Source: Candidatus Sulfopaludibacter sp. SbA3 (GTDB lineage: Bacteria; Pseudomonadota; Alphaproteobacteria; Caulobacterales; Hyphomonadaceae). Taken from it: a DNA stretch of 64,000 nucleotides. The notes below the pieces were generated by a model, which made no database searches, had not been told where the DNA came from, and worked only from the letters and a program-made list of their open reading frames with translations. The stretch is taken from the NCBI GenBank assembly GCA_945913285.1, contig CAMEDD010000001.1, positions 1 through 64,000 on the forward strand, in the 5' to 3' direction. Of the stretch, positions 1 through 64,000 are shown one piece after another (the stretch's first letter is position 1; each line of letters starts with the position of its first letter). The translations under genes and the position numbers were made by a program.

Positions 1-132
1 AAAGCGCACTTGCGAGCAGCCGCTGCAAGAACCTTTGACGGCCTCATCAAAGCCATCGGCGACATCTGCTCCCTCTTCACACCAAACGAATGCTGGAACT
101 TCTTCCGGGCCATGAACTATGTTGCAGAGTAA
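1..132 (+). CDS. IS630-family transposase, C-terminal end (partial)
   Basis: An open frame enters from the left edge and stops with TAA at 130-132, giving 43 residues. The tail carries an AIGDIC...FTPNECWNFF signature, which I recognise as the C-terminal end of IS630-type DDE transposases, the enzymes that move these small insertion sequences into TA targets. The DDE catalytic core lies outside the window, so I cannot say whether the element is intact. I could not identify its terminal inverted repeat in the following 60 bases. Assignment rests on motif memory, not on alignment. Confidence 0.72.
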   Translation, partial: KAHLRAAAARTFDGLIKAIGDICSLFTPNECWNFFRAMNYVAE

Positions 133-445
133 GCGTACGGTTCTCTAACAAGATTTTCCATGGTTGCTCTGCGACTTTTGCTGTGACCCCCGACAGTACC
201 TCCATTTCATGTTTGGGCGCGTCATGAGTTGAAACGCCTCATCGGTGGTTCAGCCGCTGTTCGTCTTGAAGGCGCCAATGACTGTTCTCGGCGAACTCCA
301 GCCTGGCGGCGGTGAGGCAGCCAAATGACTGGACTGAGGTGACCCTGCCGGATGCCGAACCTGAAGATCGGAACCGACCTGGCCCGTTCCGGTCATCGGT
401 TTCCAAATGCCGAGTTTCGCAACCGTAAGTTTTGTCCGCCGACGC
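133..445. other. Intergenic stretch between transposase and toxin-like gene
   Basis: About 310 bases follow the transposase stop. Open frames exist but have no convincing start, ribosome binding site or recognisable protein. The right terminus of the insertion sequence should lie in the first part, but I could not define it from one end alone. I see no RNA gene or terminator. Confidence 0.4.
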
Positions 446-775
446 CTATCGCATCTCCACCAGACCGGCACCCGACTCGAGGATGGGCTCGATCTGAGGC
501 CAGACGGCTTCGAAGCGCGCGATGAGGACGCGTCGCAGAAGATTGCCCGAGCGAACCCAAAGCACCTGGGGGCCGTTCGCGAGCCGGCCCGCCATCGCAG
601 CAAAGTCCTCATCCTTGGTGACGATGATGGCGCGCTCGGCGAGCGCGCGCGACCAGATGTCGGCGTCATCAGCATCGCGCAATCCGATCTCTCTTAATGC
701 GGACGCTTCATGCCCGCGGTCGCGCAGCCACTGTGCGAGCTGGGGCGGAAGCTGTGCGTCAACAATGAACCGCAT
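446..775 (-). CDS. DUF5615 PIN-like protein (putative toxin)
   Basis: A 109-residue protein that fits the DUF5615 PIN-like family at full length. It has the typical N-terminal strand MRFIVDAQLP, with an acidic residue at position 6, and the internal TKDEDF acidic motif. Members resemble PIN ribonucleases and usually sit after a DUF433 gene, as here, where the upstream gene ends 3 bases before this ATG. By context it is the toxin or nuclease half of a two-gene module; activity is inferred. It lies beside a transposase remnant and a tRNA, so recent transfer is plausible. Confidence 0.8.
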   Translation of the reverse strand: MRFIVDAQLPPQLAQWLRDRGHEASALREIGLRDADDADIWSRALAERAIIVTKDEDFAAMAGRLANGPQVLWVRSGNLLRRVLIARFEAVWPQIEPILESGAGLVEMR

Positions 776-778
776 CGC

Positions 779-1012
779 CTACTCGGCGGCAATGATGACT
801 GGATGGCTAAGCTGGGTAACCGCGTAGGCGAGGCACGCACGGATGTCTTCGGGCTCTAGATCCGGGAAGTCTTCTAGAATCTCTGCTTCGGAGGCGCCGC
901 TGGCCAACATTCCCAACACATCAACCACTCGAATCCGCATTCCCCGGATACAGGGGCGCCCATGGCACTGCTCCGGCCGGATCGTGATGCGTGCGAGAAG
1001 ATCCTGTGACAT
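779..1012 (-). CDS. DUF433 protein (putative antitoxin)
   Basis: A 77-residue protein with the DUF433 hallmarks: RITIRPEQCHGRPCIRGMRI near the N-terminus and a GASEAEILEDFPDL segment, which is helix-turn-helix-like. DUF433 proteins are small putative DNA-binding proteins commonly paired with DUF5615 PIN-like proteins. It is the first gene of the pair and probably autoregulates it. The product is likely cytoplasmic. Function is known only by family association. Confidence 0.8.
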   Translation of the reverse strand: MSQDLLARITIRPEQCHGRPCIRGMRIRVVDVLGMLASGASEAEILEDFPDLEPEDIRACLAYAVTQLSHPVIIAAE

Positions 1013-1437
1013 TAGTTCATATTAGCAATTGTTGGCGTTCGACGCTACCGCGGCATTGAGGAGTTCTGCATGACCGCTCTCGGCGATGAATTGCCTGATG
1101 GCAAAAACCGCGCTTTGTCTGTCTTCGGTCTGATAACTGCCGCTCGACGTTTCGATTGGTTGCGAGAGTTAGAGCGTCCCGCTGGATTATTTTAGGGGCT
1201 CAATCACCGTCAGCGTCCTGCAGCTTTGCGATCGCGTAAAACTCGAGCTGAAACGGTGGGGCTTCTCGTCAAAGGACGCGGTCAACCACCCGCGCCCCGA
1301 CGGCGGCATTCTTTCGTTCTCGCAACACTACGCGGCGAAACGCCGCGAAACACCTTGTCAGTTGGGACCCCACTGGGACCCAGTGCAATTTCTGGTGTTT
1401 TTTGCTGACCCCCAAGGCTCGTAAGTCCTTGATTTAA
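1013..1437. other. Accessory gap with decayed coding fragments
   Basis: About 425 bases without a confident gene. Two coding-like frames lack starts. On the minus strand a 48-codon frame ends with TAA at 1022-1024 and contains EDRQSAVFAIRQFIAESGHA. On the plus strand a frame from about 1167 to 1424 contains LKRWGFSSKDAVNHPRPDGG and ends with TAA. I recognise neither; both look like remnants. Near the tRNA, 1405-1425 resembles the anticodon-arm segment of the tRNA at 1464-1484: the first ten bases are identical, with a shared TCGTA after one indel. Confidence 0.35.
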
Positions 1438-1514
1438 TGGTGCACCCGAAGAGATTCGAACTCCTGACCCCCAGATTCGTAGTCTGGTGCTCTATCCAGC
1501 TGAGCTACGGGTGC
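1438..1514 (-). tRNA. tRNA-Arg (anticodon ACG)
   Basis: Read on the minus strand, the 77-base sequence begins GCACCCGTAGCTCAGCTGGA and ends in encoded CCA at 1440-1438. The acceptor arms GCACCCG/CGGGTGC pair. The anticodon stem CCAGA/TCTGG encloses the loop CTACGAA, giving anticodon ACG. The T arm contains GTTCGAATC. The A34 would be edited to inosine by TadA to read CGU, CGC and CGA. tRNA-Arg genes are frequent integration targets, and accessory genes lie directly downstream of its 3' end. Confidence 0.97.
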
Positions 1515-1584
1515 TTGGCCATTTCAAGGAGCGGACACATACAGGCGCACCCTCGCGCTTGCAAGCCACAAACAACCGGGGACT

Positions 1585-2610
1585 TCACTCCGTCGGTGGC
1601 GCCTCGCCCGGGGCGGCGTCGAGCCGAGAAACATCGCCCGGCAAAGGGTCGTCGGCGGACGGAGTCTGAACGATTTCAGGGGCTTCGGCGACCGGCGGAT
1701 CAATCACACTGCGCATCCATTCAGAATAGGCAGAGACACGCATGTAAACGCCGGGGTTGGCCGGATCGCCGCAACCGAGACCCCAGCTGACCACGCCAAC
1801 CTGGACAGGCCCGGTCGGTGTCCGCAACACGAGCGGGCCGCCGCTATCGCCCTGACAGGCATCGGACCCTCCAGTTCCGGCGCAAAGCTGCGTCGCCGGA
1901 TCGACAGTCACGCCGGCATAAGACTGTGCCAGCCCGGCAGCGGACAGACCCTCCCGGATACGCTGCGCACAAACCTCTGGCTGCAAGGGCGGGATGTAGC
2001 CCTCCTGGAGAATAAGGGACCCGGCTTCGACCTGCCGGCCGCCGCGCGTCATGCCGCCCTCGCCCTGCGCCCCTTCCCCCTTACGGCCGTAACCGGCCGC
2101 CCAGACATCCGCGTACGGATCGTAGAGTCTGCGCGCGGGGGCGGCAGGCCCATCGACCGGCATGGTTAAAGCAGACGGGGTTCCCGCGAGCCGCAGCAGC
2201 GCGAGATCGTGGCCGCGCTCCGGGGCGCCTCGCACATAGCCGGGATGGATAACCACCTCAGCGACCGGGAAAGCGCTGCCGGCCGGAATGGTTCTCAGGT
2301 CTCCGAGCCCGATCGCCACCGCCACCGCGCCAACCCGCGTCAACTGCCCATCCTCGGCGCGGCTGAACTGCGCAGCGCGGCCCGAGGGCTCAACTCGCAT
2401 ATCCTCCGCGCAATGAGCCGCCGTCAGCACCCAGCCCGGCGCCACCAGCGTGCCGCCGCATTCATGGTACACGTCGCGGCCAATGATGGTCTGGACCGAA
2501 ACCATCCCCGGCCATTTGGCAGGATCGGCGTCACGTCCGGCAACCATGCAGGCCGCGAGCAGAACTCCGCCCAGCCCCGTCAGGGTACCGATTTTCAGGG
2601 TACGTATCAT
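1585..2610 (-). CDS. Trypsin-like serine protease, lipoprotein
   Basis: A 341-residue S1 serine protease. Residues 1-21 form a lipoprotein signal with lipobox LLAAC (Cys21), so the enzyme is probably membrane-anchored outside the cytoplasm. The catalytic triad is visible: His66 in LTAAHC, Asp135 in HDLALL and Ser256 in GDSGGPL. Asp250, six residues before the serine, is the position that gives trypsin its Arg/Lys preference. The ATG overlaps the stop of the upstream P1 peptidase gene by four bases, indicating co-translation. The longer upstream frame is discarded because it lies inside that gene. The last 40 residues are Pro/Ala/Asp-rich and outside the protease fold. Confidence 0.93.
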
Positions 2611-3602
2611 ACACAGGCCTCTTGCCTTTCGGACTCGAAAACGCCCCGCGCGATACTGCGGGCCAGCGTCGAGGCAGCAAGTTCGCCGATACGGGCTATC
2701 TGCAAGGGCCGGGACCCTTCCAATGCGCGGCGCGCCGTGGCGAGCACGAAGACAACATCGCCGTCTGTAGGGGCAAACACGGGCCGGATGGCCCGCGCCA
2801 TGCCCGCCAGCGCCATCTGCGCTACCCGCTCGGCTTCGTCGCGGGTCAAGGCCGCATCGGTCGCGATACAGGCAATCGTGGTATTCTCGCGCACCCTTGG
2901 ATCCGCTTTTGCCGCGCCCCAGTCTTCTGCATCGAATGTCAGGCCGGGCGCAGGACGCGCGCCGCCAAACTCGCCCCCATTCTCGAACGGCCAGGCCCAG
3001 AAGGCCTCGCTTGCGGGCATTCGAACCGAACCGAAGCAATTGACCGCCGCCAGCGCGCCGACCGTCAGTCCGTCTGTTGCCACGATGCTGGCCGAGCCCG
3101 TTCCGCCCGGCGCCAGACCTGCGCGCGCGCCAAAGCCGGCGCCGGCCCGTCCCAGTCTGAATGTGTCCGCCGCGGACTTGTAGGCCGTCCGGCCAAGCTC
3201 GGCATATGGCGCGTGATCGCCCCAATCCTTGTCGCCGCCATTGGCCAGATCGTAGAGGATCGCGGACGGCACAATCGGGGTCGGCGGCACGCCCGGCCGG
3301 GGCACCAGCGCAAACCCGCGTCCGGCGGACTTGAGGCCAGACATCACACCGTCCGCCGCTCCGAGGCCAAATGCGCTGCCACCTGCAAGGCAGATCGCGT
3401 CCGCTCCTGCGACGAGCCGGCCGCCGCCCAAGAGGTCGGTCTCCCGCGTCCCCGGACCACCGCCCGCAACCGCAACAGCGGCTACACAGAATTGATCCGG
3501 CAGGATCACGGTCACGCCGGTGCGCACCCGCGCATCCTCGGCCTGTCCCACCCGCAGGCCCGGAACATCGGTAATGAGGTTGCGCACCCCCGGCTTAGCC
3601 AT
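2607..3602 (-). CDS. P1 family peptidase (DmpA/S58-like)
   Basis: A 331-residue protein of the P1/DmpA group of self-processing N-terminal nucleophile aminopeptidases. The N-terminal part has [14 protein letters not shown], then a glycine-rich [14 protein letters not shown] and [18 protein letters not shown] segment. The second half has [17 protein letters not shown], typical of the region around the autoprocessing site. No signal peptide is evident. The start at the ATG beginning MAKPGVRN fits homolog N-termini. It heads a two-gene unit with the trypsin-like lipoprotein (ATGA overlap). The nucleophile was not assigned with certainty. Confidence 0.85.
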
Positions 3603-3680
3603 GTTAAGAGCCTTGTCTGCTGATATGCCTGCTGCGGTCTTTAAGGGCCCGCGGGCGCCCCGCCAAGCAAAGGGTTTCAA

Positions 3681-5438
3681 ATGCGCCAAGTGACCGGCCT
3701 TACGCTCGCTCTTTTGATTGTGTCCTGCGCGCCTGCGCCGGCCATCTCCACCAGCGAGACGCAGCCGCCCCGCCCCAAAGCGGAATGGACGAAGGGCGGC
3801 ATGGTCGCCGCCGCCAGCCCACTCGCAGTTGAAGCCGGTCTCGAAATCCTGCGCGAAGGTGGCAATGCAATTGATGCCGCGATCGCGGTCCATGCTGTGC
3901 TCGGCCTCGTCGAACCGGAAAGCTCCGGCCTCGGCGGCGGCGCGTTCCTTGTCTATTACGACCGCGCGAAAGACACGGTCACGGTCTTCGACGGGCGCGA
4001 AACCGCGCCAGCCTCCGCCACGCCAGAGCTGTTCTTCAAGGACGGCAAGGCGATGGATTTCGTCACCGCCTGGCAATCGGGGCGTTCGGTCGGAGTGCCG
4101 GGCCAGATCGCGCTTTACAAATCAGCCCACGACGCCGCCGGACGCAGCGACTGGGCCACGCTCTTTGATCCCGCCATCCGCCTCGCGGAAGAAGGCTTCG
4201 CCGTCTCCCCGAAACTTGCCGAGACGCTTGCGAGCCCCCGCCTGCGCGGCGCAATCCGCCTCGACGAAAACCCCGTGACCGCCGCCTATTTCTATCCCGA
4301 AGGCGAACCGCTCCCGGTCGGCTTCGTGCGAAAGAATCCGGACTACGCCGCCACCCTGTCGGCGGTGGCCAGGAACGGTCCCGCTGCCTTCTACGCAGGT
4401 CCCCTTGCGGCAAAGATCATTGCCGCAACGCAGGAAGGTCCGGACGGCGGCGCGATGACGCTCACGGATCTGGCGAACTACAAGGTGGCTATCCGCGCGC
4501 CCGTCTGCGGCACATTGCAGAGCGGCTACAAGATATGCTCCGCCCCGCCGCCGAGCTCCGGCGGTGTTGCGCAGAACATGATCATGGGGCTCTATGATTA
4601 CCTTAAGCCAGCGGCTCAAACCGAAGCCGATGAGCGCCAATACCTGAAAGCCTTCGTCGACGCGCAGCGCCTCGCCTATGCCGACCGGGATCACTACGTG
4701 GCGGACGCCGATCACGTAACGGTGCCGGTCGCCGAGCTTATCGACCCGGCCTACATCAAGGCCCGCGCGCTTGAGGCCTTCGCGCCCGGCGCCAAGGCCG
4801 TTCCGGGTGATCCGGGTGTCGTCCTCGGCAAGGCGCCGATGCGCGGCATGTGGGGCGAAGACCCGACCACCCCCGGTTCCGGCACTACGCATATTTCCAT
4901 CATCGACCGGGACGGCAACGCGGTCGCCATGACGGCCACAATCGAAGCCGCTTTCGGCTCCTCCCGGATGGCCGGCGGTTTCCTGCTCAACAACGAACTG
5001 ACCGACTTCTCTCTGACCCCCACCAAGAACGGCAAGCCGGTTGCGAATGCTCCGGGTCCGAACAAACGCCCGCGCTCGTCCATGTCCCCGACGCTCGTGT
5101 TTGACGAAGCGGGCGACCTGTTCATGGTGACCGGATCGCCGGGCGGCAATTCGATCATCGCCTATGTCGCCAAGACGCTCATCGGCGTGCTCGAATGGGG
5201 AAAGACGGCGCAGGAATCGGTGGCGCTTGCCAACGTCATTGCACGCGGCAACACCATCGGCGTTGAAGTCGATGTCCCGGGCGGCGCCGAAGCCGCAGCC
5301 GCCTTGCGCGAACTTGGCTACACGGTCGAAGATCGCACGGGCGAAAATTCCGGCCTGCACGTAATCGTCGTGCGCGACACCGGTCTCGAGGGCGGCGCTG
5401 ATCCCCGCCGCGAGGGCGTCGCCCTGCCGATTCGCTGA
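3681..5438 (+). CDS. ggt: Gamma-glutamyltransferase, lipoprotein form
   Basis: A 585-residue gamma-glutamyltranspeptidase, which cleaves glutathione and other gamma-glutamyl compounds in the periplasm. Residues 1-16 look like a lipoprotein signal (LLIVSC, Cys16). The large-subunit signature GGNAIDAAIAVHAVLGLVEP is present. The processing site is SGTTHISII, where Thr402 should become the N-terminal nucleophile of the small subunit after self-cleavage. The later GSPGGNSII loop forms the oxyanion region. It is transcribed divergently from the P1 peptidase gene and 19 bases before thymidine kinase. Glutathione salvage is the family role; other substrates are possible. Confidence 0.94.
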   Translation: MRQVTGLTLALLIVSCAPAPAISTSETQPPRPKAEWTKGGMVAAASPLAVEAGLEILREGGNAIDAAIAVHAVLGLVEPESSGLGGGAFLVYYDRAKDTVTVFDGRETAPASATPELFFKDGKAMDFVTAWQSGRSVGVPGQIALYKSAHDAAGRSDWATLFDPAIRLAEEGFAVSPKLAETLASPRLRGAIRLDENPVTAAYFYPEGEPLPVGFVRKNPDYAATLSAVARNGPAAFYAGPLAAKIIAATQEGPDGGAMTLTDLANYKVAIRAPVCGTLQSGYKICSAPPPSSGGVAQNMIMGLYDYLKPAAQTEADERQYLKAFVDAQRLAYADRDHYVADADHVTVPVAELIDPAYIKARALEAFAPGAKAVPGDPGVVLGKAPMRGMWGEDPTTPGSGTTHISIIDRDGNAVAMTATIEAAFGSSRMAGGFLLNNELTDFSLTPTKNGKPVANAPGPNKRPRSSMSPTLVFDEAGDLFMVTGSPGGNSIIAYVAKTLIGVLEWGKTAQESVALANVIARGNTIGVEVDVPGGAEAAAALRELGYTVEDRTGENSGLHVIVVRDTGLEGGADPRREGVALPIR

Positions 5439-5457
5439 CACGCGGGAACACGCCGCA

Positions 5458-6045
5458 ATGGCCAAGCTCTACTTCTCCTATGCAGCGATGAACGCTGGCA
5501 AATCGACCCTGCTGCTGCAGGCCGCCTACAACTACCGCGAACGGGGCATGGACGCGCTCCTGCTGACCTCTGCGCTCTACCGCGACGCTGGCGACGGGCA
5601 GATCTCCTCGCGCATCGGCATCGCGGCCGTGGCCACGCTGTACACGGCCGAGACCGAGCTGTTCGCCCTGATCCGGGATGTCAAACAGGCCAGCCGCCTC
5701 GATGCCATCTTCGTCGATGAAGCGCAGTTCCTTACCAAGGACCAGGTCTGGCAGCTCGCCCGTGTCGCGGACCATCTGGGCCTGCCGGTGCTTGCCTATG
5801 GCCTGCGCACCGACTTTCGCGGTGAGCTTTTCGAAGGCTCCGCCGCCCTTCTGGCGATCGCTGACAGCGTACGAGAGGTGCGCACCATCTGCGAATGCGG
5901 CCGCAAGGCCACGATGGTCGTCCGCCTCGGCCCGGACGGGCGCGCACTCACTGAAGGCGAGCAGATATCCATCGAAAAGACGACCTACCTCTCCCTGTGC
6001 CGGCGTCATTGGGAAGAACGCATGGGCCGCCTCCCGCCCACCTGA
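5458..6045 (+). CDS. tdk: Thymidine kinase
   Basis: A 195-residue type II thymidine kinase, the usual length. The Walker A motif AMNAGKST lies at residues 10-17. Walker B is FVDEAQFL, with the catalytic Glu. The C-terminal half keeps zinc-type cysteines in ICECGRKA and LSLCRRHW and the substrate-binding TYLSLC lid. It phosphorylates thymidine for dTTP salvage in the cytoplasm. The start ATG is 19 bases after ggt, so the two may be co-transcribed although functionally unrelated. Confidence 0.96.
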   Translation: MAKLYFSYAAMNAGKSTLLLQAAYNYRERGMDALLLTSALYRDAGDGQISSRIGIAAVATLYTAETELFALIRDVKQASRLDAIFVDEAQFLTKDQVWQLARVADHLGLPVLAYGLRTDFRGELFEGSAALLAIADSVREVRTICECGRKATMVVRLGPDGRALTEGEQISIEKTTYLSLCRRHWEERMGRLPPT

Positions 6046-6161
6046 CCGGCGCGAACATGGCAAAACGGCACGGATTTCGCAGCAAAGCCCCGAAGCGCGC
6101 ACATTCTGGCCACTGAGTCCGGCGACTCTGCTTGCCTGAAGGCCGCTCCAGTAGACCGGCC

Positions 6162-6722
6162 ATGAACCACGAGCCCATGAAGACGAACCTACCTATTGTC
6201 GCCCTGTGTGCCCTTATGGGCCTCGTTCTGATGGTTATCGGCGCTATAGCCGTACCGCCGGCCCAGTCCGAAACCGATCCGGGCCAGGTAGACTATTCAG
6301 GCTTCATCGAGCTTGGCACAGACGTCGCCGATTACCGGCAAGGCCGGCTCGTGGACCTTGACACCTTCAACGCCATGAAGGCCGATCCTGACACACTGAT
6401 CATCGATGCCCGCAGCGCCACCAACTACGCGCGCGGCCACATCGCCGGAGCCGTTAACCTTAACTTCTCGGATTTCTCTGCCGGCATGCTGTCTGAAGTG
6501 ATCGGCGCCAAGACCCGCCGGATCCTGATCTATTGCAACAACAACTTCACGGACAATGTCTCGCCCGTGGTGCTGAAATCGGCTCCCCTCGCCCTCAACG
6601 TGCCGACGTTCATCAACCTCTATGGCTACGGCTATCAGAACATCTACGAGCTCTCAGGCGCTTACAGCGTCCTGGACGCCGAGATCGATTGGGTCAGCCG
6701 CCCGACTTATCAGGAAAACTAA
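6162..6722 (+). CDS. Membrane-anchored rhodanese-like protein
   Basis: About 186 residues. A short N-terminus is followed by one hydrophobic segment (LPIVALCALMGLVLMVIGAI), probably an anchor or uncleaved signal. The rest is a rhodanese domain: TLIIDARSATNYARGHIAGA, the CH2A-like region, then LIYCNNNFTDN, where the Cys is at the active-site loop position. Rhodaneses transfer sulfane sulfur or bind cyanide, thiosulfate or arsenate; the substrate here is unknown. Start choice is uncertain: ATG at 6162 or 6177, or TTG at 6132, none with a strong ribosome binding site. Confidence 0.75.
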   Translation: MNHEPMKTNLPIVALCALMGLVLMVIGAIAVPPAQSETDPGQVDYSGFIELGTDVADYRQGRLVDLDTFNAMKADPDTLIIDARSATNYARGHIAGAVNLNFSDFSAGMLSEVIGAKTRRILIYCNNNFTDNVSPVVLKSAPLALNVPTFINLYGYGYQNIYELSGAYSVLDAEIDWVSRPTYQEN

Positions 6723-6797
6723 AACCATCATCTGACGGATTGCTTTTGGCCTGCGCCTCGCACAAGTGAGCATGGAACCAACGTCCGGAGTTTGAGG

Positions 6798-7619
6798 ATG
6801 AGCGCCGATGCCCCGGCAGGCCAGCCGGCCGCGACCAAAGTGAACCCCAACGGGCCAACAGAGGAAACCGTCCTCTCGGTCGAGCACTACACCGACCGCT
6901 TGTTCCGCTTCCGGACTACGCGCCCGCAGAGCTTCCGGTTCCGATCCGGCGAATTCGTGATGATCGGCCTGCCAAAAGATGACGGCAAACCGCTGCTGCG
7001 CGCGTATTCGGTCGCCTCACCGTCCTGGGACGAGGAACTCGAGTTCTATTCAATCAAGGTGCCCGACGGCCCGCTGACATCCCGCCTCGAGGCCATCCAG
7101 CCCGGTGACAAGGTACTGCTCGGCCGAAAGCCGACCGGCACACTGGTGCTCGACGCACTGACACAAGGAAAGCGTCTCTACATGTTCTCGACCGGCACTG
7201 GCTTTGCGCCGTTTGCCAGCCTCGTGCGCGACCCGGAAACCTATGAGCGGTATGACGAAGTGATCGTCACCCATACTTGCCGGGACGTGGCTGAACTTAC
7301 CTATTCGAAAAACCTCGTCGCCAGCCTCCAGGACGACCCACTCGTCGGCGAGATGGTCGAAGGCAAGCTGACGCTCTACGCAACGACCACGCGTGAGCCC
7401 CATGCGCGTATGGGCCGGATAACCACGCTGATCGAAACCGGCAAGCTGTTCACGGATCTCGGCGTGCCCCCGCTTGATCCGTCTACGGACCGCGCGATGA
7501 TGTGTGGCTCAATGGACATGATCCAGGACGTGAAGGCCCTGATGCTGAAAGCGAACCTCAAGGAGGGCTCGAACGCGGCGCCGGCTGAATTCGTGATCGA
7601 GAAGGCCTTCGCGGGCTAG
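6798..7619 (+). CDS. fpr: Ferredoxin--NADP(+) reductase
   Basis: A 273-residue bacterial-type ferredoxin/flavodoxin-NADP+ reductase. The FAD-binding signature RAYSVASP is followed by the NADP-binding GTGFAPFASL loop and the C-terminal MCGSMDMIQD motif. It ends in Ala-Gly after an FVIEKAF segment, as is usual for the bacterial subclass. It passes electrons between NADPH and ferredoxin or flavodoxin in the cytoplasm and is often linked to oxidative stress. The ATG at 6798 has GGAG seven bases upstream; the TTG two codons earlier is less likely. Its TAG shares a CTAG with the stop of the convergent gene. Confidence 0.93.
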   Translation: MSADAPAGQPAATKVNPNGPTEETVLSVEHYTDRLFRFRTTRPQSFRFRSGEFVMIGLPKDDGKPLLRAYSVASPSWDEELEFYSIKVPDGPLTSRLEAIQPGDKVLLGRKPTGTLVLDALTQGKRLYMFSTGTGFAPFASLVRDPETYERYDEVIVTHTCRDVAELTYSKNLVASLQDDPLVGEMVEGKLTLYATTTREPHARMGRITTLIETGKLFTDLGVPPLDPSTDRAMMCGSMDMIQDVKALMLKANLKEGSNAAPAEFVIEKAFAG

Positions 7620-8047
7620 TTCTTGGCGGTCAGGAACGCGCCGGTATTCAGCACGATCTGGCAGACCGGATCGTTCGCGGGGCTGGTCGAGCAATAGTCG
7701 ACACCGAACAAGTCCTCCTTCACCACCGCTGAGGCGCGGAAGGTCCGCTCTGCATCTTTCCAGATACTGACTGAACCGTCTTCAAGCGCTCCGAGCGCCT
7801 CATAGAATCGCTGCGCAGGCGCGCCCGTACAGGTGAACCTCAAAAGCTCGGCGCCGTCCCGGGACAGGCGCGCCACCGCCGGCCGCTCAATCGCCTGCGC
7901 AAGGCAATCGGTATAAAGAACAGTTCTTGCGGGCGCCGCCATGGGCGTGATCTCGGAGAAGTCCGGCGCGGCGGACGGCGGGGATGGCACGGCGCCGGCG
8001 CAGGCGGACAACACAAGCGCGGCCGAAAGAACAAAAGCGGGTTTCAT
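7616..8047 (-). CDS. Hypothetical lipoprotein
   Basis: A 143-residue protein of unknown function with a lipoprotein signal (LVLSAC, Cys16), so likely envelope-anchored. The mature part starts with a Pro/Ala/Ser-rich linker and contains four or so cysteines (TDCLAQ, FTCTG, DYCS, PVCQ) that could form disulfides. Start chosen at the ATG with AGGA upstream; an alternative ATG lies two codons earlier at 8053. It lies downstream of an alpha/beta hydrolase gene on the same strand and overlaps the convergent fpr stop by four bases. Confidence 0.75.
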   Translation of the reverse strand: MKPAFVLSAALVLSACAGAVPSPPSAAPDFSEITPMAAPARTVLYTDCLAQAIERPAVARLSRDGAELLRFTCTGAPAQRFYEALGALEDGSVSIWKDAERTFRASAVVKEDLFGVDYCSTSPANDPVCQIVLNTGAFLTAKN

Positions 8048-8076
8048 CAGCATATCCTGTTCCAACTGTCCGAAAA

Positions 8077-9057
8077 TCAGACGCGCCGGTGCGGGTCTGA
8101 ATGATCCCACTCGGCCAGCAACATCCGCAAAGCGGATATGAACGCGATCGGCTGGTCCAGCATCACATGATGGCGCGCGTGCGGGATCGACACGAACGGT
8201 ACCTGATGGCCGAGCAAGCCGCGCATGTAATCGCGCACTTCATCCGGCATCAGCGCGCTGTCTTCCCCGCGGATGATCGCGACCCGGCACTTCGCAGCTT
8301 TCAGCAATTCGCCGCCATCGCGGCCGGGCTCAAAGCGCGTCCAGATGGTCGGATCAAATTTCCAGGTCCACCCGCCCTCCGCCCGCTTCAGGCTCCAGCG
8401 CGCAATATAGTCCATCGCATAATGGTTCTCGCACAGCTGGGGCGGAGCAAGCCGGAAGCGCGAGAGCGCGGTGGCCAGATCCGGATAGACCCGGTGCGGC
8501 CGCCCGGCGCGCGACGGACCCTGATGCGGTCGCTCTGGCGGGTTCACCGGACTGTCGACGATCACCATGCCTTCAAACCGCTCGCCATGTTCGGCGCCCG
8601 TCACCAGGGTGACGAAGCCGCCAAAGGAGTGCGCCACGATCACCGGCTTGCGCGGCCCGTCAAACAGGCCAGCAGCCTCCGCGACCGCCACTTCCTCGGC
8701 CGAGAACGTGGCCATGTCATACGTCCCCCGCCAGGCGCTCTCGCCCATGCCGGAGAATGTCAGCGCCGCGACATTGTAGTGCTCCGCAAAATACGGCGCG
8801 ATGAAGTCCCACCAATGCGCATGCGCGCCGTTTCCGTGCACGAACAGCAGCCCCGGCGCGCCGCGCTTTCCCCAGCGCTGGTAGGACACCTCGGCGCCGA
8901 GCACGTCGATCCGGTGTGTTTCGTAGGGCGCGGCCACCGCGTCCGGAAACCAGTCTGGCGCGGGCGGCAAAGCCCCGCCATACTCGGCCAGCGGTCCACC
9001 TTCGGAGGGCATCTCCGCCGGCTGGTCGCGGACAATCGGATCACTTTCGCGGTTCAT
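8077..9057 (-). CDS. Alpha/beta hydrolase
   Basis: A 326-residue alpha/beta-fold hydrolase. The oxyanion-hole HGNG (His74-Gly75) follows strand LLFVHG. The nucleophile elbow is AHSFGG with Ser144, the acid is probably in RGEDSALMP, and the histidine lies in HARHHVML near the C-terminus. There is no signal peptide. The ATG beginning MNRESD has a GGGGG-rich site just upstream. Substrate cannot be inferred; esters or lactones are typical. It precedes a lipoprotein gene by about 30 bases. Confidence 0.88.
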   Translation of the reverse strand: MNRESDPIVRDQPAEMPSEGGPLAEYGGALPPAPDWFPDAVAAPYETHRIDVLGAEVSYQRWGKRGAPGLLFVHGNGAHAHWWDFIAPYFAEHYNVAALTFSGMGESAWRGTYDMATFSAEEVAVAEAAGLFDGPRKPVIVAHSFGGFVTLVTGAEHGERFEGMVIVDSPVNPPERPHQGPSRAGRPHRVYPDLATALSRFRLAPPQLCENHYAMDYIARWSLKRAEGGWTWKFDPTIWTRFEPGRDGGELLKAAKCRVAIIRGEDSALMPDEVRDYMRGLLGHQVPFVSIPHARHHVMLDQPIAFISALRMLLAEWDHSDPHRRV

Positions 9058-9204
9058 GAGGCCCCCTGCACTGCGCCGTCCAGTCTGCGCCGGACCATAT
9101 GGGGCAATCAAGCCCGTCCGTTGGGGAATTCCGCGCCGCGCCTGACCATGAAAAGGCGTCGGAAGCGCCTGCCTCCAGAACCTGATAAATCCGTGCCCGG
9201 ACGA

Positions 9205-9846
9205 TCAGTATTTGACCGAACACCCGTAAGGCTTCGTCACCGGCGTCGCGACCGGTTTGCCCGCTTCAAGGTCCGCGAGCGCGGCCGCCACATAGTTGGT
9301 CGCTCCGGCGATATCATCAACCTTTGACGAGGCCTTCGAGTCGATCGCGCCGTCATAAACAAGCTCGCCGCCGGGTGTGATGATGAACATGTGCGGCGTC
9401 GTCTTGGCCCCGTAAAGGCGGCCAATCGCGCCGCTCTCATCCAGCACGACATGCGCAGGCGCCGCGCCGCGGGACGCGGTCAGCTCTTTCGCCCTTGCGG
9501 CATCGCTATACCCTTGCTTGCCGGGCGCCGAAGAGATCACTGAAATCCAGACGACATCGTCAGCCGCTGCGCCCTTCTGCAGGGTCTGCATGTTGGCGGG
9601 CGGCGTTGCGTAGTGTTTCTGCACGAACGGGCAGCCGTCATTCGTCCATTCGAGCACGACCGTCTTGCCGGCGAAATCGGCGAGCGAGATTTCGCCGCCC
9701 GCAGCCGTCACACCCGTGAAGGCGGGCGCGGCGCCGCCCATGGCGGGCGCGGCCTGCGCCGTCGACGCGATCAATGCGCCGGCCGTCAGGGCCACGGCGG
9801 TCATCATGCCGGCGGCAAGTGTGAGGTGGCGGCGGGTCAGTTTCAT
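9205..9846 (-). CDS. Exported redoxin / thioredoxin-family protein
   Basis: A 213-residue exported protein. The signal begins MKLTRRHLTLAAG, with twin arginines that could suit the Tat route, and ends near AQAAPAM. The mature part is a redoxin (AhpC/TSA-like) fold: FTGVTAAGGEISLADFAGKTVVL, then NDGCPFVQKHY in place of a CxxC motif, then TTPHMFII with the cis-proline. A second Cys is near the end (YGCSVKY). It lies 40 bases downstream of a DsbD-like gene on the same strand, which suggests that DsbD reduces it. Peroxidase or thiol reductase activity is inference. Confidence 0.87.
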   Translation of the reverse strand: MKLTRRHLTLAAGMMTAVALTAGALIASTAQAAPAMGGAAPAFTGVTAAGGEISLADFAGKTVVLEWTNDGCPFVQKHYATPPANMQTLQKGAAADDVVWISVISSAPGKQGYSDAARAKELTASRGAAPAHVVLDESGAIGRLYGAKTTPHMFIITPGGELVYDGAIDSKASSKVDDIAGATNYVAAALADLEAGKPVATPVTKPYGCSVKY

Positions 9847-9886
9847 CGTCGTCTCCGTGTAGATAGCCTATCCAGAACGTATAGGC

Positions 9887-12001
9887 CTAGCCGCCTACGG
9901 CAAGTCCAATGACAAGTTCTTGGGAGAGCAGTTCCGGCAGGATCTGCGGCTCGCTCTCACCTGCCGGATACCAAAGATACATCGGCACGCCCGCCCTGCC
10001 CCGGCGTTTCAGCTCTTGCGCAATCACGGGGTCCTTGCGTGTGAAGTCCGCCGCGAGGAAGGCCACGTTCGCGTCTTCAAATGCGTCGCGCACACGCTTT
10101 GTATTGAGCGTTGTGAGCTTGTTGACCTGGCAGCTCGCACACCAGCTGGCGGTGAAGTCCACAAACACGGGCCGCCCCTCGGCGAGCAGCGCCTCGACCT
10201 TTTCCGGGCTCCAGGCGTCTTCGGCATAGTCCTCCGCAGCCACGTCGCCAGGCGCCGGGCCCGCCGGCACATTCGCCTGAACGGCGGGCAATCCGAACCC
10301 GATGGCGAGCGCAGCCAATGCGGCCCCGCGCCGGATCATGCCGCCGCCGCGCGCCACCCAGACCGCGAAGGCGAGCGTCGTTGCGCCGGCCAGCGTCCAG
10401 CCCACCGCCCCTGCCCCCGCCAGGCCCGCAAGCACCGAGAGCAGCCAAGCGGCGGTCAGGAACATCGGGAATGCAAAAGCCTGTTTCAGCGTCTCCATCC
10501 ATTTGCCGGGCTTCGGCAGCAGACGGTGCAGACCCGGCACAAAACTGAGGATCAGGAACGGAAGCGCCATCCCGAAACCCATCGCGAGGAATACCGCAAT
10601 CACGCCCGGTGCCGGCTGGCTCATCACGGCGCCCAGCGCAGCGCCAAGAAACGGACCCACGCAGGGCGCTCCCACCACTGCCGCCAGCACGCCCGTAAAG
10701 AACGCGCCGAGCGCGCCGCCGCGGCTCGCAAGACCTGAACCGGTATTCTGGATCGAGGTGCCCAGCTCGAAAAAGCCCATGAGCCAGAGGCCAACCGCAA
10801 ACATGATGAGCGCGAGAACCGCCACGGTCGGCGCGTGCTGCAACTGGAAGCCGAGCGTCGCAAACCCGGTCGCCTCGCGCACGGCCAAGATCGCGCCGCC
10901 CAGCGCGGCAAACGAAACCAGCACACCGCCCGTGTACCAAAGCCCATGCGATTTCAGCTCGCCCGCATGCCCGCTCGAAGCCGCCGACACCATGCCGAGC
11001 GCCTTCATCGACAAGACTGGCAGAACGCACGGCATAAGGTTCAAAATCAGGCCGCCCAGAAGCGCAAATCCGGCAAGCGCCAGCAGCCCTTGAAGGCCCA
11101 GCGCGGCAGGCGCTTCGGGGACAACCGCGTCGGCCACGGCCCGGTCCGCGGTACCTGCCAGCACGCCGCCGCGCGTCGCACGGATTTCGTAACCCACAGG
11201 CTCAGCGCCCGGCGCATCAACGCGCACCACACCCGCGAGCACCTCGCCCACCTTACCCGCGCGGTCCGGTGTCAAGGAGAGGCTTGCGCCTTCCGGGCCT
11301 TCCCGTTGGGGCTGCGCCGCCGGGTGGCTGATCTCGTGCTCGAACGGAAAGAAGCGCAGCCGAGCGCCCTCGGGAAATCCGCCAGCCTTCGCAAGGCTCA
11401 AGGTCCAGGGCGCCGCCGCATCGTCAATCCGCGCCTCGCCTGGGAACGGCGCCGGCACCTTGGATATCCAGGCCGAGATTAGATCGCCGCTGCGCACATC
11501 CGCTGCCGGCTCGCCCACCGCCAACACCAGGGACACATCCTGCGTTTCCGGCACGCAGACCGCTTCGCAGATCAGATAATCGGCCGTCGCCTCGATCCGG
11601 ACTTCGCCCACCGCATCGGACGGCACGGTCAGCGGCAAGGCGAACACCACCTCGTCGTCATACCCGTAATCCATGATTTCGCCTTCCACGACGGGAAGCA
11701 CGTGCGCAAGCGGCCAGAGGAACTCGCCCAGCGCCTCGGCCGGGACATTGGAGGTATCTTTCAGGATCAACTGCGGCGGCAGGCCGGCATCTCCGGCATT
11801 GCGCCAATAAACGTGCCAGCCGGGCTGCATCACCATCTTCAGCGCCAGGAACACGGTCTCGCCCGGCGCGGCGCTGGTGCGTTCGGAGATCAGCTCCGAC
11901 TGCGCATACCGCTCCGGTCCGCCAAGCTGCGCAGAGGCGGCCGGCGCGAGCAGGCAGAGGCCCGCCGCCAAGGCCGTCAAAATGGACCGGATGCGACGCA
12001 T
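9887..12001 (-). CDS. DsbD-family thiol:disulfide interchange protein
   Basis: A 704-residue protein with the three-part DsbD plan. After a signal peptide (about 1-26) comes a periplasmic DsbD-alpha-like domain to about 270, then a multi-helix membrane core with the paired cysteines in LMPCVLPVL and GAPCVGPF, and a C-terminal thioredoxin domain with FTASWCASC. The family carries electrons from cytoplasmic thioredoxin to periplasmic partners. ATG at 12001 has GGGAG eight bases upstream. The adjacent redoxin is a likely electron acceptor. The exact client range (cytochrome c maturation, DsbC, peroxidase) is not shown by sequence. Confidence 0.92.
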   Translation of the reverse strand: MRRIRSILTALAAGLCLLAPAASAQLGGPERYAQSELISERTSAAPGETVFLALKMVMQPGWHVYWRNAGDAGLPPQLILKDTSNVPAEALGEFLWPLAHVLPVVEGEIMDYGYDDEVVFALPLTVPSDAVGEVRIEATADYLICEAVCVPETQDVSLVLAVGEPAADVRSGDLISAWISKVPAPFPGEARIDDAAAPWTLSLAKAGGFPEGARLRFFPFEHEISHPAAQPQREGPEGASLSLTPDRAGKVGEVLAGVVRVDAPGAEPVGYEIRATRGGVLAGTADRAVADAVVPEAPAALGLQGLLALAGFALLGGLILNLMPCVLPVLSMKALGMVSAASSGHAGELKSHGLWYTGGVLVSFAALGGAILAVREATGFATLGFQLQHAPTVAVLALIMFAVGLWLMGFFELGTSIQNTGSGLASRGGALGAFFTGVLAAVVGAPCVGPFLGAALGAVMSQPAPGVIAVFLAMGFGMALPFLILSFVPGLHRLLPKPGKWMETLKQAFAFPMFLTAAWLLSVLAGLAGAGAVGWTLAGATTLAFAVWVARGGGMIRRGAALAALAIGFGLPAVQANVPAGPAPGDVAAEDYAEDAWSPEKVEALLAEGRPVFVDFTASWCASCQVNKLTTLNTKRVRDAFEDANVAFLAADFTRKDPVIAQELKRRGRAGVPMYLWYPAGESEPQILPELLSQELVIGLAVGG

Positions 12002-12118
12002 CAATAAGCTCCCTGCCTGATTACTGCACGCCGGCGTTGACCAGCATATGCGATGGCTGGGCCCATGGGGAAACCCCTCTCGCCCGATCGTGATGCCGCA
12101 CCTTTCCGGTAAACCGAG

Positions 12119-12155
12119 CCAAAAAACAAAACGGCCCCCGCAAGGAGGGCCGTTT
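12119..12155 (-). terminator. Rho-independent terminator of the SapC gene
   Basis: Arms AAACGGCCC (12129-12137) and GGGCCGTTT (12147-12155) pair perfectly around a 9-base loop. Read on the minus strand the hairpin is followed by TTTTGTTTTTT, a good U tract. It lies 28 bases after the stop of the SapC-family gene. Confidence 0.92.
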
Positions 12156-12182
12156 CGCTATCCGTTGATAACCGGGCCGCGC

Positions 12183-12977
12183 TTATGCGGCGGCCTGGCC
12201 CGGAGGCGGGGTGCGAACTGCGCGCTGGATCACTTTCGACCAGTTAAGCAGCGACACCAGGTGCGCGTAACAGGCGCCCAGTGCGCCGTTATTGCGCAGC
12301 TCCAGGTATTTGTCCGGGGCCAGCGCGTTCAGGCGTTCCTCGGAAATCGCCCAATAGTCGGCGACCTTCTGCTGCGGCCCGACTTCGCGGCCCTGCGGGT
12401 CGCGCGGCTGGAAGGCGACGGTCTTCTGCTCGAACAGATCCATCGCCGAAATCATGCGCACGAAGTCGAGCGTCGCGCGGCGCTGGCGCTCGAACTCCTT
12501 GCAGAACTCGATGGCGTCATTGGTGAAACGGCTCGGCTGGCCATTCTCGAAGAACGGCACATCCGGCTGGTTCGAAACCATCGGAGCCGCGCGGTCCACG
12601 CACAGCAGCAGGCGGTCGGAGGTTTCATCGGCCGCAAACACAAATGGATAACGGCGCACGAAGGCCGGGATGTAGTAGTCTTCGGTCACATAGCCGCTGT
12701 CGTCGACGAACAGGTTCTGGCCCTGACGAACGCCCATCACGGCGACCGGCGTGCGCTCATCGCCGACAAAAATGATCGGGTAGGAGGCGGCGCAGACGCC
12801 AAACTCTGTCACGGTCACCGGGACGGCGTGCGCTTCACGCAGGAATGCAAACGGTTGTGCAACCTGCTTGACGCCAAGGCCGCCATGGTTCTCGGCGGAC
12901 AGAGGCTGAGGTTGCTTGTAAAAAAGAACTTGTCCGGTGATGGGCGATTGACCGCCATCAGAGTTTGGGATCGTCAC
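12183..12977 (-). CDS. SapC family protein
   Basis: A 264-residue SapC-family protein. Recognisable parts are the N-terminal LFYKQPQPLSAENHGGLG, the core ASYPIIFVG and a later YIPAFVRRYPFVFA segment. The family name comes from an S-layer-associated protein, and its role in alphaproteobacteria is not settled. No signal peptide is seen. The start is GTG, chosen because GAGGAGG sits eight bases upstream and the next residues match the family start. The gene is monocistronic with its own terminator. Confidence 0.88.
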   Translation of the reverse strand: MTIPNSDGGQSPITGQVLFYKQPQPLSAENHGGLGVKQVAQPFAFLREAHAVPVTVTEFGVCAASYPIIFVGDERTPVAVMGVRQGQNLFVDDSGYVTEDYYIPAFVRRYPFVFAADETSDRLLLCVDRAAPMVSNQPDVPFFENGQPSRFTNDAIEFCKEFERQRRATLDFVRMISAMDLFEQKTVAFQPRDPQGREVGPQQKVADYWAISEERLNALAPDKYLELRNNGALGACYAHLVSLLNWSKVIQRAVRTPPPGQAAA

Positions 12978-13082
12978 GGCGGTAGCCTCCTCAAATTTCG
13001 CGCGAGCGATACCGGAAATATACTCTCGCCACAACACCCGAACCGGGCTCAATTGCAGTGTGAAACGAGTGAAAAAACAGAC

Positions 13083-14957
13083 ATGTCCTTCCCGCTTTCG
13101 TCTCGCCGTCTGACCCGCCCCGCTTTGGCCGCCGCAACGGCCCTCATCAGCGTGCTTGCCGCCTGTTCGGATGTGGCCGATCCCGAGGGCACGCCCCGCC
13201 GGATTGCCCGCGAAATCGAAAGCACCCTGACGACGGTCGCCCAGAATGAACTCGTGCACGATCCGGAGCTGGCCAGCGAGCTCGGCCTACCGCCAGAGCA
13301 GGCCGGTTATCCGTTCAACCGGTTCCTGACAGACCGCTCGCAGGCGGCTTTCGAACGTGCCCGCCTCGATCGCCTCGAAACACTGGACGTGCTGGTGCGC
13401 ACGTCTCGCCCCGCGACCGGAAGCGCGCTCGCCAATCACCTCGATACCGCGATCGCCGCGCACGAGGCGGCCGAAACCGTGCTCGTGGCGGGTCACGGGA
13501 CAGGCAACCTCTCGGCCTTCTACCCCTACGTCGCAGACCATATTCGCGGCGCCTACCTCGACGTGCCGGAACTCCTCGTGCGCCGCCAGCCGATGCAGAC
13601 GCCGGAGGATGCCTCTGCGTTTCTGGAGCGCGCGGCCCAGCTCCCCGGCACACTGGACGATGAGCGCCGGCGTCTTGAAGCCGATGCGCAGGCGGGCGTC
13701 ACGCCCCCGCGCCCTGTCCTTGAGCGGATGCAGGCCCAGGCCGCGATCGCCGCGGCGGCCTTACAGGATACATCCTTTCTTATAGTTACATTCGAGGGCC
13801 AGCTGGACCGGATCACCGGCCTGAAGCCGCAGACGCGCCGCCAGCTCTCGGCCCGGATGCGCGCGCTTCTGGAAGAAGAGATCACCCCCGCCTACGCGCG
13901 CCTTGCGGCGTCCACGGCGCAGCTTGCAACGGATGCCCCTGGCGAGCCCGGCGTATGGCAGATCCGCGGCGGCGATGCCTATTATGAGGCAATCCTCGCC
14001 GCCTACACGGGCACACGCGATAAGCCTGCCGACCTGCGCGCCGGCGGCGAGACCGATGTTGCCGCTCTCACAAAAGATCTCGGAAAGGCCCTTGGCGCCA
14101 TTGGCCTCACCGAAGGCACCGTGGGCGAGCGCCTTGGCGTGATAGCCCTGCAGCCCGGTCAGATCTACGAGGATTCCGATATTGGCCGCGCCGCGCTGAT
14201 CGAACGCCTGACCCAATTGAATGGGCGGGCGCGGTTCGTCGTCAACAAGCAGATCGGCGGCATTCCTTCCGAGCCCGTCAGTATCAGCGTGGTTCCGGCA
14301 GCCTTTGCACAAGCCGCGCCGCCCTCTGCCTACGCCGCCCGGACCGCGGATGGCCGCGTCCGGGCCCGTTTCGAAATCAATCTGACCCGCATGTCCGATT
14401 GGCCGGATTACCGCCTGCCCACGCTTGTCTTTCACGAGACCATCCCGGGCCATCACCTCAGAAGCCTTATGGCCTCGAGCAAGGCGGGGCTGCCGCTTGC
14501 CCGCCAGCTGATCTCAAATTCCGGTTTCAGTGACGGCTGGGCCGCTTACGCCGAAACCCTCGCATTTGAAGGTGGTCTTTACTCGGAAGATCCGCTCGGC
14601 CGGATCGGCTATCTGCAATCCATGCTTCTGCGCGCTGCGCGTCTTGTGGTCGATACCGGCATCCACGAACAGAAATGGACGCGCGACCGCGCGGTGGCCT
14701 ACATCGTTTCGGTGACGGGCCTCAGCCCTGAAGCGGCGCGGGACGAGGTTGACCGTTGCAGCGTCTGGCCCGGCGATGGGGCCGCCGGCTGGATCGGCCG
14801 GCAACGTATCCTGGACCTGCGCGAAAGGGCCCAGCGTGTGCTCGGCCCCCGCTTTGACCCTAAGGTCTTCCATGCCGTGATCCTGAATGGCGGGCCTCGC
14901 CCGCTCGACATGGTCGAGGCCGACGTGACCCGCTGGTACACCGAACTCGCGCGCTGA
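13083..14957 (+). CDS. DUF885 family lipoprotein (putative metallopeptidase)
   Basis: A 624-residue DUF885 protein. The signal ends in lipobox SVLAAC (Cys28). The domain carries HETIPGHH at residues 451-458, an HExxxGHH-type zinc site expected to be catalytic, followed by GWAAYAETLAFE, whose Glu is the likely third ligand. Family members are thought to be secreted peptidases. The frame is open far upstream, but that part overlaps the divergent SapC gene, so the ATG directly before the signal peptide was chosen. It adds to the surface hydrolases of this region. Confidence 0.9.
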   Translation: MSFPLSSRRLTRPALAAATALISVLAACSDVADPEGTPRRIAREIESTLTTVAQNELVHDPELASELGLPPEQAGYPFNRFLTDRSQAAFERARLDRLETLDVLVRTSRPATGSALANHLDTAIAAHEAAETVLVAGHGTGNLSAFYPYVADHIRGAYLDVPELLVRRQPMQTPEDASAFLERAAQLPGTLDDERRRLEADAQAGVTPPRPVLERMQAQAAIAAAALQDTSFLIVTFEGQLDRITGLKPQTRRQLSARMRALLEEEITPAYARLAASTAQLATDAPGEPGVWQIRGGDAYYEAILAAYTGTRDKPADLRAGGETDVAALTKDLGKALGAIGLTEGTVGERLGVIALQPGQIYEDSDIGRAALIERLTQLNGRARFVVNKQIGGIPSEPVSISVVPAAFAQAAPPSAYAARTADGRVRARFEINLTRMSDWPDYRLPTLVFHETIPGHHLRSLMASSKAGLPLARQLISNSGFSDGWAAYAETLAFEGGLYSEDPLGRIGYLQSMLLRAARLVVDTGIHEQKWTRDRAVAYIVSVTGLSPEAARDEVDRCSVWPGDGAAGWIGRQRILDLRERAQRVLGPRFDPKVFHAVILNGGPRPLDMVEADVTRWYTELAR

Positions 14958-14965
14958 CTTTCGTG

Positions 14966-15313
14966 TCAGGCCGCCAGGCGCAGAACGCCGCCGGACGGAA
15001 TGCCCGACCGCACGACCGGCTGGAAACCGGCCTCAAGGTCGCAGACCATCTGCTTGCGCACCGGAGCGTCGAATTCGAGTGACACGAACACCGCTGTCGC
15101 CCCGTAACGCTCCGCCTCGGACTGTGCCCAGATCGGCTGGATGTCATGTGGCTTGCCGGTCAGTTCCAGAACCCGGAAAATACGCCAGCCACATGCCTCG
15201 GGCACCGCGAAAATCGCTACGCCCGGCGCCCGTGCCCACGGCGCATCATGCGCTGCGCGCTGAAAAGACCAGGCCTTGCCCGATTGACCACGAAAACTGA
15301 CTGCGTTACCCAT
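14966..15313 (-). CDS. Hypothetical protein, putatively SOS-regulated
   Basis: A 115-residue soluble protein that I do not recognise. It has no signal peptide or membrane segment. It is rich in aromatic and small residues, with an internal VAIFAVPEACGWRIFRVLE stretch. ATG at 15313 has GGAG about seven bases upstream. The 97 bases between this gene and DUF2794 hold two GTTC-N7-GTTC sequences, the LexA-box type of alphaproteobacteria, one of them covering the ribosome binding site. By that context it may be a DNA-damage gene; its activity is unknown. Confidence 0.7.
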   Translation of the reverse strand: MGNAVSFRGQSGKAWSFQRAAHDAPWARAPGVAIFAVPEACGWRIFRVLELTGKPHDIQPIWAQSEAERYGATAVFVSLEFDAPVRKQMVCDLEAGFQPVVRSGIPSGGVLRLAA

Positions 15314-15328
15314 GTTCTTGCTCCGTTC
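15314..15328. promoter_or_regulatory. Candidate LexA box, proximal
   Basis: GTTC-TTGCTCC-GTTC, a perfect match to the alphaproteobacterial GTTC-N7-GTTC pattern. It lies directly before the ATG of the minus-strand unknown gene and overlaps its Shine-Dalgarno sequence. Being a pattern match, it could be chance; the second copy nearby strengthens it. Confidence 0.45.
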
Positions 15329-15349
15329 CTTATGGAATGTTGCTAACAT

Positions 15350-15364
15350 GTTCCTCTTTGGTTC
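15350..15364. promoter_or_regulatory. Candidate LexA box, distal
   Basis: GTTCCTCTTTGGTTC fits GTTC-N7-GTTC exactly, with a pyrimidine-rich spacer like known sites. It is 37 bases upstream of the ATG at 15313. A possible minus-strand -35 (TTGTTG) and -10 (TGTTAG) 17 bases apart would bracket it, so bound LexA would block the promoter. Confidence 0.6.
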
Positions 15365-15410
15365 ACAACAAGTTTTTGGTAAACAAGGGGTTAATGGCCG
15401 GGATTCGGCG

Positions 15411-15746
15411 TTAACGAACGACGGTGAACTTGCGGCTGTCGAACACGCGCAGGACCTGTTTCAGGTCCCGTCCCCGCCGCAGGACCTGCCCGCCCAGACC
15501 GTACACAGCATACTGTCCCTGCCGGCTGGCCAGCGCCGGTTCCTTCTCGATGCGCCAGGTCGGGCTGTCGGCGTACCGCCGGAAGATGGCAAAGGTCGCG
15601 ATATCCGGGCCGACCCCGATGGCATAGTCACGCGCCTCACCCGCAATCACAAGGCGGCCATAGACATCAAGAATGGGCTGCAGTTCGCTCTTCTGGAAGG
15701 CGACCACCGGATCGGGCGGAGATTTTCGCGAAAGATGTTCCGTCAT
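15411..15746 (-). CDS. DUF2794 domain-containing protein
   Basis: A 111-residue protein matching DUF2794, a family I know only from alphaproteobacteria. It has the conserved AFQKSELQPILDVYGRLV segment, RDYAIGVGPDIATFAIFRR and the C-terminal R-rich RGRDLKQVLRVFDSRK part. No signal or membrane segment. Function unknown. It is the upstream neighbour of the putative SOS gene but separated by 97 bases holding that gene's own control region. Confidence 0.9.
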   Translation of the reverse strand: MTEHLSRKSPPDPVVAFQKSELQPILDVYGRLVIAGEARDYAIGVGPDIATFAIFRRYADSPTWRIEKEPALASRQGQYAVYGLGGQVLRRGRDLKQVLRVFDSRKFTVVR

Positions 15747-15988
15747 TGATGACAGTTCCGCATAGCTTTACGCGCGCGTCCAGTGCCTCTTGGAGCTAAC
15801 TGCGAATTAATCCGCCGATCCTGAAATCTCCGCATTTCGGACTTGCCGCGGCCGCATGGGGCAGCCATCTTGAAAGCGTCGGGCGGAGGTCATTAGCAGG
15901 TGCCCTGGACCCATCAGCCCCCCCAGCCCCCTGGGGCGCTTGATCAGCTTCCGTCCGACACTTCCCAATATTGAGAAACACGGCTGCC

Positions 15989-16600
15989 TCAGCGTTTCCC
16001 GAAACGCTGAAGCACTGGTTTCACGATCCGCCCCGCGCGCTGTCCGATGGCAGACGCGTTGGCGAGACGCCGCGAGATGAACCCGTCGAGGTCCTCCGGC
16101 GACGGATTGTCGGCCCAGTAAAGCACGATCGCCGGAAGCACGCCCGCCAGCAGTGCGCGCTTGGAATACCGGTTATAGTCGTCTGACTGGTCGCCCGCCG
16201 CGGTCCAGATCATGTCCGCCACTTTCCAGGTCCGCTGCAGCGCCGGGCCCGCGCCCCAGGGCAGGAAACCGCGGCTCGCCGCCCGCCGCGCCGCTTCCCG
16301 GTTCGGTGCGAGCGCGTCCAGCCAGGCGATCACGCCGCGTTTCACCTTGTCCGGCACGCGCAGGCCTGTGAGGTCCGCGCTCGCAAGCTCGGCCCGTGCG
16401 CCAGCCTCCGCGGCATCAAAGAACGCATCGATGAGGTTGAGCACGCCCTGCGGCGCCGCCAGTGCCTGTTCGCCTTGTGTAAGCCCGGCGCGGATGGCCG
16501 CTGCGCTCACCGCCGCCTCCGTCCAGCCCTCGAACGCCACCTCAGGCAGCAATTCGGTGAGCCAACGGCGGCGCAGGAGGTGGGATGGTGGTTCGGTCAT
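15989..16600 (-). CDS. COQ9 family protein
   Basis: A 203-residue COQ9-like protein. The N-terminal part resembles a TetR-like fold (LLPEVAFEGWTEAAVSAAAIRAGL), and the C-terminal half has the family's YNRYSKRALLAGVLPAIVLYWADN helix. COQ9 binds lipids and supports ubiquinone hydroxylation through COQ7. ATG at 16600 has GGGGAA six bases upstream; a longer frame exists but has no signal. It is divergent from rpsU, an arrangement common in this group. ubiB and ubiE elsewhere in the window belong to the same pathway. Confidence 0.92.
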   Translation of the reverse strand: MTEPPSHLLRRRWLTELLPEVAFEGWTEAAVSAAAIRAGLTQGEQALAAPQGVLNLIDAFFDAAEAGARAELASADLTGLRVPDKVKRGVIAWLDALAPNREAARRAASRGFLPWGAGPALQRTWKVADMIWTAAGDQSDDYNRYSKRALLAGVLPAIVLYWADNPSPEDLDGFISRRLANASAIGQRAGRIVKPVLQRFGKR

Positions 16601-16734
16601 CGTAAATTCCCCGCAGGCCAGGGCTTGGCGGAACTGCTTGCCCCGTGATATAGGCCGCGCTTTCCGGGCTGTCAGGCCCACCCTGCCTCAATTTCCGGCC
16701 GCTGCGCCAGACCCGAACCCGATGGAGAAGTCCT

Positions 16735-16944
16735 ATAGTACAGATCGTCGTCCGCGATAACAACGTCGAGCAAGCCCTGCGCGCGCTGAAGAAGAAGATG
16801 CAGCGCGAAGGCCTGTTCCGGGAAATGAAAGCGCGTCAGGCGTTTGAAAAGCCGTCCGAGAAGAAAGCCCGCCAGCGCGCCGAAGCGGTGCGCCGGGCCC
16901 GCAAGCTCGCTCGCAAGCGCGCTCAGCGCGAAGGCATCGTTTAG
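16735..16944 (+). CDS. rpsU: 30S ribosomal protein S21, apparent ATA start
   Basis: 69 codons encoding S21: [20 protein letters not shown] at the start, then the basic [17 protein letters not shown] core and an Arg/Lys-rich tail. S21 sits on the small subunit near the anti-Shine-Dalgarno end of 16S rRNA. The codon where the initiator Met belongs is ATA. GGAG lies seven bases upstream, perfectly placed. No in-frame ATG, GTG or TTG exists in the 60 bases before; the first inside is codon 22. A possible promoter TTGGCG-N18-TATAGG is at 16625. A strong terminator follows. Confidence 0.9.
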
Positions 16945-16983
16945 ACTGAGGCCTCAGGCGCGAGCGCCGGTCCAGAGACAAGG

Positions 16984-17019
16984 AAACCCCGCCAGGAACT
17001 CTGGCGGGGTTTTCTTTTT
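16984..17019 (+). terminator. rpsU: Rho-independent terminator of rpsU
   Basis: AAACCCCGCCAG (16984-16995) pairs perfectly with CTGGCGGGGTTT (17001-17012) around a five-base loop and is followed by a T-rich run to 17019. It ends the rpsU transcript 40 bases after the stop. Confidence 0.95.
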
Positions 17020-17268
17020 GGCGGGGGCTCTTCCAGGCCGATCCATCCGTCGCCAACACATGGAGCGCCGCGCCCCCAATGGCTGATTATCGCCGATTGA
17101 GTTGCAAAAGTCCGGTCCCGGCATGAGGAACGCAAAAACCTCCTTGCGGCCGCAATCTACCAACTTCCAACGACCGGACGTTTTCAACACAATCCGCCGG
17201 AAGCTGTTCATCGAGTGCGTCGTCGGAACGTCTGGATCGCCAGCGACCGAGCCGCTATCTCTCGCTCA

Positions 17269-17679
17269 ATGAAGCAAGTTTTGTCTTTGGTCTCGCTCGT
17301 CGTTGAAGATTATGATGAAGCCGTTGAGTTCTTTGTTGGAAAGCTCGGCTTCGAACTTTTGGAAGATACACGGCTCACTGAGGAAAAAAGATGGGTGCGG
17401 ATAGCGCCGCGAAATGCCGGACATCCGGGTTGCGCCCTGCTTCTCGCCAAGGCTAACAACGACGCACAGCGGCTCGCCATCGGCCATCAGGCAGGTGGTC
17501 GTGTTTTCCTTTTCCTTCAGACTGACAATTTTGAGCGAGACTACTCGCGGTACAGACAGGCTGGGGTGGTTTTCCGCGAGGAACCAAGGAACGAGGCGTA
17601 CGGACGCGTTGTCGTCTTTGAAGACCTGTATGGAAATCCTTGGGACTTGTTCGAGCCGAAAGATCGCAGCGGCGATTAG
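17269..17679 (+). CDS. VOC (glyoxalase-fold) family protein
   Basis: A 136-residue single-domain VOC protein: VSLVVEDYDEAVEFFVGKLGF at the N-terminus and VVVFEDLYGNPWDLFEP at the C-terminus, the paired motifs of the fold. Two such domains or a dimer would form a metal site. Family activities include glyoxalase, dioxygenase and antibiotic binding; none can be assigned. The ATG is preferred over an upstream GTG because it begins the fold. It is the first gene after the rpsU terminator and starts a stretch with lower GC than the core genes. Confidence 0.85.
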   Translation: MKQVLSLVSLVVEDYDEAVEFFVGKLGFELLEDTRLTEEKRWVRIAPRNAGHPGCALLLAKANNDAQRLAIGHQAGGRVFLFLQTDNFERDYSRYRQAGVVFREEPRNEAYGRVVVFEDLYGNPWDLFEPKDRSGD

Positions 17680-17942
17680 CAGTTTCCGCTCGTTGCTTTG
17701 ATTGCGAACGTTGTCCGCTCAGCGCCATCGACGACCTGATTGCCTGTTTTCAGCGCCGCATAGCCGTGCTCATCAAGAAGCAGCGCGGACAAGTTCAAGA
17801 CGGCGTCAGCAACATTTAGCCGCGCATACTTGTCGCTCGGCGGCAGGGTCAGCGTTGCTGGCGGGCGTGAGCACAATTCGACCATCTCTCGGAATGATTT
17901 TTTGCGCAGGTGAATGGTTCGGGTGATCAGCTCTCGGAGCAA
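17676..17942 (-). CDS. Hypothetical short protein
   Basis: A frame of up to 88 residues starting at TTG, or 69 from ATG at 17883. Its composition is protein-like (NVADAVLNLSALLLDEHGY) but I recognise no family. Its stop overlaps the convergent VOC stop. No good ribosome binding site was seen. It could be the end of a truncated gene of the accessory stretch, or not a gene. Confidence 0.3.
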   Translation of the reverse strand: MLRELITRTIHLRKKSFREMVELCSRPPATLTLPPSDKYARLNVADAVLNLSALLLDEHGYAALKTGNQVVDGAERTTFAIKATSGNC

Positions 17943-18248
17943 TCACGCCCGCTTCTTCAGATCAAAGATTTACGCGCCCTCACCAGCGGTCAGAAAGCGC
18001 ACCTCCATGGCCTGAACAAGAGCCTTCCCCATCCGGCAGGGCCAGACGCGATCGATAATGAGGAAATCGAGCGGGCTCTGACGGGCTTGCGGGGTTTTCT
18101 AGCTAGTTTTCGAGGTGGATTGAATTTGGGGAAACCAAATCTGATGTATTATTCGATATGATCCATAACGTTTGATGCTTTTTCGACATCGTCTTTGCCT
18201 TTACGGCTTTCAAAGTGATATATTTTTATATATCGCATCAAAGAAAAG
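17943..18248. other. Upstream region of hipBA with a decayed fragment
   Basis: About 300 bases. On the minus strand a startless frame from roughly 18105 to a TAA at 17970-17972 encodes a coding-like tail containing LDFLIIDRVWPC and GKALVQAMEVRFLTAGEGA. I do not recognise it; it looks like a remnant. The last 120 bases become AT-rich and should hold the hipBA promoter. Confidence 0.35.
18217..18234. promoter_or_regulatory. Palindrome before hipB, candidate operator
   Basis: GATATATTTTTATATATC: the arms GATATAT and ATATATC pair perfectly around four bases. It ends 14 bases before the hipB ATG. HipB-type antitoxins bind palindromes at their own promoter, so autoregulation here is plausible. AT-rich palindromes can also be chance. 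Confidence 0.45.
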
Positions 18249-18863
18249 ATGCAGAAAACGACATCAATGAACTTTGCCACAGAAGAAATCTCAGCCGCCA
18301 TTAGAACCGCTCGCGAAAAAAAGGCGATCAGCCAACGCGAGCTGAGCGCGATGGCGGGCGTGCCCCAGGCACAGATCTCACGTTTCGAACGCGGCGCAGT
18401 GGATCTGCGTTTGTCCAGCCTTGTGTCGCTGGCACGCGCATTGGATCTGGAGTTGGAACTTGTACCTCGAAATGCCTTGCCCGCTGTCCAAAGCATTGTC
18501 CGCAACACGGAAGGTCGTGAGCCGCGAACAAACACGGCCGTGCGCGGCGTAAACATGGAACTGAGCAAGCTCGCGAAGTTTCTGCAATCGGCCGAGCTAC
18601 CGCAAATCCCGTCGAAAGAAATTGCGCTCGCGCTTTCGAACGTGAGGGCGATTCAACAATTGCGCCCTTCTGCGACGCATATGAGCGCAATCAAGGAAAT
18701 GTCCAAAGCACTCACCAAATTTGACTCAGAACGTCTGAACAAAGAAATGTTTGCTCCGTATGCCGAACAGCTTCGCGTTCTTCGAAACCAACTTGCTCAC
18801 ATGCCGCCCATCGAAAGCATACCCCGTCCCGCTTACTCTCTAGAGGAGGATGCCGATGAATGA
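18249..18863 (+). CDS. hipB: HipB-like XRE-family antitoxin/regulator
   Basis: A 204-residue protein. Residues 10-75 are an XRE helix-turn-helix (AIRTAREKKAISQRELSAMAGV, then AQISRFERGAVDL). The remaining 130 residues are an extra helical C-terminal region not found in the short E. coli HipB, with a repeated use of Leu/Ala/Lys. It probably binds and neutralises HipA and represses the operon through the palindrome just upstream. It overlaps hipA by eight bases. Confidence 0.85.
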   Translation: MQKTTSMNFATEEISAAIRTAREKKAISQRELSAMAGVPQAQISRFERGAVDLRLSSLVSLARALDLELELVPRNALPAVQSIVRNTEGREPRTNTAVRGVNMELSKLAKFLQSAELPQIPSKEIALALSNVRAIQQLRPSATHMSAIKEMSKALTKFDSERLNKEMFAPYAEQLRVLRNQLAHMPPIESIPRPAYSLEEDADE

Positions 18864-20100
18864 TGTCACCACGCTCAACGTGAGCCTTCATGCCGATCCC
18901 ATCGGAACGCTGACCCATGTCGGCGGCGACCGAACTCTTTTTGCCTTTCGGGAATCCTATATCGAAAACCGCCAGCGGCCATTGTTGAGCCTTGGGTTCA
19001 AAGACGCCATGGGAGAACTCATCACCCAGTTTGCCCCCACTCAGACACAGCTCATTCCCTGGTTTTCAAACTTATTGCCCGAAGGGCATTTGCGAAAATA
19101 CCTGGCAGAGCGCGCGCGAGTAAAAAGCCAACGAGAATTCTTCATTCTTTGGGTCCTGGGGCGGGATTTGCCTGGCGCTGTAACGGTCGAGCCTGCCGAC
19201 GGTGAAGCATGGCCGCCCGAACTGAATGACGAACAACAGCAAGAATCAAATACTCGGGCGAACGCACTCCGTTTCTCGCTTGCCGGCGTTCAACTCAAGT
19301 TTTCTGGGATTGAAAGCGCGCGGGGCGGTTTGACGATTCCCGTGCGCGGTGTCGGCGGTGATTGGATCGTGAAGCTGCCATCAAGAGAATTTGATGGTGT
19401 CCCCGAAAACGAATTCTCCATGATGACACTGGCGCGGTTGGTAGGGATCGATGTCCCCGCGATTGAACTTATCGATATGGCCGCCATCGAGAATCTACCC
19501 GACGGTTTGAATGTTCGGGGGACACAAGCGCTCAAGATAAAGCGCTTTGACCGGATCGATAGCGGACCCGTTCACATTGAGGACTTCGCTCAGATCTTTG
19601 GCGTGTACCCTGATGCGAAGTACGACAACGCAACAATGCGGCGCATTGCACAGGTCATTGGCGTCGAAGGAAAAACTGCAGATGTCACCGAGTTCATCCG
19701 GCGCGTGGTCTTCAACGCACTGATTGGCAATGCCGACATGCACCTCAAGAACTGGTCACTTATCTACCCGGATCGCCGAAGCGCAGCACTTGCACCGGCT
19801 TATGATCTTGTCTCGACGACGCCGTATATCACCGACGCGAAATTTGCACTGAAGTTCAGTCGGACTGCCCGTTTTGATGAACTCAATATCGATGAGCTTA
19901 CTCACCTTGCGGCCAAAGCTCGCCTTCCCGCAAAGCTAGTCGTTTCTACAGCGCTGGAGACAGTCGAACTTTTCCAGCAGTACTGGCGAACCGAAGCCAA
20001 AAACCTGCCACTGAATCAAGCGATAATCGACGCAATAGAGCACCAGCTCAAGAGTATCCCTCTGGTATCAGAATCACAAAAGACAAAAGGTGATGTGTGA
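18856..20100 (+). CDS. hipA: HipA-family Ser/Thr kinase toxin
   Basis: A 414-residue HipA homolog. The N-subdomain is followed by FSLAGVQLKFSG (the P-loop-like segment), ENEFSMMTLA, GNADMHLKNWSL with the likely catalytic Asp294, and APAYDLVSTTPY with the metal-binding Asp. E. coli HipA phosphorylates glutamyl-tRNA synthetase and causes persistence; the target here is unknown. ATG at 18856 is chosen because GAGGAGG lies six bases upstream, while the ATG at 18850 has no spacing. Base composition is clearly less GC-rich than neighbouring core genes, consistent with transfer. Catalytic residues appear intact. Confidence 0.92.
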   Translation: MNDVTTLNVSLHADPIGTLTHVGGDRTLFAFRESYIENRQRPLLSLGFKDAMGELITQFAPTQTQLIPWFSNLLPEGHLRKYLAERARVKSQREFFILWVLGRDLPGAVTVEPADGEAWPPELNDEQQQESNTRANALRFSLAGVQLKFSGIESARGGLTIPVRGVGGDWIVKLPSREFDGVPENEFSMMTLARLVGIDVPAIELIDMAAIENLPDGLNVRGTQALKIKRFDRIDSGPVHIEDFAQIFGVYPDAKYDNATMRRIAQVIGVEGKTADVTEFIRRVVFNALIGNADMHLKNWSLIYPDRRSAALAPAYDLVSTTPYITDAKFALKFSRTARFDELNIDELTHLAAKARLPAKLVVSTALETVELFQQYWRTEAKNLPLNQAIIDAIEHQLKSIPLVSESQKTKGDV

Positions 20101-20389
20101 TCGCAGAGATCCCCTGTGCGACGGCCAGCGTATTGAGCGGGTCATCGGGCAAGATGATCCGACCATCGCTCAGAAATCGAACAAGTCCCTCTGTAGCGAG
20201 AGCGATGCGTCGATCCAGACGAGATGCGCAAACTCATTTTAGAGATGGCTGTGTTCCGGGCCAACGGCCACGAAGGGATCAGACCACATCGGAGAGCATG
20301 AACGGGTTCGTCGTTTTTACAAAGCCTCGGCCATCTTCGAGCGTTCAAAGCCTGACTGCGCCGGACCATAAGGTTCGCATAGCCCTGCT
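20101..20389. other. Right flank of the hipBA insert, no gene
   Basis: About 290 bases between hipA and the end of the ABC permease gene. On the minus strand a startless coding-like piece contains NEFAHLVWIDASLSLQRDLF before a stop, which looks like a remnant of another gene. I see no terminator, direct repeat or integrase. Confidence 0.3.
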
Positions 20390-21769
20390 CTAGCCCGCCT
20401 TCGGCTTCATCCCCATCGCGCCCTTGATCATGCCCATCAGGTCGCCGATCCCTGCGCCGTGGACGGCGCCGGCGCGGTACACCTTGGTGGACAGCCAGAC
20501 GATCACCACGGTCGTGGCCGCCATCAGCCCCATCTGCGCGACGATCTCCCACATGGGTGGGTCCTGCGGCATCCTAAGGATCAGCAGGAACGGCGTGAAC
20601 AGCGGCACCCAGCTCGCATAGTCGATCACCGGCGAGCCTGGATCCTGGAACGCGATGAAGATCGCAAACATCGGCAGCATCAGCAGGATCATCATCGGGC
20701 TGAGCAGCGTCTGCGCTTCCTGGATCGTGTCGCACAGCGAGCCGAGCGCCATGAAGATCGCGCCATACAGCACATAGCCGAGCATGAAACTGATCAGGGC
20801 CGGGATGATCAGGCCGGGATCGGTCGCTGGGGCGAGGAAGGGCTCGATCAGTTCGGTAAGGCCCGGAGACTGGCTCGCCGCGAAAGCTGATCCTACGCCG
20901 GCAAACATCGACCAGGACAGCATCATCGTGGACGTCACGGCGAACACGGCGAGCAGCTTGCCTGCCAGAAGTTCCGGCAGCTTCACGGATGTCAGCAGCG
21001 TGTCGAAGATCTTGTTGGAGCGCTCCTCGATGGTGCCCATCAGCAGATACTGGATGATCGAGAACACCATCAGCCAGAGGAAGTAGGCCAGCGCCACTGC
21101 CACGATCGCTGGCGCACGGTCCGCCACCGTCACTGCCGAGCCGCCCCCCGCTTCATCGCGCGGGCGGAATTCGGCGACCTCGACCGCACGGTCGTCCGCC
21201 TCTTTCAGGAAGTCTGCGTTGAGGCCCGCCGCAAGCAGCGCGTCCCGGCGGCTGAGATCGCGCATCGCCGTTTCCGCCGAATAGCGCAGCCCGGACACGT
21301 TCACATCCGAGCTCCAGTATTCCAGCGTCCGTCCGTCTGCGGAGAGTATCAGCGCCGCAAACAGCGGCTTCTCGCCGGAAGGTCCGGAGACCATCTTCTC
21401 ACCCGTCAGGTAAGGCTGGAGGGCCTCAACCGACTGCGCAGGGGGCGCAACCTCGACGAACTTCCGGTCAGGTGCAGCCTCCGCAAGCTGCGCCTCGTTC
21501 ACCGCAACCTTCATGTGCCCGGCAAGCTCTGCGGCGTCCTGCGCGGCCCGCGCCTGCGTCCGGCGGAACTCCGCCTCAATGGCGCCCGAGATCACATTCG
21601 ACGGCTCCACCACGGTATAATACCGCACCGGGGAGGACGACGCCGCGAAATAGCCAAATCCCGCGCCCACGATCAGGAAGATCGGCACGGCGGCCAGGCT
21701 CAGCCAGAAGCCCCACGCCTTCACATAACCGAGGAAATCACGCCGGAAGATCAGGTAGATGTTACGCAT
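20390..21769 (-). CDS. ABC-2 type exporter, permease
   Basis: A 459-residue ABC-2/NatB-like permease. One N-terminal membrane helix (residues about 17-40) precedes a large extracytoplasmic domain to about 225. Five or so helices follow, with the family motif GTIEERSNKIFDTLLTS between them. It forms an exporter with the ATPase encoded just upstream; the stop of that gene overlaps this ATG by one base. NatAB-type systems export sodium or other substrates, and the substrate here is not deducible. Confidence 0.9.
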   Translation of the reverse strand: MRNIYLIFRRDFLGYVKAWGFWLSLAAVPIFLIVGAGFGYFAASSSPVRYYTVVEPSNVISGAIEAEFRRTQARAAQDAAELAGHMKVAVNEAQLAEAAPDRKFVEVAPPAQSVEALQPYLTGEKMVSGPSGEKPLFAALILSADGRTLEYWSSDVNVSGLRYSAETAMRDLSRRDALLAAGLNADFLKEADDRAVEVAEFRPRDEAGGGSAVTVADRAPAIVAVALAYFLWLMVFSIIQYLLMGTIEERSNKIFDTLLTSVKLPELLAGKLLAVFAVTSTMMLSWSMFAGVGSAFAASQSPGLTELIEPFLAPATDPGLIIPALISFMLGYVLYGAIFMALGSLCDTIQEAQTLLSPMMILLMLPMFAIFIAFQDPGSPVIDYASWVPLFTPFLLILRMPQDPPMWEIVAQMGLMAATTVVIVWLSTKVYRAGAVHGAGIGDLMGMIKGAMGMKPKAG

Positions 21770-22740
21770 CAGGCGGCCTCCACCACGTCTGCCGGTGTCG
21801 GCGCATCCAGCGACGCGGCCTCCGCCTCGCCGACCAGCGACACGAACACATCGCGCAGTCGCGCTTCTTCCGGCTGGAAGCCGACAATCGGCGCGCCGGT
21901 TTCCAGCGCCGCCCTGAGCGCGTCCTGCGCGCCCAGACCCTTCGGCAAGCTCACCCGCCAGGAATCGCCCGGCCCCTTGTCGGCGGCCCGGTGCGCCTCG
22001 AACCCCTTCGGCGCGAGCGCCGCTGCAAGGTCGAACCCATGCTCCACCGCCATCCGCGCCCCCCGCCCGAGCGTCGCATAGGCCGCGTCCAGCGTGCCAT
22101 CGAACACCTTGCGCCCGCGCGCGAGCATCACGATCCGGTCGCAGAGCCGCTCGGCATGTTCCATAACGTGTGTCGAGAACAGGATGGTCGCGCCGCGTTT
22201 GTGCTCAGCGCGGATCAGGTCTTCCAGCGTCTGCTGGTTCATCGGGTCGAGGCCCGAGAAAGGTTCGTCGAGGATCAGGAATTCCGGCCGGTGCGCCAGC
22301 GTCGACAGGATCTGAACCTTCTGCGCCATGCCTTTCGACAGTTTCGAAATCCGCGAGGCCTTGAACTTGCCGAGACCGGTCGTCTCCAGCAGCTCATTCG
22401 CCCGCGCCCGCGCCTCGGTAGCGCCCATGCCCTTCAGGCGCGCGAAATACGTGATCGTGTCGCGCGCGGTCATCTTCTTGTAGAGGCCGCGCTCTTCCGG
22501 AAGGAAACCGACCCGGCGCAGGTTCTGGACGTCCGGCGCCGCTCCGAACAGCGACACCGAGCCCTCGTCCGGCTGCATCACGCCCAGCGACATCCGCAAG
22601 CTCGTCGATTTGCCAGCGCCATTCGGTCCGAGGAAGCCGATGATCTGGCCCCTGGGGACTTCGAAAGAGAGGTTATTGACCGCCGTGAAGGCGCCAAATC
22701 TCTTCGTCGCGCCGGACATGATGAGAGGTGCGTCGCCCAT
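21769..22740 (-). CDS. ABC-2 type exporter, ATP-binding protein
   Basis: A 323-residue ABC ATPase. Walker A is GPNGAGKST, the signature is LSKGMAQKVQ, Walker B is FLILDEPFSGLD and the switch His is in FSTHVMEH. A C-terminal DUF4162-like extension of about 90 residues follows the nucleotide-binding domain, as in NatA-type proteins. ATG at 22740 has AAGGAG six bases upstream; a longer start five codons earlier is unlikely because that site would then lie inside the gene. Works with the adjacent permease. Confidence 0.93.
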   Translation of the reverse strand: MGDAPLIMSGATKRFGAFTAVNNLSFEVPRGQIIGFLGPNGAGKSTSLRMSLGVMQPDEGSVSLFGAAPDVQNLRRVGFLPEERGLYKKMTARDTITYFARLKGMGATEARARANELLETTGLGKFKASRISKLSKGMAQKVQILSTLAHRPEFLILDEPFSGLDPMNQQTLEDLIRAEHKRGATILFSTHVMEHAERLCDRIVMLARGRKVFDGTLDAAYATLGRGARMAVEHGFDLAAALAPKGFEAHRAADKGPGDSWRVSLPKGLGAQDALRAALETGAPIVGFQPEEARLRDVFVSLVGEAEAASLDAPTPADVVEAA

Positions 22741-22847
22741 GGGCGTCTCCTTCAACAGCTCATTCCAAGACTTTAGCGTTTTTCGATAAAGTTCAAGGCA
22801 TATGCACCGTGAAGGCTTAGAGCTGCGTTAAACGCAGGGCTTCAACC

Positions 22848-23150
22848 TCAGAGAATTGCGCCGAAAAGCCAGATCATCGCCTGCACGATCAGGGCGAGGA
22901 TGATCATCACCACGACCGTCGCCATCCAGCGCCCGCCGAGGTTCATCATCAGGCCGGCGCCAAAGCCGACAATCGCCATAAGACCCAGCGAAACCGCCCA
23001 GTTGAAGCCAATGGCGATGGCCAGCGTAGCATGGCCCACCATCAAGATGATGAGCAGTCCGCCCCAGACGCTGCCGGAAATGAAGCCGTCCCAGGTCGCT
23101 TTCTGGTCCTGGATGTCCATCTCACCGCGGTGATACTCGTGGGTCGCCAT
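22848..23150 (-). CDS. aa3-type cytochrome oxidase subunit IV-like membrane protein
   Basis: A 100-residue membrane protein. The N-terminus HRGEMDIQDQKATWDGFI is the signature of bacterial aa3 oxidase subunit IV (COX4_pro_2), normally about 45-70 residues with one helix. Here two further hydrophobic segments follow (AVSLGLMAIVGFGAGLMM and ATVVVMIILALIVQAMIWLF). It may associate with cytochrome c oxidase in the inner membrane, but no other oxidase genes are nearby. Assignment rests on the N-terminal motif. Confidence 0.78.
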   Translation of the reverse strand: MATHEYHRGEMDIQDQKATWDGFISGSVWGGLLIILMVGHATLAIAIGFNWAVSLGLMAIVGFGAGLMMNLGGRWMATVVVMIILALIVQAMIWLFGAIL

Positions 23151-23236
23151 CGTCTGCCCTCTTGTCTGGAGACGGCCTTTTACAGGGCGCCGCGCCCGCC
23201 ATCAAGCGCGGCAAAGCGCCCTTACGTTCCTGCGCG

Positions 23237-23698
23237 TCAGTTCACCCTTGGCCGGGCCTTGCGTTTCGGCGGCTTGGGGGCAAACGGCGCCGGCAGCGGC
23301 AGGGCCGGCACGCCCTCCTCCTGCAGCGCCTCGCGCTCCTCAGACGTCGTCTCGCCCCAGATCGGGCGGTCCTCCGTCTCGCCGTAAAACATCGCCCGGG
23401 CCTCATCGGCGAAGCCGTCGCCGACATAGTCGAAATTCTCAGCCACATGTGCCCGCGCCCGGCGCGCGAACTCTTTCGCCAGTGTCTCAGCGTCGATCTC
23501 AGGCTCTGCGCCGCGCCCGGACGCGCGCTCGGACGTGCGAACCGCCGGCGCCATGATCTGCTTCGTCACCTTGCGGCTGTCGCATTCGGGGCATGCCACC
23601 AGCCTGCGGGCCGCAAGGCGGTCATACGCGCCCGACGAGGCAAACCAGGCCTCGAACTCAGCCTCGCAACCTTCGCAAGCCAGGGCGTACCGGATCAT
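23237..23698 (-). CDS. DUF1178 family protein
   Basis: A 153-residue DUF1178 protein. The N-terminal MIRYALACEGCEAEFEAWF and VACPECDSRKVTKQIMAP contain two Cys pairs, a probable zinc ribbon. The middle has the conserved VAENFDYVGDGFADEAR and the later PIWGETTSEE motif. Function unknown. In related genomes it commonly sits beside grxC and comF, as here. The grxC stop is 10 bases before its ATG. Confidence 0.92.
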   Translation of the reverse strand: MIRYALACEGCEAEFEAWFASSGAYDRLAARRLVACPECDSRKVTKQIMAPAVRTSERASGRGAEPEIDAETLAKEFARRARAHVAENFDYVGDGFADEARAMFYGETEDRPIWGETTSEEREALQEEGVPALPLPAPFAPKPPKRKARPRVN

Positions 23699-23707
23699 TG
23701 CGCGGCC

Positions 23708-23968
23708 TCAGGCGCCGGCCAGCATTGGATCGAGCTTGCCCGCCCGGTCCAGCGCCATCATGTCATCGCAGCCCCCGATATGCGTATCGCCCACAAAGAT
23801 CTGCGGAAAGGTCTTCCCGCCGCCGGAGCGCTGGATCATCTCTTCCTTCAGCGCCGCGTCCATACCGGCATCGATTTGCCTGAAATCAGCCTTCTTGTCC
23901 TTCAGCAGCGCCACCGCGCGCGAACAATACGGGCAGAATTCACGGGTATAGATCGTAACCTTGGCCAT
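23708..23968 (-). CDS. grxC: Glutaredoxin 3
   Basis: An 86-residue GrxC-type glutaredoxin with CPYC at Cys12-Cys15, the cis-proline in KTFPQIFV and the GG of HIGGCDD for glutathione binding. It reduces disulfides with glutathione in the cytoplasm. ATG at 23968 has AGAGGAA upstream, so the longer frame starting 15 codons earlier is rejected. It probably heads a grxC-DUF1178 unit. The comF gene expected upstream survives only as a fragment. Confidence 0.95.
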   Translation of the reverse strand: MAKVTIYTREFCPYCSRAVALLKDKKADFRQIDAGMDAALKEEMIQRSGGGKTFPQIFVGDTHIGGCDDMMALDRAGKLDPMLAGA

Positions 23969-24018
23969 CCGGCATTCCTCTAACAACAGACAGGCGCAGT
24001 CTGCCCCCGGCAAGCTGA

Positions 24019-24225
24019 TTATATGGTTACGCCACTGTCGCGAACAACGCGCTCGGGCACAAGCACGTCAACGTGCCGCGCCCCTGCCTGTTTGAGGGCG
24101 CGCGCGCAAGCGTTCAGCGTCGCCCCCGTCTTCGGCTCTCCTCCGATCAGCAGGACGCGTTTACCTTCGATCTGCCCTTTCCGGCTCGGCCGCACGCGCA
24201 AGGTCCCCTGGCTTGGCGTCCGGCC
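24019..24225 (-). pseudogene. comF remnant (C-terminal fragment)
   Basis: The minus-strand frame ends with a ComF-like tail: RTPSQG, then EGKRVLLI and TGATLNACARALKQAGA. In intact ComF (phosphoribosyltransferase-like competence protein) the PRPP loop reads LIDDVxTTGAT; here it is LIGGEPKTGAT, so both acidic residues are gone. About ten residues that normally separate the TPSQ and GK segments are missing. Nothing like the N-terminal zinc-finger half exists upstream, and the fragment has no start. It sits exactly where comF normally lies, between grxC and the divergent methyltransferase gene. Confidence 0.75.
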
Positions 24226-24365
24226 CACCGGTGACAAAGAGGATCCGAAATCAAATGCAGCCGGGCGCAATCCTCCCAACAGAGCAGCCCGCCTCCCATC
24301 CCGCGTTCGCCGCCGGGCGGAGAAACGCCTTGGCCCCGGCTTGCCGAGTGGGCATATCCTTTGCC

Positions 24366-25292
24366 ATGTCCCCCCCGTCTCCCCCGCTTCCGAAAACTGG
24401 CCCGCCGCAGATCTTTGACCGCGCGCGCCTCGCTGCCCGCCGCGGCCGCCTCGCCAGGACTTTTGCAAGCTATGACTTCCTGCGCCAGCGCGTGATCGAC
24501 GATCTCGAAAGCCGCGTGGGCGACACGCCCCGTATCTTCGAACGCGGCCTCGAACTCGGCGCCGCCGGCGGCGAACTGTCGGCACGCCTGCGCGCGAGCG
24601 GCAAGGCGCAGTCGATGGTTGCAGCTGACACCGCGCACGCCTTCCTGGAGGCCGCCCTGACGCGCGGGCTAGAGACTGTGATGGCTGACGAAGAAGCGCT
24701 GCCTTTCGCTCCCGCAAGTTTCGATCTCGTCCTCGCGCCGCTCACTTTGCACTGGGTCAACGACCTGCCCGGCGCCCTTGCCCAGATCCGGCGCATCCTG
24801 AAGCCGGACGGCCTCTTCCTCGGCGCCCTTTTCGGCGCGGGCACGCTGATCGAACTGCGCAGTGTACTGACGCAAGCTGAGAGCGATATCAACGGCGGCC
24901 TGGCGCCCCGCTTCTCACCCCTCCCCGGCCTGCGGGACATGGCAGGCCTGATGCAGCGCGCCGGCTTCGCCCTGCCGGTCGCCGACCGCGACACCGTCAC
25001 GGTCCGCTTCCCGGATCCCGGCCGCCTGCTGGCGGAGCTGAAAGGCATGGGAGAACGCGCCGCCTTCAGCCGGGGCATGGCGCAGCCTTTGCCGCGCCGC
25101 GTCCTCGCAGAGGCGAAGGCGCGCTACATCGAAAGCTTCGGCCAGGCCGATGGCCGGATCCCGGCAACTTTCGAAATCGTGCATGTATCAGGATGGGCGC
25201 CGGGCCCCGGCCAGCCCCAGCCGCTGAAACCCGGCAGCGCCAAGGTCAGCCTGGCCGACGCCATCCGGAGGTCGCGTCCAGAACCAGAATAG
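24366..25292 (+). CDS. Class I SAM-dependent methyltransferase (NDUFAF5-like)
   Basis: A 308-residue methyltransferase. An N-terminal IFDRARLAARRGRLARTF segment and a BioC/NDUFAF5-like core are present: ELGAAGGELS (SAM loop), MADEEALPFAPASFDLVLAP, and LHWVNDLPGALAQIRRILKPDG. The closest remembered group is the mitochondrial complex I assembly factor NDUFAF5 and its alphaproteobacterial relatives. The ATG beginning MSPPSPP was chosen; the open frame extends further but crosses the comF remnant. Substrate unproven. Confidence 0.87.
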   Translation: MSPPSPPLPKTGPPQIFDRARLAARRGRLARTFASYDFLRQRVIDDLESRVGDTPRIFERGLELGAAGGELSARLRASGKAQSMVAADTAHAFLEAALTRGLETVMADEEALPFAPASFDLVLAPLTLHWVNDLPGALAQIRRILKPDGLFLGALFGAGTLIELRSVLTQAESDINGGLAPRFSPLPGLRDMAGLMQRAGFALPVADRDTVTVRFPDPGRLLAELKGMGERAAFSRGMAQPLPRRVLAEAKARYIESFGQADGRIPATFEIVHVSGWAPGPGQPQPLKPGSAKVSLADAIRRSRPEPE

Positions 25293-25316
25293 CCATTTTC
25301 GAAGCTTCGAGAGCGA

Positions 25317-25493
25317 TCAGATCGCGACTTTGTCTTCGATCATCTGGTAGCTATCTTTGTTCGCATCTGCCACATTCGTGAGACCCGCAAGCAGTCCGAC
25401 AATAATCAATGCGGCGATCAGTCCGTACTCAACAGCCGATGCGCCGCACTCGTCAGCCAGAAAGTGTTTGATCGTGACTGCGTATTTGGTCAT
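25317..25493 (-). CDS. Flp family type IVb pilin
   Basis: A 58-residue pilin. A short basic leader is followed by ADECGASAVEYGLIAALIIVG, containing the GASAVEYG prepilin-like processing and hydrophobic stem of Flp/Fap pilins. Processing by a TadV/CpaA peptidase and export by a Tad apparatus would be needed, but no tad/cpa gene is in the window. It lies 10 bases downstream of mutT on the same strand. The ribosome binding site is weak. Confidence 0.88.
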   Translation of the reverse strand: MTKYAVTIKHFLADECGASAVEYGLIAALIIVGLLAGLTNVADANKDSYQMIEDKVAI

Positions 25494-25503
25494 CTCGGGT
25501 CCA

Positions 25504-25908
25504 TCAATTTCGTCGTGCGAGCCAGTCGAACAGAGGCAAGTCTGCCGGCGGCGCGGGATAGTCGCGCAGCCGGGATGTCTCGACCCACGCAACGGCTTGA
25601 CCCTCGCGCGGCCGGATGTCCCCCATCCACGTTTCACAGCCGTACAATGGCATCAAAAGGTGAAAATCAGGGTAGCCAAAACTGGCGAAAGTCATCGGCT
25701 GAATTTGGCTTTCGTTAACCCTGATCGACAGCTCTTCTTCAAGTTCACGCGCCAGGGCCGCCTCCGGGGTCTCACCGGGCTCGAGCTTGCCACCTGGAAA
25801 TTCCCACAGCCCCGCCAGAGACTTTCCCGCCGGACGCTGCGCCAAAAGCACGCGCCCCTTTGCGTCGAACAGAGCCGCCGCCACGACCAGCAGCACGCGG
25901 CCGGTCAT
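25504..25908 (-). CDS. mutT: 8-oxo-dGTP diphosphatase MutT
   Basis: A 134-residue Nudix hydrolase. The Nudix box starts at Gly40 (GKLEPGETPEAALARELEEE), with Glu46, Arg54 and the Glu cluster 55-59; the usual Gly near its end is Ser61. The LLAQRPAGKSLAGLWEFPGG segment before it is MutT-like. It cleans oxidised dGTP from the pool. The ATG overlaps the argJ stop by four bases, so it is the third gene of a ppiC-argJ-mutT operon. Confidence 0.94.
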   Translation of the reverse strand: MTGRVLLVVAAALFDAKGRVLLAQRPAGKSLAGLWEFPGGKLEPGETPEAALARELEEELSIRVNESQIQPMTFASFGYPDFHLLMPLYGCETWMGDIRPREGQAVAWVETSRLRDYPAPPADLPLFDWLARRN

Positions 25909-27155
25909 GTCCGGTAGGCGCCGTTGATATCGACATAACCATGCGTAAGGTCACACGTGTAAACGGTCCATTTGCCCGTGCCTGCGCCGAGGTTCACTCG
26001 AATCCTGAACTCGGATTTGGCAAACACCGCGCTCGCCGCCGCCTCGTCATAATCCGGCGCCCGCGCGCCATCCTTGGCCACCTGCACATCATCAAACCAG
26101 ATCGCCAGCTTCTCGATATCGACCGGCTCATAAGATTTGCCGACCGCCATGACGATCCGGCCCCAATTGGCGTCCCCGGCCGCCATCGCCGTCTTGATCA
26201 GCGGCGAATTGGCAATCGACACACCCACCGCTTTGGCGGACGCATCGGACGCGGCCCCTTCGACGTCGACCGCGGCGACCTTGCTCGCCCCCTCGCCGTC
26301 CTTGACCACCTGCATCGCAAGGTCGTGGCACACGCCGCGCAACGCCTCCTGAAATGCCGGGAACCGGGGGTCATCACGGCGCTCGATCGGCGCCATATCG
26401 CTCGCTGCGGTCGCAAACACCATCAGCGTGTCGGACGTCGATGTATCGCCGTCCACGGTGATCGAATTGAACGTTGTCTCCGCAATCGCGGAGAGCGCAG
26501 ATTGCAAAAGGTCCGGCGCGACGGCGGCATCCGTGAACACATAGGCCAGCATCGTCGCCATGTTCGGCGCGATCATGCCCGAGCCCTTGGCAATTCCCGC
26601 GAAATGCACGGGCTTGCCACTGAAATTCGCCGTGTGGCCGGCGCCCTTCGGATACGTGTCGGTCGTCATGACGGCGCGGGCCGCTTTTTCCCAGTCCGGA
26701 AAGTGCAGCTTTGCGCTGAGGTCGGGCACGAACGCGCCGAGATAATTCGGGTCGCTCAGCGGCTCGCCGATCACGCCGGTCGCGGCAACGAAACATTGTT
26801 CCCGCTTCGCCTCGAAAGCGTGCACCAGCGCCGCCAATGTCGCGTCATTCTTTAGCACGCCCTTCGGCCCGGTGAACGCATTCGAATTGCCGGAATTGGC
26901 GATCAACGCCTTGGCCCGCCCGCCGCCTGCCTTCAGCGCCTCGCGGCACCAGCGCACGTCGGCCGACGCTGTCAGTGAGCGCGTGAACACGCCGGCCGCA
27001 GCCGTGTTCTCATCGAACACGAACAGGAACACGTCATCGCGCTCCACGCCGCGCCGCGCATAGAAGCCCCGGCTGGCCGTGGCCGACAGAAGCCCCCGGA
27101 CAGGCGGCAGATCGGGAAACCGGGCGGGCGCGAAGGGAGAAGGTTTCAGTTTCAC
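25905..27155 (-). CDS. argJ: Bifunctional ornithine acetyltransferase / N-acetylglutamate synthase
   Basis: A 416-residue ArgJ of normal length. The self-cleavage site is KGSGMIAPNMATML, with Thr201 as the nucleophile that becomes the N-terminus of the beta chain. NSGNSNAFTG and the C-terminal DLTHGYVDINGAYRT are standard signatures. It recycles the acetyl group between N-acetylornithine and glutamate in arginine synthesis. Four-base overlaps on both sides couple it to ppiC and mutT. Confidence 0.97.
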   Translation of the reverse strand: MKLKPSPFAPARFPDLPPVRGLLSATASRGFYARRGVERDDVFLFVFDENTAAAGVFTRSLTASADVRWCREALKAGGGRAKALIANSGNSNAFTGPKGVLKNDATLAALVHAFEAKREQCFVAATGVIGEPLSDPNYLGAFVPDLSAKLHFPDWEKAARAVMTTDTYPKGAGHTANFSGKPVHFAGIAKGSGMIAPNMATMLAYVFTDAAVAPDLLQSALSAIAETTFNSITVDGDTSTSDTLMVFATAASDMAPIERRDDPRFPAFQEALRGVCHDLAMQVVKDGEGASKVAAVDVEGAASDASAKAVGVSIANSPLIKTAMAAGDANWGRIVMAVGKSYEPVDIEKLAIWFDDVQVAKDGARAPDYDEAAASAVFAKSEFRIRVNLGAGTGKWTVYTCDLTHGYVDINGAYRT

Positions 27156-28072
27156 AGGTCGTCCTCGCTTGGCGGGGCTTGGGCAGCGGGCGCGGCCGGT
27201 TCGGTCTGGGGCACATAGATCTGGCCGGACCCCTGCTCGATCGCCGCTTCGGTCCGCAGCCGGCGCAGGATCCGGCTCACCTCGTTCAGCGTCAGGAAGG
27301 TTGCGATATCGGGGCGCATTTCCTCGCGCGTTTTCGGTGGCTCGGTCCGGCGGTCCTTGACCTTCAGGATGTGCCAGCCATCCCCGGTCTGGAACGGCGG
27401 GGAGACTTCGCCGACCGGCGTATTGGCAATCACCAGGGGGAACGGCTCAGGCAGGTCATTCGGCGTGCCCAGACCGAGATCCCCGTTTTCCATACGGGTG
27501 CGGGTGTCCTTGGAATGGTTGAACACGAGGCTCTCGAACGTCTCGCCGCCCTCAATCTCCTTGAACAGCGCGCTCGCCTCTTCCTCGGTATCCACGAGGA
27601 TGTGGGCGACCGACACCTTGTCATTGACCTGCTGCAGGCGAACCTGCTCGCTGTACATCCTGTCGATCGCCTCTTCCGTCACCTGCTGGGCGACCAGGCT
27701 CTCCACCAGCAGGTTGCCGAGGATGCGCTCGCGCGCCATCTCGAGCCGGCGCTGACCGGACGGATCGCGGTCCAGCTCTCGCCGCAGCGCTTCCTGCGCC
27801 ATCAGTTTCTGGTCGATCAGCTGGTCGAGCACGATGCGGTATTCCTCATCGCCGGAATCAAGTTCCTGCCCCGCCGCGATCAAACCGCGTGCGACCGCCT
27901 CCAGCTCCACGTCCCCCTCAAACACCGGCTCGCCATTGACAAAAGCCGCAACCGTCTGGTCAAGCACGGGGATCTCCGCCAGCGGCGTCTCGGCCTTCTC
28001 GCATGCGGCCACCAACCCAAGCAGCGCGAGGGCGGCCAAATGCACCGGCAGAATCAATGGACTGGCACGCAT
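27152..28072 (-). CDS. PpiC-type peptidylprolyl isomerase lipoprotein
   Basis: A 306-residue parvulin-type foldase. The signal ends with VAAC (Cys24), so it should be membrane-anchored in the periplasm. Residues 35-150 form a SurA-like N-terminal helical region. The parvulin domain has VAHILVDTEEEASALF and the GDGWHILKVKDRR end. The ATG before MRASPL is chosen because of a GAGGGGGG site six bases upstream. First gene of the operon with argJ and mutT and divergent from secA, so export and folding functions are neighbours. Confidence 0.92.
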   Translation of the reverse strand: MRASPLILPVHLAALALLGLVAACEKAETPLAEIPVLDQTVAAFVNGEPVFEGDVELEAVARGLIAAGQELDSGDEEYRIVLDQLIDQKLMAQEALRRELDRDPSGQRRLEMARERILGNLLVESLVAQQVTEEAIDRMYSEQVRLQQVNDKVSVAHILVDTEEEASALFKEIEGGETFESLVFNHSKDTRTRMENGDLGLGTPNDLPEPFPLVIANTPVGEVSPPFQTGDGWHILKVKDRRTEPPKTREEMRPDIATFLTLNEVSRILRRLRTEAAIEQGSGQIYVPQTEPAAPAAQAPPSEDDL

Positions 28073-28258
28073 CACGGCCCCCCTCATGGACTGAGGGCGC
28101 CTCATTGACACCCTTCGGCGGCGTTCTTAAGTCTGCCCCGCGCGCTGGTCGAGTAGTTTCCGCCAGGCAGAGCGCGGTGGGATATCGGCTGAAAATCCTG
28201 TAAGCCACGGTTCAGGAATGGTCCGGTAGACCCTCATCAACTGGTTGGTGCGTTTCAA

Positions 28259-31018
<2,760 letters not shown>

Positions 31019-31034
31019 CGCCCACACCGCTCAT

Positions 31035-31216
31035 CCCCGCGAAAGCGGGGACCGCGGGAGGCAGTAGGAGATTTCGGCGCACAAGTTACGGCCTGTGCCT
31101 GCGAAATCCCACCTTTCGTCGTGCGTCCAACATTTATTCCGTGTCACCCCGGCGAAAGCCGGGGCCCCAGAAAGCCAAGCACAACAATCTCTTATGGGCC
31201 CCCGGCTTTCGCCGGG
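31035..31216. repeat. Cluster of palindromic intergenic repeats after secA
   Basis: Three GC-rich hairpins with a GAAA or TTTC loop occur in 180 bases: CCCCGC-GAAA-GCGGGG at 31035-31050, CCCCGGC-GAAA-GCCGGGG at 31147-31164, and the reverse-oriented copy around 31199-31216. The last two, with flanking GGGCCC, are inverted repeats about 22 bases long that could form one large stem. Such units are widespread between genes in alphaproteobacteria. None is followed by a T tract, so they are not classical terminators. The following 31217-31444 holds no gene. Confidence 0.85.
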
Positions 31217-31444
31217 AGGAGCGATAACTGAAAAATTCGCACGCGTGCGGATCCGGCCGGATGCCAACGGGGGTTAAAGTGCGCGGTGATGACCTAGACG
31301 TTGCATTAGCCCCCAGCCGGCATGACCGGCTTCCCGCGCCTCATATGCCGATCATCACGACACGCCCCAGGCAGGTCCCACCCTGATCCAAAATCGCAAC
31401 CACAACCGCACGGCGCCCCGCCTCTGCGGTCGCTCGCGCTGGCC

Positions 31445-31696
31445 CTAGGCCCGCGCGCCCTTGCGCCAGTTGCATACTGCATGCGCCAATTGAAGATTAC
31501 CCGCCGCATCAGACCCGCCCGACGCCTTCGGCCGGATATGATCAAATGTCGGGCGCTGCTTCTTCCAGAGCGTTGCATGCGCCAGTACAAACCGGCTCTC
31601 GGGCATGGCTAGTCCGCACAAGGCGCAGCATCCTTCCTGCTTCTCCCACAGCGCACGGAAGAGTTGCGTATCCGGAGGGGCGAAACTCTGGCTCAC
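31445..31696 (-). CDS. HNH endonuclease-like protein
   Basis: An 83-residue HNH protein. The zinc and catalytic motifs are all present: CALCG, then [11 protein letters not shown] with the catalytic His, then [14 protein letters not shown]. The start is GTG at 31696, overlapping the folD stop (GTGA), giving translational coupling; a longer frame lacks a better signal. Stand-alone short HNH proteins may be nucleases of housekeeping or mobile origin. Its target is unknown. Confidence 0.82.
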
Positions 31697-32580
31697 AGGC
31701 CCGCCGGAACCGGCCAGCCGCGCCGCGCGCACGCCGCCAGCACGGTGTTGCGCAGGAGGCAGGCAATTGTCATAGGCCCCACCCCGCCCGGCACAGGCGT
31801 GATGAAGCCGGCAACCTGGGCACAGCTCTCGAAATGCGCGTCGCCCACCAGCTTCGTCTTGCCTTCGCCCTTCTCGGGCGCCGGCACACGGTTGATGCCG
31901 ACATCAATGATCGCCGCGCCCGGCTTCACCCAGTCGCCGCGCACCATCTCCGGGCGGCCGACCGCCGGCACCAGAATGTCCGCCGTCCGGCAAAGCGCCG
32001 GCAAGTCCGCTGTCCGGCTGTGCGCCATCGTCACTGTGCAGTTCTCGGCAAGGAAAAGGAGCGCCGCCGGCTTGCCCACAAGGATGGAGCGGCCGATCAC
32101 CACGACATGTTTGCCAGACAGGTTATCGCCCAAGGCCCGCTTCGCCAGGATCACGGAGCCGACCGGCGTACACGGACGAAGCCCGGCCTTACCGAGGCTG
32201 AGCCTCCCGGCGGACACCTCGGTCAGCCCGTCCACATCCTTCGCCGGATCGATCCGCTCGATCGCCGCGTCGGCGTCCAGACCGGCCGGCAAGGGCAATT
32301 GCAACAGGATTCCGTCCACGGACGGATCGGCGTTGAGCTTCGCGATCAGGGCTTCGACTTCGCCTTGTGTCGCGGAGGCGGGCAAGCGGTGATGATGCGA
32401 GACCATGCCCGCCTCCCCCGTCGCCTTCACCTTGTTGCGGACGTAGACTTCGCTGGCCGCATCCGCGCCAACGAGGACAACCGCAAGCCCGGGCGCCGCC
32501 GGCAATGCCGCAACGGCGCGCGCAACACCGGCGCGCACATCCGCTGCGACTGCAATTCCGTCAATCCGAACCGCGCTCAT
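31693..32580 (-). CDS. folD: Methylenetetrahydrofolate dehydrogenase/cyclohydrolase
   Basis: A 295-residue FolD. The active-site segment is [13 protein letters not shown] with the catalytic Lys, the substrate motif is [12 protein letters not shown], the NADP loop is [13 protein letters not shown] and the C-terminal signature is [10 protein letters not shown]. It interconverts 5,10-methylene- and 10-formyl-tetrahydrofolate in one-carbon metabolism. It follows yggT by 24 bases on the same strand and is coupled to the HNH gene. Confidence 0.96.
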
Positions 32581-32604
32581 GGCCGGAGCCTCCCGACTGC
32601 GGGA

Positions 32605-32898
32605 TCAGAACGGCGCGATGCTGTAGCCATAGCGGCGGATCAGTTGCTGCAGGAAGAAGATCAGCAGGAGGACCACCATCGGCGTCAGGTCGATACCGGA
32701 CATCGGTGGCAGCATATTCCGGATCGGCCGGTAAAGCGGCTCTGTGATCCGCTCAAGGCCGTTCCAGATCGAGCCGACAATATTGTTGCTGAGGTCGAGC
32801 ACGCGGAACGTGACCAGCCAGGACAGGACGGCCTGGATAATGATGACCCAGCTGGCAATGCTGAGGATCGCGAGAAGTACGTCGAGGATCGCTTTCAT
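32605..32898 (-). CDS. YggT family membrane protein
   Basis: A 97-residue protein with two hydrophobic segments (about 3-25 and 70-90) and the YggT motif LYRPIRNMLPPMSGIDLTPMV between them. YggT proteins are inner-membrane proteins linked to osmotic tolerance and, in some bacteria, cell division; function here is unproven. The ATG beginning MKAILDV was chosen; the upstream open frame is not plausible. Likely the first gene of yggT-folD-HNH. Confidence 0.9.
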   Translation of the reverse strand: MKAILDVLLAILSIASWVIIIQAVLSWLVTFRVLDLSNNIVGSIWNGLERITEPLYRPIRNMLPPMSGIDLTPMVVLLLIFFLQQLIRRYGYSIAPF

Positions 32899-33057
32899 GA
32901 GGGCGGGGTCGCTCCGGCGAGAGGTCGGGATTTGGGTGTCACATAAGGTGTATCGGCCCTGTCCGGCAAGGTTCAGACCGCCGATTGTCGCAAGGGAAGG
33001 GTTTGGCAACCCACCCCAACCGCCCTAGCCTTCCTCCCTGATCATAAGGCCAAGCAC

Positions 33058-34302
33058 ATGGTGAACCCCGAAACGCCGCTGCATCCGTTGACGGCGTTCC
33101 AGCAGAATATGCTGATGATCGCCATGATCGCGATGGGCGCGGGGATGAGCATCAACTTTGTCGTGGTCGCGCCGCTCACCCGCAAGGCCGGCCTCGGCGA
33201 AGTGGAAGTGGCCGGCGTCCTGACGCTTTCGACCCTGCTTTACGCGTTCATGATCCCGCAATGGGGCCGGATTGCCGACCGCGTCGGCCGAAAGCGCGTC
33301 ATGGTGTTTTCGCTGTTCGCGATGGGCCTGACGAACATGGCTTTCCTGTTCACGCTGCAGGCAGCGCTCGCCGGCGCCCTTGCGGGCACCTCGCTGATGT
33401 TTCTTCTGATCTTCGCTCGGCTCTGGTTCGGCCTGCTCTCGCCCGGGCTTCAGCCCGCCTCAATGGCGGCCATGACGGACGCCACCACGCCGCAAAACCG
33501 CGCCGCGGGCCTCGGCATGCTCGGCGCCGGCATGAGCATCGGCTCTATCCTTGGCCCGGCGGGCGCCGCCGTGCTCGCCCCGATTGGCGCCCTGGCGCCG
33601 ATCTGGGGCTCGATCGTCTTCTGCCTGCTCGTCGGCGTGCTGATCGCCTTCACCCTGCCGAAGACCGTGCCGCGAGACCGCAATTTCGTGCGCCCGAAGC
33701 CGCTCGCTATGACGGATCCGCGGGTGCGCCCGCATCTCCTGTTCCTGCTGTCTTATTTCATCGGGGTCGGCATGGTTCAGCAGACGCTCGCCTGGTTCAT
33801 CGAGGACCGGTACCGGCTTTCCGAAACCGAGGGCGGCAATGGCGCACAGGCCGCCGTGCTTTACACCGGCATCGCCTTCGCCTGCATGGCGGTCGCGACC
33901 ATTGCGGTTCAGTTCGGTTATATCTCGCGCATGAAGCCCGATCCGCGCCGGCTTTTGCCGATTGGCCTGGCGATGGTTTGTCTCGGCTACCTCGCGGCGG
34001 ATGCGTTCCACGCCTTCCCCATCCTTTGCCTCAGTTTCCTGGTTGTCGGCACCGGATCGGCCCTGGCGATCCCGTCGGCCAACGCGCTCGGCAGCCTCGC
34101 GGTAACCCGCGAAGAACAGGGCTCGGCGGCGGCCTTGATGTCGGCGGCGCCGCCCGCCGGGTTCATCTTCGGCCCGCTGATCGGGGCCGGGCTTTACCAG
34201 ATCGACCATGCCCTGCCCCTGATCGCCTCGGCGGCGCTTGTCGGGGGGCTTGCGGTCTATGCCTGGTTTGTCATTGGCCGGAAGGTCGTGGCGGCAGAGT
34301 AA
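33058..34302 (+). CDS. MFS transporter
   Basis: A 414-residue major facilitator protein with about 12 hydrophobic segments. The loop 2-3 signature is present as GRIADRVGRKRVMVFSL. Halves are joined around residue 200-225 by a charged loop (KTVPRDRNFVRPKP). Drug or metabolite export is likely, but the substrate is unknown. It stands alone, divergent from yggT. Confidence 0.88.
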   Translation: MVNPETPLHPLTAFQQNMLMIAMIAMGAGMSINFVVVAPLTRKAGLGEVEVAGVLTLSTLLYAFMIPQWGRIADRVGRKRVMVFSLFAMGLTNMAFLFTLQAALAGALAGTSLMFLLIFARLWFGLLSPGLQPASMAAMTDATTPQNRAAGLGMLGAGMSIGSILGPAGAAVLAPIGALAPIWGSIVFCLLVGVLIAFTLPKTVPRDRNFVRPKPLAMTDPRVRPHLLFLLSYFIGVGMVQQTLAWFIEDRYRLSETEGGNGAQAAVLYTGIAFACMAVATIAVQFGYISRMKPDPRRLLPIGLAMVCLGYLAADAFHAFPILCLSFLVVGTGSALAIPSANALGSLAVTREEQGSAAALMSAAPPAGFIFGPLIGAGLYQIDHALPLIASAALVGGLAVYAWFVIGRKVVAAE

Positions 34303-34361
34303 GGCTTGGCGCCCGGCCCAAACCCGGTATGTAGAAGCGAAATCCCGGAGCCAACCTGCCC

Positions 34362-35051
34362 ATGCTTGAGTCTTTCTTCACGCCGGAAGCCCTGACGGCC
34401 CTCGGCCAGGTCATCATGATCGACCTCGTGCTGGCAGGCGACAATGCCATCGTCATCGGCCTTGCGGCGGCCGGCCTGCCGAAGGAACAGCGCGGCCGGG
34501 CGATCCTGATCGGCATCCTGGCGGCGACTGTTCTGCGGATCATCTTCGCGCTGCTGACGACGCAACTGCTCCAGATCATCGGCCTGCTGCTCGTCGGCGG
34601 ACTGCTGTTGCTCTGGGTCTGCTGGAAGATGTGGCAGGAGCTTCGCGCCGGGCCTCACGGTGAACAGGAAGAACTCGAAGTCGCGACTGGCCAGGACCTC
34701 AACCACGATGGTCATCTGGCGACAGCCGCGCCAACCAAGACGCTGTCTCAGGCGGCGTGGCAGATCGTGATTGCGGACGTATCGATGTCGCTCGACAACG
34801 TGCTGGCGGTTGCCGGCGCTGCGCATGACCATCCGGAAGTGCTGATCTTTGGCCTCGTCCTGTCGATCGCGCTGATGGGCCTTGCGGCGTCGTTCATCGC
34901 GCGGCTGCTGAACAAGTATCGCTGGATTGCCTATGTGGGCCTCGCGATCATCCTCTACGTGGCCGCGGAAATGATCTGGAAAGGCGGCAGTGAACTCATG
35001 CCGCTACTGCAGGGCGTCCCGTACGACCAGCTCGAAAGCGCGCACGGATAG
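34362..35051 (+). CDS. TerC family membrane protein
   Basis: A 229-residue TerC/Alx-type protein. The first helix holds DLVLAGDNAIVIGLA and the later helix DVSMSLDNVLAVAGAA; these repeated acidic membrane motifs are diagnostic. The central loop is Gln/Glu-rich. TerC proteins are linked to tellurite resistance and, more generally, manganese or calcium export at the membrane. It follows the MFS gene by about 60 bases. Confidence 0.92.
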   Translation: MLESFFTPEALTALGQVIMIDLVLAGDNAIVIGLAAAGLPKEQRGRAILIGILAATVLRIIFALLTTQLLQIIGLLLVGGLLLLWVCWKMWQELRAGPHGEQEELEVATGQDLNHDGHLATAAPTKTLSQAAWQIVIADVSMSLDNVLAVAGAAHDHPEVLIFGLVLSIALMGLAASFIARLLNKYRWIAYVGLAIILYVAAEMIWKGGSELMPLLQGVPYDQLESAHG

Positions 35052-35073
35052 GCTCTGGTATAATGCCCTTTTT

Positions 35074-35102
35074 CCCTCAGAGCGGCGAAGGCGCTCTGAG
35101 GG
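35074..35102. repeat. Perfect 11-bp inverted repeat between convergent genes
   Basis: CCCTCAGAGCG and CGCTCTGAGGG pair around a seven-base loop. It lies 22 bases after terC and 29 before the end of the convergent SDR gene. A T run precedes it on the plus strand, so neither direction has a proper trailing U tract. It might still end transcription with Rho or protect mRNA ends. Confidence 0.6.
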
Positions 35103-35131
35103 GGTCATCGCCGGAGCGCGAGACCAAAGCG

Positions 35132-35905
35132 CTACATCGCGCTGATGCCGCCATCGACTTTCAGTTCGGCGCCTGTGACGAGTTTGGATTCGTCTGAGGC
35201 GAGATAGAGGACGGCGTAGGCGATGTCGTCAGGCTCGCCGACCTTGCCGAGCGGAATCTGGCGGCCGAGTTTCTCGAGCGCTTTGGCTTCGCCGAACATT
35301 TCCTTGGTGCGGTCGAGGATCGGCGTGTTGATGAAAACGGGGTGTACGGAGTTTGAGCGGATCTGCCCGCCGGTCTTGGCGCAGTGCAGCGCGACCGATT
35401 TGGAAAGATGCCGCACCGCGGCTTTCGCAGTGTTGTAGGAAACGTAGTTGCCACTCGCGATGATGCCGGCGATGGAGGAGATGTTAATGATCGAGCCGAG
35501 GCCGTGCGCGCGCATCAGCGGGATGCAATACTTGCAGCCGAGGAAGATGGAATCGACGTCCACGGCCTGAACCTTCCGGAACATCTCGTAGCTCTCGTCC
35601 TCGACCGAGCCGAGCGAGCCGATGCCGGCATTGTTGACCAGCACGTTGAGCCCGCCCATCGCATCATGCGCGGCCTGGGCGACTTCCTGCCAGCGGGCCT
35701 CGTCCGTCACGTCCTGCTGGAAGGCAAAGGCCGTCCCTGCCCCGTGAGCGGCGTTGATCGAGGCGGCGACCTTCTCGGCGCCGGCGCCGTTGACGTCGGT
35801 CAGGGTGACTTTCGCGCCCTCTTTGGCGAGCATCCGCCCGATCGCTTCGCCGAGGCCCTGCGCGCCGCCAGTGATGAGTGCCATTTTGCCTGAAACGCGG
35901 CCCAT
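35132..35905 (-). CDS. SDR family oxidoreductase
   Basis: A 257-residue classical short-chain dehydrogenase. The NAD(P) motif is TGGAQGLGEA at residues 12-21, then NNAG near 91-94, catalytic Ser143/144, and YNTAK with Tyr157 and Lys161. The Asp37 after the second strand favours NAD(H). The C-terminal DGGISAM is typical of the 3-alpha/20-beta-hydroxysteroid dehydrogenase type. Substrate unknown. Monocistronic. Confidence 0.93.
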   Translation of the reverse strand: MGRVSGKMALITGGAQGLGEAIGRMLAKEGAKVTLTDVNGAGAEKVAASINAAHGAGTAFAFQQDVTDEARWQEVAQAAHDAMGGLNVLVNNAGIGSLGSVEDESYEMFRKVQAVDVDSIFLGCKYCIPLMRAHGLGSIINISSIAGIIASGNYVSYNTAKAAVRHLSKSVALHCAKTGGQIRSNSVHPVFINTPILDRTKEMFGEAKALEKLGRQIPLGKVGEPDDIAYAVLYLASDESKLVTGAELKVDGGISAM

Positions 35906-36003
35906 GCTTTATCCTTCCTGAAGATATGCTTTGGGCTCAACTAGCAGGCGGCTCGCCCGGACGCAAAGAGAGGGAGTGTGCGCTGACAAACTGGCTGGCC
36001 TTC

Positions 36004-36483
36004 ATGACCCGCAATGACGGACCCAAAGCGCTGTACCTGGTGCAGGCCTATGCGGCGCTTGTGCTGGGCACGGCGCTGATCGGAATGATTGCCGTATCGG
36101 TCTTCTCAGCGCCGCAGGTACAGGTGGCGGCCTCGGGAGGCGGCGTACCGCAGCCGGCACAGGCGCCGCCGGTTGTGGCTTTCGTTCTCATCTGGCCCGC
36201 GGTTTCGAGCCTTTTGCTTTGGGGCGTGCTGGAGGGCCTGCGGCGGGTCTTGCCGACCTATTGGCATGTGGCCGGCGCTGCGGCGCTGGTGTTCGGGGGC
36301 CTCTTCACCTGGCTGACGGACCTGCAGGGCGGGCTGATCTTTACCTGGCCGTATTTCATCTACGCGCTGACCTTTCTCGCCTGGCATCTGAGGTCCGCGC
36401 TGGAAGGGCTGGTGATGACGTTTGCCCTTCAGGTAGCGGCTCACCTGACGCTGAGCGTGCTGGTCTTTGCGCCCGTTCGCTGA
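36004..36483 (+). CDS. Hypothetical membrane protein
   Basis: A 159-residue protein with about four hydrophobic segments, the pattern of YIP1-like or other small inner-membrane proteins, but no family recognised. The start is uncertain. ATG at 36004 has no ribosome binding site. A CTG at 35983, seven codons upstream in frame, has GGGAG six bases before it and would give MTNWLAF at the start. ATG at 35926 is another choice. Divergent from the SDR gene. Confidence 0.75.
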   Translation: MTRNDGPKALYLVQAYAALVLGTALIGMIAVSVFSAPQVQVAASGGGVPQPAQAPPVVAFVLIWPAVSSLLLWGVLEGLRRVLPTYWHVAGAAALVFGGLFTWLTDLQGGLIFTWPYFIYALTFLAWHLRSALEGLVMTFALQVAAHLTLSVLVFAPVR

Positions 36484-36546
36484 CTCTATGAAATTTCATC
36501 GACCTGTTTCAGCGGGCACTTACCACGCGCGTGCTACGCGTTCGGT

Positions 36547-37254
36547 ATGCCGCGCCGCCTGATTGCCGTCCTGCTCACGGTCTATGCCATCGCCTTTGCA
36601 TTCGGGGCGCTGACGGCCGTGCGCTGGCCTTCGATCGTGATGGTGATGGGCTGGATCGTGACCGACGACGTGGCCAACGGGATGAGCGGCGTGAACTGGC
36701 GCGAACTCGGCATTGCGCACGGGGCGGCCTACCTGTTTGCGGCGCTTGGGTACTACGCCTCCGGCGCGACGTTGGCCGCCCGGAAGGGCGGCGCGGTGGG
36801 CTGGTACCTGTTTGCGCTGGCCTTCTCGATCCCTTCGGTTTTCCTTGTGCATTTCGATCCGCTCTGGTGGCAGGACCCGGGCGCGGGCGAAGGCGCAATG
36901 GCAGGCCTGATGGCGGGCGCGCTGCTGCTGCTGGTCGCGGTCTGGGAACTGCGCAAGCAGCCGCCGGAATTCATTGACGCGGACGTCACGCCTGAGACGA
37001 TGCGGCGCCCGGAAGTGGCCGCCGCGGCCGTGGCCCAACAGGCGCAGGCGATGGCGCCGCCGCTGTCGCCGGTGATGGAAAAGCCTGCGAAGGTGAAAAA
37101 GAAACACCCACCGGTTTTCGTACCGGACATCATGGTGCAGCGACAGCGCGCCATGTTCATTGCGCAGGCGCGCCGCAAGCAGGCCGCCAAGGCCGCTGCC
37201 CTCGCCCGCCGCCGCGGCGAGTGGGACGAAGACGAAGAAGACGAAGCGGCCTGA
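36547..37254 (+). CDS. Hypothetical membrane protein with basic/acidic tail
   Basis: A 235-residue protein. Residues 1-140 contain three to four hydrophobic segments (for example AVLLTVYAIAFAFGALTA and LMAGALLLLVAV). The C-terminal 95 residues are cytoplasmic-looking: an Ala/Gln stretch, a Lys-rich KVKKKHPP segment, many Arg/Lys/Ala residues and a final acidic DEDEEDEAA. No family recognised. It lies in a series of small membrane genes before lpdA. Confidence 0.75.
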   Translation: MPRRLIAVLLTVYAIAFAFGALTAVRWPSIVMVMGWIVTDDVANGMSGVNWRELGIAHGAAYLFAALGYYASGATLAARKGGAVGWYLFALAFSIPSVFLVHFDPLWWQDPGAGEGAMAGLMAGALLLLVAVWELRKQPPEFIDADVTPETMRRPEVAAAAVAQQAQAMAPPLSPVMEKPAKVKKKHPPVFVPDIMVQRQRAMFIAQARRKQAAKAAALARRRGEWDEDEEDEAA

Positions 37255-37340
37255 TCGCCGCCGCAATTGCCGATCCAGTTGCGGGGCGCCCCGCTTCGGC
37301 CTAGCCTCTCCATCGAACGATGTTTGGGGAGGACACACAC

Positions 37341-37703
37341 ATGATCCGACGACTGGCCGGCGCCGCGCTCGCCCTGATTGCACTCTGGCTGCTCTGGCAG
37401 GGCGTGTCTGCCGTGTTGTTGATCGTCAGCCGGGGTAGCCCGCTGGATGATGCGCTGCTGCAGCCCCCGACAAGCCTGTGGCGCATCCTCGCGGCAGGAC
37501 TTGCGGTGCTCGGCGGCCTGCTCGCGGCGCTGAACATCAAGAGCGGCGCCTGGTTTGGCGTGACCGGCGCGATCCTGTTTGCGGCCCTGCCCGGCGCGAT
37601 GGCCGCGATGGGGACCGATTCGAGCCTGTGGATGGATGAAGTCGTCTCTGGCAGCGCGATGGTCGCGCTGGCCGGGGCGCTCGCATTTGTGAAGCGCGGC
37701 TAG
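37341..37703 (+). CDS. Hypothetical small membrane protein
   Basis: A 120-residue protein with four hydrophobic segments and few charged residues, so an integral inner-membrane protein. No family recognised. ATG at 37341 follows GGGGAGGA at good distance, so the seven-codon longer frame is rejected. It precedes lpdA by about 110 bases. Confidence 0.75.
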   Translation: MIRRLAGAALALIALWLLWQGVSAVLLIVSRGSPLDDALLQPPTSLWRILAAGLAVLGGLLAALNIKSGAWFGVTGAILFAALPGAMAAMGTDSSLWMDEVVSGSAMVALAGALAFVKRG

Positions 37704-37811
37704 GTCTCAATTCCGTTTTCAGCGGATTGATTTCGAGGCCGGAATCTCTAGGGATGCGCCGCATACCAACCGGCCCTCCGGGCGCCCGCCCGGCAAAAGG
37801 AATGCATTCCT

Positions 37812-39218
37812 ATGTCAGAGATTTATGACGTCGTCATCATCGGCGGCGGCCCCGGCGGCTACAATTGCGCGATCCGCGCCGGGCAGCTGGGCCTGAAAGT
37901 CGCCTGTGTCGAGATGCGCGGCACGCTCGGCGGCACCTGCCTGAACGTCGGCTGCATTCCGTCCAAGGCGCTGCTGCACGCTTCCGGCCTCTACGCGGCC
38001 GCGAAGACGGACTTTGCGGGGCTGGGTATCAAGGTCGGCAAGCTGGAACTCGACCTCACCCAGATGATGGCGCAGAAATCGGACGCGGTGGACGGGCTGA
38101 CGAAGGGCATCGAGTTCCTCTTCAAGAAGAACAAGGTCGAGTATGTCAAAGGGCGCGGCAAAATCCTTGGCAAGGGACGCGTCGAAGTCGCGCTGGCGGC
38201 TGGCGGCACCCAGGTGCTGGAGACAAAGAACATCGTGATCGCGACGGGCTCGGAGCCGGCCACCCTGCCCGGCATCGAGATCGACGAGGAGCGCGTCGTC
38301 TCGAACACCGGGGCGCTGAGTCTGAAGGCCGTGCCGAAGAAGCTGGTGCTGATCGGCGCCGGCGTGATCGGCCTCGAGATGGGATCGGTCTGGGCGCGGC
38401 TCGGCTCGGAAGTGACTGTGGTCGAGTATCTCGAGCGCATCCTGCCGCCGGCGGATGCGGAAGTCGCGAAAGAGGCCGAGCGGACCTTCAAGAAGCAGGG
38501 CCTCGCCTTCCGGCTCGGCACGAAAGTGACCGGCATCGAGAAGACGAAGACCAAGCTGAAAGTGAACATCGAGCCGGCCAAGGGCGGCGCGTCCGACGCG
38601 CTGGACGCGGATGTCGTGATCGTGGCGATCGGACGCAAACCGTACACGGAGGGCCTTGGCCTCGAGACGGTGGGCGGAACGACCGACAAGCGCGGCGTGG
38701 TGGATGTCATCGATGGCCACTTCAAGGTGGCGGACGGCGTCTGGGCGGTGGGCGACTGTATCCACGGGCCGATGCTGGCGCACAAGGCAGAGGATGACGG
38801 CACGGCGGTAGCGGAGCTCATCGCCGGCAAGGCGGGCCATGTCGATTACAACCTGGTGCCAAGCGTCGTGTACACGAACCCGGAAATCGCCTGGGTCGGT
38901 AAGAACGAGGAAGAGCTGAAAGCGGCGGGCGTCGAGTATGTGAAGGGTAAGTTCCCCTTCATGGCAAACTCCCGTGCACGGACGAACCACGAGACCGCGG
39001 GTTTCGTGAAGATCCTCGCCGAGAAGGGCAGCGACAGGATCCTCGGCGCGCACATGATCGGCGTTGGTGTCGGCGAGATCATCGCCGAGATCTGCGTGGC
39101 GATGGAGTTCGGGGCAGCGTCCGAAGACATCGCGCGCACCAGTCATGCGCACCCGACACTGTCGGAAGCGGTGCGTCAGGCGGCGATGGGCGTCGAAGGC
39201 TGGACGATGCAAATGTAG
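37812..39218 (+). CDS. lpdA: Dihydrolipoyl dehydrogenase
   Basis: A 468-residue E3 component. The FAD loop is [12 protein letters not shown], the redox disulfide is GTCLNVGC (Cys43, Cys48), the NAD loop is [13 protein letters not shown], the second FAD motif is VWAVGDC and the C-terminal catalytic His-Glu lies in HAHPTLSE. It reoxidises lipoamide for 2-oxoacid dehydrogenases. In related genomes it is near sucAB, but no E1 or E2 gene lies in this window, so which complex it serves is not shown. Confidence 0.97.
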
Positions 39219-39268
39219 GCGCCGGTTCCGGCTGGACGCGGCGCGCGGGCCCCTTTAATCTGCGCAAC

Positions 39269-39715
39269 ATGTACAGGCATGCCGGAGCCGGGTGGAGCAT
39301 CAGGCCGTTCGTTGCGACGGATGCGGGCGCGTGCCTTGCGGTCTTCAGGGACTGCCTGACGGACATGCCGTGGCGAGCGCGCAATCGCGGGCAATACCTG
39401 ATCCTGCGGCGGGCCCTGACCCCGCCGAATGCCTGGGTGGCGGCAGAGCCCGAAGCCGGCGTGATCGGCTTCCTGACGATCCAGAGCGTCCAGGATTATA
39501 TCGACCACTTGTTCGTGGACCCGGATTGGCGGTTCTGCGGTGTCGCGCGCGGGCTGCTCGAAGTGGCGCGCCAGTCGGCAACCGGCGCGCTGAGCCTCGA
39601 TGTGGACGAGGAGAACATCGGCGCGCGGCGGGCCTATGAGGCGCTGGGCTGGCAAGTGGTGGCGAGCACTACCGCCGCAAGCAAGGCGCGCCAGATGCGT
39701 CTCGTCAGCCCCTGA
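39269..39715 (+). CDS. GNAT family N-acetyltransferase
   Basis: A 148-residue GNAT protein. The core strand EAGVIGFLTIQ, then DYIDHLFVDPDWRFCGVARGLL, which is the acetyl-CoA-binding Q/RxxGxG/A type loop in variant form (RFCGVA), and NIGARRAYEALGW near the end are recognisable. It acetylates an unknown amine. It follows lpdA by 50 bases and ends 14 bases before the chosen helicase start. Confidence 0.87.
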   Translation: MYRHAGAGWSIRPFVATDAGACLAVFRDCLTDMPWRARNRGQYLILRRALTPPNAWVAAEPEAGVIGFLTIQSVQDYIDHLFVDPDWRFCGVARGLLEVARQSATGALSLDVDEENIGARRAYEALGWQVVASTTAASKARQMRLVSP

Positions 39716-39729
39716 GCTTGCCCCGCAAG

Positions 39730-41064
39730 ATGCCCCCGACGCCTGAAAGCATTTATGCGGCGCCCGCCGAATGGGTGGCGCGCGGGGCAGGCGCGCAGGG
39801 CAATCTGTTCCTGACCGGGCGAGCCGGCACCGGCAAAACGACCCTGCTCCGCAAGTTCCTGAGCGAAGCGGGCGACAAAGCGGTCATTGTTGCGCCGACG
39901 GGCGTCGCGGCGATGAATGCCGGCGGGCAGACGATCCATTCCTTCTTCAAGCTGCCGCCGCGCCTGATCGAGGCGCAGGATGTGCGGCGCCTGCCCAACG
40001 CGCGGGTGGTGCGGGCAGTGGATACGGTGGTGATCGACGAGATCTCGATGGTGCGCTCCGACATGCTGGACGCAATTGACGCCAGCCTGAAGCTGAACCG
40101 GGGATCGAAGCGGCCATTCGGCGGCGTACGGATGATACTGTCCGGCGACCTGCACCAACTGCCACCCGTGGTGTCGAACCAGGAGAGCCCGATCCTGCTG
40201 GAGCGGTTTGGCGGGAACTATTTCTTCAATGCGCCGGCGTTCAAGGATGCCGAGTTCTCCCTGCTGGCGCTGAAGCATGTGTTCCGGCAGGAAGACCCGC
40301 GCTTCCTGGCGCTGCTCGGCGCGCTGCGGTCCGGCCGCGTGACGCCTTCGGACGAGGCAACGCTCGCGCGGGTCGTCTCGACGCGCACGGCGTCCGAGGC
40401 GTCAGAAACGCATGTCGTGCTCACCCCGAACAATGCGAACGCGTTCCGCATCAACCAGACGCGGCTGGCGGAGCTGAAGGGCGAACGGAAAGTGTTTCCG
40501 GCGGATGTGCAGGGCCAGTTCGATGAGAAGAGTTTCCCGACCGAGTCCGACCTTGAACTGAAGGTGGGCGCGCGCGTGATGCTGATCCGCAACGACCCGG
40601 AAGGGCGCTGGGTGAACGGCACGCTGGGGCATGTCGAAGGGTTCGGCGCGAAAAGCGTGATCGTGAAGATCGCAGGCCGTGTGTACGAGATCGAGGCGGC
40701 GGCGTGGGAGAAGTACCGCTACGATTTCGAAATGGATTCAAAGAAGGTGAAGCGCGAAGTGGTGGGTACGTTCAAGCAGGTGCCGCTGCGCCTAGCCTAT
40801 GCGGTCACGATCCACAAAGCGCAGGGCCTGACGCTCGACAACGTGTTCATCGATTTTGATTCCGGAATGTTCGCCCACGGACAAGCCTATGTGGCGTTCT
40901 CCCGCGCGCGGACGCTGGAAGGCCTCGAAATCTCGCGCCCGCTTCGCCCGCGCGACCTGGTGCTCGACCGTGAGGCCTTTGCCTTTGGCGCGCTCGACAC
41001 GATCGAGGATACGCCGAACTACCTGCTCGCGAAGTTCCGCAAGGATGAAGGCGCGTTGCTCTAG
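39730..41064 (+). CDS. Pif1-like SF1 DNA helicase / AAA ATPase
   Basis: About 444 residues. Walker A is GRAGTGKTTLL, Walker B VVIDEISM, then SGDLHQLPPV, and the C-terminal helicase motif YAVTIHKAQGLTLD with YVAFSRA. This is the compact PIF1/RecD2-like architecture with a C-terminal UvrD_C_2-type part. It should unwind DNA 5' to 3'; its cellular role is unknown. The start could be TTG at 39718 or ATG at 39730; neither has a strong site. Its TAG shares CTAG with the stop of the convergent RDD gene. Confidence 0.9.
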   Translation: MPPTPESIYAAPAEWVARGAGAQGNLFLTGRAGTGKTTLLRKFLSEAGDKAVIVAPTGVAAMNAGGQTIHSFFKLPPRLIEAQDVRRLPNARVVRAVDTVVIDEISMVRSDMLDAIDASLKLNRGSKRPFGGVRMILSGDLHQLPPVVSNQESPILLERFGGNYFFNAPAFKDAEFSLLALKHVFRQEDPRFLALLGALRSGRVTPSDEATLARVVSTRTASEASETHVVLTPNNANAFRINQTRLAELKGERKVFPADVQGQFDEKSFPTESDLELKVGARVMLIRNDPEGRWVNGTLGHVEGFGAKSVIVKIAGRVYEIEAAAWEKYRYDFEMDSKKVKREVVGTFKQVPLRLAYAVTIHKAQGLTLDNVFIDFDSGMFAHGQAYVAFSRARTLEGLEISRPLRPRDLVLDREAFAFGALDTIEDTPNYLLAKFRKDEGALL

Positions 41065-41768
41065 GCGAAGGTCTGGTCGTAAGAGAACGACGTCTTGCTT
41101 TTGGCGCAGACCATGGTGCCCGCCATGAGGTCATGCAAGCAGCGCCGGTCCTTGCGGGCAAGGCCCATCAGGTAACTGATGTAGAACGGCGTCAGACCCG
41201 ACACGAGCTTGCCGAGCGTGTTTCGCATGATGATCGCGCCAAGCGTCGGCTTGCCGCCGGTCTTGTCGGTGACGATTGCGCCGACGGCCAACTTGCCGAG
41301 CGTCGCCTGCCGGGACGAGGATTCCATACCGATCGCATAGGCGAGACTGCCCAGTGAGAGGCACACGAAGACGCCAACTTGACGCGCAAACTGCGCATCG
41401 GTGGTCTGCGGCTGGGGGCCCAACACGCCGATGATCAAGACCAGCGGCACGATGAGGACGGCGACATCAATCAGGGCGGCAATCACGCGCCGGCCCCAGA
41501 CGGGCTTGCCGGCGGTGTGGCCGGCGGTCTGGGAGGCGGTCTGAGCGGCGGGTGCGGCGGCGCCAGGGATCTGGCGGCTTGCAGGGGCCGGCGCCGCTGC
41601 CGGGGCGCGATTGTGATCGGCCTGGAGGAAGGCGAGAGAACCGGACGACAGACCGGACTTGGCGGCTGGCATGGCGCGCGGGGCCGGCGCCTGCGACGTC
41701 TTCTTGCCGAAAGTGGGCTTTGCGCCATGAACGCCGGGGGCGCTTTGTCTGTTGCCGAAGGTCGTCAT
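41061..41768 (-). CDS. RDD family membrane protein
   Basis: A 235-residue protein. Residues 1-90 are a low-complexity Ala/Pro/Gln/Ser-rich cytoplasmic region. The RDD domain follows from GRRVIAALIDVAVLIVPLV, with two to three further helices and TLGKLAVGAIVTDKTGGKPT, a conserved RDD element. RDD proteins are membrane proteins sometimes tied to Na+/H+ antiport. Function unproven. Confidence 0.88.
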   Translation of the reverse strand: MTTFGNRQSAPGVHGAKPTFGKKTSQAPAPRAMPAAKSGLSSGSLAFLQADHNRAPAAAPAPASRQIPGAAAPAAQTASQTAGHTAGKPVWGRRVIAALIDVAVLIVPLVLIIGVLGPQPQTTDAQFARQVGVFVCLSLGSLAYAIGMESSSRQATLGKLAVGAIVTDKTGGKPTLGAIIMRNTLGKLVSGLTPFYISYLMGLARKDRRCLHDLMAGTMVCAKSKTSFSYDQTFA

Positions 41769-41887
41769 GCCGGGGTCTCCCTGTCTGGGGTCAACCTAGC
41801 GCAGGAAGCTGAGTATCCGGCAAAAGGCCGCGCAGAAAATCAGGCGGCGTGGTTAAGGTCTTGTCAGACAAGTGTTGGGGCGCGGGC

Positions 41888-42118
41888 TCAGGCGAGCTTG
41901 CGGATTTCTTCGGCGAGCGTGCGATCCTTGTCGGTGACGATCGCCTCCAGCACGCGCACGCGCTCCTTCAACTTGCCGATTTCGTCGCGCATCTCGGAGA
42001 CATCGGTCTGCGTGGTTTGATCGGCGGCGGAATTCGCACGGGTTTTGAGGTAGGTCTGATAGACCCCTGCCCCGACGCTGATCGCGACGATGAGCACCAC
42101 CATTTCGAACGGACCCAT
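41888..42118 (-). CDS. PspB-like small membrane protein (copy 1)
   Basis: A 76-residue protein: one N-terminal hydrophobic segment (MVVLIVAISVGAGVYQTYL) then a charged coiled coil, DEIGKLKERVRVLEAIVTDK. This layout matches PspB-type envelope-stress proteins. It follows a second, shorter paralog by about 60 bases. A partner PspC or PspA gene is not seen, so the stress role is inference. Confidence 0.72.
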   Translation of the reverse strand: MGPFEMVVLIVAISVGAGVYQTYLKTRANSAADQTTQTDVSEMRDEIGKLKERVRVLEAIVTDKDRTLAEEIRKLA

Positions 42119-42179
42119 TTCTGTCTTCCTCCAAGTCTTCAGAAACATGCCCCAACGGGGCGGTGGTGGGAAGTGGGCG

Positions 42180-42380
42180 TCAGAGCCCGTCAAAATCGCG
42201 GCGCAGGCGCCAGTCGTCGCCGGTGATGATTTCCTCGAGCGCGCCGACGCGGTCCTTGAGACGGGCGATCTCGTCATCACGGGGATCGGGCTCATAGCGT
42301 CGCAGATTACGGCGGCGCTGGCCGCGCGTGAGCACCCAGACGAACAGGATGATTGCAAAGACCGGCCACAGGGCACTCAT
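42180..42380 (-). CDS. PspB-like small membrane protein (copy 2)
   Basis: A 66-residue protein with the same plan as the next gene: a hydrophobic start (LWPVFAIILFVWVLT), an Arg-rich link and a coiled coil, DEIARLKDRVGALEEIITGD. The two share DEIxxLKxRVxxLE and probably arose by duplication. ATG at 42380 follows GGGAGG. No PspA/C partner is present nearby. Confidence 0.72.
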   Translation of the reverse strand: MSALWPVFAIILFVWVLTRGQRRRNLRRYEPDPRDDEIARLKDRVGALEEIITGDDWRLRRDFDGL

Positions 42381-42458
42381 CGTCACCTCCCACTCTTATC
42401 GAATATCAATGTGGGTAAGCTTGGGGGCCGCGCAAGGGCCCTCGCCCATTAAATTGGA

Positions 42459-42914
42459 TCAGCGCCCCGTGGAGCCAAATCCGCCGGCGCCGCGGGCGGT
42501 TTCGTCGAGCGCGTCCACTTCGCTCCACGCGAGGCGGGTGACGGGGGCAAGGACGAGCTGGGCGATGCGTTCGCCGCGCTGGATGACGAATGCTTCGGCG
42601 CCGAGATTGATCAGGATGACCTTGATCTCGCCGCGGTAGTCGGAGTCGATGGTGCCCGGCGTGTTGAGACAGGTGAGGCCGTGCTTGGCGGCAAGGCCAG
42701 AGCGCGGGCGGACCTGGATCTCGTATCCTTCGGGGATGGCAACTGACAAGCCTGTCGGCACCATTGCGCGCTCGCCGGGCTTCAGCGTGACGGGCTCGCC
42801 TTCGGGCACGGCCGCGCGCACGTCCATGCCGGCCGAGCCGGAGGTCTCGTAAGCGGGCAACTCAAGGCCCTCGAAATGCGGCAGCGGGCGAACCCGGACA
42901 GTGACGGTGCTCAT
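42459..42914 (-). CDS. dut: dUTP diphosphatase
   Basis: A 151-residue trimeric-type dUTPase. All five family motifs are visible: [36 protein letters not shown] and the C-terminal P-loop-like [10 protein letters not shown]. It hydrolyses dUTP to keep uracil out of DNA and supplies dUMP. The ATG beginning MSTVTVR has GGAGG upstream; a longer frame is rejected. coaBC, its usual neighbour, is separated here by the ParDE pair. Confidence 0.97.
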
Positions 42915-42993
42915 CGCCTCCGGGTGCGGAGACTCTGGGGGAGAGTCAAGCGGGAGGCGGGACGCTCTGGCCGAAGGCTTGATCCTTCCGGCC

Positions 42994-43012
42994 ATTGGCA
43001 TATATTGCCAAT
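42994..43012. promoter_or_regulatory. Inverted repeat before parD, candidate operator
   Basis: ATTGGCATATATTGCCAAT has perfect 7-bp arms (ATTGGCA/TGCCAAT). It overlaps a possible promoter (TTGATC around 42979 and TATATT at 43001) and ends 18 bases before the parD ATG. ParD antitoxins bind such sites to repress their own operon. Confidence 0.5.
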
Positions 43013-43030
43013 CGATCGATGGAGGTCGCC

Positions 43031-43288
43031 ATGGCTACTCGCAATGTTGTCCTGACGCAGGCCCAATCCGCGATGATCGACCGGCTGGTCGCATCCGGAC
43101 GGTATCAGAACGCGTCTGAAGCGCTGCGGGCCGGACTTCGGCTGCTGGAACGCGAGGAGGACGAGACGGAACTCCTCCGCACACGGCTTACCTTGAGTCT
43201 TGAGCAAGCGCGCCGCGGCGATCTGGCTGACGGTAGCGGCGAAGAGGCCATCCGCCGGGCGTTTGCGAAAGCGCGCGCGCAAACCTGA
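43031..43288 (+). CDS. parD: ParD-family antitoxin
   Basis: An 85-residue type II antitoxin. The N-terminus is ribbon-helix-helix: [28 protein letters not shown], then GLRLLE. The charged C-terminal half should wrap the toxin. ATG at 43031 has GGAGGT four bases upstream. It overlaps parE by one base. The pair separates dut from coaBC, suggesting insertion into a conserved neighbourhood. Confidence 0.9.
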
Positions 43289-43623
43289 TGGCGAGGCCCT
43301 GGCGCCTGACGCGGCACGCCGAGGCGGCGCTGACGGACATTGCGATCTGGACGGTTCAGACGTTTGGCCCGCGACAGGCGGCGGCTTATGAAGGAGACCT
43401 CATCGCGTGTTGCCGGGAGATCGCTGATGGCTTGGCGCAGTCCTACGATTGCCGCCGCTTGATTGATCCAAGCCTGCCCGAGTCCTTGCGTTTCGCGCGC
43501 GCGGGGCAGCACTTCGTCGTGTTCATCGCGGATGACACGCAAGTCGTGATTCTCGATTTCCTGCATGCCCGCGCAGACCTTCCGCGACGGCTGGCGGGGC
43601 TTGGACCTGACAAGGAAAGCTGA
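43288..43623 (+). CDS. parE: ParE/RelE-superfamily toxin
   Basis: A 111-residue ParE-type toxin. It starts RLTRHAEAALTDIAIWTVQTFG, the typical first helices, and has LRFARAGQHFVVFIADDTQVVILDFLHARAD, the strand pair of the fold. ParE toxins inhibit gyrase; RelE relatives cut mRNA. This one lacks a clear RelE-type catalytic set, so ParE is favoured. Full length and apparently intact. Confidence 0.88.
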   Translation: MARPWRLTRHAEAALTDIAIWTVQTFGPRQAAAYEGDLIACCREIADGLAQSYDCRRLIDPSLPESLRFARAGQHFVVFIADDTQVVILDFLHARADLPRRLAGLGPDKES

Positions 43624-43633
43624 GCCGGGGCCC

Positions 43634-44860
43634 TTACTCCGCCGCGAGGCTGAGGCGCGGGGCGGGGCCTGTGAGGGCGTCGGCGACGCGGACGGCGAGG
43701 CGGCGGGAGACTTCATCCTTGCCGAGACGCGGCCAGTGTTCGGCGCCTTCGGGGGTGATCAGGTAGATCTCGTTTTCGCTGCCGCCCATCACGTCACCGG
43801 AGACATCATTGGCGACGATCCAGTCGCAGCCCTTGCGGCCGCGTTTCTCAGCGGCGAGCTGTTCGACGTCGTGCGTTTCGGCGGCGAAGCCGATGACGAG
43901 GCGGGGGCGGCCCTTTCGCTTGCTGCTGAGGGTGCGCAGGATATCCGGGTTTTCGGTGAGCTGGATGGCGGGCGCTTCGCCGGTGCCTTTCAGCTTCAGC
44001 TTTTTCGGCGCAGCCTTCACCGGGCGCCAGTCGGCAACCGCGGCGACGGAGACGAACACGTCTGCGGGCAGTGCATCCTCGCAGGCTTTCAGCATGTCGC
44101 GTGCGGTTTCGACCGGGACGAATGTGACGCCGTCCGGCGCCTTGAGCGCGACGGGGCCCGAGACGAGCGTGACGCGGGCGCCTTCGGCAGCGAGGGCGGA
44201 CGCGATGGCGTAGCCCTGCTTGCCGGACGAGTGATTGGAAATGTAGCGCACGGGATCGAGCGGCTCACGCGTCGGGCCGGCGGTAACGAGAGCGTGGAGG
44301 CCTTCAAGGCGCTTCGACGGCGGGGCGAGGGCGGCTTCCACTTCGCGGACGATGGCGAGCACATCCGGCAGGCGTCCGGGGCCGAACTCCCCGCAGGCCA
44401 TGGGGCCGACATCCGGCTCGACAACGCGCACGCCGTCAGCGCGCAGGCGGGCGACGCTGCGCTTGGTGGCAGCGTGTTCCCACATCCGCACATTCATGGC
44501 GGGCACCATCAGCACAGGCTTGTCAGTGGCGAGCAAGGCGGTGGAGGCGAGATCGTTGGCGAGGCCGGCGGCGGCTTTTGCCATCAGGTCAGCGGTGGCG
44601 GGGCAGACGACGACGAGATCGGCCGAGCGCGACAGCTCGATATGGCCCATCTCGGTCTCGTCCGTCAGGTCGAAGAGTTCGGTGAACACCTTCTCGCCCG
44701 AGAGGGCAGAGACGGACAAGGGCGTGACGAACTCGGCGCCGGCCTTGGTGAGGACCGCGCGCGAAGCAATGCCGCGCCGGCCGAGCTCGCGGATCAGCTC
44801 AAGGCTTTTATAGGCGGCAATGCCGCCGCCGATGATCAGGAGGATGCGCGGTGGGTTCAT
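43634..44860 (-). CDS. coaBC: Bifunctional phosphopantothenoylcysteine decarboxylase/synthase
   Basis: A 408-residue CoaBC. The N-terminal CoaC domain has ILLIIGGGIAAYKSLELIR, the active-site His in MGHIELS and the VPAMNVRMW and MACGEFGPGR motifs. The C-terminal CoaB domain starts near ALVTAGPTREPLDPVRYISNH and continues to FAAETHD. Together they make 4'-phosphopantetheine for coenzyme A. It is read toward the ParDE operon, whose parE stop lies 10 bases away. Confidence 0.96.
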   Translation of the reverse strand: MNPPRILLIIGGGIAAYKSLELIRELGRRGIASRAVLTKAGAEFVTPLSVSALSGEKVFTELFDLTDETEMGHIELSRSADLVVVCPATADLMAKAAAGLANDLASTALLATDKPVLMVPAMNVRMWEHAATKRSVARLRADGVRVVEPDVGPMACGEFGPGRLPDVLAIVREVEAALAPPSKRLEGLHALVTAGPTREPLDPVRYISNHSSGKQGYAIASALAAEGARVTLVSGPVALKAPDGVTFVPVETARDMLKACEDALPADVFVSVAAVADWRPVKAAPKKLKLKGTGEAPAIQLTENPDILRTLSSKRKGRPRLVIGFAAETHDVEQLAAEKRGRKGCDWIVANDVSGDVMGGSENEIYLITPEGAEHWPRLGKDEVSRRLAVRVADALTGPAPRLSLAAE

Positions 44861-44990
44861 TCAGGCGGGCCGGTCAGGTTTCATCGGCTTTCCTATCGCA
44901 AAAACCTTGCGATGGTCCCATCAAATCCTTGGGATTAAGCAGCCGGCATCAAGCTTTTGGCAGCAATTGAGGCAGCGCTCGCCCGCGGCT

Positions 44991-45314
44991 TCAGTCTTTC
45001 ACGCGGATGACGCGGGAGGCGGACGATGAGCTGAAATCGCCCTTGGAGCTCGCGGACATCATCTTGGCGCCTTCGGGCTTCTTCACTTCGCGCACCGAGA
45101 CCGAGCTGCCGGAGGCGCCGTCGATGCGGTGCAGGACAAGGGTTTGTTTCTCGCCGCCGCAGGCGACGCGGACGGTCGAGGTGCGCCGGCCGGAGGCCTC
45201 GGCCGACGCAAGCGCCGCGCGCGTGGCCGCCTCGGTGGCCGCAGAGCAGACATCCGCAAAGGCAGGGGCGGACAGGCAGCCAAAGGCAGCTACGGCGATC
45301 AGGAAACGGGTCAT
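44991..45314 (-). CDS. Hypothetical exported protein
   Basis: A 107-residue protein with a clear Sec signal (MTRFLIAVAAFGCLSAPAFA, cleavage after AFA). The mature part has two Cys (DVCSAA and RVACGGE) that may bond, and a Ser/Lys-rich end with SASSKGDFSSSSAS. Family unknown. ATG at 45314 has GAGGAG eight bases upstream. It lies between ubiB and coaBC on the same strand. Confidence 0.78.
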   Translation of the reverse strand: MTRFLIAVAAFGCLSAPAFADVCSAATEAATRAALASAEASGRRTSTVRVACGGEKQTLVLHRIDGASGSSVSVREVKKPEGAKMMSASSKGDFSSSSASRVIRVKD

Positions 45315-45570
45315 GGTGCGGGCTCCTCGCAACGGCGATTGAGGAGACGTTAACGCAGGTGGGGACCCGCCTTAACCCTTTACTCCAGAGACGGGAGTGT
45401 CAGGACTGGCTGGAACCAGTCCCGCGAGAAATTCGCTTGCTGCCGTCGCATTTCGGCGCGGTTCCGGGCGACCTTGCGATCGAGCCGCGGCCTGAGCCGG
45501 TCCCGGCCGAAGCTGCTCTGCCTTCGGAGGAGAACGTTCCGGTCCGGTAAGCCTCGGCTGACGGCGCAGC

Positions 45571-47091
45571 CTAGAAGCTCCGGGCCGCCCAGGCGGCCGC
45601 AACGCCCAGCACGCCAATCAGGCCGAACCAGCCCCACCAGGGCGCGAACGGCGCTTTGGCGGCGGGCGGCAGCGCAGGCTCGGCCTCAAGGCTTTTCTCG
45701 AACCGGTCCATGACCTCGGGCAGGCGCTTCAGGCGGTTCGTCACGGCGCGGACGTTTTCAGAGATCATCCGGGCGGCGCCTTCGGGGCCGAAATTGCGGC
45801 GCATCCAGGCTTCGATGACAGGCTCGGACGCGTTCCAGATATTGTGCTTGGGATCGATGGCGCGGGCGACGCCTTCAACCTGCACCATCGTTTTCTGGAG
45901 GAGGACGAGTTCGGGGCGCAGGGCCATGCCGAACGTGTGAGTATAATCGAACAGCTGCAGCAGCACCCGGCCCATGGAGACTTCTTCGGCCGGGCGACCA
46001 AAGAGCGGCTCGCCGATGGAGCGCAGGGCCTGAGCGAAATCGCCGACCGACTGGGTGGGCGGAACATAACCCGCTTCGAAATGGACTTCGGCGATGCGGA
46101 TGTAGTCGCGCTTCAGGAAGCCCCAGAGGATTTCGGCGAGAAAGCGGCGCTCCATCGGGCCGATGCGGCCGATAATGCCGAAATCGACGAGCGCGATGCG
46201 GCCTTCCGGCGTCAGGATCGCGTTGCCTTCGTGCATGTCGGCATGGAAGACGCCGTGTTCGATGGCGCTGGAGAGAAAGCCCTGCGTGATGTCGTTGGCA
46301 AGCCGCACGCGGTCGAGGCCTGGACGGCCCAGCACGCCGGGCGCTGTCAGAGGCGTGCCGTTGATCCAGGAGATCGTCAGTACACGTCTGCCCGTGCGCT
46401 CCCAGTCGACTTTCGGGATTTCGAAGAAACCCGTCTTCGCGTTGATGGCGCGCATCTCGTCGGCGCCGCCGGCTTCGAGACGAAGGTCGAGTTCGCGCAG
46501 CATGAAGCTTGAGATCGTGTCGGTGAAGGCGATGGGCCGCAGGCGGCGGCTTTCGCTGGAGATGCCTTCGATGGTGCGCGCGGCGCGGCGCATGGCGGAA
46601 AGCTCGAGGCTAAGCTGGCGTTCGATTCCGGGACGGAGGATTTTTACGGCGCGGTCCCCGTCCGGCAGGGACATCTTGTGGACCTGCGCGAGGGAGGCGG
46701 CGGCGACCGGCTCCGAGAGGCCCGGGAAAAGGCGGATCGCTTCGGCCTCAGTGAACTCGGCCGCAAGCGCAGCGCGGGCGAGCTTCATCGAGAAGGGCGC
46801 CAGCTTGTCCTTGAGGCGCCCAAGGTCGCCTGCGACTTCGGAACCGAAAACATCCGGCCGGGTGGCGAGGAACTGCCCGAGCTTGATGTAGGCGGGGCCG
46901 AGGCCTTCGAGGGCCGCGGCGAGGCGTTGGCCGGGGCGGCCCCTGGCGCCGCCGAACAGGCGCAGGACGCTGCCGGCCATCCGGGCGGGAATCGGCAGCC
47001 GGGTCTGGTAGGCGCCGGGCAGCACGACGTCATGGCGGGCGAGCGCCGTGCCCGCGCGCATCAGGCGCCAGTAGTCACCGAGCGCGCTCAT
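45571..47091 (-). CDS. ubiB: UbiB, ubiquinone biosynthesis ATPase/kinase-like
   Basis: A 506-residue UbiB/ABC1 protein. Family marks are YIKLGQFLATRPD (KxGQ), the Ala-rich AAASLAQVHK in place of a Gly loop, HADMHEGNAI and VDFGIIGR (DFG). Two hydrophobic stretches at the C-terminus (WWGWFGLIGVLGVAAAWA) anchor it to the inner membrane. It supports ubiquinone synthesis, probably by moving lipid intermediates with ATP hydrolysis. ubiE is nearby on the same strand. Confidence 0.95.
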   Translation of the reverse strand: MSALGDYWRLMRAGTALARHDVVLPGAYQTRLPIPARMAGSVLRLFGGARGRPGQRLAAALEGLGPAYIKLGQFLATRPDVFGSEVAGDLGRLKDKLAPFSMKLARAALAAEFTEAEAIRLFPGLSEPVAAASLAQVHKMSLPDGDRAVKILRPGIERQLSLELSAMRRAARTIEGISSESRRLRPIAFTDTISSFMLRELDLRLEAGGADEMRAINAKTGFFEIPKVDWERTGRRVLTISWINGTPLTAPGVLGRPGLDRVRLANDITQGFLSSAIEHGVFHADMHEGNAILTPEGRIALVDFGIIGRIGPMERRFLAEILWGFLKRDYIRIAEVHFEAGYVPPTQSVGDFAQALRSIGEPLFGRPAEEVSMGRVLLQLFDYTHTFGMALRPELVLLQKTMVQVEGVARAIDPKHNIWNASEPVIEAWMRRNFGPEGAARMISENVRAVTNRLKRLPEVMDRFEKSLEAEPALPPAAKAPFAPWWGWFGLIGVLGVAAAWAARSF

Positions 47092-47176
47092 CTAGGTATT
47101 TCCCAAGGACGCGGAACCAAGCCGGAGACCTGCGCGTTGACCAGTAGAAACCAAATTGCAGAGAGCGAGCTTCATT

Positions 47177-47341
47177 ATGTCCGATTCCCCCTCATCCAAT
47201 AATTTCCTGTACCTGGTCGTCGGCGTGCTGGTGGCCGGCGCAGTGGCCTTCGGGGTCTATTACTTCACCGAAGGCGATGGCGGGCCGGACAAGGTCGAGA
47301 TCTCGGTCGGCGAAGACGGCGTCAAGATCGACGGGAACTGA
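47177..47341 (+). CDS. Small single-pass membrane protein
   Basis: 54 residues. A polar start, one hydrophobic segment (FLYLVVGVLVAGAVAFGVYYF) and an acidic tail with VEISVGEDGVKIDGN. Similar short proteins occur near ubiB/ubiE in related bacteria as far as I recall, but no function is known. It lies between ubiB and ubiE on the opposite strand. Confidence 0.6.
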   Translation: MSDSPSSNNFLYLVVGVLVAGAVAFGVYYFTEGDGGPDKVEISVGEDGVKIDGN

Positions 47342-47352
47342 GCGGTCCATGA

Positions 47353-48141
47353 TCACGCCGCCCAGCCAAAGTGCAGCGCGGCGATGCCGCCGGAATAGTT
47401 GGTGACAGACACCTGCCGGAAACCGGCGCCTTCGATCTCGGCCCTGAACACGGATTGTTCCGGGAACCTGCGGATCGACTCGACGAGATATTGATAGCTC
47501 GCGCGGTCACCGGCGATCAGTTCTCCGAGGCGCGGGATCACGGCGTAGCTGTAGGTGTCGTAGGCTTCCTGCAGGATCGGCGCTGTCATCTGGCTGAACT
47601 CCAGCACGGCAAGCCGGCCGCCGGTTTTCAGGACCCGGCGGAATTCGCGCAGGCCCGCCGCCCGGTCGGCAAAGTTGCGGATGCCAAAGGAGACGGTGAC
47701 CGCGTCAAAACTCTTGTCCGGATAGGGCAATTTCTGGCCATCGGCGCAGACCCAGTCGAGGCGGCCTTCCCATTTCGCATTGTCGGCGCGCGCTTTGCCA
47801 GCTTCGAGCATCGCGTCGTTGATATCGCAGACGATGGCGGTGGCGGGGCGTGTGTCGCCGCGGCGGGCGCCTGACTTGTCGGCAAGCTCAAGGAAGGCGC
47901 GGGCGAGTTCGCCGGTGCCGCCCGCGACGTCGAGATGGCGCTCGCCGGGCTGCGGGTTCACCTTGTTCATGGCGTCGTGTTTCCAAAGGCGGTGGACGCC
48001 GGCGCTCATGAAATCGTTCATCAGGTCGTAGCGCGAGGCGACCGAGCGGAAAACCCCCTTTACCCGGGCGACCTTCTCGGACTCCGTCACCTCCTCGAAC
48101 CCGAAGGAGACCTTGCGCTCTGTGCCGTCTGTTTCAGCCAT
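47353..48141 (-). CDS. ubiE: Demethylmenaquinone/ubiquinone C-methyltransferase
   Basis: A 262-residue UbiE. VFRSVASRYDLMNDFMSAGVHR at the start, the SAM loop HLDVAGGTGELA, and the later SFGIRNFADRAAGLREFRRVLK are the UbiE signatures. It methylates the benzoquinol ring in ubiquinone synthesis. It stops 12 bases after the small membrane gene on the other strand and is divergent from mutM. Confidence 0.97.
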   Translation of the reverse strand: MAETDGTERKVSFGFEEVTESEKVARVKGVFRSVASRYDLMNDFMSAGVHRLWKHDAMNKVNPQPGERHLDVAGGTGELARAFLELADKSGARRGDTRPATAIVCDINDAMLEAGKARADNAKWEGRLDWVCADGQKLPYPDKSFDAVTVSFGIRNFADRAAGLREFRRVLKTGGRLAVLEFSQMTAPILQEAYDTYSYAVIPRLGELIAGDRASYQYLVESIRRFPEQSVFRAEIEGAGFRQVSVTNYSGGIAALHFGWAA

Positions 48142-48190
48142 GCTGAACCACCTTACCTATCTCGTGTCGCTTAGCGTATATGCGATAAGG

Positions 48191-49036
48191 ATGCCTGAAT
48201 TACCTGAAGTCGAGACAGTTCGCCGCGGACTGGCCCCCGTGATGGAAGGCCGGCGGATCCTGCGGCTGGAGCAGCGGCGGGCGGACCTGCGCTTTCCCCT
48301 GCCCGAGCGGTTTGGCGAGCGGCTCGCAAACGCCCGGATCGACCGGCTCGCGCGGCAGGCGAAATTCCTCGCGGCGCATCTCTCCACGGGCGAAGTTCTG
48401 GTGATGCATCTCGGCATGTCCGGGCGGTTCACGATTTCCGGGGCGATGCAGGGGGCGTTCGTGCATGACACGGGCGTGCTCACCGCGCACGACCATGTCA
48501 TCTTCCATATGGAGGGCGGCGAGACCGTCACCTATAACGACCCCCGCCGGTTCGGCTTCATGGAACTCTGGCCAGCCGCAAGTTTTGAGGCCTACCCAAG
48601 GTTAAAGGCGATGGGGCCGGAGCCGATGTCGAACGGGTTTTCGGCGGCCTATCTGGATGAGGCGCTGGCGGGCAAGGCGGCGCCGATCAAGGCGGCGCTG
48701 CTCGATCAGTCGATCATTTCGGGGCTGGGCAATATCTATGTGTGCGAAGCGCTTTACCGGGCGGGCATCTCGCCGAAGCGGTTGTCGCGCAGCGTGCCGG
48801 GCGTGCGCGCCTCTCGGCTGGCACCGGCGATCAACGCGGTGATCGCCGAGGCGATTGCGGCGGGCGGGTCTTCCATTTCGGACTTTGCGGGGACGGATGG
48901 GGGCCTCGGTTACTTCCAGCACCGGTTCGATGTGTACGCACGCGAGGGCGAGGCCTGCAAACGCTGCGGCGCGGCGGTGAAGCGGATCGTGCAGTCCGGG
49001 CGCTCGACGTTTTATTGCGCTACCTGCCAGCGCTGA
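48191..49036 (+). CDS. mutM: Formamidopyrimidine-DNA glycosylase
   Basis: A 281-residue Fpg. The start is fixed by MPELPEVETVRRGL, since Pro2 is the catalytic amine and Glu3 assists; earlier in-frame starts would destroy it. The Lys in FLAAHLSTGEVL region, HLGMSGR, and the C-terminal zinc finger (CKRCG...YCATC) are present. It removes 8-oxoguanine from DNA, complementing mutT. Its last 17 bases overlap the convergent monooxygenase gene. Confidence 0.97.
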   Translation: MPELPEVETVRRGLAPVMEGRRILRLEQRRADLRFPLPERFGERLANARIDRLARQAKFLAAHLSTGEVLVMHLGMSGRFTISGAMQGAFVHDTGVLTAHDHVIFHMEGGETVTYNDPRRFGFMELWPAASFEAYPRLKAMGPEPMSNGFSAAYLDEALAGKAAPIKAALLDQSIISGLGNIYVCEALYRAGISPKRLSRSVPGVRASRLAPAINAVIAEAIAAGGSSISDFAGTDGGLGYFQHRFDVYAREGEACKRCGAAVKRIVQSGRSTFYCATCQR

Positions 49037-50222
49037 GGCCCAGTTTCTTGAGCGGGGCGCCGAGCCCGCCGCTGACCAATGCAGCGAGGATGGGCGGGGC
49101 GGGCCAGAGCTTTGACACGGGCGCTGCCAGCCAATCTCGCAGCCAAGGCAGGATGTTCGAGTCCGACTGGTAGACCGGCGTGAAGGCCCAGGTCATCAGC
49201 TGGAAAAGACGCACATGGGCCGCGCGCTGGCGCACATACATGGCAGCGATGTCTGCGGGCTGGCTGTGCGCCTCGACCGCGCGGGCGAGCGCATAGGCGT
49301 CCAGCAGCGCCATGTTCGCCCCCTGCCCGAGCTGCGGACTGGCGGCGTGCCAGCTGTCGCCGAGATGGATGAGGCGGCCGGTGGCGGCGGGCCAATGCGT
49401 GCGGTGGCGGTAGCGGGCGAAGGTCAGCTGCTTATGGTCCGTGATCTGATCAACAAGCATCGCCGTCTCCGGCCAGAGGGTGCGGGCAGCGTCCTTCCAC
49501 TGGTCCAGCGGCGCCGCGCGGAAGGCGTCGTAGGCGTCGCCCCGGATGGACCAGAAATAGGTGAGGCTCAGCGCGTCGCCTGCATGCAACCGCCCGGAAG
49601 GCATCACGCCGGTCATCTGGCGGGCCGCATGATAGCGCTGCTCCAGCGCTTCGGGGTTGAACGGGCCATCGTCCGGCCAGGGCAGCGTCGCCCAGAGGGC
49701 GCCGTAGGGAAGCTCCGATGCGGGAGACGGCGCGAGCGGGGAGCGCACGCCGAGCGCGTCGATAATGATGTCAAACGGGCCTGGCGCGGCGCCGTGCGAA
49801 CCCGTCAGTGTCCCGGTGCCGGGATCTGCCGACGTGATGCGCGCGGAAGAGACAAAGGCGGCGCCGGACGCGAGCGCCGTCTCATTGAGGATCGTAAACA
49901 CAGCTGACCGCTGGATGCCGATACCGCGCAGGCCGGGGCGGAGGGCGTCGTAGCGCACGTCGAGCACGGCGCGCCCTGTATCGGATGAAATGCCCCAGAG
50001 CCGGGCGATCGGGCTGCCAAGGGCTTCGGCCTTATCGCGCAGACCGAGGGCGCCGAGGATGGCAAGGCCGGTCTCCTGCAGCATGAGCCCTGAGCCGACC
50101 GGGCGGGCCGCTTCGAACTGATCAAACACGGTCACGCGGTGGCCTGCGCGCGCGAGCAGGGTGGCCGCGGCGAGGCCGCCAATTCCGGCGCCGGCGATTG
50201 CGATGTTCAGACTTCGGTCCAT
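49020..50222 (-). CDS. FAD-dependent monooxygenase
   Basis: A 400-residue group A flavoprotein hydroxylase-like protein. The FAD loop is IAGAGIGGLAAATLLARAGH, with the acidic partner in VFDQFE, and LIHLGDSWHAASPQLGQGANMALLDAYALA is the conserved GD motif. Substrate unknown; aromatic hydroxylation is typical. ATG at 50222 begins MDRSLNI; an upstream in-frame start lies within the intergenic part. It is divergent from an SDR gene. Confidence 0.9.
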   Translation of the reverse strand: MDRSLNIAIAGAGIGGLAAATLLARAGHRVTVFDQFEAARPVGSGLMLQETGLAILGALGLRDKAEALGSPIARLWGISSDTGRAVLDVRYDALRPGLRGIGIQRSAVFTILNETALASGAAFVSSARITSADPGTGTLTGSHGAAPGPFDIIIDALGVRSPLAPSPASELPYGALWATLPWPDDGPFNPEALEQRYHAARQMTGVMPSGRLHAGDALSLTYFWSIRGDAYDAFRAAPLDQWKDAARTLWPETAMLVDQITDHKQLTFARYRHRTHWPAATGRLIHLGDSWHAASPQLGQGANMALLDAYALARAVEAHSQPADIAAMYVRQRAAHVRLFQLMTWAFTPVYQSDSNILPWLRDWLAAPVSKLWPAPPILAALVSGGLGAPLKKLGLSAGR

Positions 50223-50301
50223 CTGCCTGTTTAGCCCTGCTCCTTGTGTGTCGCGCAAGTCTCAAGCAAGAGTGGGTTCCGAAAAGAAACTGGAGGACGC
50301 G

Positions 50302-51033
50302 ATGTCAAACGGGGCAGCCTTGATCATCGGCGCAGGCGATGCGACCGGCGGCGCGATTGCGAGGGCCTTTGCGCGGGAAGGCCTGACAGCCTGTGTGACC
50401 CGGCGGGCGCGCAATCTCGATTTGCTGGGGGAGCTCGTCGCAGACATCGAAGCGGCGGGCGGCAAGGCGCGCGCGTTCGGTGTCGATGCGCGCGAGGAAG
50501 AGGCGACGACTGCGCTGTTCAATCAGATCGAAGCGGAGGTCGGCCCGCTGGAAGTCTGCGTGTTCAATATCGGCGCGAACGTCCGCTTCGGCATCACCGA
50601 GACGACGGCGCGGGTTTATCAGAAGGTCTGGGAGATGGCCGCCTTCTCAGGCTTTATCGCCGGGCGGGAAGCGGCGCGCGTGATGAAGCCGCGCGGGCGT
50701 GGGACCATCCTGTTCACGGGCGCCACGGCAAGCATTCGCGGCCGGGACGGCTTCTCCGCCTTTGCCGGGGCCAAGCATGCGCTGCGGGCGCTCGCCCAGT
50801 CGATGGCGCGAGAGCTCGGCCCGAGCGGAATACATGTGGCACACATCGTCGTGGATGGCGCAATCGACAGCCAGTTCATCCGCGACAACCTTCCGGATGC
50901 GGACGAACGCCGGGCGCGGGACGGGCTGCTGATCCCGGACGAGATTGCCAAGAACTATGTCTGGCTGCACCGCCAGCACCGCTCCGCCTGGACACATGAG
51001 CTGGACCTCAGACCGTGGAACGAGACGTGGTGA
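50302..51033 (+). CDS. SDR-fold protein lacking the catalytic Tyr
   Basis: A 243-residue short-chain dehydrogenase-like protein. The cofactor loop is IIGAGDATGGAIA, a degenerate form of TGxxxGIG. NIGAN replaces NNAG. The active-site tetrad position reads FAGAK (Phe154, Lys158), so Phe stands where Tyr is required for normal SDR chemistry. It may be a divergent or non-catalytic member. Strong ribosome binding site GGAGG before the ATG. Closely followed by a convergent DUF389 gene. Confidence 0.85.
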   Translation: MSNGAALIIGAGDATGGAIARAFAREGLTACVTRRARNLDLLGELVADIEAAGGKARAFGVDAREEEATTALFNQIEAEVGPLEVCVFNIGANVRFGITETTARVYQKVWEMAAFSGFIAGREAARVMKPRGRGTILFTGATASIRGRDGFSAFAGAKHALRALAQSMARELGPSGIHVAHIVVDGAIDSQFIRDNLPDADERRARDGLLIPDEIAKNYVWLHRQHRSAWTHELDLRPWNETW

Positions 51034-51040
51034 GCCCGGC

Positions 51041-52126
51041 CTAGTCGAGCCCGCCGGGCCAGGCCTGTTGTTGCACGGGCCCGTCGCGCGTCAGCTCTTC
51101 GACGCGTACCGTACGAACGTGAAGCAAGACGTCATCGCCTGAAGCCGCGTCGACCGCGTCGTCCAGAAGGGCAATGTCTGCAGGCGAGAAGGATGCAGGC
51201 GAACGGATGACGGCGAAGGCGGCCGCGCGCTGCTCCGCGTCATCCTCGAAGCGAAGTTCGATGACCCGGGCGCCGGGATAGCCCTCCAGCGCGCGGCTGA
51301 GTGCCTGCTGCGCCCGGTCGCGGATTGAGACCTCGCTGACAGCCCGGTTCAGGGCGCCGGCGAGATAAACGCCGAGCCCTCCTAGCAGCGCGAGCGCAGT
51401 GATCCGCGCCGTCCAGGACACGGTTGCCTCGCCGCTGCGGAAAACCGCGCGATGCCCACGCGCAAGAAAGACCAACATCGCCGCCACGGCGATGGCAATC
51501 AGGTTCGTCAGGAAGAGCAGGAAAGCACCGCCCGCGAGCCCGGGCTGGCCATGCGCAAACAAGATGCCGCACGCCGTAAGAGGCGGGCAAAGCGCGGTGG
51601 CGATCGCAACCCCGACCACCGCGCTCGATATTCTTGGCGCGGTCATCACGTAGGCACCGGCAGCGCCGCCGACGAGCGCAATCATCAGGTCGAGCAGGTT
51701 CGGCGCTGTCCGTGCCAGCACCTGCTCGCCAATGGCAATATCCTTGTGCAGGAGGCCGAGGCCGAACCCGATGGCCAGCACCCAGGCCGCGCCAAGCACC
51801 TCTGCCACGAAGGCGCGGCTCAGGAGGCGCGTATTCGCCTCTGCCATGGCAAGACCGAGCCCCAGGATCGGGCCATAAAGCATGGCAATCAACATCGCCC
51901 CAATGATCACCGCGACCGAATCGGCGAGCAGGCCATAGCCTGCAATCAGCGTCGCGGCGGCGTTCATGATGAAATAGGACGATGACAAGCCTGCCCCCGC
52001 GGTGACAGCGGCTCGCACATCTTCCTGCCGGGCAGCAGGCTCGCGGTCGAACGTGAAGACAGCGGCCAGCCCGCCTGTATCCCGGCGGGCCTCTTTTGTT
52101 TCCCCGGTCGTCTTCATCTCGGTCAT
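51041..52126 (-). CDS. DUF389 family membrane protein
   Basis: A 361-residue DUF389 protein. A cytoplasmic N-terminus leads into about six hydrophobic segments; the family motif is DSVAVIIGAMLIAMLYGPILGLGLAMA. The C-terminal 100 residues are soluble. ATG at 52126 has AGGAG five bases upstream. The function of DUF389 is not established; it is a putative transporter. Monocistronic. Confidence 0.9.
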   Translation of the reverse strand: MTEMKTTGETKEARRDTGGLAAVFTFDREPAARQEDVRAAVTAGAGLSSSYFIMNAAATLIAGYGLLADSVAVIIGAMLIAMLYGPILGLGLAMAEANTRLLSRAFVAEVLGAAWVLAIGFGLGLLHKDIAIGEQVLARTAPNLLDLMIALVGGAAGAYVMTAPRISSAVVGVAIATALCPPLTACGILFAHGQPGLAGGAFLLFLTNLIAIAVAAMLVFLARGHRAVFRSGEATVSWTARITALALLGGLGVYLAGALNRAVSEVSIRDRAQQALSRALEGYPGARVIELRFEDDAEQRAAAFAVIRSPASFSPADIALLDDAVDAASGDDVLLHVRTVRVEELTRDGPVQQQAWPGGLD

Positions 52127-52153
52127 GGCATCTCCTGGCAGATCAAAATTCGG

Positions 52154-53323
52154 TCAGACCATGCCCGCATCGGTGGGCAGGCCAAAGAGGATGCGGCCCG
52201 TGAGTTCCAAAGTCGAAGGCGCGGTCACGATATGCTGCGTGATGGCGTGGGCATCCCGGAAGCGGCGTTGCAGGTCGCTGGATTCGAACAGGGCCGCGCC
52301 GCCGCCGAGATCATAGAGCGTTCGGCAGATATCCGCTCCAGTGCGCGTCGTGTGCGTGCAGGCGAGGCGCAGGTCCGCGCGGATCTCCATCGGGATTTCG
52401 TCTGACTGCTCAGCGATGGCCCACACACGGTCGATCTCCGAGAAGAGGTAGGCGCGCGCTGCGCGCCATTGGGCTTCGCAGGTAGCATAGGCGGCCTGCA
52501 TGGATTGGCGCTCTGACAGCGTCTTGGCCGAGCCCTGGCTTTTCTTGACGGTGGCAAGGTCATGGAAGGCGTCCAGCGCGCCGCGGGCATTGCCGAGCGC
52601 CACGCCGCAGACGCCGAGCGCGAGCAGGCCGAAGGCCGGGAACTTGAACAGCGCGCCGGCCTCGTTCGGCCTGTCCGATACCAGCGAAACCGACCGGCCT
52701 TTCGGTACGAGCAGGTCCTTCACTTCGATATCGCCGGAGCCCGTGCCCTTCAGGCCCATTACATGCCAGGTGTCGTGCAGCGCCGCGTCCGAGGCCGGGA
52801 AGACCATCATGCGCGTGTCCGGCGCGCCGGAGGCGAGGCGTTTCATTTCGCCGTTTTCCCAGATCGTGCAGCCGCCGCAGAGCCAGGTGCAGTTGGCAGA
52901 ACCTGAGCCCCACTGCCAGCGCCCGGTGACGCGGTAGTGATCGCCCTCGACAATGGCCCGGCCCATCGGCGCGAAAACGCCGCCGGTGATAATCATCGGG
53001 TTTGCGTAAATCTCTTCCGCAAAGACCGGCTCCATGTACGCTGCATTCAGCGCGGTGGTGGCGCCGATCATCGCGCACCAGCCAGCGCTGGCATTGGCGG
53101 CGGCGAGCGCCTCGGTGACCTCAACGATTTCGCGCGGCGTGGATTCGTGCCCGCCATAGCGCTTCGGCGTCACCATGCGGAACACGCCGGCCGCCGCGAG
53201 CTTCTGGGCGAGATCGGCGGGGAGGCGACGCGCGTCCTCCATTTCCGCGACGCGCGCGGCGAGTTCAGGCAGCAAGGCTTGCAGCGACGTGACGAGATCA
53301 GGGGTGTGGAGCGTATCGGCCAT
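52154..53323 (-). CDS. Acyl-CoA dehydrogenase-fold flavoprotein monooxygenase
   Basis: A 389-residue acyl-CoA dehydrogenase-fold protein of the HsaA/flavin-dependent monooxygenase branch. Features: GVFRMVTPKRYGG near the N-terminus, SAGWCAMIGATTALN, then the GRWQWGSGSANCTWLCGG segment and WHVMGLKGTGSGDIEV. The catalytic Glu of true dehydrogenases is not evident. It would use reduced flavin to hydroxylate an aromatic or steroid-like substrate, but this is by family. Confidence 0.87.
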   Translation of the reverse strand: MADTLHTPDLVTSLQALLPELAARVAEMEDARRLPADLAQKLAAAGVFRMVTPKRYGGHESTPREIVEVTEALAAANASAGWCAMIGATTALNAAYMEPVFAEEIYANPMIITGGVFAPMGRAIVEGDHYRVTGRWQWGSGSANCTWLCGGCTIWENGEMKRLASGAPDTRMMVFPASDAALHDTWHVMGLKGTGSGDIEVKDLLVPKGRSVSLVSDRPNEAGALFKFPAFGLLALGVCGVALGNARGALDAFHDLATVKKSQGSAKTLSERQSMQAAYATCEAQWRAARAYLFSEIDRVWAIAEQSDEIPMEIRADLRLACTHTTRTGADICRTLYDLGGGAALFESSDLQRRFRDAHAITQHIVTAPSTLELTGRILFGLPTDAGMV

Positions 53324-53455
53324 GTTGGTAACCTAGCCTGTTTTGCCAGCGCTTCAAAGTGCCCGCCTGGACCCGTCCCCTAAGGTCAGCATTGCTGCCC
53401 GGCGGCGGGGCGCATAGGTTCAGGGCCGACAAGATCAGTGAACGGGGAGAAGCTC

Positions 53456-54268
53456 ATGTCTGACCAACTGCTGGAAACCTTCGAGGATGGCATCGCCACC
53501 CTGACCATGAACCGCCCCGAGGCGCGCAATGCGCTCACCGGCGAACTGCTCGACGCGCTCGCCGACGCGGTGGCGCGCCTTGCGCTCGATCCCAAGGTGC
53601 GCGTAGTCGTGCTGACCGGCGCTGGCGGGGCGTTTTGTGCGGGCGGCGATGTCAAAGGCTTTGTGGCCGCGCCAACCGGCACATCCGGAAAGAGCGAGGC
53701 CCCGTTCAGCATGGAGCAGCGGATCGCCGGCCTTCGCAAGGGCATGGAAACCGCCAAATGGCTGCATGAGATGGCGAAGCCCACGCTCGCCGTGATGCCG
53801 GGCCCGGCTGCCGGTGCCGGCCTGTCGCTGGCGCTCGCCTGCGATATGCGCATCTGCACGACCACCGCCAAGCTGACGACGGCCTTTTCCAAGATCGGCG
53901 CCAGCGGTGACTATGGCGGTTCCTACTTCCTCACCAAACTGGTCGGCGAAGCCAAAGCGCGCGAACTTTACTTCACGGCTGACGTGATCTCGGGCGAGCA
54001 GGCCGCCGCGCTCGGCATCGTCAACGAGGCGGTGGCGCCGGACAAGTTCCAAGAAGCGGCAAAGGCGAAGGCGCGCTATCTCGCCGGCCTGCCGACGGTC
54101 GCGATTGGCTACATGAAGAAGAACCTGAACCTGGCTGCCAGCGCGACGCTTTCGGAAGTGCTGGACATGGAAGCGGCCCACATGGTGCGCACGATGATGA
54201 CCGACGATCACAAGGCCGCATCTTTGGCCTTCGTCGAAAAGCGCCCACCGGTGTTCAAGGGGTATTAG
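53456..54268 (+). CDS. Enoyl-CoA hydratase/isomerase
   Basis: A 270-residue crotonase-fold protein. The CoA oxyanion segment is GAGGAFCAGGDVKGF, the second is MPGPAAGAGLSLALACDMRI, then FSKIGASGDYGGSYFL; the Asp-for-Glu variation around the second acid position makes the reaction uncertain. Start at ATG with GGGGAGAA upstream. It belongs to a set of acyl-CoA genes, though on the opposite strand to most. Confidence 0.92.
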   Translation: MSDQLLETFEDGIATLTMNRPEARNALTGELLDALADAVARLALDPKVRVVVLTGAGGAFCAGGDVKGFVAAPTGTSGKSEAPFSMEQRIAGLRKGMETAKWLHEMAKPTLAVMPGPAAGAGLSLALACDMRICTTTAKLTTAFSKIGASGDYGGSYFLTKLVGEAKARELYFTADVISGEQAAALGIVNEAVAPDKFQEAAKAKARYLAGLPTVAIGYMKKNLNLAASATLSEVLDMEAAHMVRTMMTDDHKAASLAFVEKRPPVFKGY

Positions 54269-54272
54269 CGGG

Positions 54273-54634
54273 TCAGAGTTTCAATTCACCGTGCAGCTTC
54301 GGCGGCGCGGCGTGACGCCAGGACATCACGAGCGCTGAGCGAAGCGTGGTCGCATCGCAGGCCTTGAGGCGGATCGACGTCGCGCCCTTCTCGCCCCATT
54401 TGTTGGGAACCGGGGAGAAGATTCCGGGCTCGGCCTCGCACAGCATAGGTTGTTCCTCGAGCGTCAGGAAGACGTTGGAGAACTCATGATGCGGGGGCAG
54501 GGTGCAGAAGATCTTGCCCTTTGGCGCATCGACCCGAAAACTCGCCCAGTCGAAGTGCGCCTTCTCTACCGCGCGCGGCAGCGAGAAAGCGGCAGCGAGA
54601 AAGCGGCAGCGCGGAGTTTGGCCGGCGTGCTCAC
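54273..54634 (-). pseudogene. MmcQ/YjbR-like protein, frameshifted
   Basis: A YjbR-like protein: FDWASFRVDAPKGKIFCTL, EPGIFSPVPNKWGEKGAT and the end RHAAPPKLHGELKL. The expected start is GTG at 54634, overlapping the acyltransferase stop (GTGA). From it, MSTPAKLRAAAFSLP is read and then the frame breaks and hits TAG at codon 23, because a 14-bp unit is duplicated at 54577-54604. With one copy, the frame runs to the stop at 54273, about 115 residues. No alternative start gives a full protein without the overlap. It was probably recently inactivated, or this is a sequence error. Confidence 0.72.
54577..54611. repeat. 14-bp tandem duplication, 2.5 copies
   Basis: GGCAGCGAGAAAGC occurs twice (54577-54590 and 54591-54604), followed by a partial third copy GGCAGCG. 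Fourteen bases is not a multiple of three, so the repeat shifts the reading frame of the yjbR-like gene. Slipped-strand replication is the likely origin. Confidence 0.95.
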
Positions 54635-55521
54635 CGGAAGATCTTCGGCTTCTTGGCCTGGAAACGCACGCCCGCTTCACGGTAGCGCGGTCCCTTGCCA
54701 TCAGGCGCGAGCGCGTAAGTTTTCTCGCGCAGGAATTCCATAAGGCCGCGGCGCTTGCCGGCTGCCTCGAGCGCGTCGGGCGTCAGCGTCTCGCCGATTT
54801 CGACGCGGAGCGTCTTGCCCATGCGGCGGCGCACTTCGCGGAAGACGAGTGCGAGACGAAGCTCCAATGACAGGTGCGACGCGATCTGGAATAGGCGCGA
54901 GTTCTGGCCATCGAAGAAAATCGGCGTCACGTGCGCGCCGCTCTGGGTGATGAGTTTGGCGGTGAACGGCTTCCACTCATCATCGACTGCGAGCGGATCA
55001 AACGGACGGGGCGTTGTCGCCACGCCGCCGCTCGGGAAGACGACGATACAACCGCCGCCCTTGACATGCGCGAGCGCTGCCTTGCGCATGGCGACGTTCG
55101 CCTCGACCGCCTCGCGTGTGCCGCCAAAATTGACGGGGAGCAGATAGGGGCGCGCCTCGGGGACACCGTCAAGAACCGAGTTCGTCAGCACCTTGAAATC
55201 GGGCCGGCGCAAACTGATCAGCCAACTGATGACCAGCCCGTCCAACACGCCGAAGGGATGGTTTGCGACGACCACCAGCGGGCCGTCACGCGGGATCGCC
55301 GCGTGACGGCTGGCCGAGAATTGCACATCAAGGTCCAGCAGCCGTATCGCCGCTTCGAAGAAGGGCACGTCGTGCGCGAGGTGGTCGCGGTAATGCTCGT
55401 AGAGCTGGTTGATCTTGGGCTGACCCGAAAAACGCTCCACCGCGCGCACGAGACGGCGCTTCAGCGGATCGTCAAAGTAGGCTGCGTAAGAAAGTTCCCG
55501 CTCAACCTCAATCGCCGTCAT
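54631..55521 (-). CDS. Lysophospholipid acyltransferase family protein
   Basis: A 296-residue PlsC-like acyltransferase. The block I motif appears as NHPFGVLDG, a variant of HxxxxD with His and Asp kept. Block III is VFPSGGVAT. It is soluble or peripheral and acylates a lysophospholipid or a similar lipid; similar proteins process ornithine lipids or other polar lipids. ATG overlaps the upstream acyl-CoA dehydrogenase stop (ATGA), and its stop overlaps the yjbR-like start, giving a coupled three-gene unit. Confidence 0.9.
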   Translation of the reverse strand: MTAIEVERELSYAAYFDDPLKRRLVRAVERFSGQPKINQLYEHYRDHLAHDVPFFEAAIRLLDLDVQFSASRHAAIPRDGPLVVVANHPFGVLDGLVISWLISLRRPDFKVLTNSVLDGVPEARPYLLPVNFGGTREAVEANVAMRKAALAHVKGGGCIVVFPSGGVATTPRPFDPLAVDDEWKPFTAKLITQSGAHVTPIFFDGQNSRLFQIASHLSLELRLALVFREVRRRMGKTLRVEIGETLTPDALEAAGKRRGLMEFLREKTYALAPDGKGPRYREAGVRFQAKKPKIFR

Positions 55522-56681
55522 AGCCGCCACATCCGCGCTAGGTTGTTCTTCTGCATGTCGGACGAGCCGCCGACAATTGGCATGCCCAGCAGGTCGCGCA
55601 CGTTGCGCTCTATGTCATAAGCGTCCGAGAGACCATAGGCGCCGATCACTTGCTGGCTTGCAAGGGCGATCTCGACACCGGTATCAGCGACGAACAGTTT
55701 CGCCATAGCGGTTTCCGCCGAGCAGGGCTTGCCTTCGCTGGCGAGCCAGGCGGCATGGTAGAGCATGTGGCGGCAGGCCGCGAGTTTCGTGCGTGCCGTG
55801 ACAAGTTTGTGCGCGACCGCCTGATGCTTGCCGATCGGCTTTCCGAACTGCACGCGCTCTCCCGCATAGCGCCAGGCCTCGTCAAGCGCGGCGCGGGCGA
55901 GCCCGTAAGCAACCGCTGTAATCTCGATCTTCTCGACGTCGAGCGCGCGGCCCGCGAGCGCTTCCCAGCCCTTGTTCCACTTGTCCGGCCCGCCGACGAT
56001 GGCGCTTTCCGGCAGGCGCACGTCATCGAGATATACATCCATCGAATGGGTGTAGCGCAGGTTCGCGTGCTCGATGGGCTGCATTGTGACGCCCTTGGCA
56101 TTCGTCGGCACAAGGACGAAGGTAAGATTTCCATGCCGGTCTCCGGGCTCTCCCGAGCGACAGAGACAATAGATATAGTCGGACCAGTCAGCGCCCGTGC
56201 ACCAGCGCTTGGCACCCTTGATGATGAGCTCGCCGCCCTTGCGCTCGACCCGCGTCTCTGCGCTCGGCAGGTCCCCGCCGACATTCGGCTCCGAGAGGCC
56301 GTAGCAAAGGAACATCTCACCGCGCGCGAGCTTCGGCAGCAGTTCTTCCTTCTGCTCATCTGACCCGTTCTCGGAAATGTTCAGCCCGCCATAGAAGGCC
56401 GCGTGGATGTATGGGCCGGCCATGCTGGACCCGCCCTGGCAGAGTTCATCGATGACGGCGGCGGCGGCATAGATATCCTCGCCCTGCCCGCCATAGGCTT
56501 CCGGGATCGTCAGGCCGATGAGGCCCATCTCGGCAATTTCGCGGAACAGACTTCGGTCCCAGGTCGCTGCCTTGTCCCACTCGCGGCGCTTCTCGCGCGG
56601 CATCTTGTCGGCCACCCAGCGCGACAGCTGGCGGCGGATTTCGGTCACGTGACCCGGTTCGGAAGCGTAAAATGTACTCAT
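55518..56681 (-). CDS. Acyl-CoA dehydrogenase
   Basis: A 387-residue acyl-CoA dehydrogenase. The FAD/substrate signature LCYGLSEPNVGGDLPS, the KGAKRWCTGADWSDY segment and the C-terminal QQVIGAYGLSDAYDIERNVRDL are clear. The catalytic base position lies in the last 30 residues, where GGSSDMQKN is seen. It oxidises acyl-CoA to enoyl-CoA with FAD and passes electrons to ETF. It starts a unit with the acyltransferase gene. Confidence 0.93.
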   Translation of the reverse strand: MSTFYASEPGHVTEIRRQLSRWVADKMPREKRREWDKAATWDRSLFREIAEMGLIGLTIPEAYGGQGEDIYAAAAVIDELCQGGSSMAGPYIHAAFYGGLNISENGSDEQKEELLPKLARGEMFLCYGLSEPNVGGDLPSAETRVERKGGELIIKGAKRWCTGADWSDYIYCLCRSGEPGDRHGNLTFVLVPTNAKGVTMQPIEHANLRYTHSMDVYLDDVRLPESAIVGGPDKWNKGWEALAGRALDVEKIEITAVAYGLARAALDEAWRYAGERVQFGKPIGKHQAVAHKLVTARTKLAACRHMLYHAAWLASEGKPCSAETAMAKLFVADTGVEIALASQQVIGAYGLSDAYDIERNVRDLLGMPIVGGSSDMQKNNLARMWRL

Positions 56682-56695
56682 CTGGCTGTTTTGGC

Positions 56696-57613
56696 CTACC
56701 GTCCGATTTCGTCAAGCACGAAGGGTGTTGTCTGGTAGGTCTGGTTGATCCAGTTGCCGAAGAGGAGGTGGGCGTGGCTGCGCCAGCGGTTCTGCGGCTG
56801 GGTGGAGGGATCATCGCCGGGGAAGTAATTGTGCGGCACGTGGATCGGCTTGCCCGCCGCCCGGTCGCGCTCGAACTCCTCCTTGAGGGAGAGCGAATCG
56901 TATTCGATATGGTTGAACATGAAGAGGCTGCGCGAGGCGGCATGTTCGATCAGGCAGGGCCCGACCGTTCCAGAATCGATCAGCAGGCGGAGCTCCGGCT
57001 GCGTGACGACATCGCCGCGGCGTACTTCCGTCCAGCGCGATACGGGCACCTGAAAGTCGTCCGAGAAACCGGACAGATAAGCTGAGGCTGGATCGAGGTT
57101 CCTGTGCCGGAAGACGCCGAATGCCTTGGAGCCGAGCGGATATTTAGGAACAGAATGGAAGTGCCAGGCCGCGGCCATCGCGCCCCAGCAAATGTAGAAG
57201 GGCGAATGCACATTCGTCCGTGTCCAGTCGAATATCTGCGTCAACTCCCGCCAGTAGGACACCTCTTCGAAAGGCATCTGCTCGACGGGCGCGCCGGTGA
57301 CGATGAATCCGTCGAACTTGCGATCCCTGATCTCGTCCCAGGTCTGGTAGAAACTGATGAGGTGGTCCTGCGGCGTGTTCTTGGGCTGATGGCCGCCGAC
57401 ACGCACCAGGGTGAGTTCCACCTGCAGCGGCGTTGCTCCGATCAGGCGCGCCAGCTGCGTCTCCGTGCGGATCTTGTTCGGCATCAGGTTCAGAAGGCCG
57501 ATCTGCAAGGGGCGGATATCCTGGCGCACGGCGTCGGCTTCGCGCAGGACCGCAACGCCCTCGTGCTTCAGCGTTTCCGCGGCAGGCAGCGTATCTGGAA
57601 TCCGGATCGGCAT
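56696..57613 (-). CDS. metA: Homoserine O-acyltransferase, probably acetyl-CoA-specific
   Basis: A 305-residue MetA-family enzyme. The nucleophile is Cys142 in [28 protein letters not shown] and the later [10 protein letters not shown] are standard. Position 111, which selects the acyl donor, is Glu (GAPVEQMPF), as in acetyl-CoA-using enzymes, whereas E. coli has Gly for succinyl-CoA. It acylates homoserine in methionine synthesis. A SAM-II riboswitch lies upstream. ATG at 57613 has AGGA about nine bases before it; the open frame continues through the riboswitch but is not translated there. Confidence 0.95.
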
Positions 57614-57645
57614 CGCGTTCAGTCCTCGTCGGCCCGCTTCAGGCT

Positions 57646-57699
57646 TCAAACGCGTCGCACAGGGGAGACAGGCAGGCCGCCAGGCGGCAGCACATGCAT
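57646..57699 (-). CDS. Possible leader peptide ORF after the SAM-II riboswitch
   Basis: An 18-codon frame, [17 protein letters not shown] then TGA. Its ATG is five bases after AAAGGG, which is part of the riboswitch 3' strand. It is in a different frame from metA and stops 32 bases before the metA ATG. A GGC-rich hairpin (GCCGCC/GGCGGC) lies inside. If translated it could link SAM sensing to metA; it may equally be chance. Confidence 0.3.
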
Positions 57700-57705
57700 C
57701 TCGGC

Positions 57706-57760
57706 CCTTTAGCGACTTGTTTAACGTGGCTGCAAGCCGGCCGGCCAAATCACCACGCCA
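57706..57760 (-). promoter_or_regulatory. SAM-II riboswitch (metA motif)
   Basis: On the minus strand the sequence runs CGTGGTGATTTGG, then GCTTGCAGCCACG and TTAAACAAGTCGCTAAAGG. This is the conserved SAM-II aptamer: P1 pairs CGTGG with CCACG, and the later AAGTCGCTAAAGG forms the pseudoknot with the loop. SAM-II RNAs sense S-adenosylmethionine upstream of methionine genes of alphaproteobacteria. Here it controls metA, whose ATG is 93 bases downstream. The 3' strand contains AAAGGG, so binding may hide a Shine-Dalgarno sequence. Confidence 0.93.
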
Positions 57761-57908
57761 CGCACTTAGTATGGCGCCAGCGCGGCGTCAAACCCTGCGG
57801 CGCAAGCGTCGGGCGTTCCCGCCCGCTAAGCGTGCCAAAGCCGACCAGGGCCGCCCAGGCGATCAAGGCCAGGAGCGTGCAAACCGCAATCAATCCTACC
57901 CGGCGCAT
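57750..57908 (-). CDS. Small single-pass membrane protein upstream of the riboswitch
   Basis: 52 residues, with one hydrophobic segment ([21 protein letters not shown]) after a basic start and a basic, Trp-containing tail. GGAGAGG stands four bases before ATG, which argues for translation. The last codons run into the P1 stem of the SAM-II riboswitch. No family recognised. Confidence 0.4.
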
Positions 57909-57980
57909 TGCACCTCTCCACCGGGCTCCAGACAACGCAACCTTGCGCTCATCGACTTTGGTAATTGAGCTGCGCAGCCC

Positions 57981-58406
57981 TCATCTTCCCGCTGCGGCGC
58001 GGTCAGAACGCCACCAGCCCTTGATCGACAGGCCGCGCGCCGGACTCATGCCCGCAAGCACGAGCAGCCCTGCCAAAATCCCCAGATTCTTGATGAAGTT
58101 CTGCATCTCCCGCTCGCTGGAAACGCCTTCATGCGAATTCCAGAAATCGTGCAGCAGAAGGTTGACCAGCATAATGTAGACAACAAAGCCGATCGCAACC
58201 AGCCGGACGTGGCGACCGAAAATCAGCGCCAGCCCTCCCGCGACATTCGTGCCGGCGGCAATCCACATCAGTGGCTCTGCCATTGATACGTTGTGCGCCT
58301 CCATCAGGGCGACATGCATTTCGGGCGCCGCAAATTTCATCAGGCCCGGGACCAAGAAATACAGGCCGAGCAGGAAGCGCCCGGCAAGGATCATTCCATT
58401 GGACAT
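57981..58406 (-). CDS. DoxX family membrane protein
   Basis: A 141-residue DoxX protein with four hydrophobic segments. The N-terminal GRFLLGLYFLVPGLMKFAAP is the family's first helix with its usual Gly-Leu pattern. DoxX proteins are small membrane proteins linked to redox or sulfur metabolism in some bacteria. It starts 3 bases after the upstream enoyl-CoA hydratase gene stop, so it is probably in one operon with it. Confidence 0.9.
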   Translation of the reverse strand: MSNGMILAGRFLLGLYFLVPGLMKFAAPEMHVALMEAHNVSMAEPLMWIAAGTNVAGGLALIFGRHVRLVAIGFVVYIMLVNLLLHDFWNSHEGVSSEREMQNFIKNLGILAGLLVLAGMSPARGLSIKGWWRSDRAAAGR

Positions 58407-58409
58407 GAC

Positions 58410-59222
58410 CTATTCCCCCGTCAGCTTTGGAGCGCGTTTTTCCTTGAAGGCGGTGACGGCTTCGCGCCGGTCATGGAGGTAGTTCGAGACGCTTTCCCAG
58501 CCGATGCTGGCGTCCATCAGCTGCGCGGCGAGCGCGCGCAGCGGGATGTTCGCGGTCGTCTTCGTCCAGCGCACCGCCCATTTCGGATTGGCTAGGATCT
58601 TGCCCGCGATCTCATCCACTTTCGCGTCGAGCTCTGCGGCGGGGACGGCGTAGTTAATGAGGCCGAGGCGCTGGGCCTCTTTTGCGTCGAGCAGGTCGCC
58701 TGTCATCAGGAGTTCCTTGGCCTTGGCGAAACCGATCAGCTGCGGCCAGATCAGCGCGCCGCCATCGCCCGCGACGAGGCCGACCTTCACATGCGGGTCG
58801 CCGATCTTCGCCGTCTCGTCGGCGATGATCACATCGCATAGTAGCGCGAGCGTTGCACCAAGCCCCGCAGCGGCGCCGTTCATCCGGCAGAGGATGGGCT
58901 TCTCCATCTGCAGCAGGGTGACGACGATCTGCTTGGCGTCCCATCCGATGGCGCGGAAGCGCTCCGGGTGGGCGATCTGTTCTTCGAACCAGTCAAAATC
59001 CCCGCCCGCACAAAATGCGCGGCCCTTGCCCGACAGGATGATGAGGTCGCTTTGCGTGTCACGTTGCAGGCAGTTGAACACCAGCGCCAGCTCGGTATGC
59101 ATTGCCTCGTCCACACCATTGACGGGATGCGACGAGGTGATGAAAGCCGTCAGCACACGCCCTTTCCGCTCAAAAGTGAAGCGCTCCCATTTGTCCTTGG
59201 TGATGTCGTAACTCGCGCTCAT
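58410..59222 (-). CDS. Enoyl-CoA hydratase/isomerase family protein
   Basis: A 270-residue crotonase. The first oxyanion loop is GKGRAFCAGGDFDWF, the second is MNGAAAGLGATLALLCDVIIAD, then KVGLVAGDGGALIWPQLIG. The usual catalytic Glu pair is altered: the loop has GDGGALIW, with Asp in one place. The reaction may be hydration, isomerisation or decarboxylation of acyl-CoA. ATG at 59222; the DoxX gene follows directly. Confidence 0.9.
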   Translation of the reverse strand: MSASYDITKDKWERFTFERKGRVLTAFITSSHPVNGVDEAMHTELALVFNCLQRDTQSDLIILSGKGRAFCAGGDFDWFEEQIAHPERFRAIGWDAKQIVVTLLQMEKPILCRMNGAAAGLGATLALLCDVIIADETAKIGDPHVKVGLVAGDGGALIWPQLIGFAKAKELLMTGDLLDAKEAQRLGLINYAVPAAELDAKVDEIAGKILANPKWAVRWTKTTANIPLRALAAQLMDASIGWESVSNYLHDRREAVTAFKEKRAPKLTGE

Positions 59223-59332
59223 GGCTGCCTCCTGTTTCCTGCCGCCAACCTAACCCGGCCAGCGGCAATGTCACGGGGATGACGGCAAACTCGCGCCAGG
59301 CTAGGAAATGGCCTCAAAAGGAGCCCCCCCAT

Positions 59333-59680
59333 ATGCCAAAAGACACCCTCTTCCTTCTGCCACCTGGCTTTGCCGCAAATGGCCAGCGCGAATTCTGTCC
59401 GGAATGTGCCGAGCTCTGGGGTGTGATCTCATGGTACCCGGCCCTCAAGGAGACACTGGACATCGTCTATGTCGCAATCGACCATCCCCGCGCCCAGATC
59501 ACGTCGCTTCTCGGCGATGGGCGCCACAACGCGCCCACTCTCGTGCTGCATGAAGGCAGCCCGCGCGGGGAGGGCGTGACTTATTCCGAGAGTAACGGCC
59601 GCGCCTTCCTGCCTTCCGCCCGGTCCATCGCACGACACTTAGCTGCCTTGCACGGTACGCCGGTTCCACGCGGGCACTGA
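59333..59680 (+). CDS. DUF3088 family protein
   Basis: A 115-residue DUF3088 protein. The thioredoxin-like start DTLFLLPPGFA is followed by FCPEC, a Cys pair, then the VYVAIDHPRAQ and APTLVLHEG segments. The fold suggests a redox or metal role, but none is known. AAGGAG lies nine bases upstream of the ATG. It is divergent from the enoyl-CoA hydratase gene. Confidence 0.85.
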   Translation: MPKDTLFLLPPGFAANGQREFCPECAELWGVISWYPALKETLDIVYVAIDHPRAQITSLLGDGRHNAPTLVLHEGSPRGEGVTYSESNGRAFLPSARSIARHLAALHGTPVPRGH

Positions 59681-59718
59681 CCCCGCCTGGTCCCGCCAGA
59701 GCTGGCCAGAGAGCAGCC

Positions 59719-60267
59719 CTATTGAGCTTGTGTGACCGTCACGCTTGCAGGCGGCACGTCGTCCATAACTGCCGTCCAGTTAACGATCACGCGGCGGGTT
59801 TGGCTGCCCATTTCTGCCGTCGCTTCATCGATGGTGGTTTCGGTGATCTCGAGGTCAACGCGGCCCGGCGCGTCAGACAGAATGCGATAGTCGATGAAGT
59901 TGCCAACGGGAAAAACGACCCAGTCGCCGCCCGGGCCGATATAGAATGCAATGTAAGTATACAGACCGTTTGCTGCCGGATCGCCGCCGGCGGTGCCGAA
60001 CAGCTTGACGCCGGCGCCCTCGTCCTGGTTCTCCAGGAAGTCAACATTCACGACAGACGCCGCGGCGCTGGCATACTCGGTCGTCTCAACCGCCAATGCC
60101 TGCGGTTCGCCTGCGGCAACCAAGGCCCCGGCCGCGGGCACTTCAGCCAGAGAGGCCGGCGCATCTTGCGTGGCAGGTTCGCCAGGCGCGGAGACGACGT
60201 CCGGTCCACAGGCCGCCAGAACGGCGAAAAGGCTGGACGCCAAAATGGCGCTGAAGTGCTTCTGCAT
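59719..60267 (-). CDS. Hypothetical lipoprotein
   Basis: A 182-residue protein with lipobox VLAAC (Cys20). A Pro/Ala-rich linker of about 45 residues follows, then a beta-rich domain with GLYTYIAFYIGPGGDWVVFPVGNF and an acidic IDEATAEMGSQTRRV section. No family recognised. The ATG has GGGGAG nine bases upstream. Probably anchored in the outer or inner membrane. Confidence 0.75.
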   Translation of the reverse strand: MQKHFSAILASSLFAVLAACGPDVVSAPGEPATQDAPASLAEVPAAGALVAAGEPQALAVETTEYASAAASVVNVDFLENQDEGAGVKLFGTAGGDPAANGLYTYIAFYIGPGGDWVVFPVGNFIDYRILSDAPGRVDLEITETTIDEATAEMGSQTRRVIVNWTAVMDDVPPASVTVTQAQ

Positions 60268-60431
60268 GAGCTGGTCTCCCCGGATCGTGACCTGATCCTG
60301 CAATTAAGCGATTACGCCGCATCTGAACAGGGCTTGAGCAGATCAGCGGTCGGTCGATCAGGCTCGAGACTTGCCTCCCGCAAGGGAATAGGCGTCTTGT
60401 AGGGGATCAAAATCGCTACAGGAGACCTCTC

Positions 60432-61370
60432 ATGGCCGCAGCGCCCGTGAAAACCCGCATCACCGACATGCTCGGCATCGAGAAACCGATCATCCAGGCC
60501 GCGATGGGCTGGATTGCCCGGTCGCAACTCTCCTCGGCGGTCTCGAACGCCGGGAGCATGGGCATCATCGAGACGTCCTCCGGCGAACTCGACGCAGTGC
60601 GCGAAGAAATCCGGAAGATGAAAACGCTGACCACCAAGCCCTTCGGCGTGAACGTCGCCCAGGCGTTTGTTCGCGACCCGAACATCATTTCCTTCATCAT
60701 CGACCAGGGCATCAAGTTCGTCACGACCTCGGCCGGCGACCCGATGAAGTACACGGGCACGCTGAAGGATGCGGGCTTGACCGTATTCCATGTCGTCCCC
60801 TCCCTGGCTGGCGCCCTGCGCGCGGTCGAGGCCGGAGTGGACGGCCTGATCGTCGAGGGCGGCGAAGGCGGCGGGTTCAAGAACCCCAAGGACGTCGCCT
60901 CGATGGTGCTGATCCCGCAGGTCTGCGAGAAGGTCTCGGTGCCCGTGGTCGCCGCCGGCGGCATCATGGACGGGCGCACGATGGCGGCGGCGTTCGCCCT
61001 CGGCGCCGAAGGCGTGCTGATGGGCACGCGCATCCTCTCATCCGCCGAAAGCCCGGTGTACGCCAACTGGAAGGACGCCATCGTCAGCGCCGATTCCACC
61101 GACACCGTGTTCCTGAACCGGCAAGGCCCGGGCCCTGCCCTGCGCGCCCTGCGCACCGAGCGCACCACCCGCCTCGAGAAAGACGGCAGCCCCAATATCT
61201 TCGGCGAATTTGCAGGCACTCAGGCCGTCTATTTCGGCGGCGACCTTGAAGCCGGCATCGCCCTTACCGGCCAGGTGGCCGGGCGTATCACCGACGTGAA
61301 GCCCATCGCCCAGATCTTCGGGGAAACGCTCGAGGAATACCACCGGGTGGTCTCCAAGTTGCCGCGCTGA
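60432..61370 (+). CDS. Nitronate monooxygenase family protein
   Basis: A 312-residue FMN-dependent NMO/2-nitropropane dioxygenase-like protein. MLGIEKPIIQAAMGWIA is the N-terminal barrel signature, then GVDGLIVEGGEGGGFK, VPVVAAGGIMDGRTMAAAFALGAEGVLMGTRI (phosphate-binding end of the barrel). Class assignment within NMO is uncertain; related enzymes can be enoyl reductases. GGAG precedes the ATG. Monocistronic. Confidence 0.92.
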   Translation: MAAAPVKTRITDMLGIEKPIIQAAMGWIARSQLSSAVSNAGSMGIIETSSGELDAVREEIRKMKTLTTKPFGVNVAQAFVRDPNIISFIIDQGIKFVTTSAGDPMKYTGTLKDAGLTVFHVVPSLAGALRAVEAGVDGLIVEGGEGGGFKNPKDVASMVLIPQVCEKVSVPVVAAGGIMDGRTMAAAFALGAEGVLMGTRILSSAESPVYANWKDAIVSADSTDTVFLNRQGPGPALRALRTERTTRLEKDGSPNIFGEFAGTQAVYFGGDLEAGIALTGQVAGRITDVKPIAQIFGETLEEYHRVVSKLPR

Positions 61371-61436
61371 CGCAGCCTCTGGCCATTGCGCAACGCAGCC
61401 GTTACATCATCACAAAGCCGCATAGAAGGAAGCGTG

Positions 61437-63620
61437 ATGAAGATGACTGAAGCTCTGAAGGGCGGCGCGGCCGCTCTGGTCCTCGTTGCAACGGCCGCCT
61501 GCAGTGGCGCAGATTCAGGCGCGCCGGCCGAGACCGTCGCTGTTCAGATCGAACTGCCCGAAATCACGGTGACGGACGCGGAACTCGCCGGAAACCCCTT
61601 CCGTTCCGACTGGACTGGCCCGTATGGCGCGCCGCCCTTCGCCGAGATCAAGACGGAGCATTTCAAGCCGGCCATCCTGAAAGGCATTCTCGAGGCGCGC
61701 GCCGATATTCAGGCCATCGTGGACAATACCGAAGAGCCAACCTTCGAGAACACCATCCTCGCCCTCGAACGCTCCAACCAGTCGCTGAACAAGGTGATGA
61801 ACGTCTTCGGCAACCTGTCGAACACCGACACCAATGACGAGATCCAGGCGCTCGAAGCCGAGATCTATCCGATGCTGACCCGCGAAGGCGACGCAGTCAC
61901 GTTCAACCCGAAACTCTTTGCCCGCGTGAAGACGGCGTACGACCAGAAGGACCGCCTCGGCCTGGACGAACAGGAAGCACGCCTTCTCGAACTCACCCAC
62001 CGCAACTTCGTGCGCGCAGGCGCAGCGCTGGCGCCGGACGTTCAGGCCGAAGTTGCGAAAATCAACGAGGAACTCTCAGGCCTGACGACGCAGTACGGCC
62101 AGAACCTGCTCGCCGAAACGAAGGCCTTCAAACTAGAAGTGACTGACCCTTCCCGTCTCGGCGGCCTGACTGACGACTTCCGCAACGCGCTGAAAGTGGA
62201 CGCCGAAAACAAGTGGGTCGTGGGCCTCGACCGCTCCGTGTACGAAGGGTTCATGACCAGCGCGAATGACCGCGAGCTGCGCAAACAGCTGTTTGACGGT
62301 TACCGCCTGCGCGCAGATTCGGGCGAGTTCGACAATGGCACGCTCGCGATCAAGATCGCGCAGCTGCGCGCCAAGCGCGCCGAGCTGATGGGCTATCAGA
62401 GCCACGCCCACTACGTGCTTCAGAACCGTATGGCCCGCACGCCGGAGGCGGCGCTGGAATTCCTGGTGAAGGTGCTGGAACCCGGCCTCGTGCGCGCCGC
62501 CGAAGAAAAATCCGACATGGACAAGCTCGCGGGCTTCGCCATCGAAGGCCATGACTGGTGGCACTATGCGGAGAAAGTCCGCGCCGACAAATACGCCTTC
62601 GACGAGAGCCAGCTGCGCCCATACTTCGAACTGGGCCGTACCCGCGACGGCGCATTTGAAGTGGCCGCGCGGCTGTTCAACATCACGCTCGAGCCTGTCG
62701 AGGTCGCGGGCTGGCATCCGGGCGTGGAAGCCTTCGACGTGAAGGATAACGAGACGGGCGAACATCTCGGCCTGTTCATGATGGACCAGTTCTCGCGCGA
62801 TTCGAAACGCGGCGGCGCCTGGATGAGCGCTTACCGCGAAGCGTCTGCTCTGGATGGCAAGACCATCCGGCCGATTATCACTAACAACATGAACATGGTG
62901 CCGCCCGCCGACGGCCAGCCCGCGCTGATGTCCTTCGACGAAGTGAACACGCTGTTCCATGAATTTGGCCACGGCCTGCACGGCCTGCTTACCCAGATCC
63001 GCTACCCGTCCTTCTCGGGCACGTATGGCGGCCCGGACTATGTCGAGTTCCCGGCCCAAGTTCTGGAACACTGGGCCGGTGAGCCGCAGGTGCTCGCCGA
63101 ATATGCCCGCCACTACCAGACCGGCGAAGTGATCCCGCAAGCGCTCATCGACAAGATGAACAATGCCGCGACCTTCAACCAGGGTTTCAAGACGACCGAG
63201 TACATCGCGGCCTCGCTTATCGACCTTCACTGGCACATGCTGACCGCCGAGGAGGCCGCCAGAATCACCGACGCGCGCGACTTCGAACTCGAAGTTCTGA
63301 AGAAGTACAAGATCCCCGAAGTGATCGAGCCGCGTTACCGGACGACTTATTTCTCGCACATCTTCGATGGCGGTTACGGCGCGGGCTATTATTCCTATCT
63401 GTGGGCTGAAATTCTGGATGCTGATGGTTTCGACGCATTTAAGCAATCTGGCGACATCTACAATCCGGAACTCGCCGCCAAGCTCAAGCAATGGGTGTAC
63501 GAGTCCGGCGGCCTGCGCGAGACGGGCGAACTCTACCGCAACTTCCGCGGCTCGGACCCCGGCATTGAGCCTTTGCTGCGCAATCGCGGCTTCGCGCCCC
63601 CTTCGCCTGCCGGGGGGTGA
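61437..63620 (+). CDS. M3 family metallopeptidase, lipoprotein
   Basis: A 727-residue Dcp/oligopeptidase A-type M3 peptidase. Residues 1-21 are a lipoprotein signal with VATAAC (Cys22), so it works outside the cytoplasm. The zinc site is HEFGHGLHG (His508, Glu509, His512), with the third ligand Glu downstream in the PAQVLEHW segment. It releases dipeptides or cuts short peptides. GAAGGA lies upstream of ATG. A terminator follows. It adds to the window's series of surface peptidases. Confidence 0.95.
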   Translation: MKMTEALKGGAAALVLVATAACSGADSGAPAETVAVQIELPEITVTDAELAGNPFRSDWTGPYGAPPFAEIKTEHFKPAILKGILEARADIQAIVDNTEEPTFENTILALERSNQSLNKVMNVFGNLSNTDTNDEIQALEAEIYPMLTREGDAVTFNPKLFARVKTAYDQKDRLGLDEQEARLLELTHRNFVRAGAALAPDVQAEVAKINEELSGLTTQYGQNLLAETKAFKLEVTDPSRLGGLTDDFRNALKVDAENKWVVGLDRSVYEGFMTSANDRELRKQLFDGYRLRADSGEFDNGTLAIKIAQLRAKRAELMGYQSHAHYVLQNRMARTPEAALEFLVKVLEPGLVRAAEEKSDMDKLAGFAIEGHDWWHYAEKVRADKYAFDESQLRPYFELGRTRDGAFEVAARLFNITLEPVEVAGWHPGVEAFDVKDNETGEHLGLFMMDQFSRDSKRGGAWMSAYREASALDGKTIRPIITNNMNMVPPADGQPALMSFDEVNTLFHEFGHGLHGLLTQIRYPSFSGTYGGPDYVEFPAQVLEHWAGEPQVLAEYARHYQTGEVIPQALIDKMNNAATFNQGFKTTEYIAASLIDLHWHMLTAEEAARITDARDFELEVLKKYKIPEVIEPRYRTTYFSHIFDGGYGAGYYSYLWAEILDADGFDAFKQSGDIYNPELAAKLKQWVYESGGLRETGELYRNFRGSDPGIEPLLRNRGFAPPSPAGG

Positions 63621-63643
63621 GCCCCGCGCGCTGGCTCAAAACG

Positions 63644-63672
63644 AAAACCCCGCCAGGGATGGCGGGGCTTTT
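63644..63672 (+). terminator. Terminator after the M3 peptidase
   Basis: CCCCGCCA (63648-63655) pairs with TGGCGGGG (63660-63667) around a four-base loop, with an A run before and CTTTTC after. The A run before the stem makes it a possible terminator for the convergent ptsN gene as well. Confidence 0.85.
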
Positions 63673-63695
63673 CATTGCGGCCTTGAAGGGGACGT

Positions 63696-64000
63696 TCAGC
63701 CTCGGACCGATTCCTTGCCGAGCAACGCGCGCACGTCCTCGACCGTCCTCGCCTTGCGCAGCGCCTCGCGGACAGGCGGCTGCCGGAAAACCCGGCTGAC
63801 CTGGGCCAGCGCACGCAGGTGTTCGGCGCCGGAACCGTCCGGCGCCAGCAGCATGAACACAAGATCGCAGGGGCGTTCGTCAATCGCTTCGAACTCGACG
63901 CCTTTCAGGAGGCGCATGAACCCGCCCACCGGGCGCTCAAGGCCGGCAAGACGCGCGTGCGGAATGGCAACACCTTCACCGACGCCCGTGGAGCCCAGCC
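63696..64000 (-). CDS. ptsN: PTS EIIA-Ntr domain protein (partial)
   Basis: The window holds the last 100 residues of an EIIA(Ntr)-type protein. GVGEGVAIPHARL contains the phosphorylated His in PHAR, then CDLVFMLLAPDG and the tail HLRALAQVSRVFR are typical. It takes phosphate from NPr and regulates nitrogen and potassium metabolism. The N-terminus lies beyond the right edge. In related genomes it follows hpf/rpoN, not visible here. Confidence 0.92.
   Translation of the reverse strand, partial: LGSTGVGEGVAIPHARLAGLERPVGGFMRLLKGVEFEAIDERPCDLVFMLLAPDGSGAEHLRALAQVSRVFRQPPVREALRKARTVEDVRALLGKESVRG

What the first reader, a model, noticed from the sequence alone, without database searches (positions are those of the whole stretch)
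16735..16737. rpsU appears to start with ATA
S21 is highly conserved, and the residue before [10 protein letters not shown] must be the initiator Met. The codon there is ATA, with GGAG seven bases upstream, and no in-frame ATG, GTG or TTG exists before the mature sequence. Non-AUG/GUG/UUG starts are rare; infC uses AUU so that IF3 can control it. S21 lies near the anti-Shine-Dalgarno region, so control of its own initiation by a weak codon is an attractive idea, but that part is inference. Automatic gene callers would truncate or miss the gene.
Basis: partly seen in the sequence, partly recalled or inferred. Interest (0 to 1): 0.62.

Follow-up and report, generated by a model that had tools for sequence, protein, structure and literature searches.

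The report
Ribosomal S21 gene avoids AUG start
The gene for ribosomal protein S21 in this bacterium starts with the rare codon ATA, and in the related bacteria examined the same gene almost always starts with some weak non-AUG codon, which points to a brake on making this protein that evolution has kept, rather than to a sequencing error.

Summary
ATA at 16735-16737 starts rpsU (bS21), seven bases after GGAG, with no in-frame ATG/GTG/TTG. It is not an error: 37 of 37 genus genomes read have ATA (15) or ATC (22). In the order, 136 copies from 135 genomes start with ATC 66, CTG 36, ATA 16, TTG 6, ATT 5, ATG 7. The ATG copies form one clade with, by median, the weakest Shine-Dalgarno. A quick rpsU tree needs at least 13 start-codon changes, one involving ATG. 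Val codon 2 is never GTG (0 of 131; 112 of 497 elsewhere). Controls in the order: S15 ATG 30 of 30, S20 ATG 26 of 26 read. infC, the known IF3-controlled gene, reads as ATA/ATT/ATC in 29 of 30, though 12 have an ATG 4-5 codons downstream. A weak start after a Shine-Dalgarno is thus apparently under selection. Most likely it makes bS21 synthesis IF3-sensitive, as for infC; feedback by ribosomes lacking bS21 is a rival. Regulation is inferred, not shown. Nine literature searches found no description; one relevant preprint could not be read.

The parts
16624..16652 (+). promoter-like element CTTGGC-17-GATATA of rpsU (the -35/-10 reading is inference)
   Evidence: only match in the window, 0 of 100 shuffles; GGGCTTGGC and CGTGATATAG invariant in 30 distinct genus leaders
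16722..16760 (+). out-of-frame ATG overlapping the SD (ATGGAG), 12 codons before a stop inside rpsU; it lies within a longer open frame (16212-16760) and is not a conserved start of rpsU
   Evidence: ATG-to-start spacing 12 or 13 nt in the genus and 14 nt in the sister genus g14, so its frame is not conserved
16724..16727 (+). Shine-Dalgarno core GGAG, 7-nt spacer
16735..16737 (+). ATA start codon of rpsU
16735..16944 (+). rpsU, ribosomal protein bS21 (69 aa), alone between a divergent COQ9-family gene and a terminator-like hairpin
   Evidence: Pfam PF01165, 69.7 bits
16738..16761 (+). codons 2-9, with unusually low synonymous variation in the genus
   Evidence: synonymous diversity 0.035 against 0.283 for codons 10 and after, lowest of 59 windows; not so in the other five groups tested
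16984..17020 (+). terminator-like hairpin with T-rich tail after rpsU (the scan listed it on the - strand only; the + strand reading with its T run is mine)

Best explanation
rpsU of this bacterium starts at ATA. It belongs to an order-wide design in which bS21 is translated from a weak near-cognate start codon (ATA, ATC, ATT, CTG or TTG) placed after a Shine-Dalgarno sequence. SHOWN: the start codon, its conservation, its turnover among weak codons, the near-absence of ATG, the avoidance of GTG at the next codon, and a like start on infC in the same order. INFERRED: the weak codon makes rpsU initiation depend on the strictness of start selection, chiefly IF3. When IF3 is plentiful relative to 30S subunits rpsU and infC are held down; when it is short both are released. 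bS21 supply would thus follow the state of the 30S/IF3 pool.
For: 37 of 37 genus genomes read have ATA/ATC. Order: 129 of 136 copies near-cognate (ATC 66, CTG 36, ATA 16, TTG 6, ATT 5), 7 ATG in one clade. At least 13 changes of start codon on a quick rpsU tree, 1 involving ATG, although ATG is one base from every codon seen. Codon 2 never GTG: 0 of 131 Val against 112 of 497 other Val codons. Leu at codon 1 is CTG/TTG in 42 of 42 against 328 of 494 elsewhere; ATA is 16 of 87 Ile at codon 1 against 2 of 188 elsewhere, so codon 1 is not an ordinary Ile/Leu codon. 12 near-cognate copies have an in-frame stop at most four codons upstream, leaving no canonical start. A genome with two rpsU copies has weak starts on both (L114 ATA, L115 ATC). 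Controls: S15 ATG 30 of 30, S20 ATG 26 of 26 read. infC reads ATA 17, ATT 6, ATC 6, TTG 1 of 30. IF3 represses non-canonical starts and infC autoregulates this way (PMC5472188, passages).
Against: No expression, N-terminal or IF3 data were available. CTG and TTG may be discriminated by IF3 less than, or differently from, ATH. One clade (7 copies) does without the weak start while its infC reads ATC in the one genome clearly read (G051), so the two genes are not obligately linked. Of 105 other alphaproteobacterial copies, 72 start with GTG or TTG and 9 with ATG or GTG-like strong starts as listed in the full report. Some ATG-started copies outside the order have strong SDs. infC starts were read by position before the (A)RRP motif; 12 of 30 have an in-frame ATG 4-5 codons further on that could be the start. 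No covarying leader structure was found.
Confidence: 0.55

Rival explanations
1. Feedback by bS21 occupancy: 30S subunits lacking bS21 initiate better on the weak-start rpsU mRNA, and complete subunits do so poorly, so bS21 controls its own synthesis as part of the ribosome.
For: Shown for rpsU of Flavobacterium johnsoniae, where ribosomes without bS21 initiate faster on rpsU mRNA (PMC9976891, passages). bS21 lies near the SD-antiSD helix in E. coli (PMC13009471, passages) and IF3's N-domain binds the 30S platform (PMC5037330, passages). An SD accompanies the weak start in the order.
Against: The Flavobacterium mechanism uses very strong SDs (below -13 kcal/mol); the 37 genus copies here give -6.4 to -6.9 (one assumed antiSD, another method). 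That work concerns SD pairing, not start-codon identity.
Confidence: 0.2
2. Static tuning: the weak codon merely lowers output to the right bS21 level, without regulation.
For: In the order the ATG clade has the weakest SD by median (-4.5, range -2.9 to -6.9, against group medians of -6.4 to -12.3), as if start and SD trade off; such compensation is known in general for GUG/UUG (PMC5622118, passages).
Against: Static tuning could equally be met by ATG plus a weak SD, yet in the order this is seen in one clade only, while the start codon changed at least 13 times on the tree and once involved ATG. Outside the order ATG copies with strong SDs exist (median -11.0 for 7, -10.9 for 1), so no simple trade-off holds class-wide.
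Confidence: 0.2
3. Initiation is elsewhere: at the next codon (GTA/GTT/GTC), at the upstream ATG of ATGGAG, or by frameshifting from that ATG.
For: A GTC start is known in Streptomyces sigR (PMC5472188). An in-frame ATG lies 12 nt upstream in 10 of 37 genus genomes. 63 of 136 order copies have some in-frame ATG/GTG/TTG within 90 nt upstream without an intervening stop.
Against: Codon 1 is a near-cognate or ATG in 136 of 136 order copies, unexplained if it were untranslated. 61 of 136 have no in-frame ATG/GTG/TTG before the upstream stop. The ATG of ATGGAG is out of frame in the window and in 27 of 37 genus genomes, its spacing varies, and by eye it has no SD of its own.
Confidence: 0.03
4. Sequencing or assembly error for ATG.
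For: The window comes from a draft assembly of 98 contigs.
Against: All 37 genus genomes read have ATA or ATC.
Confidence: 0.005

Closest known systems
infC (IF3) with AUU/AUC/AUA start and IF3 autoregulation (PMC5472188, PMC13009471, passages)
   Same: near-cognate start outside AUG/GUG/UUG after an SD, conserved in the clade; infC of this order reads ATA/ATT/ATC in 29 of 30 loci
   Different: the product here is a ribosomal protein; rpsU also uses CTG often and TTG in one genus; control by IF3 is untested
Flavobacterium johnsoniae rpsU autoregulation by ribosomes lacking bS21 (PMC9976891, passages)
   Same: same gene; unusual translation initiation signal conserved in a clade
   Different: there an exceptionally strong SD is the signal; here it is a weak start codon with an ordinary to strong SD
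rpsT (bS20) UUG start in some Gammaproteobacteria (PMC10931766, passages)
   Same: weak start codon on a monocistronic small-subunit protein gene, proposed to serve autoregulation
   Different: UUG is a canonical alternative start; the review calls that autoregulation neither confirmed nor refuted; rpsT in this order is ATG in 26 of 26 read
Streptomyces sigR GTC (PMC5472188) and Staphylococcus ccpN AUA, cvfC1 AUU with extended SD (PMC13009471), passages
   Same: conserved non-canonical starts; IF3 repression shown for sigR, reduced initiation shown for ccpN and cvfC1
   Different: not ribosomal protein genes; spread over an order with codon turnover is not described in the passages I read

Membership tests
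bS21 ribosomal protein family (PF01165) | profile match over the whole domain | tested here: met
   69.7 bits, cut-off 27, profile 1-55 of 55
genes with IF3-repressed non-canonical starts (infC type) | start codon other than AUG/GUG/UUG | tested here: met
   ATA in the window; ATH or CTG in 123 of 136 order copies
genes with IF3-repressed non-canonical starts (infC type) | weak start conserved among relatives | tested here: met
genes with IF3-repressed non-canonical starts (infC type) | expression falls with more IF3 and rises in infC fidelity mutants | not testable with these tools
   needs a bench experiment
genes with IF3-repressed non-canonical starts (infC type) | change to AUG removes the control | not testable with these tools
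   needs a bench experiment
Flavobacterium-type rpsU autoregulation | exceptionally strong SD (below -13 kcal/mol) | tested here: not met
   37 genus copies -6.4 to -6.9 kcal/mol (one assumed antiSD, not the paper's method)
Flavobacterium-type rpsU autoregulation | ribosomes lacking bS21 initiate better on rpsU | not testable with these tools
   needs a bench experiment
structured ribosomal-protein leader (autogenous operator) | conserved leader structure supported by covariation | tested here: inconclusive
   0 of 11 predicted pairs with compensatory change; window leader folds less stably than nearly all of 200 shuffles; no Rfam family at its gathering score in 16500-17100. The alignment is gappy, and a local hairpin before the SD is modestly favoured in families f1 and f4

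The most novel reading that the evidence does not exclude
bS21 synthesis is governed by start-codon strictness: ribosomes lacking bS21 (with IF3 acting on them less effectively) are more permissive for near-cognate starts, so the weak rpsU start is a sensor of bS21-free 30S subunits, and rpsU and infC together form a small initiation-fidelity regulon in this order and in other alphaproteobacterial families.
Probability: 0.2. Interest if true: 0.87.

Novelty: new variant of a known kind. Interest (0 to 1): 0.68.

Why it matters
Bacterial genes with conserved starts outside AUG/GUG/UUG are few, and infC is the model case (PMC5472188, passages). A ribosomal protein gene that keeps such a start across an order, with repeated switches among weak codons and almost never AUG, would be a second natural system for start-codon-based control, testable in Caulobacter. 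It bears on an open question: a 2024 review says that rpsU regulation in E. coli remains unknown (PMC10931766). It also means that automatic annotation may misplace bS21 starts in these genomes.

Tried and rejected
Leader RNA structure: the genus alignment gave no pair with compensatory changes and the window leader folds less stably than nearly all of its 200 shuffles. A local hairpin before the SD is modestly favoured in families f1 and f4 (median z -1.05 in f1/g1, -2.31 in f1/g14, -1.90 in f4; -0.70 in f2, 0.29 in f3, -0.41 in f5), so it is not used as evidence. Rfam gave only sub-threshold matches, over the 3' end of rpsU and the terminator. The consensus promoter scan found nothing; the promoter-like element came from the alignment. 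Frameshift from the upstream ATG: rejected because the ATG-to-start spacing (12, 13 or 14 nt), hence its frame, is not conserved. Low synonymous variation in codons 2-9 is strong in the genus but not in the other groups (rank of that window among 59: genus 1, g14 21, f2 11, f3 3, f4 10, f5 9). Phage copies: two records of one phage matched; plasmid hits are mostly rhizobial (232 records); neither was followed. The named scan returned mainly Rhodobacterales and Rhizobiales records, so most order members remain unnamed.

Limits of the counts. Order: rpsU read in 135 of 172 genomes with a match; I assigned loci to families by hand from those tables. Rest of the class: 105 copies read, of 224 genomes with a match outside the order, taken mostly from the better-scoring rows, one or two per family, so class percentages are not a census; the 80 named loci are in none of the counts. 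Tree: quick method, 201 nt, branch supports not examined, so 13 changes is a count on one uncertain tree. infC: 31 loci of 61 genomes, 30 read (L335 unread), by position before the (A)RRP motif. S15: 30 loci of 31 genomes, read from the listing; a later script counted 28 and misfired on two. S20: 30 loci of 31 genomes, 26 read (L380, L391, L392, L395 unread). Outside the class: the 30 best-scoring loci, 24 of them from outside. SD energies use one assumed antiSD for all genomes. Script one search printed nothing, and the S20 parts and the infC part were incomplete; searches replaced them.

Full report
OBSERVATION. The codon at 16735-16737 is ATA, preceded by GGAG (16724-16727) with seven bases between. 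The frame from ATA reads [26 protein letters not shown]... and matches ribosomal protein S21 with 69.7 bits. The in-frame stop upstream is at 16651-16653, and no ATG, GTG or TTG lies between it and ATA. An ORF list limited to ATG/GTG/TTG finds only a 48-aa remnant starting at 16798. The gene has one match in this genome.

NOT AN ERROR. In the same genus, 37 of 37 genomes in which I read the gene, the window's included, have ATA (15) or ATC (22) at this place. One further genus genome, G011 (85% complete), gave no rpsU match. Around the start the sequence ATH-GTA-CAG-ATC-GTC-GTC-CG is the same in all 30 distinct genus leaders, although the leader upstream of the SD varies widely.

ORDER-WIDE PATTERN. 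I read the start in 136 gene copies from 135 of the 172 order genomes with a match. The codons are ATC 66, CTG 36, ATA 16, TTG 6, ATT 5 and ATG 7. By family: f1 ATC 33, ATA 16, ATT 5; f2 CTG 13, ATC 2; f3 CTG 16, ATC 4; f4 ATC 16, ATG 7; f5 ATC 11, CTG 7, TTG 6. The seven ATG copies all lie in two genera of f4 (g11, g28) and have the weakest SD by median (-4.5 kcal/mol, range -2.9 to -6.9, against group medians of -6.4 to -12.3; the ranges overlap). A quick tree of the gene, start codon left out, requires at least 13 changes of start codon and a single change between ATG and the rest; the five families need only four changes on it, so it recovers them as groups. ATG is one base from every start codon seen, and ATC and CTG differ by two bases with ATG as one of the two possible intermediates, yet it is nearly absent.

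WHY CODON 1 IS THE START. (a) It is a near-cognate or ATG in 136 of 136 copies. (b) Its Leu codons are only CTG/TTG (42 of 42; elsewhere in the gene 328 of 494) and its Ile codons include ATA far more often than elsewhere (16 of 87 against 2 of 188), so it is not an ordinary Ile/Leu position. (c) 15 copies have an in-frame stop at most four codons upstream; three of these are ATG genes and 12 have only a near-cognate. (d) Codon 2 is Val in 131 copies and never GTG, though GTG is 112 of 497 of the other Val codons; a GTG there would offer a stronger in-frame start. These counts run across related sequences and are not independent trials. Against: 63 of 136 copies have some in-frame ATG/GTG/TTG within 90 nt upstream without an intervening stop, 61 have none at all before the stop and 12 more none within 90 nt; I did not test whether any upstream start is conserved beyond the ATG of ATGGAG, whose spacing varies.

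BEYOND THE ORDER. In 105 further alphaproteobacterial copies (88, 17; not an unbiased sample) there are two layouts. In one the start is at the same place: ATC 15, ATA 6, CTG 5, TTG 4, GTG 2, ATT 1, ATG 1. In the other the start is the next codon, where the Val stands here: GTG 50 (two of them with TTG just before), TTG 12, ATG 8. One is ambiguous (ATA GTG). Starts outside AUG/GUG/UUG are thus 27 of 105 there. Among the named loci, Rhodobacterales records mostly have ATG and Rhizobiales records mostly GTG or TTG at the second place; a Marinicaulis MAG has TTG GTT on two contigs. Among the 30 best-scoring S21 loci of a phylum-wide sample, 24 are from outside the class: 23 start with ATG and one with TTG. 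The rare-codon habit is alphaproteobacterial in this sample and nearly universal in this order.

CONTROLS IN THE SAME ORDER. rpsO (S15): ATG in 30 of 30 loci. rpsT (S20): ATG in 26 of 26 read, four unread. infC, the known IF3-controlled gene: ATA 17, ATT 6, ATC 6, TTG 1 of 30 read, one unread; in the window's genome it is ATA. These are readings of the codon before the (A)RRP motif; in 12 of the 30 an in-frame ATG lies four or five codons further on and could be used instead, in the window's genome not. So the two other ribosomal protein genes tested do not use rare starts; rpsU resembles infC. In the ATG-rpsU clade the one infC clearly read is ATC (G051), so rpsU left the habit on its own there.

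SURROUNDINGS. rpsU stands alone. A promoter-like CTTGGC-17-GATATA at 16624-16652 is invariant in the genus, giving a leader of about 75-80 nt (inference); a COQ9-family gene diverges upstream; a terminator-like hairpin follows. No structured leader was supported by covariation. In the genus the first codons after the start are almost free of synonymous change, which suggests constraint on the mRNA near the start, but this does not extend clearly to other groups.

MECHANISM. [quoted passage not shown] In Staphylococcus, AUA/AUU starts with extended SDs lower initiation to about a tenth of AUG in poor medium (PMC13009471, passages). Genome-wide, GUG/UUG starts tend to be compensated by stronger SDs (PMC5622118, passages). 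Inferred here: the conserved weak start makes rpsU respond to IF3 and 30S state. Ribosomes lacking bS21 control rpsU in Flavobacterium through a very strong SD (PMC9976891, passages); the SD is not of that strength in this genus, so it is not that system, though a feedback through bS21-free subunits acting on start selection remains possible. Plain tuning of output is the dull rival; it leaves unexplained why the repeatedly changing start so rarely becomes ATG. ATG copies with strong SDs do exist outside the order, so whatever keeps ATG away is not class-wide.

NOVELTY. Nine searches of the held library (most list 15-20 of a larger number of papers) showed me no paper describing a near-cognate start of rpsU; I judged from listings and from passages in ten papers, not from whole texts. 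The main text of the Caulobacter genome-architecture paper holds neither rpsU nor S21. A preprint on genes preferring non-AUG starts in bacteria (arXiv:2008.10758) was seen only in reference lists and may list rpsU. I therefore call it a new variant of a known kind.

NAMES. From recall only, the S21 sequences and genome sizes suggest Hyphomonas for the genus and Caulobacterales for the order; this was not tested.

Noticed in passing
L054-L056, L158-L161 (f4 genera g11 and g28): The only order members read with an ATG-started rpsU; they have the weakest Shine-Dalgarno of the order by median and a changed N-terminus (MVEIYVRQNN instead of MVQI-VRDNN).
   Followed up: partly
L114 and L115 (genome G127): Two rpsU copies in one genome, both with near-cognate starts (ATA and ATC).
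   Followed up: no
window 16722-16760 and genus loci: An ATG overlapping the Shine-Dalgarno (ATGGAG) is kept in the genus, its sister genus g14 and part of family f4, but its frame relative to rpsU changes; in 10 of 37 genus genomes it is in frame and could give a 4-residue extension.
   Followed up: partly
window 16738-16761: Codons 2-9 of rpsU show almost no synonymous variation across 37 genus genomes, unlike the rest of the gene.
   Followed up: partly
window 16665-16720 and aligned loci (A2, A3): GC-rich inverted repeats before the Shine-Dalgarno (for example GGGGCGACGCCCC in many genus members); no covariation support was found.
   Followed up: partly
L230, L234, L242 (Bartonella) and L240: ATC or ATA directly before a GTG at the S21 start; which of the two codons is used is unclear.
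   Followed up: no
L319 (genome G058, family f3): infC appears to start with TTG while the 29 other infC genes read in the order show ATA, ATT or ATC.
   Followed up: no
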